Positions 1 to 59,027 of a DNA stretch of 59,027 nt are shown in pieces. Under the pieces are notes generated by a model. It was not told the origin of the DNA and searched no databases. It saw nothing but the letters and a program-made list of their open reading frames with translations. Every line of letters starts with the position of its first letter. The stretch's first letter is position 1. The stretch is taken from the NCBI GenBank assembly GCA_003222055.1, contig QHUT01000057.1:1-59027 (forward strand). Direction: 5' to 3'. A program made the position numbers and the translations under genes. This DNA comes from Gemmatimonadota bacterium. Its GTDB lineage: Bacteria > Gemmatimonadota > Gemmatimonadetes > Gemmatimonadales > GWC2-71-9.

Positions 1-1
1 C

Positions 2-100
2 AACTTTAGTTACCCCAACTTCAACAACGGTCATCCGGATCCGAACGGGCTCCTAAGTGACCCGCGTCGCGCACAACTGGGAGTCGAGTACAACTTCTAA
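2..100 (+). CDS. C-terminal tail of an outer-membrane receptor (5' end outside window)
   Basis: A reading frame is already open at the window edge and closes with TAA at 98-100, leaving 32 residues that end in QLGVEYNF. A terminal Phe with aromatic residues at alternating positions is the usual last strand of an outer-membrane beta-barrel, the signal read by the BAM machinery. A TonB-dependent receptor is the most likely identity because a secreted glycan-active enzyme follows, but the plug and barrel are not visible, so the exact family is inferred. Confidence 0.6.
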   Translation, partial: NFSYPNFNNGHPDPNGLLSDPRRAQLGVEYNF

Positions 101-113
101 GGTGTCACCCACC

Positions 114-146
114 GCGGGCTACCGGTGCACCGCGCCGGTAGCCCGC
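114..146 (+). terminator. Hairpin terminator after the receptor gene
   Basis: A perfect 12-bp inverted repeat (114-125 with 135-146) encloses a 9-nt loop, 13 nt after the receptor stop codon. There is no T-run, as is common for terminators in GC-rich genomes. It separates the receptor from the glucanase gene, whose ATG is at 177. Confidence 0.65.
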
Positions 147-176
147 ACCAGGGAACCGCAGCGATATTCTCCCCGC

Positions 177-1577
177 ATGCCGCGTAGCACACAGGTCGCC
201 GCCGCGCTCGCCGCGGCGATCCTCGCGGCGTGCGGCACCAATCACGCCGAGGGCCCACCGCCCCCGGACTCCGTCCAGGCCGCCGGCTTCCTCGACACGC
301 TCGAGGAGCGGACCTTTCATTACTTCTGGGACCTGACCAACACCACCAACGGCCTGACGCCCGACCGCTGGCCCACTCCATCGTTCTCGAGCATCGCCGC
401 CGTGGGCTTCGCACTCACGGCGTACCCAATTGGGGCAGAGCGTAACCATATCACTCGGGCGCAGGCGGCCCAGCGCGCCGTCACTACGCTGCGCTTCTTC
501 TGGACCGCCACGCAGGACTCCTCCGCCGCGAACGCCACCGGCTATCACGGGTTCTTCTACCACTTCCTCGACATGAACACCGGCAAGCGCTACCAGACGG
601 TCGAGCTGTCGACGATCGACACCGCGCTGCTGCTCGCCGGCGTGCTGTTCTGTCAGTCGTACTTCGACAATACCACCGATTCGACCGAGGCCACCATCCA
701 CCGGCTCGCGGACTCGATCTACCGCCGCACCGACTGGCAATGGGCGGCGCCACACGCGCCGCTTGTCGCGCTCGGCTGGCACCCCGACAGCGGCTTCATT
801 CGGTACGACTGGCGCGGCTACAACGAGGCGATGATCCTCTACATCCTGGCCCTCGGCTCCCCGACTCATGCCGTCGACACCGCCGCCTGGTCCGGGTGGA
901 CCTCCGCCTATCAGTGGGGCACGTTCTACGGCCAGACGCACCTCGGCTTCGCGCCGCTGTTCGGACACCAGTACTCGCATGTGTGGATCGATTTTCATGG
1001 CATTCAGGATTCCTACATGCGGGCGCACGGCATCGACTACTTCGAGAACTCGCGCCGCGCCACGTACGGCCAGCGGGCGTACGCGGCAGCGAACCCGGGC
1101 GGCTGGACCGGCTACAGCGATCGCATCTGGGGCCTCACCGCCTCGGACGGCCCCGGCGACTTCGCGCTCACGCTCGGCGGGCGTCCACGCCAGTTCCACG
1201 GCTACTGGGCGCGCGGCGCGTCGTTCACCGAGACGCCGGACGACGGCACCATCGCGCCCACCGCCGCGGGCGGCTCGATCCCGTTCGCGCCCGAGATCGC
1301 CATCCCCGCTCTGTGGGCCATGCGCCAAACGTACGGCGCCAGCCTGTTCTCCACCTACGGCTTTCGCGACGCCTTCAATCCCACATTCACCCAGAGCCGC
1401 GCGGCCGGGTGGTTCGACGTCGATTACCTCGGCATCGACGAGGGGCCCATCGTCGCGATGATCGAGAACTATCGCACGGGGCTGGTGTGGCGCGTCATGA
1501 AGACGAATCCGTACATCGTGCGGGGGCTGTGCCGGGCGGGGTTCACCGGGGGATGGCTCGCGGGCAAGTGTCCATGA
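177..1577 (+). CDS. Secreted GH144-like / 'glucoamylase' domain lipoprotein
   Basis: The 466-residue protein begins with a lipoprotein signal peptide (lipobox LAAC near residue 20) and continues as one Glycoamylase-type (PF10091-like) domain. Recognisable blocks are the opening FHYFWD segment, a GYHGFFYHFLD stretch, RYDWRGYNEAM, and HVWIDFHG followed by GLTASDGPG. Characterised relatives (GH144) are endo-beta-1,2-glucanases with an alpha/alpha barrel, so an extracytoplasmic beta-glucan hydrolase tethered to a membrane is likely. The ATG at 177 is chosen because it starts the signal peptide; the longer open frame upstream overlaps the receptor tail and the terminator. The substrate is inferred. 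Confidence 0.8.
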   Translation: MPRSTQVAAALAAAILAACGTNHAEGPPPPDSVQAAGFLDTLEERTFHYFWDLTNTTNGLTPDRWPTPSFSSIAAVGFALTAYPIGAERNHITRAQAAQRAVTTLRFFWTATQDSSAANATGYHGFFYHFLDMNTGKRYQTVELSTIDTALLLAGVLFCQSYFDNTTDSTEATIHRLADSIYRRTDWQWAAPHAPLVALGWHPDSGFIRYDWRGYNEAMILYILALGSPTHAVDTAAWSGWTSAYQWGTFYGQTHLGFAPLFGHQYSHVWIDFHGIQDSYMRAHGIDYFENSRRATYGQRAYAAANPGGWTGYSDRIWGLTASDGPGDFALTLGGRPRQFHGYWARGASFTETPDDGTIAPTAAGGSIPFAPEIAIPALWAMRQTYGASLFSTYGFRDAFNPTFTQSRAAGWFDVDYLGIDEGPIVAMIENYRTGLVWRVMKTNPYIVRGLCRAGFTGGWLAGKCP

Positions 1578-1604
1578 GAGTGTCGAGGGGCGGGGCTCGA
1601 TGTC

Positions 1605-1681
1605 CCCAGGCTAAAGCCTGGGCCCAACATGACACTGCCCTTAAGGGCAGTGCACCAGTGGGCCCACCCTTTCAGGGTGGG
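1605..1681. repeat. Three tandem palindromes between the glucanase and pfkA
   Basis: Three perfect inverted repeats follow one another: 1605-1611/1616-1622 (7-bp arms, loop TAAA), 1633-1652 (20-bp uninterrupted palindrome centred on CTTAAG) and 1663-1670/1674-1681 (8-bp arms, loop TTC). A weaker stem (1583-1587/1596-1600) precedes them. They fill the gap between the glucanase stop and the pfkA Shine-Dalgarno. They could terminate the upstream transcript, but three consecutive, sequence-unrelated palindromes look more like a REP/BIME-style intergenic cluster. Confidence 0.75.
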
Positions 1682-1709
1682 AATATCTCATGACGGAGAG
1701 GTCGAAGTG

Positions 1710-2681
1710 ATGAAGCGGGTTGCCGTGTTGACGAGCGGCGGCGACGCGCCGGGCATGAACGCGGCGCTGCGCGCCGTGGTGCGCGTGGGGGCGACGCAGG
1801 GACTCGAGGTGATCGGCGTCCGCCAGGGCTATACGGGCCTGATCGGAGGTCAGCTGCAGCCCCTGGGCCCGCGCGACGTCGCCGGCATCATCCATCTCGG
1901 CGGCACCATGCTCGGCAGCGCCCGCTCCAACGAGTTCCGCACGCCCGAAGGACGCGATTGTGCGCTCCGTGTGCTGGGACAGAACCGGGTGGACGGCCTC
2001 GTCGTGATCGGCGGCAACGGCTCGCTCTCGGGCGCACACGCACTCTCGCAAGCCGGCTTTCGCGTGGTAGGCGTGGCCTCGACCATCGACAACGACGTGA
2101 ACGGCGCCGACATCACGATCGGCGTGGACACCGCCTTGAACACCGCGCTCGAGGCGATCGACCGCCTCAAGACCACCGCGTCGTCGCACCAGCGCGCCTT
2201 CGTGGTGGAGGTGATGGGGCGCGCCCACGGCTATCTCGCCCTCATGGCCGGGATCGCCGGCGGGGCCGACGTGGTGGTCATCCCCGAGGTGGAGAGCGAC
2301 CCCGATGCGGTGGCGGCGGCGCTGCGGGGCGCCTACACGCGCGGCAAGCGGCACGCCATGGTGGTGGTGGCGGAGGGCGCGAAGTGGAATGCGGCGGCGC
2401 TGGCCGACTACTTCGCCCACCACCGCGAGCGCATCGGCTTCGAGCTGCGCGCCACGATCCTCGGCCACGTGCAGCGCGGCGGCGGGCCCGGCGCGTTCGA
2501 CCGGCTGCTGGCGAGCCGCACCGCCGCGGCCGCCGTCGAGCGGCTGGTCGCGGGCGAGGCGGGGATCTTCACCGCGCTCGTGAACGGGGTCGTGGCCGCG
2601 CTGCCGCTCGAGCGGGTGCTCACGCCCAAGCCGCCGCCCGATCCGGAGCTCGTGAGGCTGGCGACGCTGCTGGCGCGGTGA
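1710..2681 (+). CDS. pfkA: 6-phosphofructokinase (PfkA family)
   Basis: This 323-residue enzyme should phosphorylate fructose 6-phosphate in glycolysis. It has the N-terminal TSGGDAPGMNAALR block, the catalytic TIDND motif with Asp127 and the MGRAHG segment with Arg171. Gly104 is typical of ATP-using rather than PPi-using enzymes. The conserved Mg-binding Asp103 of GGDGS is replaced by Asn (GGNGS), which is unusual. The start ATG at 1710 has a GGAGAGG ribosome binding site 8 nt upstream; an in-frame GTG lies one codon earlier. The gene ends 7 nt before the stop of the convergent VPS10 gene with no obvious terminator. Confidence 0.93.
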   Translation: MKRVAVLTSGGDAPGMNAALRAVVRVGATQGLEVIGVRQGYTGLIGGQLQPLGPRDVAGIIHLGGTMLGSARSNEFRTPEGRDCALRVLGQNRVDGLVVIGGNGSLSGAHALSQAGFRVVGVASTIDNDVNGADITIGVDTALNTALEAIDRLKTTASSHQRAFVVEVMGRAHGYLALMAGIAGGADVVVIPEVESDPDAVAAALRGAYTRGKRHAMVVVAEGAKWNAAALADYFAHHRERIGFELRATILGHVQRGGGPGAFDRLLASRTAAAAVERLVAGEAGIFTALVNGVVAALPLERVLTPKPPPDPELVRLATLLAR

Positions 2682-2688
2682 GGACTGT

Positions 2689-5600
2689 TCACCTGCCGGT
2701 TGCCGGTGAGGGGAGCCGCAGCTCCACGGCGCGCGCCCGCACCGTCTGCGCCCCCGCCGACTTGAGCGCCGTGTTCACGGCCGGCAGGTCGCTCTTCAAG
2801 GCGTCCGCGAGCGCCACGAGCTGCTTCTGGATCTGCGGCGCGAACAGCCGGAACACGTCGGACATTTGCGCCGTCGGCCGCGCGTCCGTAGTGCTCGCCG
2901 CGAAGATCAGCGAGCTGAGGCGCTCGGTCGGGCCCGGCGGATACACCAGCGCGTCTTCGTCCGCCTGGCTGTGCACCTGATACAGTCCGTCTTCGATGGC
3001 GTCGAGCTTCTGAATGAACGTCCGGGCCGCGTCCGCCGCACCCGGTGCTCCTCCGGCGGCATCGGTAAGCTGCGCGCGCACGTTGCGGATCGTGATGATC
3101 GCGTTCGTCACGGCGTTCACCGTATCGCGCAGCTGCTTGAGAAACGCGAACTGCGCCTGCAGATCGGCCGGCGTGACCTTGGACCGGGGATCGAGCTTGA
3201 GCGCGAAGCTCTGCGTGGCGGATCTCCCGCCCACCGTGAGCCGCACCTGGTAGCGGCCGGGAAGCGCCATCGGCCCGTCGGTCGCGACGCCGTTGATCCC
3301 CCAGAAGCTCCGCGCCGGGGCGTACTTCATGTTCCAGGCGAACATGTTGAGGCCTTGCTTGTTGGGCGCTCGCGGCTCGGCCGGCGGCCGGCGGGGCCAG
3401 GGCTTGTCCTCGTCCTTCAAGGTGTCCGCGAACAGGGTGCCCAGGATGCTGTCGACCTTGGCCGAATCGGTGACGCCCGCCTGCTTCAGGCTGTCGGTCC
3501 GGGACTTCTTCACGGCGTCCACCTTGAGACTGTCCGCCGCGGTGATCGAGTCCTGCCGGCTCGAGAAGCTGCGGATCAGGCGGCCGCGACCGTCGAGGAT
3601 GTCGAGCGTGACGCGTCGGTCTTTGTCTTTGAGCCAATAGTAGATCATGGCGCCGCTGGGCGGATTCTTGCCGACCGGGTGGGCGTCGTTCCCCGGCAGC
3701 TGGAAGCCGCCGCCCCAGTCGACGCGATAGGCGTCGCTTGGCTTGAAGAGATGCATGGCTTCGCGCGGCGTCGCCTTCACGAGCTGGCGCAGCGGCGCGA
3801 TGTCGTCGAGGATCCAGAACGATCTACCGTGTGTTGCCGCTACCAAGTCACCCTGTTTGACCGCCAGGTCGTGCACGGGCACGATGGGCAGGTTGCGACG
3901 TAGGGATCCCCAGCTCGCACCGTCATCAAAGGAAACCCACACGCCGCGCTCCGTGCCCGCGAACAACAGGCCGCGCCGTACCGGGTCCTCGCGCACCACC
4001 CGCACGAACTCGGTGGCGGGCAGGCCCTTCACGATCTTGGTCCAGCTGCGCCCGTAGTCCGTCGTCTTCCAGATGTAAGGCGCCATGTCCTCGAGCTGGT
4101 AGCGGTTCGCCGCCACGTACGCGGTTCCCGGCGCGTAGTGCGACGCTTCGATGATCGATACGCGCGTGAAGTCGCCGATCGCCTTCGGCGTCACGTCGGT
4201 CCAGGTCTTGCCGCCGTCGCGCGTCAGGTGGATCAGCCCGTCGTCCGAGCCGGCCCAGATCAGTCCTTTCACCCGGGGTGATTCGGCGATCGCGAAGATC
4301 GTCCCGTAGTACTCGGCTGTGGTCTGGTCCAGCGTGATCGGACCGCCCGAGGGGCCGAGCGTCGTCGGATCGTGACGGGTGAGATCGGGCGACACCACCG
4401 TCCAGCTCTGACCCTCGTTGGTCGTCTTGAAGAGCACATTGCCGCCGATGTAGAGCACGTGCGGGTCGTGCGGCGAGATCAGCAGGGGCGCGGTCCACTG
4501 GAAGCGGTACTTCCCTTCCGCCGCGGCGTGGCCGTCGGGGCTGTCGGGCCACGGACTGATCAACCGGAACGTGTTGTTCTTGTGGTCCACCCGGCCGAGG
4601 AAGCCCGAGTTGTCGCCGCCGAAGGTGATGTCGGGGTTGTCGGGCCGCGCCTGGATATAGCCCGACTCGCCGGACACGTCGTACCACTGCGCCCGGTCGA
4701 TTCCCCCGGGCCAGCGGCTCGGCCCGCACACGCCCGAGTTGTCTTGCTGCGCGCCGCAGACGCGATACGGAAAATGGTTCGTGGTCTCGACGTGATAGAA
4801 CTGCGCCGTCGCCACGTCCTGGTCGGTCCACGTCTTGCCGCCGTTGAACGAGACGTTGGGGCCGCCGTCGTTTCCCTCGATCAGACGGTTGGCGTCGTTC
4901 GACGCGATCCACAAGTCGTGATTGTCGCCGTGCGGATCGATCACGTGACGGAACGTGACCCCGCCGTCCGTGGACTTGAACAGATTGACCTCCGGCGCCC
5001 ACACGGTGTTCGTGTCCTTGGGATCGGCAAAGATCTTCGAGTAGTACCAGGCCCGCTCCCGCAGCTTGTGCTCGGAGTTCACGTACCTCCACGTCGAGCC
5101 GCTGTCGTCCGAGCGGTACACGCCGCCGGAATCCGCCTCGATCAGCGCCCACACGCGCGCCGGCTTGGCCGGAGAGACCGCGATCCCGATGTTCCCCCAC
5201 AGACCGGTGGGGAGGCCCGGATTCTTGGTGAGCTCGGTCCAGTGCTCGCCCGCGTCCGTGGACTTGAACAGTCCGCTCCCCGCGCCGCCCGACACGAGCG
5301 TCCAGGGGCGGCGCTGCGCCTGCCACAGGCCGGCGTATAGCACATTCGGGTTGGTGGGATCGAGGATCAGGTCCGCCGCACCGGTTGAGTCGTTCCGGAA
5401 CAGCACTTTGTTCCAGGTCTTGCCGCCGTCGCTGGTCTTGTAGACGCCCCGCTCGGGGTTGGGTCCGAAGGCATGCCCCTGCGCCGCCACGTAGACGATG
5501 TCGGGGTTGGTGGGATGGACCCGCACGCGCGCGATCTGCTGCGTCTCGGCGAGCCCGAGCGAGGTCCACGTCTTGCCGCCGTCGGTCGTCTTCCAGACGC

Positions 5601-5964
5601 CGTCGCCGTGGGACACGTTGCCGCGGATCGGGAACTCGCCGGTGCCGACGTACACGACGTCGGGATTCGACTCGGAGACGCCGATCGCCCCGATGGTGCC
5701 GCCGAAGTACTTGTCGGTCACGGGCAGCCAGGTGTTGCCGCCGTCGGTGCTCTTGAAGACGCCGCCGCCCGTGGTGCCGAACCAGTACTCGTTGGGGCGG
5801 GCCGCCGAGCCCGCGACCGCGACGCTGCGGCCGCCACGGAAAATGCCGATCTCGCGCCAGGTGAGCCCGGCGAACACGGTCGAGTCGTAGGCTTGGGCCG
5901 GAGCGGAGCGGGCCGGGACGAGCAGCAGGACGACGGCGGCGAAGGACAGCGAGCGAACGGACAC
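2689..5964 (-). CDS. Secreted VPS10/sortilin-type BNR propeller protein
   Basis: The 1,091-residue protein starts with a Sec signal peptide (SLSFAAVVLLLVPARSAPAQ). It then carries many BNR/sortilin repeats with the recurrent pattern S/T-x-DGGxTW (for example FKSTDGGNTW, WKTTDGGKTW, YKTSDGGKTW), which build beta-propellers of the VPS10 type. The last 300 residues are a separate alpha/beta and helical region. Such proteins of about 1,000 residues are common and multi-copy in Gemmatimonadota and Acidobacteriota; the substrate is unknown and glycan binding or hydrolysis is only guessed. The GTG start at 5964 has a perfect AGGAGG 9 nt upstream, which excludes the long N-terminal extension of the open frame. 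It probably forms an operon with the gene ending at 6039. Confidence 0.87.
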   Translation of the reverse strand: MSVRSLSFAAVVLLLVPARSAPAQAYDSTVFAGLTWREIGIFRGGRSVAVAGSAARPNEYWFGTTGGGVFKSTDGGNTWLPVTDKYFGGTIGAIGVSESNPDVVYVGTGEFPIRGNVSHGDGVWKTTDGGKTWTSLGLAETQQIARVRVHPTNPDIVYVAAQGHAFGPNPERGVYKTSDGGKTWNKVLFRNDSTGAADLILDPTNPNVLYAGLWQAQRRPWTLVSGGAGSGLFKSTDAGEHWTELTKNPGLPTGLWGNIGIAVSPAKPARVWALIEADSGGVYRSDDSGSTWRYVNSEHKLRERAWYYSKIFADPKDTNTVWAPEVNLFKSTDGGVTFRHVIDPHGDNHDLWIASNDANRLIEGNDGGPNVSFNGGKTWTDQDVATAQFYHVETTNHFPYRVCGAQQDNSGVCGPSRWPGGIDRAQWYDVSGESGYIQARPDNPDITFGGDNSGFLGRVDHKNNTFRLISPWPDSPDGHAAAEGKYRFQWTAPLLISPHDPHVLYIGGNVLFKTTNEGQSWTVVSPDLTRHDPTTLGPSGGPITLDQTTAEYYGTIFAIAESPRVKGLIWAGSDDGLIHLTRDGGKTWTDVTPKAIGDFTRVSIIEASHYAPGTAYVAANRYQLEDMAPYIWKTTDYGRSWTKIVKGLPATEFVRVVREDPVRRGLLFAGTERGVWVSFDDGASWGSLRRNLPIVPVHDLAVKQGDLVAATHGRSFWILDDIAPLRQLVKATPREAMHLFKPSDAYRVDWGGGFQLPGNDAHPVGKNPPSGAMIYYWLKDKDRRVTLDILDGRGRLIRSFSSRQDSITAADSLKVDAVKKSRTDSLKQAGVTDSAKVDSILGTLFADTLKDEDKPWPRRPPAEPRAPNKQGLNMFAWNMKYAPARSFWGINGVATDGPMALPGRYQVRLTVGGRSATQSFALKLDPRSKVTPADLQAQFAFLKQLRDTVNAVTNAIITIRNVRAQLTDAAGGAPGAADAARTFIQKLDAIEDGLYQVHSQADEDALVYPPGPTERLSSLIFAASTTDARPTAQMSDVFRLFAPQIQKQLVALADALKSDLPAVNTALKSAGAQTVRARAVELRLPSPATGR

Positions 5965-6038
5965 GGGGTTCGGCCTCCTGAGGGTGGCGAGCAGAACCAC
6001 CACGTAAGCACGTAAGGGCCGAACCCCGCAAGGGTGCT

Positions 6039-6716
6039 TCAGGGCTTGGGCATCATCATCCCCGGCATGTCGAGCGGCTTCTCGGTGATGGACGACTTGG
6101 CGTCCGAGCCGCGCGCGGTGAGCGCCATGTCGCCCTGCCTGCCGTGCGTCTTGACGAGCCCGAACGGGACGTCCCGCGACCCCCACACCTCGGCGCCGTC
6201 GTCGGTCGCGACGTGCAACGTCCGGAACGTGCCCGCGGGCACCGTGACCGACTCCCACCCGACCACATGCGCGCCGCTGCAGCGGGCCGCCCAGTCGAAG
6301 GCCGACGTGTTCTGCCCCGCCTGTTTCCCCATCAGGGTGGCCATGGGGCCGGGGATTTTCATGGCGGGTTGCGCGCCCATCTTGACGATCAACCCGCGCG
6401 GCGCCGCCACGCCCGCCGCGAGGCTGGGGTTCAAGATCTGCACGACCCCCGAGTGCCCGGGGTCCTTCCCCATAAAGCTCACCTCGAACCAGTAGAGCGT
6501 CGTGTCCCCCACTCGCTCCGAGCCGACCACCGCCAGTCGCAGCTTGCCCGCTTCGGAGCCGCCGTTCGTCGCGTCGAACGAAGCCCACTGGCCGGGCTTC
6601 GCGTCGCCGACGGTCTTACAGACGTCCGCCAGGTCGGTCGCGGTCTGGGCGCGGACCACGGGCGCCGTGAGGAATCCGATCGTGAGTGTGGCGATCAGGC
6701 TGCGTGGCCTGGACAT
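6039..6716 (-). CDS. Secreted protein of unknown function
   Basis: The 225-residue protein has a signal peptide (cleavage probably after VVRAQ, residue 24) and a mostly beta-rich body ending in a Met/Pro-rich tail (MPGMMMPKP). I do not recognise the family. A strong AAGGAGAG ribosome binding site precedes the ATG at 6714-6716. It is transcribed with the VPS10 gene 74 nt downstream and diverges from the ATP-grasp gene, so the 74-nt gap 6717-6790 must hold two promoters. Confidence 0.7.
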   Translation of the reverse strand: MSRPRSLIATLTIGFLTAPVVRAQTATDLADVCKTVGDAKPGQWASFDATNGGSEAGKLRLAVVGSERVGDTTLYWFEVSFMGKDPGHSGVVQILNPSLAAGVAAPRGLIVKMGAQPAMKIPGPMATLMGKQAGQNTSAFDWAARCSGAHVVGWESVTVPAGTFRTLHVATDDGAEVWGSRDVPFGLVKTHGRQGDMALTARGSDAKSSITEKPLDMPGMMMPKP

Positions 6717-6790
6717 ATCGAGCTCTCCTTGCGCTGAATGGACGGGCGTGAAACATAGCGCGGCGGCCCCGGCGCGGTTTGCTTTCTGCC

Positions 6791-7651
6791 GTGACCCGCA
6801 TCGCGCTCGCGACCTACGCCAACCTCCCGACGCTGAACGACGACGACCGGCGACTCGTGGCCGCCCTGGCCGCGCTCGGCGTGACGGCCGTCCCGGCCGT
6901 GTGGGACTCCGGCGAAGTGTGCTGGGACGAGTTCCACGGCGTGCTGATCCGCTCCTGCTGGGATTACCACCTCCGCCTCCCCGAGTTCCTCGAGTGGATC
7001 GCCCGGCTCGAGCGAGCCGGCATCGCAGTATGGAATCCGGCGGACCTGTTGCGCTGGAACTGCCATAAGGGCTACCTGCGGGACCTGGCGGCGCGGGGCG
7101 TGGCCACCGTGCCGACGCGCTGGCTCGCGCGTGGGGAGCAGGTGGACCTCCCCGCCCTGCTCGCCGACGCGCGATGGCGGGATGCCGTGGTCAAGCCCGC
7201 GGTCTCCGCGAGCGCCTCCGGGACGTGGCGCACCTCGATCGACACCGCGACCACGGATCGAGCACGGCTCGACCGGCTGCTCGCCGCGGGGGACGTGATG
7301 GTGCAGCCGTTGCTCTCCGAAGTGGGCGACGCCGGCGAGTGGTCTTTGGTGTTTCTCGACCGCGGGTTCAGCCACGCGGTCCTGAAGCGGCCGGCATCGG
7401 GGGACTACCGCGTGCAGTGGGAGTTCGGCGGGTCGGCCGTGTCCGCGGTTGCGGCGCGTCGTTTGATCGCCGACGCCGAGCGTGTGATCGCGGCCGTGCC
7501 GGGCGACCCGCTGTATGCGCGCGTGGACGGGGTGGAGCGCGAGGGCCGGCTCGTGCTCATGGAGCTCGAGCTGATCGAGCCGCACCTGTTCCTGGGCTGG
7601 GATGCTCAAGCCGCGGGCCGCCTGGCGCGCGCCATTCGGGAGACCGCATGA
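6791..7651 (+). CDS. ATP-grasp ligase (DcsG/RimK-like)
   Basis: This 286-residue protein fits the ATP-grasp family that includes the cycloserine-pathway cyclo-ligase DcsG and RimK/glutathione-synthetase-like enzymes. The N-terminal IALATYANLPTLNDDDR block and the SCWDYHLR motif are followed by the nucleotide-binding VVKPAVSASASGT strand and loop. The C-terminal catalytic strand VLMELELIEPHLFLG contains the metal-binding acidic residues. Such enzymes join a carboxylate to an amine using ATP. The GTG at 6791 is favoured over a TTG four codons upstream; neither has a good ribosome binding site, so the mRNA may be nearly leaderless. Its stop overlaps the next ATG (ATGA), implying coupled translation. 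Confidence 0.8.
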   Translation: MTRIALATYANLPTLNDDDRRLVAALAALGVTAVPAVWDSGEVCWDEFHGVLIRSCWDYHLRLPEFLEWIARLERAGIAVWNPADLLRWNCHKGYLRDLAARGVATVPTRWLARGEQVDLPALLADARWRDAVVKPAVSASASGTWRTSIDTATTDRARLDRLLAAGDVMVQPLLSEVGDAGEWSLVFLDRGFSHAVLKRPASGDYRVQWEFGGSAVSAVAARRLIADAERVIAAVPGDPLYARVDGVEREGRLVLMELELIEPHLFLGWDAQAAGRLARAIRETA

Positions 7652-8391
7652 CCACCGCACGCTCGCGCTTCATCGCCGCCGCGTTCGATCACGGCCAGGT
7701 GCCCACGATCGCCTGCTTCAACAAGGCCACCACGGCGCTGGGCGTGGACTTCGACCGGCTCGTCGCCGCGCTCCAGAAGTTCGTGGACCAGTACTTCGTC
7801 CCGGTGTGGGGCACGCCGGCGAAGCTCGTCAAGACGACCGGATTCCGCAAAGGGGCCTGGGCCCTCGCGTTCCTGGACCGTGCGGACGTGGCGAACGCGC
7901 TCGGCTATCACGACCTGACCCCGGACGGCCTGCCGCTCTCGAAGGTGTTCGTCCAGACCACCCGCGAAGGGAAACAGAAGGTGAGCGTCACCGCGTGCCA
8001 CGAGCTGGCGGAGATGCTCGTCGATCCGGCGATCAATCTGGCGGCCACGGGCCCCGGCAATGCGTTCTACGCCTACGAGACGGCGGACGCCGTGGAGGAG
8101 GTCGAGTTCACCATCGACGGGATCGCGATGAGCGATTTCGTGTATCCGGCGTGGTTCGAGGCGTTCCGCAAGCCCGGCTCGGCGCAGTTCGACTACGCGA
8201 AAAAGGTCCGACGCCCGTTCCAGATCCTGGCGGGCGGCTACATGAGCGTGTTCAAGAACGGCAAATGGACGCAACTGTTCGGCTCGCGGGCCAAGGCGCG
8301 CCGCTTCCGACAGGAAGATCGTCGCGGCCACCGCAGCACCTACCGCGGGCGGACTCACCGGATGCGGCGCTCGCGCCGCCCGGCGCGTTGA
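7648..8391 (+). CDS. Uncharacterised protein with an HExxE motif
   Basis: The 247-residue protein is translationally coupled to the ATP-grasp gene through a 4-nt ATGA overlap. Near its middle is VTACHELAEMLVDPAI: a His-Glu pair followed by Glu and a conserved-looking Asp-Pro, resembling a zincin helix in which the second His of HExxH is Glu. The last 30 residues are extremely basic (RRSRRPAR end), suggesting nucleic-acid or membrane-phosphate contact. There is no signal peptide. A metallopeptidase-like fold is a guess from the motif alone. The stop codon directly abuts the stop of the PQQ dehydrogenase on the other strand. Confidence 0.65.
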   Translation: MTTARSRFIAAAFDHGQVPTIACFNKATTALGVDFDRLVAALQKFVDQYFVPVWGTPAKLVKTTGFRKGAWALAFLDRADVANALGYHDLTPDGLPLSKVFVQTTREGKQKVSVTACHELAEMLVDPAINLAATGPGNAFYAYETADAVEEVEFTIDGIAMSDFVYPAWFEAFRKPGSAQFDYAKKVRRPFQILAGGYMSVFKNGKWTQLFGSRAKARRFRQEDRRGHRSTYRGRTHRMRRSRRPAR

Positions 8392-10350
8392 TTACTCGGA
8401 CTTGAGTCGGAACGCCACGACGTAGTCGCCCGCTCCCCACGCCCCGCCGCCTCCCACCGCGATCGCAACGAATTGCTCGCCAGAGGGGACCTGGTAGCTC
8501 ATGGGCGTGGCCTTGCCGCTCTCAGGGAGCGGGCCCCGCCACAGCTCGCGTCCGGTCTCGATGTCGTAGGCGTGGAGCCAGCGGTCCAGGGCCGCGCCGA
8601 TGAACACCACGCCCCCGGCGGTCACGATCGGCCCGCCGAGGTTGGGAGATCCCCACTCCGGCCGGACCTTTGCGGCCTGCTCGGCCGGCAACAGGCGCGT
8701 GAAGGCCCCGAGCGGCACCTCCCACAGGCGCTTTCCGGTCTTGAGATCGACGGCGACGAGGGTGCCGAACGGAGGCGGGGTGCAGGGCATCCCGGACGGG
8801 CTCAGCAGAATCCGGCGTCGCATGATGTAGGGCGTCCCCCGCATCCCGTTGTACTCGTAGTCGCGTCCCAGGCGTTTGTCTTCCGCCATAGCCTGCTCGT
8901 GGTGGAAGCCCTCGCGCGGGATCAGCTGCACCACCGCCGCGACGCGGTTCACCGGCACGACGGCGACCTGGCGCACCGGATCCACGGCCACACCGCCCCA
9001 GTGCGCCCCGCCGATGTTCGACGGCATCAAGAAGGTCCCGCGCACGCTGGGCGGCGTGAAGACGCCATCGTTGCGGAGACTGTCGATCGCCGCGTGGCAT
9101 GCGGCCCGGTCCGCCTCGCTCATGCCCCAGACGCTGTCCTTCGTGAATCGGTGCGGGCTGAGCGGCGCAATCACTGCGGTGAAGGGCTGCGTGGCGGCCG
9201 CCTGCTCCCCGGGGATATCGCTCGAGGGAACCGAGCGCTCCTCTACCGGGAAGATCGGCCGGCCGCTCTGCCGATCCAGCACGAACAGCATGCCCGTCTT
9301 CGTGGCCTGTAACACGGCTGGGACGCTCGCGCCGTCGTGCGCGACCGTCACGAGCACCGGCGGCGACGCGTTGTCGTAGTCCCAGAGGTCGTGGTGCACC
9401 GTCTGAAAGGCCCAGACCAGCTTGCCGGTCGAGGCTCGCAGGGCGACGATCGAGTTGGCGTAGCGATTGTCGCCCAGCCGAAGCACACCGTAGTAGTCGG
9501 GAGCGGCGCTGCCGGTGGGCACGAATACCAGGTCGCGGTCCGGGTCGGCCACGAGCACCGACCAGGCGTTTGCGGCTCCGCTTCGATGCGCCATGGCACC
9601 ACGCCATTCGCCGTACGCGGGGTCCGTAGGGTCCTGGGGAATCGCGTCCCAGGTCCACGTGAGGGCCCCGGTGCGGGCATCGTAGGCTCTTACCTCGCCG
9701 CTCGCGGGGTTGGGGCGGCTGTTGTCCGCGACCGAAGAGCCGGTGATCACAAGACCGCTCACGACGGCGGGCGGCGACGTGATGGAATACGCACCCGGCT
9801 CGAACGGGGCGATCCGGAGTCCGGCCGTCAGGTCCACCATCCCGTCCCGGCCGAATCCGGCGCAAGGCCGCCCGTCGCGCGCGTCGAGCGCGATCAGCTG
9901 CGACTGCGCGGTGGCGACGAAGATCCGCCGGCGGCACGCCGCGCCGGCGGCCGCGGACTCGTCCAGCCAGGTCGAGACGCCGCGGCTCGCGAAGTCCCCG
10001 TACGACACGTCGCGCTTGATATTGGGGTCGAACACCCAGCGCTCGCGTCCGGTGGCGGGGTCGAGGGCAATCACCCGTCCGAGGGGAGTGCCGACGTACA
10101 TCGTCCCGTCCACAACGAGGGGAGTCGCCTCGAAGGCGGTGGGCTTGTCGGTCTTGAAGCGCGGATCGGTCTCGCCGGTGCGAAACGTCCAGGCCACTTG
10201 CAGCCGACCGACGTTGGCTCGGGTTACGCCCGCGGCGGGGGAATAGCGCGTGCCCTGCGGATCGCGCCCGTAGACGGGCCAATCCCCCGGGGTTTGGGGA
10301 GCTTGGAGCGCGAGCAGCGCGAGCAGCAGTGGGGCGGCGGGCACGGGCAT
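8392..10350 (-). CDS. PQQ-dependent dehydrogenase (quinoprotein, glucose-dehydrogenase type)
   Basis: The 652-residue protein has a short signal peptide (ending LLALLALQAPQ) and an eight-bladed quinoprotein propeller. It begins with the family signature DWPVYGRDPQGTRYSP, followed by blade motifs such as VIALDPATGRERW, VRAYDARTGALTWTW and LVAVDLKTGKRLWEV. It should oxidise a sugar or alcohol in the periplasm using pyrroloquinoline quinone and pass electrons to the respiratory chain. There is no CxxCH haem site, so it is not a quinohaemoprotein, and no five-helix membrane anchor as in Gcd. The PQQ biosynthesis genes are not in the window. The substrate is unresolved. Confidence 0.87.
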   Translation of the reverse strand: MPVPAAPLLLALLALQAPQTPGDWPVYGRDPQGTRYSPAAGVTRANVGRLQVAWTFRTGETDPRFKTDKPTAFEATPLVVDGTMYVGTPLGRVIALDPATGRERWVFDPNIKRDVSYGDFASRGVSTWLDESAAAGAACRRRIFVATAQSQLIALDARDGRPCAGFGRDGMVDLTAGLRIAPFEPGAYSITSPPAVVSGLVITGSSVADNSRPNPASGEVRAYDARTGALTWTWDAIPQDPTDPAYGEWRGAMAHRSGAANAWSVLVADPDRDLVFVPTGSAAPDYYGVLRLGDNRYANSIVALRASTGKLVWAFQTVHHDLWDYDNASPPVLVTVAHDGASVPAVLQATKTGMLFVLDRQSGRPIFPVEERSVPSSDIPGEQAAATQPFTAVIAPLSPHRFTKDSVWGMSEADRAACHAAIDSLRNDGVFTPPSVRGTFLMPSNIGGAHWGGVAVDPVRQVAVVPVNRVAAVVQLIPREGFHHEQAMAEDKRLGRDYEYNGMRGTPYIMRRRILLSPSGMPCTPPPFGTLVAVDLKTGKRLWEVPLGAFTRLLPAEQAAKVRPEWGSPNLGGPIVTAGGVVFIGAALDRWLHAYDIETGRELWRGPLPESGKATPMSYQVPSGEQFVAIAVGGGGAWGAGDYVVAFRLKSE

Positions 10351-10414
10351 CTCCAGCGGTGATCGGTCGTGCCACCCTACGGGGCCGAGCGGGAAACTAC
10401 GTCAGACTGGTGAG

Positions 10415-10813
10415 CTAGGGCTGCGGCGTGGTAGTCGACCCGCCCTTCGCACAGGCGGGCGCGGCCTCGCGTGTGGCCGGCGGCAGCGGCGTCGAGCCGA
10501 CGAACACGGTGCATCGCTCCGTCGTGTTCGGATTCGTCATCGACGCCGTCCACCCGTCGCCCGTCAGGGTGATCGCGGGCGGTCGATTGCCGGTCGAGAA
10601 GTGGTAGTCCGGGCCCAGGTCGGTCGTGTACTTGGAGTGGTCGGCGAGATAGTTCTCTTCGGCGGTCACGAGGTTGCGCAGGTCCGACTTCATGGCCGCG
10701 ACCAAGGCCCGCTCTTTGGTGTTGATGAGCTTGGGCACGGCGATCGTAGCGACGAGGCCGATAATCGCCACTACGATCAGCAGCTCGATGAGTGTGAAGC
10801 CGGTGCGTTTCAT
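10415..10813 (-). CDS. Type IV pilin / pseudopilin
   Basis: The 132-residue protein starts MKRTG followed by FTLIELLIVVAIIGLVAT, a textbook prepilin-peptidase site (cleavage after Gly5, Phe at +1, Glu at +5) and an N-terminal hydrophobic helix. The globular part carries two Cys residues (TERC and APAC) that may form the C-terminal disulfide loop of PilA-type major or minor pilins. The ATG at 10811-10813 is preferred because the alternative start at 10852 only lengthens the leader. It lies upstream of the PQQ gene on the same strand, but function links it to the PilB-type ATPase at 32.7-35 kb. Confidence 0.88.
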   Translation of the reverse strand: MKRTGFTLIELLIVVAIIGLVATIAVPKLINTKERALVAAMKSDLRNLVTAEENYLADHSKYTTDLGPDYHFSTGNRPPAITLTGDGWTASMTNPNTTERCTVFVGSTPLPPATREAAPACAKGGSTTTPQP

Positions 10814-10926
10814 GCCGATCAAAATGATGCCCGATGTCGAGGAGGGTGGCAAGGTGGGTGCCGCCGGCCGGGGGTGGCCATTTCCGTTGCGGCCGTTCGG
10901 CAGCTAAGTTCAGCCTCGGCAGGCCG

Positions 10927-11008
10927 GCGACCGTGGCGGAACTGGTAGACGCGCAGGACTTAGGATCCTGTGGGGCAACCCGTGGGGGTTCGAGTCCCTC
11001 CGGTCGCA
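10927..11008 (+). tRNA. tRNA-Leu(UAG)
   Basis: The cloverleaf is complete. The 7-bp acceptor pairs GCGACCG (10927-10933) with CGGTCGC (11001-11007), with discriminator A at 11008. The D-arm contains AACTGGTAGAC. The anticodon stem CAGGA/TCCTG encloses CTTAGGA, giving anticodon TAG (reads CUA). A long variable arm (TGGGGCAACCCGT) marks a class II tRNA, and the T-loop is TTCGAGT. CCA is not encoded. The last 19 nt of the gene plus 4 flanking nt are repeated exactly at 14068-14090. Confidence 0.96.
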
Positions 11009-11012
11009 TCGC
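10990..11012 (+). repeat. att-like direct repeat, tRNA copy
   Basis: This 23-bp stretch from the T-loop to 4 nt past the tRNA-Leu end recurs without mismatch at 14068-14090. A 3'-tRNA segment duplicated in direct orientation is the usual footprint of tyrosine-integrase insertion. This copy belongs to the intact tRNA gene, as in integrated islands where the element restores the tRNA 3' end. Confidence 0.75.
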
Positions 11013-11138
11013 AGACCGCCGCCTATACTTCGGGCCACTGGTCTGCCCCATTTCCGCCCCTCGGTGCCGCAAAAACACCCTATTGGCTGGGCTCCTGGGA
11101 GGCTTAGATTTGCGCAACCTCCGATCCGGGAGCGCCGC

Positions 11139-11546
11139 ATGCGTCGATGGATGCTCTGGCTCGCGCCGGTCTTGGTGGCGTGTGTCTCCACGAACGCCGC
11201 CCTTCTCAACCCCAGTCTCAAACTGGCGCCGGTCTGTCCAGACGGTGTCGAGGTCTTCACCGACTCAACAAAGGTGCGTAAGCCTTATACCGAGGTCGCG
11301 GTGTTGAACTCCAAGGGCTCGAGCGAAGGTACGTCGGAAGGCGGGATGATCAATTCCCAGCGAAAGAAGGCGGCCGCCCTGGGTGCCAACGGCGTAATTC
11401 TCGGGTCGATGAAAGATGCCAGTACCGGGGCCAAGATCGCCAATGCCTTCCTCGGAACGGGCGCGAATCGCAAAGGCAACGCGATCGCCATCTACATCCC
11501 GAGCGATACCGGCCGCGTCGCAGCCGCCTGTAAGACGAGCACCTAG
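11139..11546 (+). CDS. Small lipoprotein with an RcsF/DUF4156-like body
   Basis: The 135-residue protein has a lipoprotein signal peptide with lipobox LVAC (Cys15). Its short alpha/beta body has YTEVAVLNSKGS, then KKAAALGANGVILGSM, a pattern seen in small envelope lipoproteins where a strand is followed by an 'A-x-x-LGAN-x-V-I' helix-strand unit. The role is probably envelope-associated, but no function can be assigned. A GGGAG ribosome binding site precedes the ATG at 11139. It is the first gene of the tRNA-bounded islet and is followed by a strong hairpin. Confidence 0.72.
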   Translation: MRRWMLWLAPVLVACVSTNAALLNPSLKLAPVCPDGVEVFTDSTKVRKPYTEVAVLNSKGSSEGTSEGGMINSQRKKAAALGANGVILGSMKDASTGAKIANAFLGTGANRKGNAIAIYIPSDTGRVAAACKTST

Positions 11547-11556
11547 TCCGAATGAA

Positions 11557-11581
11557 GAGGCCCCGGTTGTCCCGGGGCCTC
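11557..11581 (+). terminator. Terminator hairpin after the small lipoprotein
   Basis: A perfect 10-bp GC-rich stem (11557-11566 with 11572-11581) surrounds a 5-nt loop, starting 10 nt after the stop codon. No T-run follows. Confidence 0.7.
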
Positions 11582-11820
11582 AGCACTCACCATCACCTTC
11601 CAGATAGCCTCAGCCGGGCAAGCCCACCTTGCGCGCCGTCCGCGGGCGCGACGCCACACCTCCGTCCGCACGTGCCGACGTCTCGCTACCGCGTGCGTGT
11701 GCTGCACGATGCCGCGCGAACGGCGCCGTCCTGCACTGTAAGCGGTCCAGTTTTTGCCGCGCCGCGTGCGCAGAGAGGAGCCAGTGCAGCGGCTTGTGTT
11801 GGCCGCGATCCACAACGGGC

Positions 11821-11843
11821 GCAGAGCGGTGACATCGCTCTGC
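11821..11843 (+). promoter_or_regulatory. Leader hairpin just upstream of a ribosome binding site
   Basis: A perfect 8-bp stem (GCAGAGCG 11821-11828 with CGCTCTGC 11836-11843) and 7-nt loop ends 3 nt before the AGGAGG at 11847-11852 of the Ig-like lipoprotein gene. It could modulate translation or protect the mRNA 5' end. No ligand-binding core of a known riboswitch is visible. Confidence 0.4.
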
Positions 11844-11859
11844 GAGAGGAGGCTGTGAG

Positions 11860-14058
11860 ATGTTGACGGCGCGCCACGAGGGAAACGATTCCGTGACCAG
11901 CATGCGCCCACTCGCCACGCTGTGTTCCCGCTTGACTGTCCTCCTGACCGTGGCCGCGTGCTCATCGAGTGATCGGGCCACCGCACCCCAAAGTCATCCG
12001 GAGTTCAGCATCTCCGATGCCTTGCACGAAGGCGGCACGCCGGGGTTCTATTTCCTTCCCCCGATGGTAGACCACCCCACGTTCGGAGGGACCTTCGACT
12101 CAACCATCAGCACACTCAATCCGCAGATCGCGCTCTGCGACGTCACGAACGGCCCAGACACCAATTGTGGCCGTGCGGACGGGACGCCCGCTGTCATCAA
12201 GTTCACGACGACCAGCGCACCGGCGATCACCCTCGATGCCACTACACAGCATTACCACGTGAACTGGGTCACTAAGGGCGCCGCTTTCGTCGCCGGCCAC
12301 ACCTATCGAGTGCATGTGGCGGCCGGTGCGAGCGGGGCACGCCGCGAGCTCGGCTTCGCCGACGTGTTGCTCACGACCACGCCCGGGCAGGCGCGCAACA
12401 TGGAGACCGGCGATCTCATCATGCTGAACGATGGCTCGACGCTGCCGATCCATTTCCGGATCGAGACGGGAATCCCGGGGAGTCTCACCCTGAGCGCTCC
12501 CACCTCGAGTGTGGCGGTGGGGAATGCGGACCTGATCACGAGCACTGTCGTAGACCTACACGGCGCGGTGCTCGCGGGAGCCACGGTGGCGTGGACTGTT
12601 GCGACCACACCGGCCACAGGCGTGGCGGACGCGACACAGCCCTTAAATCCGACGAGCGGACAGACGAGCACGGCCGGGACGACCGCAACCACGTTCAAGG
12701 CGGGCACCACCCCCGGCACGGCAACGGTGACCGCGGCGAGCGCCGGCCTCTCGGCACTGGTGAGTGTGAGCGTTTCGCAGCCGACACCGGCGGCGATCGC
12801 AGCCAGTGGCCCCATCAGCCAATCGGCCCCGGCGGGGACGGCCGTCGCTTCGCCGCCTGCCGTGATCGTCCGAGACGGCGCGGGCAATCCGATGGCTGGG
12901 GTCGCGGTGACGTTTGCCGTCACCTCGGGCGGGGGCACGGTGAACCCGGCGACGGCGGTAACGACGAACGCCAGCGGGATCGCCGCGGTGACCTCCTGGA
13001 CGCTCGGACCAACGGCGGAGACGAACACTCTGACCGCCACGGCGGCCGGTAACGGCATCGCCGGCAACCCTGTGACCTTCACGGCCACGACCAGGGGCAA
13101 TCTCACGGTGACGACCAGCACGACGGGCTCGAGCCTGCCGGGCGGCTATGCCGTCTCGTTTGACGGACCGGGGGGGCCGGGCGGGCCGGGGGGCTCTGGC
13201 GGGAGCGGGCCCGTCGCGACCAGCGGAAGCGCGACCTTCGGCGCCCTGGCCGTCGGCAGCTACATGGTGACGCTCTCGGGCGTGCCGTCGAACTGCGCGG
13301 TAACGAGTGTCAACCCGCAGACCGTCACGGTCACGGGCGGAGCCACGGTGACCGCCGCGTTCACGGTGAGTTGCAGTGCGTCGGCTGGCGCACTGACGGT
13401 GACGACCACCACAGTAGGGGCAAGCCCATCGAGCGTCGCCACGCTCACGGTGAGCGGGCTGGTGTCGGCGACCCAGCAGGTCGAGATCAACGGGAGCGTG
13501 ACCGTCCAGGGGATTCCCGCGGGCAGCTACACGGTGACTCTTTCGGCCATGCCGGCGACCTGCGGCGTGGCGACTTCGAGTGCCAATCCGCAGACGGTCA
13601 CGGTCCCCGCCATGGGCACGGCGACCGCCACCTTCACGGTGCAGTGCGGCGAGGTCAGCGGACGAGGTCAAATCGGGACGGGCTCACCCACCCCCGGGAA
13701 CAACGTCGTGACCTTTGACTTCGACGTGCGGGCCGACCTCACCGGCCGGTTCACCGGCACCGACTATGCCGATCTGCACGGCAGCACCCCGGCTACGCTC
13801 ACAACGGACCCAGCGACGGACCCGGCGACCAGGTTCACGGCCTATCGCATGAGCTCGAGCGCCTGCAGCGACCCGACGGCCGGCGTGGAGTTCGACGCCA
13901 TCGGCCGCGAGGACACCGGAGCTCTGGTGAGCTACACCGCCTACCTCTGCGATGACGGCGTCGCCGCGGGGAGCGGGAACTTCTTCAACGTCGTGATTCC
14001 CTCGGAGGGCTTCACGGTCTCCGGCACCGTGACGAGCGGCGACATCTTGAAGAGGTAA
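11860..14058 (+). CDS. Large Ig-like (Big_1-type) repeat lipoprotein
   Basis: The 732-residue protein has a lipobox (TVAAC, about residue 34) and a first domain of about 180 residues without a recognised fold. Two bacterial Ig-like domains of the invasin/Big_1 type follow (around 210-310 and 315-410). Next come a collagen-like GPGGPGGPGGSGGSG linker and two homologous beta modules of about 85 residues, each ending in NPQTVTV and a Cys. A C-terminal domain of about 130 residues closes the protein. It is probably displayed on the cell surface. The ATG at 11860 is supported by AGGAGG 7 nt upstream; an in-frame ATG at 11902 would give a shorter signal peptide. It is the main cargo of the tRNA-bounded islet. 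Confidence 0.82.
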   Translation: MLTARHEGNDSVTSMRPLATLCSRLTVLLTVAACSSSDRATAPQSHPEFSISDALHEGGTPGFYFLPPMVDHPTFGGTFDSTISTLNPQIALCDVTNGPDTNCGRADGTPAVIKFTTTSAPAITLDATTQHYHVNWVTKGAAFVAGHTYRVHVAAGASGARRELGFADVLLTTTPGQARNMETGDLIMLNDGSTLPIHFRIETGIPGSLTLSAPTSSVAVGNADLITSTVVDLHGAVLAGATVAWTVATTPATGVADATQPLNPTSGQTSTAGTTATTFKAGTTPGTATVTAASAGLSALVSVSVSQPTPAAIAASGPISQSAPAGTAVASPPAVIVRDGAGNPMAGVAVTFAVTSGGGTVNPATAVTTNASGIAAVTSWTLGPTAETNTLTATAAGNGIAGNPVTFTATTRGNLTVTTSTTGSSLPGGYAVSFDGPGGPGGPGGSGGSGPVATSGSATFGALAVGSYMVTLSGVPSNCAVTSVNPQTVTVTGGATVTAAFTVSCSASAGALTVTTTTVGASPSSVATLTVSGLVSATQQVEINGSVTVQGIPAGSYTVTLSAMPATCGVATSSANPQTVTVPAMGTATATFTVQCGEVSGRGQIGTGSPTPGNNVVTFDFDVRADLTGRFTGTDYADLHGSTPATLTTDPATDPATRFTAYRMSSSACSDPTAGVEFDAIGREDTGALVSYTAYLCDDGVAAGSGNFFNVVIPSEGFTVSGTVTSGDILKR

Positions 14059-14067
14059 CGAGCTAGC

Positions 14068-14090
14068 TCGAGTCCCTCCGGTCGCATCGC
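14068..14090 (+). repeat. att-like direct repeat, distal copy
   Basis: An exact 23-bp copy of the tRNA-Leu 3' end (see 10990-11012), 9 nt after the stop of the Ig-like lipoprotein gene. Nothing tRNA-like lies upstream of it, so it is not a second tRNA but the far boundary of a 3,078-bp segment. Confidence 0.75.
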
Positions 14091-14107
14091 CTCCCGAAAA
14101 CAATGCG

Positions 14108-14138
14108 CCGCCGCCAGGCGTGCGGTCCTGGACGGCGG
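14108..14138. terminator. Hairpin just outside the islet boundary
   Basis: A GC-rich stem pairs CCGCCGCCAGG (14108-14118) with 14127-14138 (one bulged A), with an 8-nt loop. It lies between the convergent Ig-like lipoprotein and response-regulator genes and may terminate both. Confidence 0.5.
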
Positions 14139-14229
14139 ACGCAAGGCGGCGATGGCCCGACGGCCGGCCATGCGCCACACAGTAATGATGGCGGGCGGTA
14201 CCAAACTGCACAAGATGCACACCGGTGCT

Positions 14230-14703
14230 TCAACGTCGCGCGCCGCCACGCCGGGCGCCCGCTTCCCTCCCCGCGGCGGGCACTCGCACGATGGCCCAGC
14301 CCAGGCCGGCGATCCCAAGGATGACGTCGCTCAAGCGCCCGAAATCCACCGGCTTGGTCAGGAACCCGTCGGCGGCGAGCGTCGCGAGCTGCTCATGCTC
14401 GGCGTCGGACCCGGTGAGCACCACTACCGGCAGCTCGTGCCAGCGCGGCTCTTCCCGGATGCGCAGCAGTACGTCGCCGCCGTCCAGGTGGGGGAGCTTG
14501 AGATCGAGCAACACGAGGTCGGGCCGCGGCACGCCTTGATGCGGCCCTTCGCGCCGGAGAAACGCGAGGGCTTCGACGCCGTCCGCCACCACCCAGAGAC
14601 GGTTCTGTACTTTGGCACGCCCCAGCCCGCGCCGGGTCAACTCCACATCGGCGGGATCGTCTTCGACGAGCAGGATGTTGATCGGGGTCGGGCCGCGCAC
14701 CAT
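14230..14703 (-). CDS. Single-domain response regulator (Rcp1-like)
   Basis: The 157-residue receiver-only protein has the acidic pocket LLVEDDPAD, the phospho-acceptor in LVLLDLKLPHLDG, the conserved Thr in VVVLTGSD and the Lys in FLTKPVD. The longer linker between beta4 and alpha4 resembles the Rcp1/CheY-like regulators that pair with phytochrome-type or hybrid kinases. It has no output domain, so it signals by protein contact. The ATG at 14703 is chosen over a TTG three codons upstream. It is 33 nt downstream of another receiver gene, and the two probably form an operon. No cognate kinase is adjacent. Confidence 0.88.
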   Translation of the reverse strand: MVRGPTPINILLVEDDPADVELTRRGLGRAKVQNRLWVVADGVEALAFLRREGPHQGVPRPDLVLLDLKLPHLDGGDVLLRIREEPRWHELPVVVLTGSDAEHEQLATLAADGFLTKPVDFGRLSDVILGIAGLGWAIVRVPAAGREAGARRGGARR

Positions 14704-14736
14704 GGCGCTCAACTTAGGTGCGCGGCCGGACCGGGC

Positions 14737-15192
14737 TCAAGGGGCGCCGCCGACTCCGTCCGTACGCCTCGCCCGCGGCTCGGCGCGACTGCCCGTCGCC
14801 ACCTGCGGTGTGCCCTGCGTCGCCTCTTCCACCAGGCGCCACAGCGCGTCGAGCGACAGCGGCTTGAGAAGAAAGCGCTCGGATTGCAGGAAGAGGTCCA
14901 TGCTACGCGGTTCCGGCAGCGGTTCCGACGCGATCAATACGAACCGACCTCGCAGCTCCGGTCGCAACACCACCGCCTGGCGCCACAGCCACAGACCACC
15001 GCGCTCGGGCATGTTCAAGTCGGTGACGACGACGTCGAACGACTGTCGCCGCAGCAACGCGAGCGCTTCCGCGGCGTCGGGCGCCGTGGTGACGGCGCAG
15101 CCGCGGCGCACCAGCGAGCGCGCGATCGCTTCGCGCATCGCGGGGTTGTCGTCCACCATCAGCACGGACCACTTCTTCATCGGGCTCGTCAT
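14737..15192 (-). CDS. Single-domain response regulator
   Basis: The 151-residue protein is a receiver domain with VLMVDDNPAMRE, the phosphorylatable Asp in VVVTDLNMPERGG and the switch Lys in FLLKPLSLDAL. The usual Thr/Ser at the end of beta4 is part of LIASEPLPE. The C-terminal 25 residues are disordered and basic. The start may be 15192 or the ATG at 15180 (MKKWSV). It is first in a two-receiver operon that diverges from the zinc-ribbon gene at 15465. The 272-nt gap between them holds small hairpins but no other gene that I can see. Confidence 0.85.
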   Translation of the reverse strand: MTSPMKKWSVLMVDDNPAMREAIARSLVRRGCAVTTAPDAAEALALLRRQSFDVVVTDLNMPERGGLWLWRQAVVLRPELRGRFVLIASEPLPEPRSMDLFLQSERFLLKPLSLDALWRLVEEATQGTPQVATGSRAEPRARRTDGVGGAP

Positions 15193-15464
15193 GTCGGTGT
15201 TGGGGCGGCTACTTCACCACATGAACCGTAGTTCGGTAGCCGCGCCGTCGACAAGTGTTGCAGCATCGCAGCGTGTGGCATCCCTTGTGCCACGGGGACG
15301 GACGTTGCGTCCGCCGAGCGACAGCGCCCGACGACCGCCGGCCGCTCGCGTGGAACGGTGATTGCCGTCACGCCAGGCCCCTCCAACTCCGTCCGAATGG
15401 GGTTGACGCCGGACGAGGGCGGGGTCCAACGTAGGGCGGCCAAGCGGCGGAGCTGCGGATTTCG

Positions 15465-15878
15465 ATGGACCAGTCTGTTCCTGTTCAGGAGCTGCAGCTC
15501 GCATGGGCGCGCTTGCGAGTGGAGGCCGACGTGGGCCTGCGCCGGGGCGCGTGGTATCGCGTCACACGCTTCACGCCGTCGGAAGTCTTTCTCGACGTGC
15601 AGCGTTTCCCGATCGCGGTGCCGCGACGCCTCCTCGAGGTCGTGCTGGGCCGGCCGCTGCGCTGGTCCGTGGTGCCCCGCCCGCGCGACGCGACCAAGCT
15701 GCCGCCCGACCTGGGCGCCCCGTACGCCGTCTGTCCCGTGTGCCGGACACGCACCTCCCTCGAGGGTCGGCCCGGCAAGATGGCCTGCCCCAAGTGTCAG
15801 GGGGTCTTCGCCGTCGCGTGGGAGGAGCGCTACCTGACGAAAGGCGAGACGAAAGGCGAGACGAAGGGCGAGGAGTAG
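15465..15878 (+). CDS. Zinc-ribbon protein with a repeat tail
   Basis: The 137-residue protein has an N-terminal region of about 80 residues of unknown fold, followed by a two-knuckle zinc ribbon (CPVCRT at about 91-96 and CPKCQG at about 111-116). The tail is built from three 12-nt repeats (KGET units). The zinc ribbon suggests nucleic-acid or protein binding, and no specific role is evident. It converges with the small gene ending at 15894. Confidence 0.65.
   Translation: MDQSVPVQELQLAWARLRVEADVGLRRGAWYRVTRFTPSEVFLDVQRFPIAVPRRLLEVVLGRPLRWSVVPRPRDATKLPPDLGAPYAVCPVCRTRTSLEGRPGKMACPKCQGVFAVAWEERYLTKGETKGETKGEE
15837..15872 (+). repeat. 12-nt tandem repeat at the 3' end of the zinc-ribbon gene
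   Basis: ACGAAAGGCGAG occurs three times in a row (one mismatch in the last copy), encoding TKGE units just before the stop codon. Copy number could vary without breaking the frame. Confidence 0.8.
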
Positions 15879-15893
15879 GTCGACCGGCCGCGC

Positions 15894-16205
15894 TTACAGG
15901 GAGAGTTGGGTGAGGGTGTCGGCAATCAGCTCGCCCTCGTCCAGCGTCAGCGCGTCCCACACCCCGACGCGTCCGTCCGCACGCACCACTTCGTACACCG
16001 CCCGACCCGTCGGACGACCGTCCGCGGCCGCCCAGCGCGCACGGGCGATCCAGAACCCGGACGCCCCGTCGGCGCGATCGTGATAGCACCGTGCAATCCG
16101 GCTGGCCACTTCGCGCGCGGCCAGGCCCTTGGGGAGCAGATGCTGTCGCTCCATGAGGGCCGCTTCGACCTGTTCCTCGAGTTTGTCCGCCCGCATGGTC
16201 GTCAT
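15894..16205 (-). CDS. Small protein of unknown function
   Basis: A 103-residue protein with a helical N-terminal half (ADKLEEQVEAALMERQHLLPKG) and a beta-rich second half (SGFWIARARWAA, AVYEVVRADG). I do not recognise the family. Starts at 16205 (MTTMRADK) or 16196 are possible. Codon use is typical of the neighbours, which supports a real gene. It diverges from the gene at 16407. Confidence 0.5.
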   Translation of the reverse strand: MTTMRADKLEEQVEAALMERQHLLPKGLAAREVASRIARCYHDRADGASGFWIARARWAAADGRPTGRAVYEVVRADGRVGVWDALTLDEGELIADTLTQLSL

Positions 16206-16406
16206 CGCGAGTCCGCCGATCAATGGATGGTAGACGAGGATGCCGGCGGCGGCGCCCCGGTAACGCCTGTGACGCGGGCTTGACACTCGCGGCAAACTGC
16301 ACAAATTGCACAGCGCAAGGACGACGCCAGGGTTACCCGCATCTCGAAGAAGAAGCTGCTCCTCGCCTCGCAACGGATCGAAGTTGGTGCCCTGCTCCAC
16401 GACACC
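16202..16406. promoter_or_regulatory. Divergent intergenic region with a shared 20-mer
   Basis: This gap separates two outward-facing small genes. It contains CAAACTGCACAA-AT-TGCACA at 16293-16312. The same 20-mer with only the two central bases changed occurs at 14202-14221. The TGCA half-sites spaced by 5 nt look like a dyad operator, but no regulator is identified. Confidence 0.3.
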
Positions 16407-16709
16407 ATGTTGAACCCGGGTGCGTTCCGCTGGGGCGTCGCGGACAGCGAGACGACGAGCGGTGCCCAGGTCACCCGGCTCGAGTACGCCAACGGCCGCT
16501 TCCCGGCGTACTTCCAATTCGACCGCTACCTGCACCAGCACTACGCCCTCTACTCGTGGGGTCACGGCGAGGAGGTCGAAGAGCACTTCGTCGGAACCTG
16601 GCCGCATCAGGTGCTGCACCTCGTCCGCTGGATCGCCCGCCTGGAGCAGCAAGCGCGCACCCGGGAGCGGTCGTCCGCCAGCACCAGCCCACCAAGCAAC
16701 GGCCGCTAG
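16407..16709 (+). CDS. Small protein of unknown function
   Basis: A reading frame of 100 residues with near-uniform GC-ending codons, rich in aromatic and His residues (YFQFDRYLHQHYALYSWGHG), ending in a disordered Ser/Pro tail. The frame stays open upstream to 16284 with plausible coding sequence (SKKKLLLASQRIEVGALLHD) but no standard start codon, so the true start could lie upstream at a non-canonical codon. No family recognised. Confidence 0.5.
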   Translation: MLNPGAFRWGVADSETTSGAQVTRLEYANGRFPAYFQFDRYLHQHYALYSWGHGEEVEEHFVGTWPHQVLHLVRWIARLEQQARTRERSSASTSPPSNGR

Positions 16710-16734
16710 GCTCGGGGCCCAGCCGGCGCGGTCC

Positions 16735-17382
16735 CTACTGGGGCCGCAACCTGAGTAGCAGCGTCAGTGCCGTGAGTTGCTCGAGGCGGCGCACGCCTCC
16801 CTCGATCGGGAAGTCGTAACGCTCCAGGGAATACTCCACGCCCAGCGTGGTCCCACGAATGCGATACTCGAGGCCGGCCGCGGCGCGGAAGGCCACGCCG
16901 GGATCCGGTAGTCCGGGGACCGAGACCACGGGTAACAGCGCGGCGCGCCCCACTCCGTGGATCGCGCCGCCGGCGAACGCGACCCGAGCCGCGGCGCCGG
17001 CGGCCACCGTGGTCCACGTCTGCCGTGCGACTCGGGTCGCGTACGCTCGGCGCGCCACCCCGGCCTGGAGCGACAGCCACGGCCCCGCAACCATGCTGCC
17101 CTCGACCCCGAGCTCCCCCACGTCGCGATCGAGCACCCCCTTCGAGCCGAACAGCGACCCGCCGAGCGCGCGCACGGCGACTGCGAGCCTGGGTCCGAAC
17201 CGCAGGGTGCCCACGCCGCCCACGACTGGACCGAGCGAGCGCTCGACGCCGAAGCCGGCGTCCACCCGGTGCTCGGCGAGGGACACGAGCGGCGCGACGG
17301 TCAGCGCACTTTGCGCGGTTGCGGGCGCGACGCCCCCCCAGATCGCGCCCGCGATCATCGCGATCATCATGGGTGCCCTCAC
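16735..17382 (-). CDS. Predicted outer-membrane beta-barrel protein
   Basis: The 215-residue protein has a signal peptide (ending GGVAPATAQ) and a body of alternating hydrophobic strands with Gly-rich turns, typical of small 8-stranded barrels. It ends LTLLLRLRPQ rather than in Phe. The GTG start at 17382 overlaps the TGA of the upstream gene (GTGA); ATG codons at 17370 and 17367 are alternatives. It is the last of four genes linked by 4-nt overlaps with the kinase, so it may be the kinase system's outer-membrane component. Confidence 0.65.
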   Translation of the reverse strand: MRAPMMIAMIAGAIWGGVAPATAQSALTVAPLVSLAEHRVDAGFGVERSLGPVVGGVGTLRFGPRLAVAVRALGGSLFGSKGVLDRDVGELGVEGSMVAGPWLSLQAGVARRAYATRVARQTWTTVAAGAAARVAFAGGAIHGVGRAALLPVVSVPGLPDPGVAFRAAAGLEYRIRGTTLGVEYSLERYDFPIEGGVRRLEQLTALTLLLRLRPQ

Positions 17383-18431
17383 GGCCCCGTGCCCTCCCCC
17401 GCCGCCGGGGAGACGAGCAACACGGTCGCCGCGATCCGGTCGGCGTTGCGCGCCCGGACGCCCGCATTCGCCGAGTCCCGCTGGGCGCGGTGGCGCGCGT
17501 TCGCCGCGACGTTCTCCGGGATCGCGCCGTGCCGCCGGTGTACCAGAAATGCCACGACGCCCGTGACCGCCGCGGTCGCCGCGACGACGTCCGCGCCTCC
17601 CCGCTCACTCCCATGGAGGCTCCCGTTGGCCGCTCCGGCGATGAGCAGCGCCGCCGCGGCCACGCCCACGCCCTTGGCGACGTCGCGTCGCGCCGCCTCG
17701 GGCGAAATCCACTCGGGGAGCAGCTGATGTTGATCGAGATCGGGAACGGTGTCCTCGAGCGCGGCGACCTCGTGCCGCACGTCGAAGTACACTCGGGCGG
17801 AGTCCGCTGCGCCGGACACCCGGCTGCGCCCCACCACCGCCAGCGTGTAACGTCCCGGCGGAGCGAGTCGCCGATTGGCGAGCAGGCCGTCCCAGGCGAT
17901 CTCGCGCACGCCGTCCATCGTGCCCTGGAAGAGCACGAGGGGCGAGGCGGCGCCGACGGCGACTAATTTCACGTCCACGAGCGCGGCATGGGTGGCCACG
18001 ACCGTGAAGGTGACTCGGGCCGTGCGCGGGTCCACCCGGGCGGGCTTGACGGAGCGAACGGCGACGGCGAGCGTGCGGTGCCGGGCTTCGTCAAACGTCG
18101 CCAGCTGGGCGGGAGTGAACAGGCTCGGGTCGAGCTCGGTGAAGGGATCGCGCTCGATCGCCGCCCGGAAGTACAGCACGGCGGAATCGCGTTTCCCTGC
18201 GAGCGCCAGACACGCGCCCAGATACTTGTACGCGTCCACCCGCTGGTCCGGCGTCACCTCGAACGGCCAGTTGGGAGAGACGATCTGGCGCAAGAGCGGC
18301 AGCGCCCGCTCGACGTCGAGGCGCTCGTAGAACTGGTGTGCCTGCGCCAGCAGCTCCCCCGTGCTGCCCTGCGCGGCGAGCGCGGGAGCCACGCCGACCA
18401 CGAGGGCTGCCGCCCACACGAGCCGCCTCAT
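17379..18431 (-). CDS. Secreted TPR-like protein of the kinase operon
   Basis: The 350-residue protein has a signal peptide (cleavage near APALAAQ) and a TPR-like helical region (about 25-115, with AYKYLGACLALAGKRDSAVLYFRAAIERDP). A beta domain follows (120-225), then a hydrophobic segment (VGVAAAALLIAGAAN, and VVAATAAVTGVVAFLV). Its ATG overlaps the kinase stop codon (ATGA). An envelope-localised partner or target of the kinase is likely; enzymatic function is not apparent. Confidence 0.65.
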   Translation of the reverse strand: MRRLVWAAALVVGVAPALAAQGSTGELLAQAHQFYERLDVERALPLLRQIVSPNWPFEVTPDQRVDAYKYLGACLALAGKRDSAVLYFRAAIERDPFTELDPSLFTPAQLATFDEARHRTLAVAVRSVKPARVDPRTARVTFTVVATHAALVDVKLVAVGAASPLVLFQGTMDGVREIAWDGLLANRRLAPPGRYTLAVVGRSRVSGAADSARVYFDVRHEVAALEDTVPDLDQHQLLPEWISPEAARRDVAKGVGVAAAALLIAGAANGSLHGSERGGADVVAATAAVTGVVAFLVHRRHGAIPENVAANARHRAQRDSANAGVRARNADRIAATVLLVSPAAGEGTGP

Positions 18432-19942
18432 CCCGCGCCGCGGCCGCGCAGCGTGACGCGCCCGAGCGACAGCGTGCCGCCGGCCTCGATCACCACCGTC
18501 GTATCGAACGTCTCGTAGCCCCGAGCACGAACCTCGAGGCGGCGGGGGCCGGGGGCGATCGGCACATCATCGAACACGCTGCCGACGCCGACCCGACGGC
18601 CGTCGATCAAGATCTCGGCATTGGGCGGCGTCGTGAGCAGCCGGAGTCTGCCGGTCGGGGGCCCCGTGCGGCGGACCGCTGGGCGAGACGGCAGCCCAGG
18701 GGCTGGACGGCGTGACACCGAGTCGAGTGACGCGCTGACGGCGGGTGCGGGCAAGCGCGACGGTCGGCCCAGCAGCCACACGGCGCCGAGGGTCACGAGG
18801 CCCACCGCCGCGATTCCGGCCCAGCGCACCGGCGCGGGGAGGCGGCGGGGCCGGGTGGGGGCCGCAGGGCGGGCCTCCATCGCGAGCGTCGGCATGTCGG
18901 CGAGCGGCGGCAGCGCGCGGATCGCGATCTTGCGGACGGCGCGACCCCCGACGAGGTCTTGCAAGATCCGCTCGCTCTCCTGGCGGTCATGCTCGCTGAA
19001 CGCCGCCGCCTCGATCGCCGTGAGCATCTCGCGCGTCGTCTTGAACCGTCGCTCGGGGTCTTTGTTCAAGGCGCGACGCACCACGTCGTTCAGCGGCCCG
19101 GGCACGTCGTCACGGACCACCGCGATGTCGGGAACCGGCGTGAAGAAATGATGGTGCATCACGCCGGCGAGGGTGTCCGCGTGGAACGGCACCGAGCCGG
19201 TGAGCATCTGGAAGGCCACGATCCCGAGGGAGTACTGGTCGCTCTGCGGCCCGGCGCGCCGCCCGGCGCATTGCTCGGGGCTCATGAACGCCGGCGTCCC
19301 GATCACCGTGCCGTCGGCCGTCAGCGTGACGTCCGACGAGCGCAGCGCGACGCCGAAGTCGGACGCCATCACGCGTCCATCCGAGTCCACGAGGATGTTC
19401 GCGCCCTTGACGTCGCGGTGCACGATGCCGCACGCGTGGGCGTACGCGAGCGCGCGGGCCGCTGCGCGCAGCACGTACAACGTCACGGGCACGGGCAGCG
19501 CGCCCTGTTCCTGGAGGATGGCGTCGAGCGATTTCCCCTCGACGAACTTCATGACGATGAACAGGATCCCGCCGAACTGGCCCACCCGGTACACGGGGAT
19601 GATGTTCGGATGATCGATCTCGGCCACCATGCGCGCCTCGCGCTTGAAGCGCTCCACGGCGCGGGCCGTGAGCCCGAGCTCGGGCGGCAGCACCTTGAGG
19701 GCCACCACACGCCGCAGCCCCACCTCGATCGCCTTGAACACGACCGCCATCCCGCCGCGCGCCAGCTCGTGCTCGACCTCGTATTCCCCGGCGAGCACCA
19801 TCTGGAGGCGGTGCAGCAGGTCGTCGCCGCCCGGGGCCGGCAGCGTGACCGTCGCGTCATCCGGATCGCCCACGAGCGTGCCACAGTGCCCGCAGAACCG
19901 GGCCGGCGGCGGGACGTCCGCCCCGCACTGGAAGCACTTCAC
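18428..19942 (-). CDS. Zinc-ribbon Ser/Thr protein kinase with extracytoplasmic PEGA domain
   Basis: The 504-residue kinase starts with a zinc ribbon (Cys3, Cys6, Cys17, Cys20). A Hanks-type kinase domain follows: glycine loop ELARGGMAVVF, Lys83 in VALKVL, HRDVKGANIL with Asp177, DFG at 195-197, and SPEQ. After a low-complexity linker there is one membrane helix (about 378-398) and a C-terminal PEGA beta domain (about 436-500) outside the membrane. All catalytic residues are present. The GTG start overlaps the stop of the upstream lipoprotein (GTGA). The topology suggests that an envelope signal sensed by PEGA controls cytoplasmic phosphorylation. Confidence 0.92.
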   Translation of the reverse strand: MKCFQCGADVPPPARFCGHCGTLVGDPDDATVTLPAPGGDDLLHRLQMVLAGEYEVEHELARGGMAVVFKAIEVGLRRVVALKVLPPELGLTARAVERFKREARMVAEIDHPNIIPVYRVGQFGGILFIVMKFVEGKSLDAILQEQGALPVPVTLYVLRAAARALAYAHACGIVHRDVKGANILVDSDGRVMASDFGVALRSSDVTLTADGTVIGTPAFMSPEQCAGRRAGPQSDQYSLGIVAFQMLTGSVPFHADTLAGVMHHHFFTPVPDIAVVRDDVPGPLNDVVRRALNKDPERRFKTTREMLTAIEAAAFSEHDRQESERILQDLVGGRAVRKIAIRALPPLADMPTLAMEARPAAPTRPRRLPAPVRWAGIAAVGLVTLGAVWLLGRPSRLPAPAVSASLDSVSRRPAPGLPSRPAVRRTGPPTGRLRLLTTPPNAEILIDGRRVGVGSVFDDVPIAPGPRRLEVRARGYETFDTTVVIEAGGTLSLGRVTLRGRGAG

Positions 19943-20313
19943 GGACGAACCTTGATCGACTGGGCCAGGGTGGGCGCGCTATCGGTGACAATGGAGCTCT
20001 CGAGCCGAATCATGAGCGTAGCGGCGCCGATGGACTTGGCGGCGAGCGAGTCTCGTCCGGCGGTGAGATCGAAGACGCTTGGGTCCGACGACCACATCGT
20101 CAGGCGAGGCCGCTCGAGCGGCGTGCCGCCGGCCTCGACCGCGACGCTGAACGGCACGGTGCTGTCACGGTGGAGGACCGAGTCCCCCACATAGATGATC
20201 GTCACCGACTCGGGGCCGGCAGGGCGAAACACGTCCGCGAACCCGCAAGCCAACGCGGCCATCGCGCCCACCACCGTCCACGCGAGCCGCACGCTGAGGC
20301 GGGTTGGCAGCAT
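19939..20313 (-). CDS. Small Ig-like lipoprotein leading the kinase operon
   Basis: The 124-residue protein has a lipobox (ALAC, about residue 21) and a Big_2-like beta fold (IIYVGDSVLHRDSTVPFSV, RLTMWSSDPSVFDL, AATLMIRLES). It is the first of four genes joined by 4-nt overlaps. A surface sensor or ligand for the PEGA kinase is a reasonable hypothesis. The ATG at 20313 is preferred; a GTG two codons upstream is possible. The 186-nt gap to the divergent M20 peptidase gene must hold the operon promoter. Confidence 0.65.
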   Translation of the reverse strand: MLPTRLSVRLAWTVVGAMAALACGFADVFRPAGPESVTIIYVGDSVLHRDSTVPFSVAVEAGGTPLERPRLTMWSSDPSVFDLTAGRDSLAAKSIGAATLMIRLESSIVTDSAPTLAQSIKVRP

Positions 20314-20499
20314 GATCACGACATCCCAGGTAAGGCCGGCCTACAAGATGGGAACGACGACCCAGATAGCAATACAGGCGCTCGGCGGCCCGCCCGGTAA
20401 CCAGTTGCGCGCCCGTCGGTTGAGCCCATTGCCACCGACGCGGACGTCCGTAAACTTCCTGCCGGCCCCGCAACACCACTCCGGCTCAGCAGAGGTCAG

Positions 20500-21948
20500 A
20501 TGCGCTTTGCTCCATCGCCCCCGGTCGTCGTCGCCCTCGTCGCCTTGGCCGCGCCGCTTGCCGCTCAAGAAACCCCCACCGAGCGCAGCGCCGCGGCGGA
20601 CGTCGTCCGCCGCATGAACACCCTGGAGCGCTCGCTCGCGCTGCCGCCACTCGTGGCTCGGCTCACCGGCGCCCGCGATCCGCGTCGGGATGGCGTGGTG
20701 GCCCGGGCCAAGGAGCTGATGGACAAGGAGCTCCTCGCCATGGCCGACGACATCACCCACCATCCCGAGACGGGCTACAAGGAAGAGCGCTCGGTGAAGA
20801 TCCTCACCGACTATCTCCAGGCGCACGACTTCGACGTGACGACCGGAGTGGCGGGCCTGAAGACCGCCTTCGTCGCGCGCTACAAGAAAGGGACGCCGGG
20901 CCCGAATCTCGGCGTCATTCTCGAGTACGACGCGCTGCGCGGCACGACGCGCGACTTCCACGGCGACCAGCACAGCGCCCAGGGTCCCGTCGGCATGGCC
21001 GCGGCGCTCGCGGTCGCGGAGTTCCTGACGGCGTCGAAGACGCCGGGCACGGTCACCCTTTACGGCACCCCCGCCGAGGAGATCGGCTCGCCCGAAGCGA
21101 AGACCACGATGTACCAGGCCGGCGTGTTCAAGGGCGCGGACGTGCTGGTCCGCTCGCATTCGTCCACCGCGACGCAGGCGCCGGGTCCGGGGTTCGGGAG
21201 CTGCTGCATGAACATCGACGTGGTGCGCTACATCTTTTCGGGCGCGCCGGCGCATCAGCTGCAGGCGTGGGACGGGCGCGATGCGCTCACCGGCGTGATC
21301 GAGCTGTTCAATCACATCGACGCCATCCGGAGGACCCTGCGACCGGAGACGCGGATTCAGGGCATCATCACCGAAGGCGGCAAGGCGCCGAACGTGGTGC
21401 CCGATCGCGCGGTCGCCGAGTTCTGGCTGCGCTACCCGGACCAGGTATATCTCGCGCAGGTGCTCGAGCGCGTGAACGACGCGGCCCGCGCCGCCGCCCT
21501 CGCCACGGGGACCAAGGTCCGCATCGAGGCCGACTCCGAATCGCGCGACGGCATCTCGGTCGCGGCCCTGAACGACGTCGCCTTCACCTACCTGAAGAAG
21601 CTCGGCGCGACCAAGGTCGAGGACGAGCCGGGACGCCCCCTCCCCTACGAGGAAACCGGCACGGTCGCGACGCAGATTCCGGGCGTCGGCGTGACCGCCC
21701 ACAGCTCGAACGGCGGATACCACACGTTCGAGATGGAAGCCGACGCCCTGGGTCCCGTGGGGCATCACGGCTTCGTGCTCGACGCCCAGGCGATGGCCGC
21801 GGTGCTGTACCACTTCGCCACCGACACCCCGTATCGGACCACAGTGCAGCGGGAGTTCGAAGGCCTCAAGGCCCTGTACGATGAATACCTCGCGGCGCTC
21901 CGGAGCGCGTATCCCCTCCCGACGGTACCCGAGCCGGGCGGCAACTGA
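20500..21948 (+). CDS. Secreted M20-family amidohydrolase (AbgB-like)
   Basis: The 482-residue protein has a signal peptide (ending APLAAQ) and the fold of the M20 amidohydrolases related to p-aminobenzoyl-glutamate hydrolase subunit B. Motifs are HHPETGYKE, GVILEYDALRG, GTPAEEIGSPEAK (catalytic Glu pair), RSHSSTATQ and ITEGGKAPNVVPD. The first metal-site block reads GDQHSAQG instead of the usual GHN-type sequence, so metal binding may differ. A periplasmic peptide or amide hydrolase is expected. The S9 peptidase gene begins 2 nt after its stop, so the two are co-transcribed. Confidence 0.85.
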   Translation: MRFAPSPPVVVALVALAAPLAAQETPTERSAAADVVRRMNTLERSLALPPLVARLTGARDPRRDGVVARAKELMDKELLAMADDITHHPETGYKEERSVKILTDYLQAHDFDVTTGVAGLKTAFVARYKKGTPGPNLGVILEYDALRGTTRDFHGDQHSAQGPVGMAAALAVAEFLTASKTPGTVTLYGTPAEEIGSPEAKTTMYQAGVFKGADVLVRSHSSTATQAPGPGFGSCCMNIDVVRYIFSGAPAHQLQAWDGRDALTGVIELFNHIDAIRRTLRPETRIQGIITEGGKAPNVVPDRAVAEFWLRYPDQVYLAQVLERVNDAARAAALATGTKVRIEADSESRDGISVAALNDVAFTYLKKLGATKVEDEPGRPLPYEETGTVATQIPGVGVTAHSSNGGYHTFEMEADALGPVGHHGFVLDAQAMAAVLYHFATDTPYRTTVQREFEGLKALYDEYLAALRSAYPLPTVPEPGGN

Positions 21949-21950
21949 TC

Positions 21951-24044
21951 ATGGGCCCCTCGCTCGCGGCCTCGGTCGCCGTGCTGCTGTGCGTGCCCCG
22001 GCTCGCAGCGCAGCAGCGCGCCATCACCGACAGCGACCTGTTCGCGTTCCACTGGGTAGCGAGCCCGCAGATCGCGCCCGACGGGCGCCAGGCCGCCTAC
22101 GTGCTGGTCACGGTGAACGCCAAGCACGACGGGTACGACACGAGCCTGTGGCTCGTCGCGACCGACGGCGTCTCGCCGCCCCGCCGGATCACGAGCGGCC
22201 CGCACGACGGCGCCCCGCGCTGGTCGCCCGACGGCTCGACGCTCGCCTTCCTGCGTCCCACGGACGGTCACACACAGCTCTACCTCCTGTCCCTGACGGG
22301 CGGCGAAGCGCAGCAGCTCACCGACCTGCCCAAGGGTGCGGGGCCGGCGGCCTGGTCGCCCGACGGCAAGACCATCGCGTTCACCAGCACGACCGCGCCG
22401 GAAGACCTCGCCAAGTCGGACAAGAAGGACGAGCCCAAGAGCGACGTCCGGGTCATCACCGAGGCCGAGTTCCGCGCCGACGACGAGGGATACGTGGACC
22501 CCGGCGAGCGCGGGCACATCTGGACGGTGCCGGCCGTCATGCCCGGCGACCAGCCGGCGAAGGCGCGCCAGGTGACGTCCGGCGCGTTCGACGAGAACGC
22601 CCCGCAGTGGAGCCGCGACGGCGCGCGCATCTATTTCGCCTCGGACCGCGTGCCCGAGTCGTACTACTACCCGCCCGACAACAACGTCTATGCGGTGCCG
22701 GCGGGCGGCGGGACGCTCGACACGGTGGTGGACATCGACGGTCCCGTGTTCGGCCCGGCCCTCGCGCCCGACGGCAAGGCGGTGGCGTTCCGTGGCTGGG
22801 TCAATCCGCGGGCGACGCGTTCGTACAATCAATCCGACCTGTTCGTGTGGCGCGACCGTCAGGTAAAAAACCTCACCGCCGATTACGACTTCGACATGGG
22901 TGGCGCCGTGCTGGGCGACCAGGCGCCGCCGCGCGGCGGCGAGGGGTCGAGCCCGAACGTCTGGACGGCGGACGGCCGCGCCGTGATCGTGGCCACGACC
23001 GAGCACGGGCGCTCGAACCTGGTGCGGTTCGACGCGCAGACCGGCGCGCGGGAGCCGTTGACCACCGGGGATCACGCGGTTCTGGCCTACACCGCCACGC
23101 CCGACGCGCGCACCTTCGCCCTCACGATCGGCGACCCGGTGCACCTCCCGGACGTCTACGTCCTGGACGCGTCGACCAAGCGGTTGCGGCAACTGACGCA
23201 CGTGAACGATTCTCTGTTCGCGAAGCTCCAGGTCGTGACGCCCGAGGATTTCTGGTACCCGAGCTTCGACGGCCGCAAGATCGAGACGTGGATCCTGAAG
23301 CCGGTGGGCTTCACACCCGGCAAGAAGTACCCGCTGATCCTCGACATCCACGGCGGGCCGCACACGGCGTACGGATACATCTTTTTTCACGAGATGCAGT
23401 GGATGGCCGCCAAGGGGTATGTGGTGCTCTATCCCAACCCCCGGGGCAGCACCACGTACGGGCAGGAGTTCGGCAACATCATCCAGTACAAGTACCCCGG
23501 CGACGACTATCGCGACTTGATGATCGCGGTGGATTCTCTGATCCGTCGCGGGTACGTGGATTCGACCAAGCTGGGGGTCACGGGCGGATCGGGCGGCGGA
23601 TTGCTCACCGACTGGGCGGTGGGGCATACTCACCGGTTCGCCGCCGCCGTGTCGCAGCGCGACGTGGCCGACTGGCTGGGGTTCTGGTACACGGCCGACT
23701 TCACGCTCTTCCGGCCGTCGTGGTTCCGCTCCACGCCGTTCCGCGATCCCCAGGAGTTCCTCGCCCGCTCGCCCGTGCGCTACGCGGACAGCGTCACGAC
23801 GCCGATCATGTTCATCCTGGGCGAGGAGGATCTGCGCGCGCCGCCCAACCAGGGGGGCGAGGCGATGTTTCGCGCCCTCAAGTACCTGCGCAAGACGACT
23901 GTGATGGTCCGCTTTCCGGGCGAGTCGCACGAGCTGTCGCGCTCCGGCAAGCCGCTGCACCGCGTGGAGCGACTGCAGCACATTCTGAACTGGTTCGACA
24001 AGTACCTGCAGGGGAAGCCGATCACGCGGTACGACGTGCGATGA
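21951..24044 (+). CDS. Secreted S9 prolyl-oligopeptidase-type peptidase
   Basis: The 697-residue protein has a signal peptide (ending VPRLAAQQ), a WD40-like beta-propeller (repeats such as [28 protein letters not shown] and APQWSRDGARIYFA) and a C-terminal alpha/beta hydrolase domain. The nucleophile is Ser in GVTGGSGGG, Asp is in GEEDLRAP and His in PGESHELS, matching dipeptidyl/acylaminoacyl peptidases of family S9. It should trim oligopeptides outside the cytoplasm. Together with the M20 enzyme it forms a peptide-scavenging operon, closed by a strong terminator at 24051-24084. Confidence 0.92.
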   Translation: MGPSLAASVAVLLCVPRLAAQQRAITDSDLFAFHWVASPQIAPDGRQAAYVLVTVNAKHDGYDTSLWLVATDGVSPPRRITSGPHDGAPRWSPDGSTLAFLRPTDGHTQLYLLSLTGGEAQQLTDLPKGAGPAAWSPDGKTIAFTSTTAPEDLAKSDKKDEPKSDVRVITEAEFRADDEGYVDPGERGHIWTVPAVMPGDQPAKARQVTSGAFDENAPQWSRDGARIYFASDRVPESYYYPPDNNVYAVPAGGGTLDTVVDIDGPVFGPALAPDGKAVAFRGWVNPRATRSYNQSDLFVWRDRQVKNLTADYDFDMGGAVLGDQAPPRGGEGSSPNVWTADGRAVIVATTEHGRSNLVRFDAQTGAREPLTTGDHAVLAYTATPDARTFALTIGDPVHLPDVYVLDASTKRLRQLTHVNDSLFAKLQVVTPEDFWYPSFDGRKIETWILKPVGFTPGKKYPLILDIHGGPHTAYGYIFFHEMQWMAAKGYVVLYPNPRGSTTYGQEFGNIIQYKYPGDDYRDLMIAVDSLIRRGYVDSTKLGVTGGSGGGLLTDWAVGHTHRFAAAVSQRDVADWLGFWYTADFTLFRPSWFRSTPFRDPQEFLARSPVRYADSVTTPIMFILGEEDLRAPPNQGGEAMFRALKYLRKTTVMVRFPGESHELSRSGKPLHRVERLQHILNWFDKYLQGKPITRYDVR

Positions 24045-24050
24045 CGCGGT

Positions 24051-24084
24051 CGGTCGGCGCCCCAGCACCGCGGGGCGCCGACCG
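24051..24084. terminator. Bidirectional terminator
   Basis: A perfect 13-bp stem (24051-24063 with 24072-24084) and 8-nt loop lies between two convergent genes. A short T-run (24094-24097) follows on the plus strand and overlaps the stop codon of the minus-strand gene. Confidence 0.8.
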
Positions 24085-24095
24085 CTTCTCGTGTT

Positions 24096-24740
24096 TTAGT
24101 TCGGGTAGAACCGCACCTGCAGCAGCCTCAGCCCGTTGTTGTCGTACTGCCAGAGGAAGTCCTGCAGGCAGGGAGCGAACAGGCTTACGGTCGGCGTGCC
24201 GCACGCCAGCTCGGCCGCGCTCCCCGGTACGAGGCTGATGGTCGTGAGCGCGCTGGTCACGTCGCGGAAGCTGCTCTTGCCTTTCCCGCGCACGAAGACC
24301 TCGTTGTCGGTCGAGCACAGGATCGTGGACGTGAAGGTGGTGGGATCGATGAACGTCGCGCAGGTGGCGACTTTGGACTGCCCGCCCGGGGTGCCGAGCG
24401 CTCGTGCCCAGACGGTGTAGCTGCCCGGGACGGGGAGGGCGAAGGAGGCTTCGCCGTCCGTCCCGTTCTTGTCGAGCACTGTGAATTCGCTGTCGGCCGC
24501 CTGACTGAGCAGAATCTTCGTCGTCACGGCGTCGCTTCCGGTTCCGAGACCCACGAAGATGACGTCGCCGCCCCCCTTAGCCATGTTGGGATTCTTGTCA
24601 TGGGGGACCCCGATGATGTTGAGGTTGAAATGCGATCCGCTGGGCGCGCCATTGCCCGTCGAGGTCTTCTGCGCGGCAGCCGCGACCGTCGCGGTCATCG
24701 CGGCCAGCACCGTGGCAGCGACGTGGAATGTGAAACGCAT
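24096..24740 (-). CDS. Secreted protein of unknown function
   Basis: The 214-residue protein has a signal peptide (cleavage near VAAAAQK, about 23), the segment HFNLNIIGVPHDKNPNM, and a beta-rich body with paired Cys residues. Similar 'NLNIIGV' secreted proteins occur in Acidobacteriota and Gemmatimonadota, but I know of no assigned function. The ATG at 24740 follows AAGGAGG at unusually short spacing (3 nt). Confidence 0.7.
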   Translation of the reverse strand: MRFTFHVAATVLAAMTATVAAAAQKTSTGNGAPSGSHFNLNIIGVPHDKNPNMAKGGGDVIFVGLGTGSDAVTTKILLSQAADSEFTVLDKNGTDGEASFALPVPGSYTVWARALGTPGGQSKVATCATFIDPTTFTSTILCSTDNEVFVRGKGKSSFRDVTSALTTISLVPGSAAELACGTPTVSLFAPCLQDFLWQYDNNGLRLLQVRFYPN

Positions 24741-24786
24741 GGTCCTCCTTCGCGTGGGTTATGCCTGCTCGGATCCCGAGAAACAC

Positions 24787-24929
24787 CAAGCCCCGTGGGC
24801 CACCTCGCGGGCGCCACGGGGCTTGCTCGAAGCGTGCTGTCTCTCGGTTCCGCCCCACGATGGGCCCGTGGCGCGCGGCGCGGCGTGACGCACCGCACCC
24901 CCGGCGTGGCCGACGGCCGACCCACGCCG
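24787..24929. other. Structured divergent intergenic region
   Basis: The 234-nt gap between the divergent secreted-protein and DUF421 genes contains two strong hairpins: a perfect 12-bp stem (24787-24798 with 24814-24825) and an 8-bp stem (24902-24909 with 24922-24929). The first would lie in the 5' leader of the secreted-protein mRNA. No known riboswitch consensus is recognisable. Confidence 0.45.
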
Positions 24930-24974
24930 CGGGTCACTAGGCACCCATGACGAGGGCTCGTAGCTTACGGGACC

Positions 24975-25496
24975 GTGACCGCCTCTTGGCACACGCTGCT
25001 CGACGTCGCGCTGCGGACGTCCGTCGTCTACTTCTTCGTGCTCATCGGGCTGCGATTCGGCGGCACGCGGACCCTCGGGCAGATGAGCGTGTTCGATTTC
25101 GTGCTGCTCCTCATCATTTCGAACGCGGTCCAAAACGCCATGGTCGGCCCCGATACCAGCCTCGTGGGCGGACTCGTGGCCGCCGCGGTGCTCATGACCT
25201 GGCACTGGCTGATCAACACGGCCCGGCTCCGGAGCCGCCGGCTCGCCAAGCTGATCGCGGGCGAGGGGATCATGCTCATCTACCACGGCAAGATCCTCGA
25301 CGAACACTGCCATCGCGCCGGCGTCACGCGCGACGAGCTGCTGCAGGCGCTCCGGGAGCACGGCGTGGCGCGGGCCGATGACGTGCTGTTCGCGGTGCTC
25401 GAGCCCGATGGCGCGATCAGTGTGGTGCGAGACGACGACATCAGGCCGGGCGAGCGGCCGCATCACCGGATCAAGAGCTTGAGGCGGAACCCGTGA
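24975..25496 (+). CDS. DUF421 (YetF/YcaP-type) inner-membrane protein
   Basis: The 173-residue protein has three N-terminal membrane helices (about 13-29, 40-57 and 63-79) and the family's soluble C-terminal part, including the conserved GEGIMLIYHGKI and DELLQALREHGV segments and VLFAVLEPDGAISVV. Family members are poorly understood membrane proteins linked to stress or sporulation in other phyla. The GTG start at 24975 is forced by the first helix. A heptamer hairpin element begins 4 nt after the stop. Confidence 0.85.
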   Translation: MTASWHTLLDVALRTSVVYFFVLIGLRFGGTRTLGQMSVFDFVLLLIISNAVQNAMVGPDTSLVGGLVAAAVLMTWHWLINTARLRSRRLAKLIAGEGIMLIYHGKILDEHCHRAGVTRDELLQALREHGVARADDVLFAVLEPDGAISVVRDDDIRPGERPHHRIKSLRRNP

Positions 25497-25500
25497 GACG

Positions 25501-25583
25501 GTGCGCAGTCCGCGGTGCGCGGTTGCGTCCGAGTGCAGCGAATTTCCACGCAGTGGGGCTACCGCGCACCGCGCACCGCGCAC
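25501..25583. repeat. Heptamer hairpin element A
   Basis: The left arm 25501-25523 (units related to GCGCGGT) and right arm 25561-25583 (ACCGCGC repeated) are reverse complements over 23 nt apart from one 4-nt block. They enclose a 37-nt loop that does not share the repeat. The element fills the DUF421-tig gap. Its arm sequence is nearly the same as that of the element inside engB (28964-29049). Confidence 0.85.
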
Positions 25584-25606
25584 GCGCTAGTTAGATTTAC
25601 TGCCAC

Positions 25607-26860
25607 ATGACCGCCATTCAGGTCCGTAAGACCGCCGAGGAGCCCGGCGCCGCGTCCCTCGCCGTCACCGTGCCCGTGGAGCAGGTACAGGAAGCCGAGG
25701 CGCGCGCCACCTCCGCCTATCAGCGGCGCGCCCGTCTTCCGGGGTTCCGCAAGGGCAAGGCGCCGGCCGCACTCGTACGGAAGCAGTTCGCCGAGGACAT
25801 CCGGCAGCAGGCGCTCGAGGACCTGATTCGCGAGAGCTGGAAGGCGGCGCTCGCGCAGGAGGCGCTGCAGCCCGTCGCCGATCCGCACGTGCACAACCTC
25901 AAATGGGACGTCGGGGCGGGGGGCCCGGTGACGTTCGAGTTCCACGTCGAGGTGAAGCCCGAGATCGGGCTGGAGCGCATCGGGAAGTTCCACCTCAAAC
26001 GCACCGTGCCCAAGGTCACCGAGGAGCAGGTGCTGGCGCAGCTCACGGCGCTGCGCGAGCAGAAGGCGCCGTGGGTGCCGGTCGCGGGGGAGAAACCTGC
26101 GCTCAAAGACCTGGTGCAGGTGACCATCGCCACGCGCGAGGCTGACGACGTGAAAGATCCGCAACCCTATCAGCTCGTGCTGGGCGAGGGGCGGGCGATC
26201 CCCGAGGTGGAAGAGCGCATCATGGGCATGCTCCCCGGGGAGACGGTCGACGCCACCGTGCGCTTTCCCCCCGACTTCCCCGAGGAGGCGAAGCGCGGCC
26301 AGGCGCGCGCCATCCGCCTCTCGCTGCAGGAGGTGAAGCGCCAGCACTTGCCCGAGCTGGACGACGCCTTCGCGCGCGAGGTCGGGGACTTCGAGTCGCT
26401 CGACGCGCTGCGTAAGGCGGTGCGCGAGGATCTCGAGAAGGAAGCCGAGCGCGAAGCGGACGCCCGGTTGCGGCGCGACCTGATCGAGCAGATCGTGCAG
26501 GCGAACCGCGTGGCGGCACCGCGCCCGCTGGTCGAGCGGGCCGTGTACGTGTACGCCCAGGCCTATGGGGTCCCGGAAGACCGTCTGGCGGAGTTCGCGC
26601 AGGAATTCCGGCCCGTGGCCGAGGCGCAGGTGCGGCGCGACCTGGTCCTCGACTGGATGGTGGAGCACCACGGCCTGCGGGCCACCGCGGCGGAGCTCGA
26701 CGCGCGGTTGCAGGAGATCGCCGCGCGCGGCGGCAAGCCGGCGGCGGAGCTGCGGGCGTCGCTCGAGAAGGCGAAGCGGCTGCGCGACCTGGAGCGCGGC
26801 CTCACCGAGGAAAAGGTGTTTACGTTTCTTCTGTCGCAATCCACCGTGGAGTCAGCGTGA
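25607..26860 (+). CDS. tig: Trigger factor
   Basis: The 417-residue ribosome-associated chaperone has the N-terminal ribosome-binding signature GFRKGKAP (about 46-53), an FKBP-like PPIase domain (about 155-245) and the C-terminal helical chaperone arms. It meets nascent chains at the exit tunnel. The ATG at 25607 follows shortly after element A; an AT-richer TAGTTAGATTTA just upstream may contain the -10 box. It is first in the conserved tig-clpP-clpX cluster, and its stop overlaps the clpP start. Confidence 0.95.
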
Positions 26861-27477
26861 CGAGGAACCAGATTTACCCGCCCTACATCATCGAGCGCTC
26901 CAGCCGCGGCGAGCGCACGTACGACATCTTCAGCCGGCTGCTCCTGGACCGCATCGTGTTCCTGGGCACGCAGATCAACGACGAGGTGTCGAACATCATC
27001 ATCGCGCAACTCCTGTTTCTCGACGCCGACAACCCGGAGCGGGACATCTATCTGTACATCAATTCGCCCGGCGGCCTCGTGTCGTCGGGTATGGCGATCT
27101 ACGACACGATGCAGTTCCTGCGGGCGCCGGTGAACACGATCTGCATGGGGATGGCGGCCTCGATGGGGTCGTTCCTGCTCGCCGCGGGCCGCAAGGGCAA
27201 GCGCTCCGCCCTGCCCCACGCGCGCATCATGATGCACCAGCCCTCGGGCGGGACCCAGGGCACCGCTGCCGACATCGAGATCCAGGCCCGGGAGATCCTC
27301 TATCTGCGCGGCAAGCTGAACGAGCTATACGCCAAGCACACCGGTAAGCCGCTGGACCAGATCGAGAAGGACATGGACCGGGACCGGTTCATGTCCGCCG
27401 AGGAGGCCAAGGAATACGGGCTAATTGACCACGTAATCGCCAACTTCCAGCAGATCGACGACGGGAAGAAGAAGTGA
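26857..27477 (+). CDS. clpP: ATP-dependent Clp protease proteolytic subunit
   Basis: The 206-residue serine peptidase assembles into the 14-mer proteolytic barrel that degrades ClpX-delivered substrates. The catalytic triad is visible: Ser in GMAASMGSF, His in MMHQPSGG and Asp in DRDRFMS. YINSPGG forms part of the oxyanion region. Translation starts at GTG overlapping the tig stop codon (GTGA). clpX follows after 41 nt. Confidence 0.97.
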
Positions 27478-27518
27478 CGGCTTGCGCCGGCCGGGCGACC
27501 TTCCCATACTAGGACCAG

Positions 27519-28769
27519 ATGTCCCACGATAAGCACCTCCGCTGCTCGTTCTGCGGCAAGTCGAAGGACTCGGTCCGGAAGTTCATCTCCGGGCCGTCGG
27601 TCTACATTTGCAATGAGTGCATCGCCCTCTGCAACGAGATCCTGGCGGAGGACGAAGAGCGCGAGGTCTCCGAGGCGATCACCCAGGTCCCCACGCCGGC
27701 GGAGATCAAGGACGTGCTGGACCAGTACGTGATCGGCCAGGAGAAGGCGAAGAAGACGCTCGCCGTGGCGGTCTACAATCACTACAAGCGGATCAACTCG
27801 CACCAGGGGCGCGAAGCGGAGGTCGAGCTCGACAAGAGCAACATCCTCCTGATCGGCCCCACCGGCGTGGGCAAGACGCTGTTGGCGCAGACGCTGGCGC
27901 GCATTCTGGACGTCCCCTTCACGATCGCCGACGCGACCACGCTCACGGAAGCGGGCTACGTGGGCGAGGACGTCGAGAACATCCTGGTCCGGCTGCTCCA
28001 GGCCGCGGACTTCAACGTGTCCGAGGCCGAGCGCGGCATCGTCTACATCGACGAGATCGACAAGATCGCGCGGAAGTCGGAGAATCCCAGCATCACGCGC
28101 GACGTGTCGGGCGAAGGCGTGCAGCAGGCCCTGTTGAAGATCCTCGAGGGCACGGTGGCCAGCGTCCCGCCCCAGGGCGGCCGCAAGCACCCGCAGCAGG
28201 AGTACATCCAGGTCAATACAAAAGACATCCTGTTCATCTGCGGCGGCGCGTTCGACGGGCTGGAAAAGATCATCGAGTCACGTACCGGACGGCGCCAGAT
28301 CGGCTTCACCAAGGAAGAGGTCGCCAAGGGCGCGCCCGAGAAAATCAAGAAGAACCCCTTCATCGATGTGGAGCCGGACGACCTGCTGCGCTACGGCCTC
28401 ATCCCCGAGCTGGTGGGCCGGCTGCCCGTGGCGGTACCGCTCGACTCGCTCGACGAAGAGGCGCTGATCCGCATCCTCATCGAGCCCAAAAACGCGCTCT
28501 CCAAGCAGTACCAGAAGCTGTTCGAGCTGGAGGACGTGCGGCTCACCATCGAGAAGGACGCCCTCAAGGCCATCGCCCAGAAGGCGATCAAGCGCGCCAC
28601 CGGGGCCCGCGGCCTGCGCGCCATCCTCGAAGAGATGATGACCGACATCATGTTCGAGCTGCCGAGCCGCGACGACGTGCGCGAAGTCGCCATTACCTCG
28701 GAGTGCGTCACCGAAGGCCGGCCTCCGCTGCTCGTCACCGAACGCGTGCGCCAGAAGAAAGAAGCCTGA
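27519..28769 (+). CDS. clpX: ATP-dependent Clp protease ATP-binding subunit ClpX
   Basis: The 416-residue AAA+ unfoldase has the N-terminal C4 zinc-binding dimerisation domain (CSFCGKSK and CNECIALC), Walker A GPTGVGKT, Walker [12 protein letters not shown] and the [19 protein letters not shown] pore/sensor region. It unfolds substrates and feeds them to ClpP. Its TGA overlaps the probable CTG start of engB in the same NTGA arrangement used elsewhere in the window. Confidence 0.97.
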
Positions 28770-29428
28770 CCGAGCCGCATTTCGTCGGCTCGTTCCCCTC
28801 GGCCGACACCCCGCTGGACCCGCCCCTTCCCGAAGTCGCCCTGATCGGCCGATCGAACGTCGGCAAATCGAGCCTGCTCAATGCCCTCGCGGGGCGACGC
28901 ATAGCCAAAGTGTCCGGGACGCCCGGCAAGACGCGGATGTTGAACGTTTACGAAATGCCCTTAGTGCGCGGTGCGCGGTACGCGGTTGCCTCCTCCGAGA
29001 GCCAAGCGCCCGATGCGCATCGGGAGCCACCGCGCACAGCGCACCGCGCCTTTTATTTTCTCGATCTCCCCGGCTACGGCTACGCCCGCGCGTCCCACGC
29101 CGAGCGTCAGGCGTTCCGGCATCTGGTGACCGGAGCCCTGGCGCGGCCCCGTCTCGCCGGCGTGCTGTGGCTGCTCGACAGCCGCCGGGAGCCCTCGGCC
29201 GACGACCGCGCCATTCAAGAGCTGTTCGCGGGGCGCGAGACCCGCGTCCTGGCGGCCCTCACCAAGAGCGACAAGCTGGCCCGAGGCCTGCGCCCCGCCC
29301 GGGAGCGGGAGCTGCGCGACGCCCTCGCGCTCGACTCCGATCAGGTGATCGTCACCAGCGCACGGGCGGGCGAGGGCATCGCCGATCTGCGGGCCAGCCT
29401 CCAGCGGCTGGTCGGCCAGACCGGCTAG
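28766..29428 (+). CDS. engB: Ribosome-biogenesis GTPase EngB/YihA with an internal repeat insertion
   Basis: This GTPase (220 residues from the CTG at 28766) supports large-subunit assembly. It shows G1 [10 protein letters not shown]2 Thr in GKTRM, G3 DLPGYGYA and G4 TKSD. Between G2 and G3, where relatives have only a few residues, about 30 residues (65-94) are encoded by a heptamer hairpin element. The insert keeps the frame and lies next to switch I. No ATG, GTG or TTG fits a normal N-terminus; CTG at 28766 in a CTGA overlap with clpX gives the expected length. A GTG at 28703 inside clpX is the alternative. The stop overlaps that of the minus-strand oxidase remnant. Confidence 0.9.
28964..29049. 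repeat. Heptamer hairpin element B inside engB
   Basis: The left arm 28964-28986 (GTGCGCGGTGCGCGGT then ACGCGGT) and right arm 29029-29049 are reverse complements over 21 nt with two mismatches. The inner flanks (TTGCCTCC and GGGAGCCA) extend the pairing. The unit is the 7-mer GCGCGGT, as in element A. The 42-nt centre holds a smaller palindrome (CCGATGCGCATCGG). Confidence 0.88.
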
Positions 29429-29604
29429 AACGGCGACCAACCAGGCCCGGTATCGCGCGACGGCGCGGCCGCCGCGGACGGACCGCCGCCCAGGATCGTG
29501 TAGGTCGCGTACATCCCCGCCATCATGTGGTCGCCCACGTGACAGTGCAGCAGCCACGTCCCGACCGTCAGCTCGGTGATCCCCAGGCTGGCGCCCGGGG
29601 TCAG
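29425..29604 (-). pseudogene. 3' remnant of a multicopper oxidase
   Basis: On the minus strand the frame ending at TAG 29425-29427 encodes LTPGASLG, then GTWLLHCHVGDHMMAGM and YATYTI. This is the C-terminal copper-ligand signature of multicopper oxidases (HCHxxxHxxxGM). Only about 55 residues remain. The frame upstream (29605-29649) shows no homology and is closed by a stop at 29650-29652, so the first cupredoxin domains are missing. The fragment lies between engB and the histidine kinase gene, with its stop overlapping the engB stop. It is a truncated relic, or less likely an assembly junction. Confidence 0.75.
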
Positions 29605-29684
29605 TAGCGAGGCTGATCGACAACGGATATCCGAACATCTGAGTCGGGATTAGACCGGTCAAGCAACATTATTGTTGGTGCGTG

Positions 29685-31811
29685 ATGGACATCTGGATCG
29701 CCCTGCTCGCCGTGGCCGTCGTGGGGGCCGTGGGCTGGTCGCTGCGGCTCAGGCGTCGCTTGCGTCGGAGCGAGCGCGACCGCCGGCGGGCGGCGGACGA
29801 GCTCAACCGCCGCCTGTCGGAGCTGTTCTCGCTCCAGGAGCTGTCGTTCATCCTGTCGGGTTCGCTGCAGCTCGACCGGATCGTCGAGCAGGTGGTGCGC
29901 TACGCGATGCGGTTTCTCGACGCCCAGGGAGCCCTGGTGGCCCTGGCGCCGGACGGCGAGGCGGGAGCAGCGGGAGGGGGAGAGGGACGGGAGGACCGCC
30001 CCCTGCTGCGGGTTACGGCCGCCGACGGCACGCTCGCGGCCCTGGCGGGTCGCTCCATCGGCGCGGACGATCCCGGTCTCGTCGTCCGGTCGCTGGGCCG
30101 CGAGCGGCTCGAGCTGGTGCGCAATTCGGGCGGGGAGCCGACGCGGCTGGTGGCGGACGTGCAGGCGGACTCCGCTGCGGCGGTGCCGCTGCGCGCGCAC
30201 GGCGTGGTGGTGGGAACCCTGGTGATCGCGAACCCGCGCGGCGGCGTGTTCGCGTCCGAGGACATCCGCCTGCTCTCCACCGTGGCCACGCACGCGGCCA
30301 TCGTGATCGCCAATGCGCGCTTCTTCGAGATGGTGCGGCACGCGAAGGAGCAATGGGAGACGGCGTTCGATTCGCTCAGCGAGGGCATCGCGGTGGTGGA
30401 CGACGCGGGACGGGTACGCCGCGCCAACCGCTCCTTCGCCGCCATGCTCGGCGCCCCAATCCCGGACGTCATCGGACGGGAGCTGATTGAGGCCCTGGTC
30501 GGCCCCTCCCCGCCGCTGGTCGACCTGCTCGCCGCCGCGCGCGGCGGCGACCGGGTGCAGCCGATCGTGCTCCGTTCGACCACCCTGGGGCGCGCGATCC
30601 GGGTGACGGCGGCCCGCATCCCCGCGCCGGCGCACGATCAGAGCGTCGTCGTGCTGGTCGAGGACGTGACGGACCAGCAGGCGATGGAGTCCCACCTGAT
30701 CCAGAGCGAGAAGCTCGCCGCAGTCGGCCAGCTCGTTTCCGGCGTCGCGCACGAGCTCAACAATCCGCTCACCTCGATTGCCGGCCTGTCCGAGTTCCTG
30801 CTCGAGCAGAAGGACCTGGGCGCCAAAGATCGTGGCCACCTGCGCGTGATACACGAGCAGGCCGACCGCGCCGGCCGAATCGTGCGCAACCTGCTCACGT
30901 TCGCGCGTAAGGGGCCCGCCGAGCAGGCGCCCGTGGACCTGAACGACGTGATCCAGCGGACCTTGCTGCTCATGAGCTACGACCTGACGCTCAAGGACAT
31001 CGCGGTCGAGAAAGACCTGGGGACGCTCCCGCCGGTGCTGGGCGACCGTCATGCGCTGCAGCAGGTGCTCTTGAACCTGCTGAACAACGCGGCCCAGGCC
31101 GTCGCGGAGAATCCGCCGGAGCGGCCGCGCGTGATCCGGCTCGCCACCTGGTTCGACGACCGGGTCCGAATGAAAGTCGCGGACTCGGGCCCCGGGATCC
31201 CGGACGACGTGCTGCCGCACGTCTTCACGCCGTTCTTCACGACCAAGGAGCCGGGTCAGGGGACGGGGCTGGGGCTCTCCATCACGTATTCGATCGTCGA
31301 AGCCCACGGCGGGCGGGTCGGCGTGGAGCGGCCGCCGGAAGGCGGCGCGGCGTTTCTGGTGGACCTGCCCGCGGCGCCGGCGGACGCGGCGCTGCACGCG
31401 ACCCCCGTCCCCGAGCCGGCGCCCGCGCCGCCGACCGCGAAGCGGGCGATCCTGCTCGTCGACGACGATCCGGCGGTGCGCCGCATGGTGAAAGCGCTGT
31501 TCGGCCGGGAAGGACACACGGTCGATGTGGCGCGCAACGCCCAGCACGGGCTCGACCTCGCCGGCGCCCGCGCCTACGACTTGATCCTCGCCGACGCGCA
31601 GGCACGGGCGCGCGATCAGCTGTTCGTGACGCGGCTCGTGGAAGCATATCCGGCTCTCAGGGACCGGGTGCTGGTGGCGACGGGGGACGTGCGGCCCGGA
31701 TCGGACGACGCGCTGACCCGGCTCGGCTTGCGCTACGTCCGCAAGCCGTTCAACCTGCGCGATCTGCGGGACGAGGCGGCGCGCGTGTGGGCCGCGGGTG
31801 CGCTGTCGTAG
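29685..31811 (+). CDS. Hybrid sensor histidine kinase (GAF-PAS-HisKA-HATPase-REC)
   Basis: The roughly 708-residue protein has one N-terminal membrane helix (about 5-20), a short coil, a GAF domain (about 55-215) and a PAS domain (about 220-325). HisKA follows, with the phospho-acceptor His in GVAHELNNPL. The HATPase carries the N box NLLNNAAQAV and G boxes DSGPGIP and GTGLGLS. The C-terminal receiver has acidic pocket LVDDDP and phospho-Asp in LILADAQ; the receiver is complete, including Lys in VRKPF. A 7-mer-like repeat encodes a Gly/Glu-rich loop in the GAF domain. The start is ATG 29685 or GTG 29682. Its last 79 nt overlap the convergent alkyltransferase-like gene. Confidence 0.92.
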   Translation: MDIWIALLAVAVVGAVGWSLRLRRRLRRSERDRRRAADELNRRLSELFSLQELSFILSGSLQLDRIVEQVVRYAMRFLDAQGALVALAPDGEAGAAGGGEGREDRPLLRVTAADGTLAALAGRSIGADDPGLVVRSLGRERLELVRNSGGEPTRLVADVQADSAAAVPLRAHGVVVGTLVIANPRGGVFASEDIRLLSTVATHAAIVIANARFFEMVRHAKEQWETAFDSLSEGIAVVDDAGRVRRANRSFAAMLGAPIPDVIGRELIEALVGPSPPLVDLLAAARGGDRVQPIVLRSTTLGRAIRVTAARIPAPAHDQSVVVLVEDVTDQQAMESHLIQSEKLAAVGQLVSGVAHELNNPLTSIAGLSEFLLEQKDLGAKDRGHLRVIHEQADRAGRIVRNLLTFARKGPAEQAPVDLNDVIQRTLLLMSYDLTLKDIAVEKDLGTLPPVLGDRHALQQVLLNLLNNAAQAVAENPPERPRVIRLATWFDDRVRMKVADSGPGIPDDVLPHVFTPFFTTKEPGQGTGLGLSITYSIVEAHGGRVGVERPPEGGAAFLVDLPAAPADAALHATPVPEPAPAPPTAKRAILLVDDDPAVRRMVKALFGREGHTVDVARNAQHGLDLAGARAYDLILADAQARARDQLFVTRLVEAYPALRDRVLVATGDVRPGSDDALTRLGLRYVRKPFNLRDLRDEAARVWAAGALS
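29961..29997 (+). repeat. Short G-rich heptamer-like array in the histidine kinase gene
   Basis: GCGGGAG occurs twice (29961-29967 and 29970-29976), followed by GGGGAGA, GGGACGG and GAGGACC. These units resemble those inside glmM (GGGACGA, GGGAAGG). They encode a low-complexity loop (EAGAAGGGEGRED) within the GAF domain, a surface insertion relative to a compact GAF fold. Confidence 0.55.
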
Positions 31812-32179
31812 GCCTCGGCGGGCCATCCGAACACGGCGAGGTTCACCGCCCCGCCCGCGGCGAACTTCACGCCCTCACGGAGCAGCAGCGCGCGCTGCAC
31901 CACGGAGCCATGATCGGCGCCCGACAGCGAGATCCGGCCCGCCGCGTTGAGCACGCGCCACCAGGGCACATCGGAATCTTCCGGGAGCGCCGAGAGGGCC
32001 CAGCCGACCGTGCGCGCGGCGCCGGGCCGACCGGCGAGCCGGGCCACAAGGCCGTACGTGGCGACCCGCCCCTTGGGGATGTGGCGTACCACTCGATAGA
32101 TGCGGTGATAGAACGGGTTCACATGCCGTCCGCGCGTATCCAGGTCTCCAGTCGGTCCGTCCGATCCCGACTCTAGCAT
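31733..32179 (-). CDS. Alkyltransferase-like protein (ATL)
   Basis: The 148-residue protein matches the DNA-binding domain of O6-alkylguanine-DNA alkyltransferases (VVRHIPKGRVATYGLVARLAG, ARTVGWALSAL). The active-site PCHRV is replaced by PWWRV, so the acceptor Cys is Trp, as in ATL proteins. These bind alkylated guanine without removing the alkyl group and recruit nucleotide excision repair. The ATG at 32179 overlaps the NUDIX stop codon region; a GTG at 32122 (VNPFYHR) is also possible and closer to the usual length. The 3' end overlaps the histidine kinase gene by 79 nt. Confidence 0.87.
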   Translation of the reverse strand: MLESGSDGPTGDLDTRGRHVNPFYHRIYRVVRHIPKGRVATYGLVARLAGRPGAARTVGWALSALPEDSDVPWWRVLNAAGRISLSGADHGSVVQRALLLREGVKFAAGGAVNLAVFGWPAEAYDSAPAAHTRAASSRRSRRLNGLRT

Positions 32180-32640
32180 ATCCGCAGCACGTCTTCCAGC
32201 AAGCCGGCGTCCCCGGACCGGAGGATTGACAAAACGTCATCCAGTGCTCTGCGCTCCCGCGGCCAGGCGAAGCGCGCGGCGGCGGCCGCCGGCGCCAGCC
32301 ACTCCACGCGGTCGTGCTCGGGGGACGCGCGCGGCTCGGCGGCGCCGTCCACCACGGCGGCGAACACGGGGATCAGGGCGATCTCGTCGGTCCGGTGACG
32401 GTAAAACGCCTCCACGCGCGACAGATTGTACAGCCGCGCGGGGTCGAGTCCCGTCTCTTCGCGCACTTCGCGCAGCACCGCCTGCACCGGCGTCTCGCCG
32501 GGCTCGATGTGACCGTGCACCGTCTCCCACGAGCCGGGGGAGCGGCCTCCGGCGGCGCGGCGCAGCGCGAGCACCTCGAGGCCCGCCGCGCCCGCACGGA
32601 GCACGTAGGCGTCGACGAACGCAACCCGCACGTCTGTCAT
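32173..32640 (-). CDS. NUDIX hydrolase
   Basis: The 155-residue protein carries a complete Nudix box (GHIEPGETPVQAV followed by LREVREETGL), preceded by a beta strand with GSWETVHG. It likely hydrolyses a nucleoside diphosphate derivative, with a housecleaning or dinucleotide substrate possible. The sequence resembles the DATP/NTP pyrophosphohydrolase group, but the substrate cannot be read from the motif. It lies 56 nt downstream of the PilB-type gene and overlaps the ATL start, suggesting co-transcription with the repair protein. Confidence 0.87.
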   Translation of the reverse strand: MTDVRVAFVDAYVLRAGAAGLEVLALRRAAGGRSPGSWETVHGHIEPGETPVQAVLREVREETGLDPARLYNLSRVEAFYRHRTDEIALIPVFAAVVDGAAEPRASPEHDRVEWLAPAAAAARFAWPRERRALDDVLSILRSGDAGLLEDVLRIC

Positions 32641-32696
32641 AGGGAACGTCTGTGCCCGCTTACGGGCAGTCGCCCGAGTCGCGAGGTCACTCGCGG

Positions 32697-34955
32697 CTAG
32701 CGACGCCGGCCGAGCACCGCCTCGAGCCGGGCCGACAGTGCGCGCGCGCGGAACGGCTTGGTGAGGAAATCGTCCGCCCCCAGCTCGAACACGCGGACCT
32801 CGTTGTCCTCGTCGCCCTTCGCGGTGAGCACGATGACCGGGATCGACGCCGTCGCGGGGCGCGAGCGCAGGTGCGACAGGACGCCGTACCCATCCAGCCC
32901 GGGGAGATTCAGGTCCAGCACGATGATGTCCGGTCCGACCCGGTCGATCTGGTCGAGCGCGTGCACGCCGTCGCGCGCCTCGGTCACGTCGTAGCCGTCC
33001 CGCTCCAGCAGATCGCGCATCACCTTGCGCAGGCTGTCCTCGTCGTCGACCAGCAGCACTTTGACGGCGGGGAGGCCGTGCGGGCCGGACCGCCCCTGGG
33101 GCACGGGCTCCTCGAGCAGCTCGAAGTGCTCGACCAGCGATTCGGGCGGGGGGGCGAGCTCGGCGGCGAGCGCGGCGCCGGCCTGCGGCGCGGCGAACGG
33201 TTGCGGCCGCGCCGATCCGGAGCGGCGCGGCGCGGCGGCGTCCGGCGGTCGCTCCTCCTCGTGCGGGATGTCCACCACCCGCGTCAGCTCGTCGAGCGTG
33301 GACTCGCCCCGCAGCACGTGCTCGAGCCCGGACTCCCACATCCCCTTCATGCCGCCGCGCCGCGCGGCGCCGGCGATGTGCTCCGCCGTCTCGCCCGACG
33401 CGATGCGCCGCTCCACCTCGGGCGTGACCGTCAGCACTTCGACGATCGAGAAACGGCCGCGGTATCCCGTCATGGCGCAGTCGGGGCAGCCGGCGGCACG
33501 GTACAGCGGGGTGCCCTTCGGAAGCCACTTCCTGAACCGGGCGTCGGGGGTCTCCATCCACACTTGCTTGCAGGTGGGGCACAGCCTGCGCATCAGCCGC
33601 TGCGCCAGCACGCCCCGCAGGGCCGCGGCGATCTTGTAGGCTTCCACGCCGATGTCCACGAGCCGGGTGACCGCGTTCGACGCATCGTTCGTGTGCAGGG
33701 TGGAGAGCACGAGGTGGCCGGTGAGCGACGCCTGCACGGCGATCTGCGCCGTTTCGCGATCCCGGATCTCCCCGATCAGCACGACGTTCGGGTCCTGGCG
33801 CAGGATCGAGCGCAGCGCCGAGGCGAACGTCAGGCCGGCCTTCTCCTGCACCTGCACCTGCACGATTCCCTGCATCCGGTACTCCACCGGATCCTCGACC
33901 GTGACGATGTTCACGCCCTCGCTCTTGATCTGATTGATGCAGGAGTACAGGGTCGTCGTCTTGCCCGAGCCGGTCGGCCCGGTGACGAGGATGATTCCCT
34001 CGTGGTTCTCGAGCAGCCGCTTGATGCCCTCTGTCTCGTTGGTATTCAGCCCCAGGGCGTCGAGCGACTTGACCGTGGCGCGGGAGTCGAGGATGCGGAT
34101 CACGATCTTCTCGCCCAGGGCGGCGGGCAGTGTCGACACGCGCAGGTCGATCGGCTGGCCGTTCACCGCGACGCGGGCCCGGCCGTCCTGCGGCCGCAGC
34201 CGGTCGGCGATGTCGAGCGACGACATGATCTTGATGCGCGAGATCAGCGGCAGCCCCGCCTGGCGCGGAATCTTCATCACCTGCCGCAGCACGCCGTCGA
34301 TACGATACCGCACCGCCACCCCGCCCTCTTCGGGCTCGATGTGGATGTCGCTCGAGCGCGCGAGGATGCCCTCCGAGATGATCAGATCCACCAGCCGCAC
34401 CACCGGGCGCTGGCTCGCCTCGGCCTCGGACGCGGCGATCGTGATCTCGTCCGGCGCCAGGCTGTCCTGCAGCTGCACCAGCTCCGCCGAGCTCTCCATG
34501 CCTTCGAGCAGCTTGTCGACCGCCTTCTCGGGGCGGTACATCTCGTCCAGCCGCTCGGCGATCTTGGACGGCGCGAGCAACAGCATGCGAATCTCCCGGG
34601 CCGTCGCGAACGCCAGCGCCTTCTCCGCGTCGAGATCGAACGGGTTCGCGGTGGCGACCTCGAGGTAGGAGTCGGTGGCGCGCAGCGGCAGAATGTGATA
34701 GCGGCGGGCGACTTGCTCGGGGACCCGCTCCTTCGCGGTCGGGTCCGCTTTGTCCAGCTCGGCGAGTTTCAATCGGAACCGGGTGGAGAGCGCTGTGAGG
34801 ATCTGCTCGTCGCTGACGACCTTCTGGGCGACGAGCGTCTCCCACAGGGTCGCCTGCGGTGCGGCCTTCTCCCGCAGCTCGGCGACGAGCTCCGGCGTCA
34901 CCACTCCCTCGAGGGAGTGGACCAGCCATTCATCCGGGAAGTTCGTGTCGGCCAT
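32697..34955 (-). CDS. PilB/GspE-type pilus assembly ATPase fused to a response-regulator receiver
   Basis: This 752-residue protein powers type IV pilus or type II secretion assembly. It has an N-terminal GspE/PilB N-domain (about 10-145), Walker A GPTGSGKT at 326-333, the Asp box VEDPVEYR, His box LSTLHTNDA and the tetra-Cys zinc motif CPTC...CPDC (459-493). After a Pro/Ala linker (about 570-625) it carries a full receiver domain (631-750) with LLVDDED, phospho-Asp681 in VLDLNLP and LTKPF. The fusion implies that phosphorylation may gate the motor directly. The pilin at 10.4 kb is a likely partner; no PilC or PilT is visible here. Confidence 0.93.
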   Translation of the reverse strand: MADTNFPDEWLVHSLEGVVTPELVAELREKAAPQATLWETLVAQKVVSDEQILTALSTRFRLKLAELDKADPTAKERVPEQVARRYHILPLRATDSYLEVATANPFDLDAEKALAFATAREIRMLLLAPSKIAERLDEMYRPEKAVDKLLEGMESSAELVQLQDSLAPDEITIAASEAEASQRPVVRLVDLIISEGILARSSDIHIEPEEGGVAVRYRIDGVLRQVMKIPRQAGLPLISRIKIMSSLDIADRLRPQDGRARVAVNGQPIDLRVSTLPAALGEKIVIRILDSRATVKSLDALGLNTNETEGIKRLLENHEGIILVTGPTGSGKTTTLYSCINQIKSEGVNIVTVEDPVEYRMQGIVQVQVQEKAGLTFASALRSILRQDPNVVLIGEIRDRETAQIAVQASLTGHLVLSTLHTNDASNAVTRLVDIGVEAYKIAAALRGVLAQRLMRRLCPTCKQVWMETPDARFRKWLPKGTPLYRAAGCPDCAMTGYRGRFSIVEVLTVTPEVERRIASGETAEHIAGAARRGGMKGMWESGLEHVLRGESTLDELTRVVDIPHEEERPPDAAAPRRSGSARPQPFAAPQAGAALAAELAPPPESLVEHFELLEEPVPQGRSGPHGLPAVKVLLVDDEDSLRKVMRDLLERDGYDVTEARDGVHALDQIDRVGPDIIVLDLNLPGLDGYGVLSHLRSRPATASIPVIVLTAKGDEDNEVRVFELGADDFLTKPFRARALSARLEAVLGRRR

Positions 34956-34970
34956 CTAAGACAAACTAGT

Positions 34971-35074
34971 GGAGGTTGGGGAGGTTCGGGAGGTTGTGGA
35001 GGTTGGAGCAGGTTGCATCGCGCACGGAGCAACCTCCTCCAACCTCCCCCAACCTCCAGAACCTCCCGAACCTC
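34971..35074. repeat. Tandem-repeat hairpin element D
   Basis: The left arm 34971-35014 is a run of GGAGGTT-based units spaced about 9 nt apart. The right arm 35031-35074 is a run of AACCTCC-based units, so the arms are imperfect reverse complements of 44 nt around a 16-nt loop. It fills the gap between the outer-membrane protein stop and the PilB start and might act as a terminator. Confidence 0.85.
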
Positions 35075-35089
35075 GCGGCGTCAGCCGCG

Positions 35090-37135
35090 TCACAGTATCC
35101 CCCAAAAGTCCCGCGACACGTCGAACGCGACGCCCATGCGGTGCGTCGCCGTGCCGAACCCGGCCTCGCAGCGGAACACGCCCAACCATTCGACGCCGAG
35201 CCCGAGCGTGGTGCGGGCGCCGCCCGTGGGCATCCACGGCGTGCCCGCGACCGGACGGTCCACCCAACCGACGGCCACGTACGGGGTGAGAGTGACGGTG
35301 CCCGGCGTGCGGGCGTAGGGCCCCACGCCGAGCGACGGGAACGGCACCGGCACACGCCACTCCACGTGCACCAGGCCCATGCGGCGGCCGCCCCAGGCGC
35401 GGAACGGGTCGCCGAGCAATGTACCGCGGCCCCCGAGCACGAAGGCGCGCCGCGCCGGGAGCCGCGCGCTCGCCCCACCGCCTTGTGCCCGGACGAGCAC
35501 GCGCGTGGCGCCGACGGGGACGAGGAGGTGGCCCGCACCGGAGAGCCGGAGGTAGGTGTCGCCACCGTCCTCGCGCCCGGCTTCGAGCACGGTCTCGACG
35601 TGCAGGTCGCGCCGCACCGCGAAGCCCTCGCTGCGGCGCTCCACCGCGAGCTGCACCAGGTTCACCGCCCGACCGCCGAGGGACGGATTCGGCCGGAAGC
35701 TGCCGTTCGCGGGGGTGGCGGCGACGGCGAGCGAACTGAAGGACTCGCGGCCGGCCGCGGCGCGCCACTCGCCGCGCACGCCCACGCCGTGGCGGTACGT
35801 CAGGCGCGCCCCCTGTGCCAGGTAGTAGTCGCCGTAGTCGTGCCCGAATTCCTGGGCGGCGAACGAGTTCTGGAGCGGGGCGATCACAGGCCAGTCTCCC
35901 ACGTCGCGCACGTCGCGGTACGCGCTCACCTCGACGGCCCGCCGGCCCTGGCGCTCTACGGCGGTTGCGGCGCCCTTGGCACGCTGGTCGGCGAACCCGT
36001 AGCTCGCCCGCAGCCGCAGCTCGCGTCGCTCGCCCCCGCCGCGCAACACGATGCCGGCGCCCGCCGCGAGCCCCTCCACCCGGTTGGCGTGCACCAGATC
36101 CGAGAGACAGCGCACGCCGAGGCGGTGGGCCCGGAGCCCGGAGAGGGCGCGGCGCCCGGCGATCTGCTCGACCTCGGCGCGGACCCGCTCCAGGTCGTCG
36201 CGCCGCACCGGCTCGGCCACGTTCTCGAGCGCGGCGGCGAGCGGCTGTCTCCACGGAAACGAGTCGCGCTCCGCCTTGGGGAGGAAGGAGATCTCGTCGC
36301 CTGCGAACCAGCGCTGCGCCAGTCCGACGTTGAACACGTAGCCGTCGATCTCCCAGCGCGCGCGGATGATGCCGCGCGCCGGCACGTCGAGCCACGTGGC
36401 GCGGCGCCGGATCTCGATTTCCTGGCGATAGGGAAGCCAGTAGCGCTGCTCCCACAGGGCGTTGTCGAGCACGATGCTCACGTCCTCGAGCTGTCTGTCG
36501 AGGTACGAGCGGGGCGTGAAGTTGAACGCCATCCGGACGAGATCGGCCGACGCCGCGTCCAGATAGAGGATGCCCACGATCCGGGGGACGTCGAAGCTCT
36601 TGGGCCGCACGCGCAGCGCCACCACTCGGACCTCCCGCTCGGGGAGCGCGATGATCGTGGTGTCGCCGAGCGCGAATTCGTACAGGTCCAGGCCGACGGC
36701 CGAGAGCGGGTGCGGCACGTCCCGCACCTCGTCCCCCTCGCCCAGCCGGATGGCGGCGCCGAAGTTGTTCTGGATGATGCCGAGGTGGTCGCGGTGGTAG
36801 TTGATGTCGGTGGGGAGTTGGGCCTGATCGCGCCAACCGATGACGCGCTGCTTGCTGCTCGCCGGGGCCCTCCAGTACACTTCCAGCTCCAATTGGTCCG
36901 CCTTGACGAGGCGCGGAGGGTCGGCGAGGCCTTCGCCGAAGGCGCCCAGAAAGAACAGGAAGCCGTGAGCCTGGGCCTTGTAGTCGCGGAGGGTGGTGTC
37001 GGCGGCGGCGCCGCTGCGGCGCAGCGCGGCACGGCGCGCCAGCGCGAGCGCCGAGTCCGAGCCCCACGCCTGGGCGTGGAGCCGGCCCGTCAGGGCCAGA
37101 CCGGCCAGGGCGAGCGCGGCGGCGACGAGTCGCAT
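35090..37135 (-). CDS. Outer-membrane barrel protein (DUF5686/surface-antigen-like)
   Basis: The 681-residue protein has a signal peptide (ending LTGRLHAQ), an N-terminal periplasmic region of about 300 residues containing RVIGWRDQAQLPTD, and a long C-terminal region of alternating strands. Near its end it resembles the Omp85/bacterial surface antigen barrel: a GGRGTLLGDPFRAWGG loop followed by strands, ending MGVAFDVSRDFWGIL. It may insert in or remodel the outer membrane; the specific role is unknown. Its ATG is 27 nt from the divergent trpE start, so promoters overlap tightly. Confidence 0.72.
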   Translation of the reverse strand: MRLVAAALALAGLALTGRLHAQAWGSDSALALARRAALRRSGAAADTTLRDYKAQAHGFLFFLGAFGEGLADPPRLVKADQLELEVYWRAPASSKQRVIGWRDQAQLPTDINYHRDHLGIIQNNFGAAIRLGEGDEVRDVPHPLSAVGLDLYEFALGDTTIIALPEREVRVVALRVRPKSFDVPRIVGILYLDAASADLVRMAFNFTPRSYLDRQLEDVSIVLDNALWEQRYWLPYRQEIEIRRRATWLDVPARGIIRARWEIDGYVFNVGLAQRWFAGDEISFLPKAERDSFPWRQPLAAALENVAEPVRRDDLERVRAEVEQIAGRRALSGLRAHRLGVRCLSDLVHANRVEGLAAGAGIVLRGGGERRELRLRASYGFADQRAKGAATAVERQGRRAVEVSAYRDVRDVGDWPVIAPLQNSFAAQEFGHDYGDYYLAQGARLTYRHGVGVRGEWRAAAGRESFSSLAVAATPANGSFRPNPSLGGRAVNLVQLAVERRSEGFAVRRDLHVETVLEAGREDGGDTYLRLSGAGHLLVPVGATRVLVRAQGGGASARLPARRAFVLGGRGTLLGDPFRAWGGRRMGLVHVEWRVPVPFPSLGVGPYARTPGTVTLTPYVAVGWVDRPVAGTPWMPTGGARTTLGLGVEWLGVFRCEAGFGTATHRMGVAFDVSRDFWGIL

Positions 37136-37161
37136 CTCCCCTCTACCCCGCTCGCCCTTCG

Positions 37162-38667
37162 ATGAGCGACGCCCGCGCCGACTTCCTGGCGCGCGCCGAG
37201 CGCGGTGGCATGGTCCCCGTGCTGCGTGAGGTGGTGCTCGACGCCGACACGCCGCTCGCGGCGTTCGTCAAGGTCGCCCGACCCCCGTTCGCGTTCCTGT
37301 TGGAATCGCTGGTGGGGGGGGAGCGCTGGGCTCGCTACACCTTCCTGGGCACCGAGCCGCGCGAGGTGTGGCGCTGCCGCGGGAGCGGGAGGGGCCGCAC
37401 GATCGACCGCTGGACCAAGGCCCGCGGTTGGGAGGTGGTGGGCGACACGGACGACCCGATCGGCGACCTGGCCCAGCGCATGCGCGCCCTGCCCGCCGTG
37501 CCGGTTCCCGGCCTGCCCCGCTTCACGGGCGGCGCGGTGGGCTACCTCGGCTACGACCTGGTGCGCACCGTGGAGCGCCTGCCGCATCCGCCCGCCGACA
37601 CCCTGGCCGTGCCCGACGCCGTGATGATGATCGCGGACACGGTCGTGATCCTCGACAACCTGTTCGGGCGTGCGATCGTGGTGGCGAACGTCGAGGTCCC
37701 CCCGCGCGCCGCCGGCGCGGCGCGGCTGCGGCTGTACGACGCGGCGGAGGCACGACTCGACGAGATCGTCGCACGCCTCCGCCAGCGGCACGACCTCGCC
37801 CCGCTCGCCCTCAAGGACGGCGTTCCGCCCGTCACCACCGCGTCGCGCTACCCGCGCGCCGCGTTCGAGCGGGACGTGGCGCGGGTGCACGAGTACATCG
37901 TCGCGGGTGACGCGTTCCAGACGGTGTTGTCGCGCCGTCAGGACGCCCCCGGGGCCGTGGATCCGCTCCTCTTGTATCGCTATCTGCGCGCGCTGAATCC
38001 CGCGCCCTATCTGTTCTATCTGGCGCTCGACGACTTCGCGCTCGTGGGAAGCTCTCCCGAGGTGTTGGTGCGGGTCGAAGGGGGCGAGGTGACCGTGCGC
38101 CCGATCGCGGGGACCTGTGCCCGCGGCCGCACACAGGAGGAAGACGAGGTGCTCGCGACCGCGCTGCTCGCCGACGAGAAGGAGCGGGCCGAGCACATGA
38201 TGCTCGTCGACCTGGGGCGCAACGACGTGGGCCGCGTGGCCCGGTTCGGGAGCGTGCGGGTGACGGACCTGCTCCAAGTGGAGCGCTACTCCCACGTGCA
38301 GCACCTCGTGAGTGAGGTGCGAGGACGACTGCGCCAAGGCTACGACGCGCTCGACGTGTTCAAGGCGTGCTTCCCGGCGGGCACGGTGACGGGCGCGCCC
38401 AAGGTCCGCGCCATGGAAATCATCGACGAGCTCGAGCCGGAGCGGCGCGGGCCGTATGCCGGCGCCGTGGGCTACGTCGGCTGGGGAGCGGCGAGCCTCG
38501 ACACCGCGATCGCGATCCGCTGCGCGCTGGTGCAGAAAGACCGCGTCGTGGTCCAAGCGGGGGCCGGGATCGTCGCCGACTCCGATCCGGCCCGCGAGTT
38601 CGCCGAAACCGAGGCCAAGGCGCAGGCAGTGTTGAAGGCCCTGGCGCTCGCGAAAGCGCGAGACTGA
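37162..38667 (+). CDS. trpE: Anthranilate synthase component I
   Basis: The 501-residue chorismate-using enzyme catalyses the first step of tryptophan synthesis with a TrpG amidotransferase, which is not in the window. The LLES...RYTFLG motif at the N-terminus is the tryptophan feedback site. The C-terminal catalytic domain has GSSPEVL, PIAGTCARG, HMMLVDLGRNDVGRV and the signature GTVTGAPKVRAMEII. PabB or another chorismate enzyme is less likely because the feedback motif is intact. An 8-mer tandem repeat follows the stop codon. Confidence 0.9.
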   Translation: MSDARADFLARAERGGMVPVLREVVLDADTPLAAFVKVARPPFAFLLESLVGGERWARYTFLGTEPREVWRCRGSGRGRTIDRWTKARGWEVVGDTDDPIGDLAQRMRALPAVPVPGLPRFTGGAVGYLGYDLVRTVERLPHPPADTLAVPDAVMMIADTVVILDNLFGRAIVVANVEVPPRAAGAARLRLYDAAEARLDEIVARLRQRHDLAPLALKDGVPPVTTASRYPRAAFERDVARVHEYIVAGDAFQTVLSRRQDAPGAVDPLLLYRYLRALNPAPYLFYLALDDFALVGSSPEVLVRVEGGEVTVRPIAGTCARGRTQEEDEVLATALLADEKERAEHMMLVDLGRNDVGRVARFGSVRVTDLLQVERYSHVQHLVSEVRGRLRQGYDALDVFKACFPAGTVTGAPKVRAMEIIDELEPERRGPYAGAVGYVGWGAASLDTAIAIRCALVQKDRVVVQAGAGIVADSDPAREFAETEAKAQAVLKALALAKARD

Positions 38668-38677
38668 GCGCCCTGGT

Positions 38678-38701
38678 GTCTTGGCGTCTTGGCGTCTTGG
38701 C
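38678..38701 (+). repeat. Tandem 8-mer between trpE and the cyclase gene
   Basis: GTCTTGGC is repeated three times exactly, followed by GTCTATC, ending 15 nt before the GTG start of the cyclase gene. TATCTT at 38705-38710 directly after the array could be a -10 box, placing the repeats where a -35 element and activator sites would be. Confidence 0.75.
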
Positions 38702-38716
38702 GTCTATCTTTTCGCT

Positions 38717-40330
38717 GTGTTCAAGCTGCTGAGCACGACGGGCGAGCAGTCCATCGACCTCCAGCCCGGCCGCGTCGTGGTCGTGGGGCGGGCGGTCACG
38801 AGCGACGTGCCGATCTACGATCCCACCATCTCACGGCGACACGCCGAGGTGTCCCTCGCCGATGGGGGCGTGAAGGTCAAGGACGTCGGCTCCTCCAACG
38901 GCACGTTCCTGAACGGTGCCCGCATCAGCGAAGCGCTCGCCACGGAAAACGACGTCGTCACCTTCGGCAAAGTCGCTTACCGGGTGAAGCAGGTCAGTAG
39001 TCCGCTCCGGCCTCAGGTGGTGCCGCAGGTGTCGCGCGAGTTCACGGGCGCGAAGGCCGCGGGCGGCACGATCGTGCGGCAGCTCCCCGTGAACGTGTCG
39101 GGGGGCGTCCCGGCGATCGTCACCGCCACCCCCTCGGGCGTCTCGCACCTCAAGGTCACCGCCAAGTCGCTCGAGGAGCTGCGGGAGAAGAAGCTCGAGC
39201 TGCTGCTCGAGATCTCGAAGGAGCTGTCCAAACAGCAGGAGCTCGACCGCCTGCTCGACAAGGTCGTCGAGTTCACCTTCCAGGTGATGAACGTGGACCG
39301 CGTCTCGATCCTGCTGCTCGAGGCCACGACCGGCGAGCTCGTGCCGCGGATCTCGCGAGGTAGTACGGCGCAGTCGTCGGCCTCGAAGCACGTGCCGCAG
39401 TCGATCGCCCGCAAAGTGGTCGAGGACCGCGTCGCCATCCTGTCGGACAACACGGCGGCCGACGAGCGGTTCAAGGGGAAGTCGATCATGATTCAGAGCG
39501 TGCGGAGCGCGATGTGCACCCCGCTCATGGGAACCGACCAGAAAGTGCTCGGCATCCTCTACGTGGACAACCTCACCGCGACCCACTCGTTCTCCGACGA
39601 CGACCTCAAGTTCCTGATCGCGTTCGGCTCGCTCGCGGCGGTGGCGATCGAGAACTCGCAGCGCTCGGAGCAGATGCGGCGCGAAGCGCTGGTGCTCTCG
39701 AACTTCCAGCGCTACTTCTCGCCCAACATCGCGCAGGTGATCGCACAGCAGCAGGATGCGGGCCGGCTCCCGAGCGAAAAACGACCCGTCGTGCTGTTCT
39801 TCTCGGACATTCGTGGCTTCACGCCGATGTCGGAGACGATGAGTCCGGACGCCATCGCCAGGCTCCTCACGGAGTACTTCACCGAGATGGTGGAGGTCGT
39901 GTTCGAGCACGGCGGGACGCTCGACAAGTTCATCGGAGACGCGATCATGGCGCTGTGGGGGGCCCCGATCGCGCACGAGGACGACGCCGACCGCGCCATG
40001 CGCTGCGCGCTCGATCAGCTGGCGGCGCTCGAGCGACTCAACACGAAGTGGAAGGAGCAGGGCCGCCCCGAGCTGGGGATCGGCGTCGGCATCAACTTCG
40101 GGGAAGTGTTCGCGGGGAACGTCGGCTCGGATCGGCGGCTCGAGTACACCGTGATCGGCGACGCCGTGAATACCGCCAAGCGCCTGTGCGACACCGCGGG
40201 GGCCAACGAGATCCTCATCTCGGAGCCCTTCTACCAGCAGCTGAAGCAACCCCCGAACGTCGATCCGTTGGAGCCGATCCAGGTCAAGGGGAAATCGAAG
40301 AAGATCCCGGTCTACAGGGTGAAGCGGTAG
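38717..40330 (+). CDS. FHA-GAF class III nucleotide cyclase
   Basis: The 537-residue protein combines an FHA phosphothreonine-binding domain (about 1-90; GRAVTSDVPI, SRRHAEV, SSNGTFLNG), a GAF domain (about 160-310) and a class III cyclase domain (about 355-530). Metal-binding Asp364 (FFSDIRGFT) and Asp408 (FIGDAIMALWG) and the transition-state Asn485/Arg489 pair (GDAVNTAKRL) are present. Substrate-selecting Lys404 and Thr478 indicate ATP, hence cAMP. FHA input suggests control by Ser/Thr kinases such as the one at 18.4 kb. The GTG start fits the FHA N-terminus. Confidence 0.92.
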   Translation: MFKLLSTTGEQSIDLQPGRVVVVGRAVTSDVPIYDPTISRRHAEVSLADGGVKVKDVGSSNGTFLNGARISEALATENDVVTFGKVAYRVKQVSSPLRPQVVPQVSREFTGAKAAGGTIVRQLPVNVSGGVPAIVTATPSGVSHLKVTAKSLEELREKKLELLLEISKELSKQQELDRLLDKVVEFTFQVMNVDRVSILLLEATTGELVPRISRGSTAQSSASKHVPQSIARKVVEDRVAILSDNTAADERFKGKSIMIQSVRSAMCTPLMGTDQKVLGILYVDNLTATHSFSDDDLKFLIAFGSLAAVAIENSQRSEQMRREALVLSNFQRYFSPNIAQVIAQQQDAGRLPSEKRPVVLFFSDIRGFTPMSETMSPDAIARLLTEYFTEMVEVVFEHGGTLDKFIGDAIMALWGAPIAHEDDADRAMRCALDQLAALERLNTKWKEQGRPELGIGVGINFGEVFAGNVGSDRRLEYTVIGDAVNTAKRLCDTAGANEILISEPFYQQLKQPPNVDPLEPIQVKGKSKKIPVYRVKR

Positions 40331-40455
40331 GACACCCCGAAGTCTCACTCCCACGCGGTAGCCGACGCACGGGCACGGTGACGTCGATCTAGGAACCTGC
40401 CTTGCGCCCGGTCACATCACCCGCGCCCACCTTTTATGGCAGTTGTCGATCCTGC

Positions 40456-40728
40456 CTATCCGAGCGAACGCCCGATCCGACAGTTGTCCATGAGGCACCG
40501 CGTGAACGTCCCACCATCTCCACCGGGCATTTGAACGGTTAGCTCACCCGGGCTTCCAAGAAAGCGGAAGCCTGCAAGGTACATGTCAAGTTGTTCGATG
40601 GTCACGCCGTCCGGCGGATTTGCCACCAGACGAAGCGAGACCGGGGCCCGGCTTGAACCGGTGGACTCTTGCAGCGCGGCGCTCGCGTCGCTGTAAGCAC
40701 TCTGCCACAAAGCTGCCTCAAAAGGCAC
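40456..40728 (-). CDS. Possible small gene with atypical codon use
   Basis: An open frame of 90 residues from GTG 40728 encodes a protein-like sequence (VSLRLVANPPDGVTIEQL, AGFRFLGSPGELTVQMPGG). Unlike its neighbours it uses many A/T-ending codons (CTT, GGA, GCA, AAT), which suggests a transferred gene or a young remnant. The frame is open upstream to 40800. No family recognised. It lies in a 540-nt stretch between the cyclase and a lipoprotein gene; the rest of that stretch (40331-40455 and 40729-40871) shows nothing I can name. Confidence 0.3.
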   Translation of the reverse strand: MPFEAALWQSAYSDASAALQESTGSSRAPVSLRLVANPPDGVTIEQLDMYLAGFRFLGSPGELTVQMPGGDGGTFTRCLMDNCRIGRSLG

Positions 40729-40871
40729 CAGGCACTTTGCCCTAACACTGCACGACTCCTGTGCTTGACGCCCAATCCCCTGCGCGCACGGCTTCTGCAA
40801 CGACCCGGATCAGTCTGCCCCACCGAGCCGCCGAGCCTGATGGGCGCACCACGGCCTTCACGAAAGGGACG

Positions 40872-41288
40872 ATGACCATGCGACCTGCAGCGCTACTGCT
40901 TCTTCTCGCCGCCTGCGGCGGCAACTCCACCGCGCCGGCACCAACCATGAGTGGCACGTGGATCACGACGTGGCCACACATGACAGACGGAACAAACGTC
41001 TGTTCCGTCACGGCTACGCTGCGCCTCGCGCAGTCCGGCGCGACGTTCTCCGGCACCTATTCGGTGGCGCCCGGGGTGGCGAAGTGCAACGGCGTCTCGA
41101 CCGATTCCGTCGGCGGAACGGGCACCATCATCAACGGCACGGTGGCCGGTACGACGATCACGTTCGACGTCGACGAGGCCCCGTTTCATCAAACCGGAAC
41201 CTTCGACGCGACCAGCGCCAGCGGCGAAGCGCTCTGGTCCTCCGGCGGTGTGGTTGTCCTGTCGGGCCCCTGGTCCGCGACTCGATAA
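40872..41288 (+). CDS. Small secreted lipoprotein
   Basis: The 138-residue protein has a typical lipoprotein signal (lipobox LAAC, Cys15, followed by GGNST). Its compact beta-rich domain (SGTWITTW, ATLRLAQSGATFSGTYS, GTIINGTVAGTTITFDVD) resembles small lipocalin-like or META-like barrels of unknown role. AAAGGGA precedes the ATG at 40872. A strong ribosome binding site for a truncated ORF follows 15 nt after the stop. Confidence 0.75.
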   Translation: MTMRPAALLLLLAACGGNSTAPAPTMSGTWITTWPHMTDGTNVCSVTATLRLAQSGATFSGTYSVAPGVAKCNGVSTDSVGGTGTIINGTVAGTTITFDVDEAPFHQTGTFDATSASGEALWSSGGVVVLSGPWSATR

Positions 41289-41312
41289 CTACCCACGCGC
41301 TTTGGAGGGAGC

Positions 41313-41384
41313 ATGTCCAAGTACGACGCCGAGTTCCTCCAAGAGTACCTGTGCGGCACACCTGCACAGTGTGTAGGTGTGTAG
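41313..41384 (+). pseudogene. Truncated ORF with a strong ribosome binding site
   Basis: GGAGGGA lies just upstream of an ATG and a normal-looking N-terminus (MSKYDAEFLQEYL) in local codon style. After about 14 codons the sequence changes to a palindrome-rich, A/T-richer stretch and stops at 41382-41384 (23 codons in all). It reads as the start of a gene cut off by a rearrangement whose breakpoint is near 41352-41360. Confidence 0.45.
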
Positions 41385-41408
41385 AGCCGTAGTAAGCCTC
41401 TACACACC
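41357..41408. repeat. Overlapping palindromes at a gene-truncation junction
   Basis: Two hairpins share the segment GGTGTG: CACACCT (41357-41363) pairs with AGGTGTG (41375-41381), while GGTGTGTAGAG (41376-41386) pairs perfectly with CTCTACACACC (41398-41408). They cannot form at the same time. The region is clearly less GC-rich than its surroundings and joins two truncated genes facing each other. Confidence 0.6.
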
Positions 41409-41933
41409 AGCCGTGACACACTATGAATGACGCCGCTCGGACCTGCTCCACCGTGAACTGATTCGGGCTCCACGTCCCCCGCTGCTCGTCCTGCCGCACG
41501 TGCTCGTTTTCCCGGAGCCACCGCACCCCTGAGCTGAACGTATCCTTGTTGCCACCGTAGGAGGCCAACCAATCCGTCCACCCCATCGCCTGCGAGAGCG
41601 CGTCGAGGATGCGCCGCCGCTCCTTCGAGATGCGTGGACCAAGGTCCTCGGGCAACTGGCCGACCACGAGCCTGTACGCGTCGTTCACCAGCTCGAGCGT
41701 GTAGCTGCGCATGTAGATCCGACTCTTCTTCAGCAACACCTCCGACGCGGCTGCGTCAGGTCCGGCTCTCGCAGCTCGAACAAGACGTCCGCTGCATGGC
41801 CGAGCCACGAGGAATTGCGGTAGCGACCGCTCGCCTTGTTCGCCTGCCCAAGCCGGACGTTCGCTGTGTGTACCACGTACGCCGTCTTTCTCGGAACCCC
41901 CGTCACGGTCCTGGACTCCAAGCCCGAGGGCAA
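41409..41933 (-). pseudogene. Frameshifted gene of unknown function
   Basis: Two minus-strand frames give one continuous protein-like sequence. The upstream frame ends ADVLFELREPDL before a stop, and the downstream frame continues AASEVLLKKSRIYMRSYTL, then LVVGQLPEDLGPR and beyond, with strongly GC-ending codons. A one-base indel around 41755-41775 would join them. The 3' end decays into low-GC3 sequence at the palindromes (41357-41408). No clear start codon is visible on the 5' side; TTG at 41933 is the first candidate. It is a pseudogene or contains a sequencing error. Family not recognised. Confidence 0.5.
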
Positions 41934-41964
41934 CGTGACCGTGAGCGTGATCGTCTTGAGTGTG

Positions 41965-42531
41965 TTAGTAGTGGTACCGCACCCCGAAGCGCGCCAGCAG
42001 ATCGAGGGCGAGCCGCAGCGGCAGGCCCATCACGCCGAAGAAGTCTCCGCGGATCCCCTCGACCAGGGCCGCGCCCTTCCCCTGGATGGCGTAGGCCCCC
42101 GCCTTGTCGAGCGGCTCTCCCGTGGCCACGTATTCGGCGATCTGCTCGTCGGAGAGCCGCCGGAACGTCACGTCGGTGACGTCGAGCGCGTGCTCCAACC
42201 GCCCGTCCAGGGCCACGGCCACCGCGGTCATCACCTGGTGTTTGCGCCCCTGGAGGCGCCGCAGCATGTCGGCCGCTTCAGCGGGGGTCGCGGGCTTGCC
42301 GAACAGCCGCCCGCGCAGCACCACCGTCGTGTCGGCCGCGAGCACCGGCGCCCCGCGCTCCAGCGCCGCCACCGTGCGGGCCTTTTCCCGCGCCAGTCGG
42401 ATCACGTACACCTCGGGCTGCTCCGAAGGGAGGAGCGACTCGTCCACGTCGGGCGCGACCGCGCGGAACGGCAGCCCCAGCATCTCCAGCAGCTGGCGGC
42501 GCCGCGGCGACCCGCTCGCGAGGATGATCAT
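41965..42531 (-). CDS. maf: Maf-family nucleoside triphosphate pyrophosphatase
   Basis: The 188-residue protein starts with the hallmark ASGSPRRRQLL loop, followed by REKA, DTTVVLRGRLFGKP (active site Asp) and YVATGEP...DKAGAYAIQGKGA. Maf proteins hydrolyse non-canonical or canonical dTTP/UTP-type nucleotides, probably as a housecleaning step. The ATG overlaps the dtd stop codon (ATGA), so it is the last gene of glmS-dtd-maf on this strand. Confidence 0.93.
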   Translation of the reverse strand: MIILASGSPRRRQLLEMLGLPFRAVAPDVDESLLPSEQPEVYVIRLAREKARTVAALERGAPVLAADTTVVLRGRLFGKPATPAEAADMLRRLQGRKHQVMTAVAVALDGRLEHALDVTDVTFRRLSDEQIAEYVATGEPLDKAGAYAIQGKGAALVEGIRGDFFGVMGLPLRLALDLLARFGVRYHY

Positions 42532-42977
42532 CGCTCGAGGATCAACGTCACGGGCCCGTCGTTCACCAGCTCCACCTCCATCATCGCGCCGAACTCTCCC
42601 GTGGCCACGAGCGTACCGCTCTCCGCTCCCCGCTCCCTGAGCAAGGCGACGAACCGCTCGTACAGCGGAATCGCCACCTCCGGCGGCGCCGCGTCGATGA
42701 AACTGGGCCGCCGCCCCTTGCTCGAGTCGCCGTACAGCGTGAACTGCGACACCACGAGCAGCGCTCCGCCCACGTCGGCGAGCGCCAGGTTCATTTTCCC
42801 TGCCCCGTCGCCGAACAGCCGCAGCCCCAGGATCTTGTCGGCCATCCAGGCGAGGCGCTCCTCGGTATCGGCCGCGGTGAAGCCGACGAGCACGAGAAAC
42901 CCCTTCCCCACCTTCCCGGTGACGCGCCCGTCCACGCGAACCTCCGCGCGCGTGACGCGCTGAAGAACCACTCTCAC
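42528..42977 (-). CDS. dtd: D-aminoacyl-tRNA deacylase
   Basis: The 149-residue enzyme removes D-amino acids wrongly loaded on tRNA. It has the diagnostic SQFTLYGD motif and, near the end, NDGPVT, the Gly-cisPro motif of the chiral-proofreading site. Start GTG 42977 (VRVVLQRV) is preferred over GTG 42986 because family members begin M-R/K-xxLQRV. It is coupled to maf by a 4-nt overlap and separated from glmS by hairpin element C. Confidence 0.94.
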   Translation of the reverse strand: MRVVLQRVTRAEVRVDGRVTGKVGKGFLVLVGFTAADTEERLAWMADKILGLRLFGDGAGKMNLALADVGGALLVVSQFTLYGDSSKGRRPSFIDAAPPEVAIPLYERFVALLRERGAESGTLVATGEFGAMMEVELVNDGPVTLILER

Positions 42978-42995
42978 TGCCCCCACCCCACCCTA

Positions 42996-43112
42996 ATGCG
43001 GAGTGCGGAATGCGGAATGCGGAATTGCAGAGCAGGGTTCGATCGCAAGGATTTGCTCCGCGGCTCGACGCGCGCGCGATCCATTCCGCATTCCGCACTC
43101 CGCACTCCGCAT
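42996..43112. repeat. Heptamer hairpin element C
   Basis: The left arm 42996-43025 is made of (A/G)TGCGGA units and the right arm 43083-43112 of (T/C)TCCGCA units. The 30-nt arms are reverse complements with a single mismatch, around a 57-nt loop that itself contains a weak palindrome. It lies between glmS and dtd, ending 5 nt before the glmS stop codon. Its TTCCGCx unit recurs inside glmM at 45478-45519. Confidence 0.9.
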
Positions 43113-43117
43113 TTGCA

Positions 43118-44956
<1,839 letters not shown>

Positions 44957-45016
44957 CGTGGGGAAGAATAACACTTCCAGAGCCGCTGTTGCGCGGCGGC
45001 AGCGGAGGGGCAGAGA

Positions 45017-45268
45017 TTGTGGTACATGCTGCCAACGTGGATTCGCCCGCTCGGGCTCGCCGAGCACCTCATCGTGGGCGCAGGGCTCACGGCCGTGCTC
45101 GCGGCCCTCGGCACGCCCGCCCTGGCACGGGTCGTCGCCGTCGCCGCCGTGGGCGTCGCGCACGAGCTGGGCGACGGGGATTTCACCACGGCCCAGGGCG
45201 CGCCCTGGAACGGCATCATTGATGTGCTGGCGTTTCTGCCGGTGCCCTTGGTGTGGTGGGCGCTATGA
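45017..45268 (+). CDS. Small integral membrane protein
   Basis: The 83-residue protein has two or three hydrophobic helices (around 17-33, 36-48 and 67-82) and a conserved-looking VAHELGDGDF between them. GGAGGGG at 45004-45010 is correctly spaced for the TTG at 45017 and too far for the ATG at 45026, so the ribosome binding site favours TTG. Its 3' end overlaps the end of glmM by 6 nt. Function unknown. Confidence 0.55.
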   Translation: MWYMLPTWIRPLGLAEHLIVGAGLTAVLAALGTPALARVVAVAAVGVAHELGDGDFTTAQGAPWNGIIDVLAFLPVPLVWWAL

Positions 45269-46678
45269 GGCCGATGCCGCGCACAGCCGCCGCCCTTCGT
45301 CCACGAGGTCCCGCGCCAGAGCCCCGGTCGGTGCTTCGGCGATCAGCCGAATGATCGGCTCCGTGTTCGACGGCCGCACGTGCAGCCAGCGGTCGCGCCA
45401 GGCGAGCCTCAAGCCGTCTTGCGTGTCGACCGTCGCGTCGGGAAACCGGCGCCGCAAGCCCGCATACACGTCCTCCATTCCCTGTTCCGCGTTGCGCCTT
45501 CCGCGTTCCGCCTTGCCTTTGACGATCACGTAGCGCGGCGCCCCGGCCACGACCTCGCTCACGCGCTTGCCGTCGCGCGCGAGCAGCGCGAGCAGCAGCG
45601 CGGCGGCGACCGGCGCATCCCGCCCCGCGTGCAACGCCGGGTACATTACGCCGCCATTCCCCTCCCCGCCGATGACAGCCGCAAGCCGCAAGATGGCGCG
45701 CGCGACGTGGACTTCGCCGACGGGAGTCCGAACGACCTCCGCACCGCACTCCCGGGCCGCATCTTCCACGACCAGGCTCGTCGAGAGGTTGCAGACGACC
45801 GTGGGCTTACTCGTCCCTCGTCCCCCGTCCCTCTTCCCGAGCACAGCTCGCACCGCGAACGCGAGCGTATAGTCCTCGCCGATCGGCGCACCGGTTTCGT
45901 CGACGATCGCCAGGCGATCGACGTCCGGATCGACGGCTAGCCCCGCGTCCGCGCCCGAGCGCCGCACTAACGCGGCGAGGTCTCCGAGGTTCTCCGGGAT
46001 CGGCTCCGGCCCGCGGGGGAATCGACCGTCGGTCTCGAGGTTGAGCCCCGTGACGCGGCAGTGCAGCTGCTCGAGCAGGTCGCGCATCGGGGGGCCGCCC
46101 GCCCCGCGCACCGCGTCCAGCGCCACCGCGAACTTGCGCTTGCGAATGCCGTCGATGTCGAGTCCGGGGAGGCGGAGGACGGCCGCGAGATGGCGCTGCA
46201 CCGCGTCGGGATCCACCGCCACCCGTCCCTCGTCCCTCGTCCCTCGTCCCCCGTCCTGCGCGACGAGCTCCGCGACACGCTTCCCCTCCGCCCCGTCCAG
46301 GAAGATCCCATCCGGTCCGATGAATTTCAGGGCGTTCCACTCGATGGGATTGTGGCTCGCGGTGATCGCGATCCCGCCGCCCGCGTGGTGGTGCTCGACG
46401 GCGAGCTGCACCGTGGGCGTGGGCACGAGGCCGACGTCGATCACATCGCAGCCGACGGAGGTCAGCCCGGCGGTCACGGCGGCGGCGAATGCGGGGCCCG
46501 ACGTCCGCGCATCACGCCCGACAACCACGGACGTCCTCTTCCCCCTTCCCTCGTCCCCCTTCCCCTCACGGGCCCACGTCCCGAACGCCCGCGCCCAACG
46601 CGTCACCACTTCCGGGGTGAGGTCCTTGCCCACGATCCCGCGCACGCCGGAGACCCCGACCATCAACGTGTCGGTCAT
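45263..46678 (-). CDS. glmM: Phosphoglucosamine mutase / phosphomannomutase-type enzyme with repeat insertions
   Basis: The 471-residue alpha-D-phosphohexomutase converts glucosamine 6-phosphate to the 1-phosphate (GlmM role inferred from glmS nearby). It has the phospho-Ser108 in TASHNP, the metal loop DPDVDR (250-255), the sugar loop GGEGNGGVMYP and the phosphate-binding RPSNTEP. Four low-complexity segments interrupt it at about 37-48, 142-152, 281-291 and 387-401. They are encoded by heptanucleotide arrays and sit where relatives have short loops. All catalytic motifs remain, so the enzyme is probably active. Confidence 0.9.
   Translation of the reverse strand: MTDTLMVGVSGVRGIVGKDLTPEVVTRWARAFGTWAREGKGDEGRGKRTSVVVGRDARTSGPAFAAAVTAGLTSVGCDVIDVGLVPTPTVQLAVEHHHAGGGIAITASHNPIEWNALKFIGPDGIFLDGAEGKRVAELVAQDGGRGTRDEGRVAVDPDAVQRHLAAVLRLPGLDIDGIRKRKFAVALDAVRGAGGPPMRDLLEQLHCRVTGLNLETDGRFPRGPEPIPENLGDLAALVRRSGADAGLAVDPDVDRLAIVDETGAPIGEDYTLAFAVRAVLGKRDGGRGTSKPTVVCNLSTSLVVEDAARECGAEVVRTPVGEVHVARAILRLAAVIGGEGNGGVMYPALHAGRDAPVAAALLLALLARDGKRVSEVVAGAPRYVIVKGKAERGRRNAEQGMEDVYAGLRRRFPDATVDTQDGLRLAWRDRWLHVRPSNTEPIIRLIAEAPTGALARDLVDEGRRLCAASAS
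45478..45519 (-). repeat. Heptamer array in glmM, 3' copy
   Basis: Six 7-nt units in register (plus strand TTCCCTG, TTCCGCG, TTGCGCC, TTCCGCG, TTCCGCC, TTGCCTT), 42 nt in total. The array encodes the KGKAERGRRNAEQ segment. The unit matches hairpin element C, 2.4 kb away. Confidence 0.85.
45811..45838 (-). repeat. Heptamer array in glmM
   Basis: Four 7-nt units (plus strand TCGTCCC, TCGTCCC, CCGTCCC, TCTTCCC) encoding the GKRDGGRGTS loop. Confidence 0.85.
46223..46257 (-). repeat. Heptamer array in glmM
   Basis: Five 7-nt units (plus strand CCGTCCC, TCGTCCC three times, CCGTCCT) encoding the DGGRGTRDEGR loop. Confidence 0.88.
46537..46564 (-). repeat. Heptamer array in glmM, 5' copy
   Basis: Four 7-nt units (plus strand TCTTCCC, CCTTCCC, TCGTCCC, CCTTCCC) encoding the EGKGDEGRGKR loop between the first helix and the VVVGRD strand. 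Confidence 0.85.
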
Positions 46679-46687
46679 GGCGGCAAT

Positions 46688-47788
46688 CTAATGGGCGGGA
46701 GGCGAGCGGCGCGTCGTGTCGGGCGACAGTGCGGGAAGATGCAACGGCTGAATCTCGGGCGTCGAGACCGGTAGAGCCGACGCGTCGGGGAACGCAGCGA
46801 GAAACGCCTCCACGGCCGGCGCATGAAACTGCGTGTCCTTTCCCTCGTCGAGCTCCTGCAGCGCCTTCTGCACCGACAGGGCCGGGCGGTACGGCCGGAC
46901 GCTGGTCATCGCGTCGAACGAATCGGCAATGGTGACGACCCGCACCTCGAGCGGGATCTGCTCACCCGCCAAGCCGTCGGGAAAGCCCCGGCCGTCGAGG
47001 CGCTCGTGGTGCGACCGCACGATGGCGAGCGCCGCCGGCACGTCCCGCATCAACGGCGCCAGGATGCGGGCGCCGATCACCGGGTGCTCCATGATGTGCC
47101 GGTACTCGGGATCACTGAGCTTGCCCGCCTTGTGCAGCACCTGCTCGCTGACCCCGATCTTGCCGATGTCGTGCAGCTCGGCGCCGAGCGTGATGACCTC
47201 GATCACGGACTGGGGCAGCCCCATCTCGCGCGCGATCCGGGTCGAGTAGTTCGCGACCCGCACCGAGTGCCCGCGCGTATAGGGGTCCTTTTCTTCGAGG
47301 AAGTGCACGAGCGCCTGCAGCCGCTCGAGCGACAGCTCCTCGATCCGCCGCGCCTGCTCTTGCACCCGCCGCTCGAGGTTGTGGCGGTAGTCCTCGAGCT
47401 CCAGCTTGAGGCGCCGCTTGTCGAGCGCCTGCATCACGCGGGCGCGCACCTCATCCAGGTGGAAGGGCTTGGCGACGTAGTCGAGCGCGCCCAGCTGCAG
47501 GCAGGCGACGGCGCTCTCCACCTCGGCCACGGCCGTCACCACGATGACGGCGGTGTCCGGCCACCTGGCGATGATCTCGCGCAGCAACCCCACCCCGTCC
47601 ATCTGGGGCATCCGCAGGTCGGAGATGACGAGGGGCACCTGCTCCTGGTGCAGCATCTCCAGTGCCTCAGTGCCGGACCCCGCCTCGGCGCACGTGAACC
47701 CCTCGCCCTCGAGCAACCGCACGAGGACGCGGCGGAGGCGCGGTTCATCGTCAACCACCAGGCATTTCACGGAGTTCGGCTGGGGCAT
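46688..47788 (-). CDS. Response regulator with HD-GYP domain
   Basis: The 366-residue protein has an N-terminal receiver (1-120, phospho-Asp57 in LVISDLRMP), a coiled linker (about 125-160) and an HD-GYP domain with HD at 206-207 (ELHDIGKIG), HHERLDGRG and GFP in place of GYP (268-270). HD-GYP proteins hydrolyse cyclic-di-GMP; the metal ligands look intact and the Tyr-to-Phe change is seen in active members of the broader HD family. A Pro-rich tail follows. It is the only c-di-GMP enzyme in the window and could influence pilus-dependent behaviour. Confidence 0.9.
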   Translation of the reverse strand: MPQPNSVKCLVVDDEPRLRRVLVRLLEGEGFTCAEAGSGTEALEMLHQEQVPLVISDLRMPQMDGVGLLREIIARWPDTAVIVVTAVAEVESAVACLQLGALDYVAKPFHLDEVRARVMQALDKRRLKLELEDYRHNLERRVQEQARRIEELSLERLQALVHFLEEKDPYTRGHSVRVANYSTRIAREMGLPQSVIEVITLGAELHDIGKIGVSEQVLHKAGKLSDPEYRHIMEHPVIGARILAPLMRDVPAALAIVRSHHERLDGRGFPDGLAGEQIPLEVRVVTIADSFDAMTSVRPYRPALSVQKALQELDEGKDTQFHAPAVEAFLAAFPDASALPVSTPEIQPLHLPALSPDTTRRSPPAH

Positions 47789-47846
47789 CGTCGGCGTAAC
47801 GTAGTGGTCGCTTGCTCGGCGCGAAAGGCGCCCTTACGTTCCCGCC

Positions 47847-49016
47847 ATGACCGAGATCTCGCGCGACGACCTGGCGGCGCGCTTTGCAACCCGCGCCGTG
47901 CACGCCGGGAAAATCGCCGACCCCCTCGCGGGCGCCGTGATGACGCCCATCTACCAGACGTCCACCTACGTCCAGGACGGTCTGGGGCGGCACAAGGGCT
48001 ACGAATACGCCCGCACCCGCAACCCGACGCGCGAAGCGCTCGAGCGGAACGTCGCGGCGCTCGAAGGCGGGCGCCACGGCTTCGCGTTCGCGTCGGGACT
48101 CGCCGCCGTGGACGGCGTGCTGAAGCTGCTCGCCGCGGGCGACCACGTGGTGAGCGGCGACAACGTGTACGGCGGCACGCACCGGCAGATGACCCTCATC
48201 TGGTCCCGCATGGGACTCGAGTTCAGCTTCGTCGACGCCAGCGACACGCGCAACGTGGCCGCGGCCGTGACCGCCAAGACGAAGATGATCTACGCTGAAA
48301 CGCCCACGAACCCCATGATGCGGTTGTGCGACCTCGCCGCGGCAGGCGAGGTGGCCCGCAAGGCCGGCGCCCTGTTCGTCGTCGACAACACCTTCGCCAC
48401 ACCCTACTTCCAGCGACCGCTCGAGCTGGGCGCCGACATCGTGCTGCACTCGACCACCAAGTACCTGAACGGCCACAGCGACATGGTGGGCGGGATGCTC
48501 GTCACGAACTCGGGCGCCCTGGCGGAGCGGCTCGGGTTCATCCAGAACGCGTCGGGCGCGGTGCCGGGGCCGTTCGACTGCTGGCTCGCCGTGCGCGGCA
48601 CCAAGACGCTGGCGCTGCGCATGCGCCAGCACGACGCCAACGCCCGCCGCATCGCGGAGTGGCTGACGAAGCATCCCAAGGTCGAGCGGGTCTATTACCC
48701 GGGCTTGCCGTCGCATCCCCAGCACGAGCTGGCCTGCCGGCAAATGAAAGGGTTCGGCGGGATGATCTCGGTGGAGCTGGGCTCGCTCGAGCGGGCCAAG
48801 CGGCTCGCCGAGCGCACCCGCATTTTCGCACTGGCCGAGTCGCTGGGGGGTGTGGAGAGCCTGATCGGACACCCCGCCTCGATGACGCACGCCAGCGTGC
48901 CCGCGGAGATGCGGCGCGCCATGGGCCTCACCGACAGCCTGGTGCGGCTCTCGGTGGGGATCGAAGACGTGGACGACTTGATCGCGGACCTGGAGCAGGC
49001 GCTGGCCGCCGCGTGA
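47847..49016 (+). CDS. metB: Cystathionine gamma-synthase / PLP-dependent trans-sulfuration enzyme
   Basis: The 389-residue PLP enzyme has YEYARTRNPTREALE, FASGLAAVDGVL, the cofactor Lys in LHSTTKYLNGHSDMVGG and the C-terminal SVGIEDVDDLI. It joins a homoserine ester and cysteine to cystathionine, or acts in the reverse direction as cystathionine gamma-lyase. The two are hard to separate by motif, and metB is assigned on overall resemblance. A 24-bp palindrome lies 30 nt downstream. Confidence 0.85.
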   Translation: MTEISRDDLAARFATRAVHAGKIADPLAGAVMTPIYQTSTYVQDGLGRHKGYEYARTRNPTREALERNVAALEGGRHGFAFASGLAAVDGVLKLLAAGDHVVSGDNVYGGTHRQMTLIWSRMGLEFSFVDASDTRNVAAAVTAKTKMIYAETPTNPMMRLCDLAAAGEVARKAGALFVVDNTFATPYFQRPLELGADIVLHSTTKYLNGHSDMVGGMLVTNSGALAERLGFIQNASGAVPGPFDCWLAVRGTKTLALRMRQHDANARRIAEWLTKHPKVERVYYPGLPSHPQHELACRQMKGFGGMISVELGSLERAKRLAERTRIFALAESLGGVESLIGHPASMTHASVPAEMRRAMGLTDSLVRLSVGIEDVDDLIADLEQALAAA

Positions 49017-49045
49017 CAGCGCGGCGTAGGGGTGCAGCACGGTGT

Positions 49046-49069
49046 AGGGGCGCAGCATGCTGCGCCCCT
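49046..49069. terminator. 24-bp perfect palindrome after metB
   Basis: AGGGGCGCAGCA is followed immediately by its reverse complement, and an imperfect direct copy of the left half (TAGGGGTGCAGCA) precedes it at 49027-49039. It could act as a terminator. A palindrome with an adjacent partial copy is also typical of a dispersed repeat. Confidence 0.6.
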
Positions 49070-49137
49070 CCAATCGGCCCGAAACACCCGCGGGCCGCCG
49101 GCGTAGTGCAGGGCCTATCTTCGCTTAGGAGCATGAC

Positions 49138-50136
49138 ATGACCGAGTCCACCAGCCTTCCCGCCGCGCGCCCGCGCAGGATCCTCACCCAGATCGCTCCG
49201 GTCACGTGGGAGCACCCCGCCGACCGCGCGGCCCTGCAGTCGCTGCGCTCCGTACCCGGGTTCGACGAGGTGGTGAAGAAGATCTACGGGTTCATCGGCG
49301 AGCGCGGCGTGCGGCTGATCTTCCAGGCGGACGCGGTGCGGGTGGGCCCGACCCAGTTTCCCCGGCTCAACCAGCTCTACACCGAGGTGCTCACCTCGAT
49401 GGACTGGCCCGAGCGGCCCGAGTTGTTCGTGTCGCAAACGCCGTTCGCCAACGCCGGCGCGTTCGGCATGGACAAGCCCTTCATCGTGATCAACTCGGGC
49501 ACGTTGAAGCTGCTGGACGACGACGAGCTGCGGAACGTGCTGGGCCACGAGCTGGGCCACGTCATGAGCGGGCACGCCCTGTATCACACGATCCTCGTGC
49601 TTATTCTCAACGTGAGCCTCGGCGCCCTGCCGTTCCTCGCCGGCATCGCCATCCTGCCGATCCAGCTCGCGCTGCTCGAGTGGTTCCGCAAGAGCGAGCT
49701 CTCGTCCGACCGCGCGGGGCTGCTCGCCTGCCAGGACCCGCAGGCGTCGCTGCGCGTGAACCTCAAGTTCGCGGGCGGGGGCGACATGTCGCAGATGGAC
49801 TTGAACGCGTTCCTCGCCCAGGCCCGAGAGTACGAAGCCGCAGGCGGTGCGCTCGACCGCATCTTCAAGATTCTGGGCGTGCTGGGGCGCACTCATCCGT
49901 TCAACACGGTGCGGGCCGCTGAGCTGCAACGCTGGATCGAGGAAGGCCACTACGACCGGGTGTTGCGCGGCGAGTACACCCGCCGCGGCCCCGAGGCCGA
50001 GGCCCGACCCGTGGACAGGGACATCGACGAGGCCCGCGAGCACTATATGAAGGAAGCGAAGGCCGTGGTGGACGACGTGGTGGACACCGCCAAGCGGGCC
50101 GCGCAGGCCTTCTCGGACGCCTTCAAGAAGAAGTGA
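49138..50136 (+). CDS. M48-family membrane metallopeptidase
   Basis: The 332-residue protein has the zinc motif HELGH (about 141-145) and a third ligand Glu in KSELSSDRAG. It also has a hydrophobic hairpin between them (about 153-187), as in HtpX/Ste24-like peptidases, and a charged helical C-terminal tail. Its active site probably faces the cytoplasm, with a role in membrane-protein quality control. GGAG lies 5 nt upstream of the ATG at 49138. Its stop overlaps the purD start (GTGA). Confidence 0.87.
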   Translation: MTESTSLPAARPRRILTQIAPVTWEHPADRAALQSLRSVPGFDEVVKKIYGFIGERGVRLIFQADAVRVGPTQFPRLNQLYTEVLTSMDWPERPELFVSQTPFANAGAFGMDKPFIVINSGTLKLLDDDELRNVLGHELGHVMSGHALYHTILVLILNVSLGALPFLAGIAILPIQLALLEWFRKSELSSDRAGLLACQDPQASLRVNLKFAGGGDMSQMDLNAFLAQAREYEAAGGALDRIFKILGVLGRTHPFNTVRAAELQRWIEEGHYDRVLRGEYTRRGPEAEARPVDRDIDEAREHYMKEAKAVVDDVVDTAKRAAQAFSDAFKKK

Positions 50137-51434
50137 GAGTCCTGGTCGTCGGCGGGGGCGGCCGCGAGCACGCGCTCTGCTGGGCGCTGAAGCGCGACAC
50201 CCCCGACGCCGACCTGTTCGCCGCCCCCGGCAACCCCGGCACCGCCCAGCTCGGCACCAACGTCGACATCCCCGCCAGCGCCCTGGACGATCTCGTCCAG
50301 GCGGTGCGCCAGCACCACATCGACGTGACGATCGTCGGACCCGAGGCACCGCTTGCGGCCGGCCTCGCAGACCGGCTGCGGGCCGCAGGCCAGCCCGTGT
50401 TCGGACCGAGCCAGGCCGCCGCGCGCATCGAGTCGTCCAAGGCGTTCGCCAAGGACGTGATGCAGGCGGCCCGCATCCCGACGGCCGTGAGCCGCACGTT
50501 CACCGCCCTCGACCCAGCCCTCGTCTACATCAAGGGTCACGCGGAGCCCCTCGTGGTGAAGGCCTCCGGACTCGCGGGCGGCAAGGGCGCGGTCGTCTGC
50601 GCCACACGGGACGAGGCGGCCCGCACGGTGCACGCCATGCTCGCGGACGGAGCGTTCGGCGACGCCGGCCGCGAGGTGGTGGTTGAGGATTTCCTCGAGG
50701 GTGAGGAGCTCTCCGTGCTGGCGCTCACCGACGGCGAGCAGCTCGTCGTCCTTCCCGCCGCTCAGGACCACAAGCGCCTGGGCGAGGGCGACACCGGGCC
50801 CAACACGGGGGGGATGGGCGCGTACTGCCCCGTCAGCAGCGCCACCGACGCTCTGCTGGAACGAGTGCAGCGTCAGGTGCTCGAGCCGGTGTTGCAAGAA
50901 CTGGCGGCGCGCGGTGCCCCGTTTCAAGGGGTGCTGTATGCCGGCATCATGCTCGCCCCCGACGGCACGCCTTACGTGCTCGAGTTCAACTGCCGCTTCG
51001 GGGACCCGGAAACCCAGGCGCTCGTTCCTGTGCTCCCCGGCCTCACGGCCCACGTCCGCGCCATCGCCCGGGGAGAGTGGCGGCCGCGCGAAATGACCCT
51101 GCCGGCCGGCCGGGCGGCGGTTGCCACGGTGCTCGCGGCCCCGGGCTATCCGGACAAGCCGCGGCTCGGCGCGGAGGTGGTGGTGCCACGCGACCTCGAG
51201 CCCGGCACACTCGTGTTCCACGCGGGCACGGCGCGCGACGCTGACGGCGCGCTGCGCGTGGCCGGCGGACGCGTGCTCACCGTGACCGGACTCGCCGACA
51301 CAGTGGCCGCGGCGCGCGAGCAGAGCATCCGGGGATGCGAGCTGATCGCCTTCGAAGGGAAGACGTACCGCAGGGACATCGGCTGGCGCCAACTCAGGAG
51401 AACGACCGAGCGTGCCGGAGCTGCCAGAGGTTGA
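50133..51434 (+). CDS. purD: Phosphoribosylamine-glycine ligase
   Basis: The 433-residue ATP-grasp enzyme carries out the second step of purine synthesis. It has VLVVGGGGREHAL at the N-terminus, VVKASGLAGGKGA in the ATP-grasp fold, the DHKRLGEGDTGPNTGGMGAY signature and FNCRFGDPETQ for metal binding. Translation starts at GTG in a GTGA overlap with the M48 gene. The 3' end overlaps mutM by 23 nt, and its C-terminus (RTTERAGAARG) is slightly longer than usual. Confidence 0.95.
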   Translation: MRVLVVGGGGREHALCWALKRDTPDADLFAAPGNPGTAQLGTNVDIPASALDDLVQAVRQHHIDVTIVGPEAPLAAGLADRLRAAGQPVFGPSQAAARIESSKAFAKDVMQAARIPTAVSRTFTALDPALVYIKGHAEPLVVKASGLAGGKGAVVCATRDEAARTVHAMLADGAFGDAGREVVVEDFLEGEELSVLALTDGEQLVVLPAAQDHKRLGEGDTGPNTGGMGAYCPVSSATDALLERVQRQVLEPVLQELAARGAPFQGVLYAGIMLAPDGTPYVLEFNCRFGDPETQALVPVLPGLTAHVRAIARGEWRPREMTLPAGRAAVATVLAAPGYPDKPRLGAEVVVPRDLEPGTLVFHAGTARDADGALRVAGGRVLTVTGLADTVAAAREQSIRGCELIAFEGKTYRRDIGWRQLRRTTERAGAARG

Positions 51435-52239
51435 GACGATCGTCCGGGAGCTGGCCCCGCGGCTCGAGGGCTACCGGATCGCGCGCGCCCGTCTCGCCAA
51501 GACGGACGTGCTGCGCCGGGTGTCGAAGCCGCGCCTGCTGCGCACGCTGCGGGGCAACACGATCGAGGAAGTGATCCGCCGCGCCAAACACGCGGTGTTT
51601 CGGCTGGCGAGCGGTCACCGGCTGATCGTGCAGCCACGCATGACGGGCTCTCTGGTCGTTTATGACCGGGCGCTCACGCGGGACGAAACGAAGTACGCGG
51701 TGCTCACCTGCACCATCGACGACGGCCGCCTACTGGTGTACCGCGACGTGCGCCGGCTGGGCACCGTCTGGCTGCTCGATGAAAAGGGATGGGACGCCTA
51801 CACGGGCCGTATCGGACCCGAGCCGCTGGAGGAGACCTTCACGCCGTTCGTGTTTGCCGAGCGGCTGAAGGGGACGCGGGCCGCGATCAAGAAGGCGATC
51901 ATGGACCAGCGCCGTGTGGCCGGAGTCGGCAACATCTACGCGAACGAAGCGCTGTTCGAAGCGGGGATCGATCCCTCGAAACCCACCAGTAAGCTGTCGC
52001 TCGACGAGTTCGCCCGCCTGCACGCGGCCGTGACCGGCGTGCTCGAGCGGGCGGTGAAATCCTCAGGGACAACGGTGCGGGACTATCGCACCGGGACCGG
52101 GGAGGAAGGCCGGTTCCAGTTCGAACTCAAGGTGTACGGCCGCGGCGGCGAACCGTGCGTGCAGTGCGGCAAGAAGCTCGTCACCACGCACACGATCGAC
52201 TTGCGGGCCACGACGTTCTGCCCGAACTGCCAGCGCTAG
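51412..52239 (+). CDS. mutM: Formamidopyrimidine-DNA glycosylase
   Basis: The 275-residue base-excision enzyme removes oxidised purines. It begins PELPEVETI after the initiator, giving the catalytic N-terminal Pro and Glu. It has the conserved Lys in RRAKHAVFRL, RVAGVGNIYANEALF and the C-terminal zinc finger CVQCGKK...CPNCQR. The start is GTG at 51412, inside the purD 3' end. It converges with the TolB-RCC1 genes, whose last stop is 8 nt away. Confidence 0.96.
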   Translation: MPELPEVETIVRELAPRLEGYRIARARLAKTDVLRRVSKPRLLRTLRGNTIEEVIRRAKHAVFRLASGHRLIVQPRMTGSLVVYDRALTRDETKYAVLTCTIDDGRLLVYRDVRRLGTVWLLDEKGWDAYTGRIGPEPLEETFTPFVFAERLKGTRAAIKKAIMDQRRVAGVGNIYANEALFEAGIDPSKPTSKLSLDEFARLHAAVTGVLERAVKSSGTTVRDYRTGTGEEGRFQFELKVYGRGGEPCVQCGKKLVTTHTIDLRATTFCPNCQR

Positions 52240-52246
52240 CCGCCCC

Positions 52247-54541
52247 TCACTGCACCACCCGCACGGGCGTGAGGCTTGTAACCGTCGTCCCGTTGCCGAG
52301 TTGGCCGAACAGGTTGTCGCCCCAGCAATACACGCCGCCGCTCGGGGTCGCGCCACACGTGTGGTCGCCGCCCGCGGAGACGACCGCGAACGTGAGGCCG
52401 CCGGCCACGGGTACGGGGCTCACGCGGCCGCCGGTGGTGCCATCTCCAAGTTGTCCGCTGGAATTGTCGCCCCAGCAGAAGGCGTTCCCGCCCGCGGTCA
52501 CGCCACAACTATGCATACGTCCGGCACTAACTGCCGTGAACCTGAGCCCACCAGCGACAGGTTCGACGCTTCCTCGGCTGGTGGTCGTCCCGTCTCCCAA
52601 CTGCCCTGTGGTGTTGTCGCCCCAGCAATACCCGGCGCCATCCGTGCCCACGCCGCACGTGTGCAGCCCGCCGGCACTCACCGCGACGAAGGTCAAGGTG
52701 CTCGCCACGGGCCGCGGCGGGAACCAGCTGACCGTGGACGGATCGCCACCCTGGCCCTCGAGGTTTCGACCCCAGCACCATGCCTGACCTGTCGTGGTCA
52801 CGCCGCACGTGTGGTCCCCGCCGGCGCTGACCATGGTGAAGCGCAACTCGCTCACGATGCGGCCCGGGCTCGGCCGGCCCGCAGTCGTGTCCCCGGTTGC
52901 GCCCCAGTAGTTATCGCCCCAACAGTACGCGTCGCCGTTCGCCGTTACGCCGCACGTATGGAGGCGACCGGCGCTGACCAGCGCGAACTTGAGCCCGCCG
53001 GCCACGGCCACCGGGCTCGTGAACCAGCGGGGGAAAAACGCTCCTTCACCCAGCTCCCCATCCCAGTTGTAGCCCCAACAGTACGCGACCTGGCTCGTGG
53101 TTACGCCGCACGTGTGCAGCGATCCCGCGCTGACCGCTGACAGGCTAAGGCCCCCGGTGACGGGCACGGGGGTCGCCCGGTGCGTCGTCGTCCCGTCCCC
53201 CAGTCCGCCCCAGTAGTTGTAGCCCCAGCAGTAGGCCGTGCCGCGCGTCGTCACGGCGCACGAGTGCGACAAACCGGCGCTCACGCTGGCGAAGCTGAGA
53301 TGGCTGGCGCTGAACGGCGCGCTCGTCGCACCGCCGAATCCGAGCGCCGTGGCGACGAGCGTGTAGCCCCGCCCCGGCCGGTCCACCCGCAGGTCGGCGA
53401 ACGTCGCGATGCCGTCCACCGCCGCCACGGTCGTCGCCCCCAGGAGGACGGCGCTCGCAGGGTTCGCCGTCAGCGCGATCGTCACCGTGTCGGTCGCGCC
53501 CATCATCGGGTTCCCGAGGGAGTCCTCGATCGCGATCCGCACGGGGGGGGAGATGGCGACGTCGACGTCGATCGTCTCCGGGGGTTGCGTCGCGAAAGCG
53601 AGCACGCCGCGCGGCGCCGGCGCGGCCGGCGACCAGCTGGGCTGCGCGTCAGACGTGGTGCCGGTCGTCAGCCGCGCTTGCCCGGAGCCGTCCGCGTTCA
53701 TCACGTAGATCGCCCGATTCCCGTCTCGGGTGCTCGTGAAGGCGATCTGCGTTCCGTCGGGGGACCACGTCGGGTCCGTGTCGGAGAAGCCGCTGTTCGT
53801 CAACTGCGTCTGGGCGGAGCCGTCGGCGGCCATGACATAGATCGCGGCACTCCTCGTGAAGGCGATCCGGAGCCCGTCGGGCGACCAGCTCGGGTCACCT
53901 TCGGCATTGGGAACGTTCGTCAGCAGCGTTTGGGCCGAGCCGTCCGCGTTCATGACGTAGATCTGCGGCACGAAGTCGCGGGTGCTTCGGAAAGCGATGC
54001 GAGCCCCGTCGGGAGACCAGCTCGGTGCGTTGTCGGTTGCCGGATCGGTCGTGAGGGGCGCCTGTCCAGACCCATCCGCGTTCATCACGTAAATGTCGAA
54101 GTTGCCATCGCGGTTCGTGGTGAACGCGATCCGGCGTCCGTCCGGGGACCAGGTCGGCTGGCCGTCCGCCGCGGGATTGTCCGTCAGGCGCGTCGGCGCG
54201 GAGCCGTCCGCGGCCATGACGTAGATCTCGGCGTTGCCGTCCCGCGTGCTGGTGAACGCAATGCGACTGCCGTCGGGAGACCAGCTCGGGGTGCTGTCAG
54301 CAGCCGGCGCGTTGGTAAGTCGCGTCAGGCCCGATCCGTCCGCGTTCACCACATAGATCTCCCAGTTACCGTCCCGGTCGCTCGCAAACGCGATGCGGGA
54401 CGCGGCCGTGGCGGCGGTCAGCGCGCTCGGCGGGGACGGCGTGCGCGGACGCGTGGGCTCGTCGGTGCAGGTCGTGGCGAGGAATGCGGCGATCGCCAGT
54501 CGCGCGGCCGCCGGGAACGGGATCGAGGCCCGCCCGCTCAC
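52247..54541 (-). CDS. Surface lipoprotein: TolB-like PD40 propeller, Ig-like domain, RCC1 repeats
   Basis: The 764-residue protein has a lipoprotein-type signal (TTCTDEP). Seven TolB/PD40 repeats follow ([18 protein letters not shown] and YVMNADGSA units, about 45-330), then one Big_1-like domain (about 335-425) and seven RCC1-like repeats ([24 protein letters not shown]; about 430-764) forming a second propeller. The GTG start overlaps the stop of its upstream paralogue (GTGA). Propeller plus Ig architecture suggests a surface-exposed binding protein; no catalytic motif is seen. Confidence 0.85.
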
Positions 54542-57192
54542 TGGACCACCTGGACCGGCGCAATGGCGTGGCTCCCGATCGTCCCGTTACCGAGCTGGCC
54601 CTGGTCGTTCAAGCCCCAGCAATACGCCTTGCCGTCGGACGTTACGCCGCAGGTGTGAGCGCCCCCGGCGCTGATCGCCACGAAGCTGAGCCCACCCGTT
54701 ACGGGGAGTCCCTGAGGCGCCGTGTCGCCGCTCGGGTATCCCGTTCCACGCTGCGTGTAGGTGTCCTCACCCCAGCAGTACGCCGCGCCCGCCGTGCCCG
54801 CACCGCAGGCGTGCACAGATCCCGTGCTCACGGCCGTGAAGTGGACGTCGGGCGCGGCCGGCTGCCGTTCCGGCGTGTAGCCGGCGTCGAAGCCCCAACA
54901 GTACACCGCGGCGTCCGTGGTCACGCCGCAGGTGCTCTTATAGAGACCCGCGCTCACCGTCGTGAACGTGAGTCCGCCCGCGACTGGGACGAAGGTAAAC
55001 GGCCCCGTGGTCGTCGTCGTTCCATCCCCGAGCTGGCCCACGTCGTTGATCCCCGCACAGTACGCCTGATGGCTCGAGGTCACGCCGCAGGTATGATCTT
55101 CGCCCGCGCTCACCACCGCGAACGCCAATCCGCCCGTATTCATGGGTGTCGGAGTCGGTCCTTCGCCCCCATAATCGCCCCAGCAATACCACGCGCCGCT
55201 GGTGGATCGGCCGCACGTGTGCCGTCCGCCGACGCTCACGGTGGTGAAGAGGACGCCGCCCGGGACAGCCTCCGGGCTCAGACCCCAGCAGTACGCCGCG
55301 CCGCTTGTGGTCACACCGCACGTCTTCGTGTTCCCTGCGCTGAGCGCCGCGAAGCGCAGGCCTCCCGCCACCAGGACTGGGCTGGGCCGATTGACCTGGG
55401 TCCCGTCGCCGACCCGGCCGCCGATGCCCCAGCAGTACGCCGCGCTGCTCACGGTCAACGCGCACGAGTGCCCGAAGCCGACGGTCACGGTGCGGAATGT
55501 GAGACGAATGGCGAAGGGGGTGCTCGCGGCCCCCGTCAGCGCCGCCGACGTGGCCGACAGTGTGTACCCGCTCCCCGGCCGGTCCACGCTCACGTTGTCG
55601 AACGTCGCGATCCCGTCCACCGCCTGCACCGTCGTCGTGCCCGCGAGCGTCCCCCCGCTCGGGTTCGCCCCCAACGCCAGCGACACAGCCTGCGTCGCGC
55701 CGGGCACCGTGGTGCCGAACGCGTCTTGAAGCGCGACACGGACCGCCGGCGCGATGGCGACGGCCCCCTCGAGCGTTTGGGGAGGCTGGGTCGCGAAGGC
55801 CAGCTGCGCCGGCGGTCCCGCCACCGCGAACGCGCCGCTCGCGCCGGATGCGGGACCCGCCGTCGCGACGAGCGTGTAGCCCCGTCCCGGCTGGTCAATG
55901 CGCAGATCGGCGAACGTCGCAACGCCGTCGACGAGCTTCGCCTGCGTCGTGCCCGACAGTGTCGCCCCGGGCGCCGGACTCGTCCCGATCTCGAGGCGCA
56001 CCACGCCCCCAGGGATCCGGCTCCAGGAGGCGTCCGTCACCGTGACCTGGATCGCGGGGGAGATCACCGCGTTGGCGTTGACTGTCGCCGGGGGTGGAGC
56101 GGTGAAATCGACGTGCGCCGGCGCGCTGCTCGGACGGTACGCGGGCGACCAGCTCGGGTCCGTGTTGTCGCCCGGAGTGTTCGTGAGCCGCGTCGGCCCC
56201 GATCCATCCGCGTTCATCACGTAGATCTGCGCGCCGCCGTCCCGGTGACTCGTGAATGCGATCTGGCGACCGTCGGGGGACCAACTGGGCCCCTCGTCGG
56301 CGCCCGCGGCGTTGGTCAGCCGCGTCTGCGCCGAGCCGTCCGCGTTCATCACGTAGATCTCGACGTTCCCGTCCCGCGTGCTCGTGAACGCGATCCGGCT
56401 CCCGTCGGGGGACCAGCGCGGCGACCCATCCTCGGCCGCATTGTTCGTCAGCCGCGTCTGCGCCGACCCATCGGCGTTCATCACGTAGATCTGGGCGGTA
56501 CCGTCCCGATGGCTCGTGAATGCGATCCGGCTCCCGTCGGGGGACCACCTCGGCTCCTCGTCGGCCCCCGGGGTGTTCGTGAGCCGTGCCTGCGCCGACC
56601 CGTCGGCGTGCATCAAGTAGATCTCGGTGTCGTCATCCTGCGAGGTCGAGAACACGATCCGACTCCCGTCCGGCGACCACTGCGGGTCCCGGGCGGTGCG
56701 GTGGAAAGGCGTGTGCGTCAACGCCGTCTCCGCCGAGCCGTCCGCGGCGATCCGGTAGACATCGACGTTGTCGGCCAGGAATCGCGTGAACGCGATCGCT
56801 TGCCCGTCGGGCGACCACGTGGGCCGGCGGTCGCCCCACCAGGAGTCATGGCTCGTCAGCGCCGTCACCGTCGATCCGTCCGGGGCCATGACGTAGAGGC
56901 AGTCGCAACGGCCTCGCTGGCTGACGAAGGCGATCCGGTTCCCATCGGGGGACCAGCTCGGCTCATAGTCCCATTCGGGGACGTTCGTCAGCCGCGTTTG
57001 GGCCGACCCATCGGAGGCCATCACGTAGATCTCGCGGTTGCCGTCTCGCGTACTCACGAACGCAATGCGCGCCGTGGACGGGTCGGCACCCCCGGCCGCC
57101 GCGGACATGCGCGGCGCCGTTACCTCGTCGCGGTGGCAGGCCTGCGGAACCGCTATGGCCAGGAGGACACACACGGCGAGCAAGCGACGCAT
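54538..57192 (-). CDS. Surface lipoprotein paralogue: PD40 propeller, two Ig-like domains, RCC1 repeats
   Basis: The 884-residue protein has the same domain order as the next gene: lipobox PQAC (about residue 19), eight PD40 repeats (about 40-350) and two Big_1-like domains (about 360-550). Degenerate RCC1-like repeats with paired Cys (CALTV/YCWG pattern) run to the end. Both proteins end in the same VVQ tail. It is the promoter-proximal gene of a two-gene unit, probably born by tandem duplication. Three PD40 units at 56214-56609 have an exact 132-bp period at DNA level. Confidence 0.85.
56214..56609 (-). repeat. 132-bp tandem repeats encoding PD40 units
   Basis: Three consecutive copies of a 132-bp unit (44 codons) begin at 56214, 56346 and 56478 with TCATCACGTAGATCT and stay highly similar throughout. 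More diverged copies lie on both sides. The similarity at synonymous positions indicates recent duplication or gene conversion. Confidence 0.8.
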
Positions 57193-57500
57193 GACGGTAC
57201 GCCTCGCGCTGTAGGGTGCCGCGCACCCGGTGCAAACCCGGTGCCCTCTGAAGCGCCCACGCCATGAGGCGCGGTTGTGACGTTTGGTGCGGAGCTATAA
57301 CGGGACGGGGCGTTGCGAGCCCGCACGTGGTATTGCCAGGCTGCCGCAGGCTGGATGAAGCACGCCCGCCACGACGCGCGTAATGTCGGAATCCCGCAGC
57401 CAGAATCGTCGTACAAGGGAGGCAGGCGGTGCAGCCGCCAACCGTTTCCTGACCCGGGCCCTACTCCCGGGATCACCTTATTCGGTTAATTTTCGGGCCT
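57193..57500. other. Divergent intergenic region upstream of the RND pump
   Basis: This 308-nt gap between the divergent lipoprotein and efflux genes has no convincing ORF. It contains a 9-bp direct repeat ACCCGGTGC (57225-57233 and 57236-57244) and a small hairpin (57214-57219/57223-57228). A CCCGGG-armed hairpin (57453-57471) lies 29 nt before the RND ATG and is followed by an A/T-rich stretch. Promoters for both genes must lie here; I cannot place a convincing -10/-35 pair. Confidence 0.4.
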
Positions 57501-59027
57501 ATGAAACTCTCAGAAACTGCGATCAGCCGTCCCGTGCTGGCCAGCATGATCTCGGCCGCCCTCGTGTTGTTCGGCGTCATCGGCTACGCGCGTCTCTCCG
57601 TGCGCGAGCTGCCGGACATCGATCCTCCGATCATCTCGGTCTCGACCACCCTGCCCGGCGCCAACGCCCAGGTCGTCGAGACCGCGGTGACCGACGTGCT
57701 CGAGGAGGAGCTGTCCACGATCCAGGGACTGCGCACCCTGTCGAGCTCCTCTTCGGAGGAGAACAGCCAGATCATCCTGGAGTTCAACCTCGACCGGCCC
57801 GTCGACATCGCCGCGCAGGACGTGCGCGACAAGGTATCGCGGGTGCGGGGGCGGCTGCCGGTCGACGTGCTCGAGCCGGTGATCGCGAAGCAGCAGGCCG
57901 ACGCCCAACCATTCTTCTGGTTGGCCCTGAGCAGCCCGAACTACGACCTGATGCAGTTGTCCGACGTGGCCGACCGCCTGGTCAAAGCGCGGCTGCAGAG
58001 TCTGGCGGGTGTCGGCAGCGCGGGGGTGTTCGGCGAGCGGCGCTTCGCGATGCGGGTATGGGTACAGCCCGACCAGCTGTCGGCGCGGGGCCTCACCGTG
58101 CAGGACGTGGAGAGCGCGATCACCGCGCGCAACGTCGAGATTCCCGCCGGACGCATCGAATCGACGCGGCGGGAGTTCTCGGTCCGGTCCCTGGGCGAGC
58201 TGAAGAACCCGCGGGAATTCGGGGAGCTGGTCGTGACGAGTCAGGGCGGGCAGGTCGTCAAGCTCAAGGATGTGGCGCGCGTCGAGCTCGCGCCCGAGGA
58301 CACGCGCTCGATCTTCCGCTACAATGCAAATCCCGCCGTCGCCATCGGCGTAGTCCGGCAGTCGAAAGCGAACCTCATCGACGTGGCGCGACGCATTCGC
58401 GAGGCCATCCCAGGCATCCAGCAGATGCTGCCCCCGGGCGTGAAGCTCGAAACCGCGTTCGACGGGTCCGTGTTCGTCACCCACTCGATCAACGACGCGC
58501 GCCTGACGCTCCTGATCGCGGCCATTCTCGTCGTGCTGATCATTTTCGTCTTCCTGCGAAACCTGCGGGCGACCGTGATTCCCGGGCTCGCGATCCCGGC
58601 GTCGATCGTGGCGACGTTCGCGATCATGTATTTCCTGGGATTCTCGATCAACAACTTCACCCTGCTCGCGCTCACGATCGCCATCGGCATCGTGGTGGAC
58701 GACGCCATCATCGTGCTCGAGAACGCCTATCGGCACCAGGAGGAGCTACACGAGGCGCCGGAGCAGGCCGCGGTCAACGGCACCAACGAGATCGGCTTCG
58801 CCGTAATCGCGACGACCATCGCGCTGGTCGCGGTGTTCACGCCGCTGGGGTTCCTGCGGGGCTCGACGGGACGGCTGTTGAGCGAGTTCGGGATCGCGGT
58901 CGCCGGGGCGGTCGTGATTTCGGGATTCGTGGCCCTCACGTTGACGCCGATGCTGTGCGCCAAGGTGCTACGGGTGCCGCACGAGCATGGGGCGGTCTTC
59001 AAGATGTTGGAGGCAGGTTTCAATGCC
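57501..59027 (+). CDS. RND-family efflux transporter (5' part, runs off the window)
   Basis: The ATG at 57501 opens a frame that stays open to the window end (509 codons). The N-terminus (SRPVLASMISAALVLFGVIGYARL, helix 1) and porter-domain motifs (ELPDIDPPIISVSTTLPGA, SSSSEENSQIILEF) are typical of AcrB/MexB-type HAE1 pumps. The proton-relay Asp pair is in IGIVVDDAIIVLEN. It should export drugs or other amphiphiles with a membrane-fusion protein and an outer-membrane channel, which are not visible here. The subclass remains open because the C-terminal half is missing. Confidence 0.93.
   Translation, partial: MKLSETAISRPVLASMISAALVLFGVIGYARLSVRELPDIDPPIISVSTTLPGANAQVVETAVTDVLEEELSTIQGLRTLSSSSSEENSQIILEFNLDRPVDIAAQDVRDKVSRVRGRLPVDVLEPVIAKQQADAQPFFWLALSSPNYDLMQLSDVADRLVKARLQSLAGVGSAGVFGERRFAMRVWVQPDQLSARGLTVQDVESAITARNVEIPAGRIESTRREFSVRSLGELKNPREFGELVVTSQGGQVVKLKDVARVELAPEDTRSIFRYNANPAVAIGVVRQSKANLIDVARRIREAIPGIQQMLPPGVKLETAFDGSVFVTHSINDARLTLLIAAILVVLIIFVFLRNLRATVIPGLAIPASIVATFAIMYFLGFSINNFTLLALTIAIGIVVDDAIIVLENAYRHQEELHEAPEQAAVNGTNEIGFAVIATTIALVAVFTPLGFLRGSTGRLLSEFGIAVAGAVVISGFVALTLTPMLCAKVLRVPHEHGAVFKMLEAGFNA

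Follow-up and report, generated by a model that had tools for sequence, protein, structure and literature searches.

Heptanucleotide arrays in the glmM gene of a Gemmatimonadota bacterium probably belong to a genome-wide population of G-rich tandem repeats

Four tandem arrays of G-rich heptanucleotides were found inside the glmM gene of a Gemmatimonadota bacterium, and they are probably part of a genome-wide set of G-rich tandem arrays present in one clade of soil Gemmatimonadota. The window, the whole stretch of 59,027 nucleotides that was analysed, is contig C5 of a 3.69-Mb genome in 173 contigs (code G000). Its close relatives with names are Gemmatimonadetes metagenome-assembled genomes (MAGs), many of soil origin, and the relatives compared here were metagenome assemblies with one genome per species. 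Literature searches found no description of such arrays in Gemmatimonadota.

Results

The glmM gene, encoding a phosphoglucosamine mutase of the phosphohexomutase type, is an intact open reading frame of 471 residues on the reverse strand of the window (45263–46678), and its product matched PF02878 (Pfam, E 6e-38) and phosphohexomutases in the PDB (E 1e-88). The home-made gene finder that was used over-extends gene starts, and gene-specific claims were based on Pfam and cross-species alignment. The adjoining glmS-like frame (43118–45163, reverse strand), named from its sequence as a glucosamine-6-phosphate synthase, contained no array when scanned, and no Rfam match was obtained at glmS/glmM. 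The original prediction of four arrays inside the one glmM gene was confirmed, with the G/A-rich strand being the coding strand in all four. An AlphaFold2 model of the protein, built with 27 relatives, had a mean pLDDT of 90.8.

Site 1 (46537–46564, reverse strand, residues 39–48) consists of the units GGGAAGG, GGGACGA, GGGAAGG and GGGAAGA, translated as GKGDEGRGKR, and is modelled as a coil between a helix at residues 22–38 and a strand at 50–55, with a pLDDT of about 59 that falls below 50 at residues 41–45. Site 2 (46223–46257, reverse strand, residues 141–152) has four exact GGGACGA/G units and one partial unit, giving GGRGTRDEGR, and is a predicted coil joining a helix to a strand (pLDDT about 75). 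Site 3 (45811–45838, reverse strand, residues 281–290) is built of GGGAAGA, GGGACGG, GGGACGA and GGGACGA, reads GKRDGGRGTS and is modelled as a coil between a helix at 271–280 and a strand at 293–297, with a pLDDT of about 57 dropping below 50. Site 4 (45478–45519, reverse strand, residues 387–401) contains partly decayed units of the heptamer GCGGAAC that encode KAERGRRNAEQG, and residues 384–399 are predicted with a pLDDT of about 90 to form the end of a strand and a helix. Three 7-nt units give a seven-residue repeat, as had been calculated.

In the alignment, sites 1 and 3 are longer than in relatives outside the clade and site 4 is longer by about five residues. At site 2 the protein length is near normal, since GlmM proteins outside the clade have an ordinary segment of similar length (PPRAGWDGIG type) at this position; the array has replaced this segment and has not lengthened the protein. 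The expectation that each array lies where phosphohexomutases normally have a short turn was thus not confirmed: sites 1, 2 and 3 are all modelled as coils, but site 2 took the place of a normal segment, and site 4 is modelled as structured.

The four arrays are far beyond chance. Codon-shuffled versions of glmM contained a mean of 0.085 period-7 arrays and none of 1000 shuffles had three or more, compared with five period-7 matches when the real gene was scanned for this test, four of which are the reported arrays. Since the arrays are short relative to sequencing reads and the homologous glmM sites hold arrays in many independent MAGs, an assembly artefact is an unlikely source of them.

Comparison of glmM between species revealed that the contents of the four sites differ. 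Site 1 was empty in five relatives and held GGGAAAC, GGGATGC, GGGACGR or TCGG-type units in others. The units at site 2 were either 7-mers or 10-mers, depending on the congener. At site 3, a hot spot, the relatives had 7-mers, 8-mers, 9-mers or whole hairpins of 8-mers, so that gain and replacement recur. The GCGGAAC array of site 4 was common to most array-bearing relatives from several genera. Most members of the clade have arrays at sites 2 and 4, which seem to be ancestral there, with units that changed in place. In the relatives the glmM reading frame stayed open through the arrays, and further species added to the comparison gave the same picture. Arrays were not invariant in related genera, the nearest approach to this being the recurrence of GCGGAAC at site 4. 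The original view of a repeated, independent invasion of one gene is consistent with the recurring sites and the turnover of units, seen in the empty or filled site 1 and the hot spot at site 3, but the process is genome-wide and involves many core genes, and some sites (2 and 4) appear to be ancestral.

The wider population of arrays was examined in a sample of about 12% of the genome (459 kb, in blocks), and the GGGAMGR sites of the genome were taken one by one. The sample contained 33 period-7 arrays compared with 2 in a Markov control, and no excess of such arrays was present in G022 and G029, two relatives of the same family. Genome-wide, exact three-unit matches to GGGAMGR numbered 73 in G000 and 1 in the reversed control, with 0, 33, 35 and 54 in the relatives G001, G009, G035 and G011, respectively; GCGGAAY gave 15 matches in G000, 51 in G009 and none in the control. 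The usual form of an array is four 7-nt units, or about 28–31 nt, and units of 8, 9 and 10 nt are also present. Among 44 GGGA(A/C)G(A/G) arrays of G000, 27 had four units, 16 had three and one had five. These arrays contain four G3 tracts, and the other units have GG tracts only.

A simple dicodon score was used to make coding calls for the 44 arrays. By this score 23 lie in an open frame with a coding signal to either side, the purine strand being sense in 19 of them and antisense in 4 (one-sided binomial probability about 0.001), and the remaining 21 are intergenic or at gene edges. The purine-rich strand encodes Gly/Arg/Glu/Lys when in sense, while the other strand gives Ser/Leu/Val/Pro/Arg, so that antisense arrays specify peptides of the SSPVPRP type. 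Arrays were located by Pfam and inspection inside MnmE, HflX, RarA, the CCA-adding enzyme and an SDR, and further array-bearing genes include those for CMP kinase, riboflavin synthase, Dxr, AlaRS and hydantoinase B, among others. Many of the arrays fall within a Pfam domain of a conserved protein or between two such domains. The suggested check of whether GTRDEGR-type loops are present in other genes thus gave a positive answer.

Other repeats were seen in the same genome. Arrays of 8-mers (AGACGCC(A) and GGCGTCTG) occur in several places, among them 38674–38705 of the window and L069 8380–8915, one being at a predicted gene start. Two regions of the window, 56142–56680 and 53990–54289, carry about 4 and 2 copies of codon-periodic 132-bp tandem repeats and probably encode repeat protein.

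Many arrays are arranged as inverted pairs. In 0.86 Mb, 32 strong inverted repeats had tandem arms with periods of 7–10 nt compared with 5 others, and the Markov control gave none; the G/A-rich arm was 5′ in 30 of the 32, and the median arm was 28 nt. One such pair, of GCGGAAT/GCGGAGT units, adjoins the end of glmS in the window at 42995–43113 (arms 42995–43025 and 43083–43113, 57-nt spacer). The corresponding spot is a GCGGAAT hairpin in G000, a GCGGAAC hairpin in its sister G009 and a hairpin of 10-mers in G001; judged by eye, the three spacers are different. The four glmM arrays of G000 are unpaired. An intergenic inverted pair of 9/10-mer GGAGGTTGG arrays at 34971–35074 of the window represents another unit length of the same kind.

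In-frame inverted pairs were found in MnmE (GGGACGR, L072 5163–5293), HflX (CGGATTG, L074 9769–9953) and RarA (GGGAAAG-like, L074 12027–12185). In each of these proteins the two arms belong to different loops and are separated by conserved protein-coding DNA, which in HflX and MnmE includes the GTPase [N/T]KxD motif. Because the arms flank conserved host coding DNA, insertion of a single hairpin cannot have produced them, and the idea of invasion by a discrete mobile unit was not borne out.

Both HflX arms were present in all 10 clade species compared, and within each species the unit was identical in the two arms. The unit was CGGATTG in G000, G024 and G003, GCGGAAC in G009, G008, G007 and G019, GCGGAAT in G005, GCGGAGT in G002 and GGGATGC-like in G001. 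The unit type cuts across the tree, in that the sisters G000 and G009 differ in both arms (CGGATTG and GCGGAAC) and G009 matches G008 and G019. Arm complementarity was 21.9 within species compared with 11.7 between species, and when species were treated as independent none of 20000 permutations was as high; in outgroups that have no arrays the corresponding loops gave 5.0 within and 5.3 between species. This pattern fits a joint change of unit in the two HflX arms, either by arm-to-arm copying or by selection for pairing. In MnmE only G000 and G009 had matched arms, most other species combining a first arm of 7-mers with a second arm of 8-mers, and the weaker permutation signal (40/20000) was driven by these two genomes. 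Homogenisation of arms is not universal, because the MnmE arms are unmatched in most species.

A 24-nt element, CCTAAAGGACTYCCTGACGGTCGC, sits inside 7- or 8-nt arrays of the relatives. It is inserted at unit junctions, sometimes in both arms of a hairpin, and at most copies the array is still in register once the element is removed. A length of 24 nt gave the best fit in all 8 copies that reached a periodicity score of 0.7. The element comprises eight codons, is frame-neutral and reads PKGLPDGR. Copies were located in L273–L295 (G024, G001, G019, G006 and G004), with further copies in L177 near 2425 (reverse strand) and in L198 and L201 near 3430; it occurs inside MnmE of G024 and in GlmM site 2 of two relatives. 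An exact match to CCTAAAGGACTYCCTGACGGTCGC was absent from G000.

When the arrays were compared with described repeats, the nearest were the dispersed G-rich heptamers of Xanthomonas and Nostoc, and on this analysis the G000 arrays would be best filed as a variant of them. Rehm et al. (2015, PMC4692102) describe GGGAATC and GGGGA(C/T)T repeats that are dispersed on both strands with a mode of four units, often form convergent inverted pairs, vary between related species, are 89–93% intergenic and rare on the coding strand, and have no known function. They share with G000 the many dispersed tandem heptamer sites (73 GGGAMGR matches against 1 in the control), the preference for four units (27/44) and the convergent inverted pairs (G/A arm 5′ in 30/32). 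They differ in being mainly intergenic, whereas 23 of the 44 G000 arrays are coding, 19 of them in sense and many in conserved enzymes, and in the Gemmatimonadota clade several unit families of 7–10 nt coexist, turn over at the same sites and have arms that covary.

The TAACTGA heptamer arrays of Beggiatoaceae and cyanobacteria have 2–6 copies at many sites, mostly just upstream of start codons and nearly all direct, and have a proposed translational role (PMC4679880). They resemble the G000 arrays as short heptamers at many sites but differ in their single unit, position and direct orientation. Small dispersed repeats of cyanobacteria were reportedly found by Elhai et al. in 2008 to insert into tandem heptamers; the position of CCTAAAGGACTYCCTGACGGTCGC in register inside heptamer arrays of the relatives is similar in the habit of insertion.

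Rickettsia palindromic elements are in-frame insertions in ORFs, formed by palindromes of about 100–150 nt with a family consensus. They likewise give rise to repeat-derived peptides in conserved proteins with the frame kept, whereas the present arrays have no consensus beyond the 7–10-nt unit and their spacers can be host coding sequence, as is the conserved sequence between the arms of HflX and MnmE; a palindrome inserted as a unit was not found there. At quasipalindrome template-switch loci (PMC8604942, PMC7202029) inverted arms become alike, also in coding genes, and such homogenisation was seen at HflX (0/20000 permutations) and more weakly at MnmE (40/20000). Those loci are described for short arms with few changes, whereas in this clade the change between species involves a complete tandem arm, about 28 nt long. 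Mitochondria of Nematomorpha have coding palindromes with both arms encoding conserved protein regions (PMC6649704), which are similar as inverted repeats inside genes with both arms coding, but in G000 the arms are tandem arrays that form variable loops.

Discussion

What was observed comprises the presence and number of the arrays, their four-unit mode, the three loop sites in glmM, the integrity of the frame, the turnover of units and the matching of the HflX arms. An explanation needs one process that makes the units within an array alike, another that makes inverted arms alike, and tolerance in protein loops. Overall, the better-supported reading is that these are tolerated loop arrays that evolve in concert through slippage and template switching. 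Slippage during replication within an array would make its units alike, and a new unit would spread to the partner arm when the polymerase switches template from one inverted arm to the other (quasipalindrome correction). Template switching between short inverted-repeat arms has been documented in E. coli and in yeast coding genes (PMC7202029, PMC8604942). Selection would keep only those changes that preserve frame and fold, and this may explain the purine-sense bias, the purine strand encoding hydrophilic Gly/Arg/Glu/Lys peptides. Arrays could reach new sites by copying from elsewhere or by local birth from G-rich seeds. The glmM inserts are most likely near-neutral for the enzyme, and no role is proposed for them.

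Some features fit this explanation poorly. With slippage alone, copy numbers should vary widely and not peak sharply at four units, and purely local processes do not explain one unit at dozens of dispersed sites per genome. The arm covariation could also result if a hairpin, in RNA or in DNA, were selected for. The sharp mode, the 5′-purine polarity and the single dominant unit of each genome leave room for mobility or for selection on structure.

A stronger version, in which four-unit arrays spread themselves to new sites and between arms, rewrite surface loops of essential enzymes in concert throughout the genome and serve as the landing site of the 24-nt, frame-neutral mobile element, is conceivable but doubtful. 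Mobility in general, in which a host factor would make copies of short G-rich arrays (or of hairpins) at new sites and the survivors would be found in loops, as in the original view of repeated, independent invasion, is unlikely. It would account for the dominance of one unit at many dispersed sites and its difference between sister species, for a glmM site 1 that has no array in some relatives and arrays of differing units in others, and for the fixed length of about four units, and the precise insertion of the 24-nt element in relatives demonstrates that insertion occurs in this setting. However, no constant ends or target duplication were recognised, glmM site 2 is a replacement rather than an insertion, and the paired arms in HflX, MnmE and RarA flank conserved host sequence. 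Nor are Y1/RAYT genes flanked by arrays. REPIN/RAYT mobility was rejected: 20 Y1 loci had no tandem-armed inverted repeats around them, two having REP-like palindromes, and the array-rich G001 and G007 had no Y1 matches. These REP-like palindromes (AACCCCGGGGC type), inverted pairs beside Y1/RAYT genes at L112 1867–2031 (G024) and L118 1326–1469 (G019), form a separate repeat system. Loss of repair was also rejected as a cause, MutS and an SbcD-like protein being found in array-rich and array-poor relatives alike, though the test is a weak one, since nearly all SbcD-like matches fell below the curated cut-off in both groups.

Selection on nucleic-acid structure is less probable again. Here RNA or DNA hairpins or G-quadruplexes would have a part in transcription, mRNA stability or translation and would merely be tolerated in the protein loops. 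The covarying HflX arms, the arm polarity of 30 to 2, the four G-tracts per array and the hairpin that immediately follows glmS in three species, each with a unit of its own, are all compatible with such selection, as are the G4 folding and the same four-unit mode that Rehm et al. found for GGGAATC arrays (PMC4692102). Against this, the four glmM arrays are unpaired in G000, the MnmE arms are mostly unmatched, several units have GG tracts only and no Rfam match was obtained; Rehm et al. moreover found that ORFs carry fewer of their repeats on the coding strand than expected, opposite to what is seen in G000 (PMC4692102).

An origin at the protein level, in which Gly/Arg/Glu/Lys-rich loops would be favoured and codon choice would give rise to the DNA repeats incidentally, would fit the recurrence of charged flexible loops in many proteins and the 19 to 4 purine-sense bias, but is very improbable given that the repeat periods (7, 8 and 10 nt) do not correspond to whole codons and that the same units occur outside genes and in antisense, where they encode SSPVPRP-type peptides. 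Least credible is a contingency locus in which copy-number slippage switches GlmM on and off (phase variation): intragenic tandem repeats can switch genes, and gain or loss of a single 7-nt unit would cause a frameshift, but copy numbers cluster closely around four, the arrays affect housekeeping and not surface genes, and relatives keep the frame open through the arrays.

This clade has non-triplet DNA repeats that are read in frame within many conserved enzymes, and the units in a given loop are specific to the species. These loops are natural replicated experiments in how the dynamics of DNA repeats feed the evolution of protein loops, and they bear on arm-to-arm copying in bacteria and on why four units are preferred in unrelated phyla. 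If the arrays did prove to be self-spreading, they would represent a route by which repeats drive the evolution of protein loops and which has not been described before.
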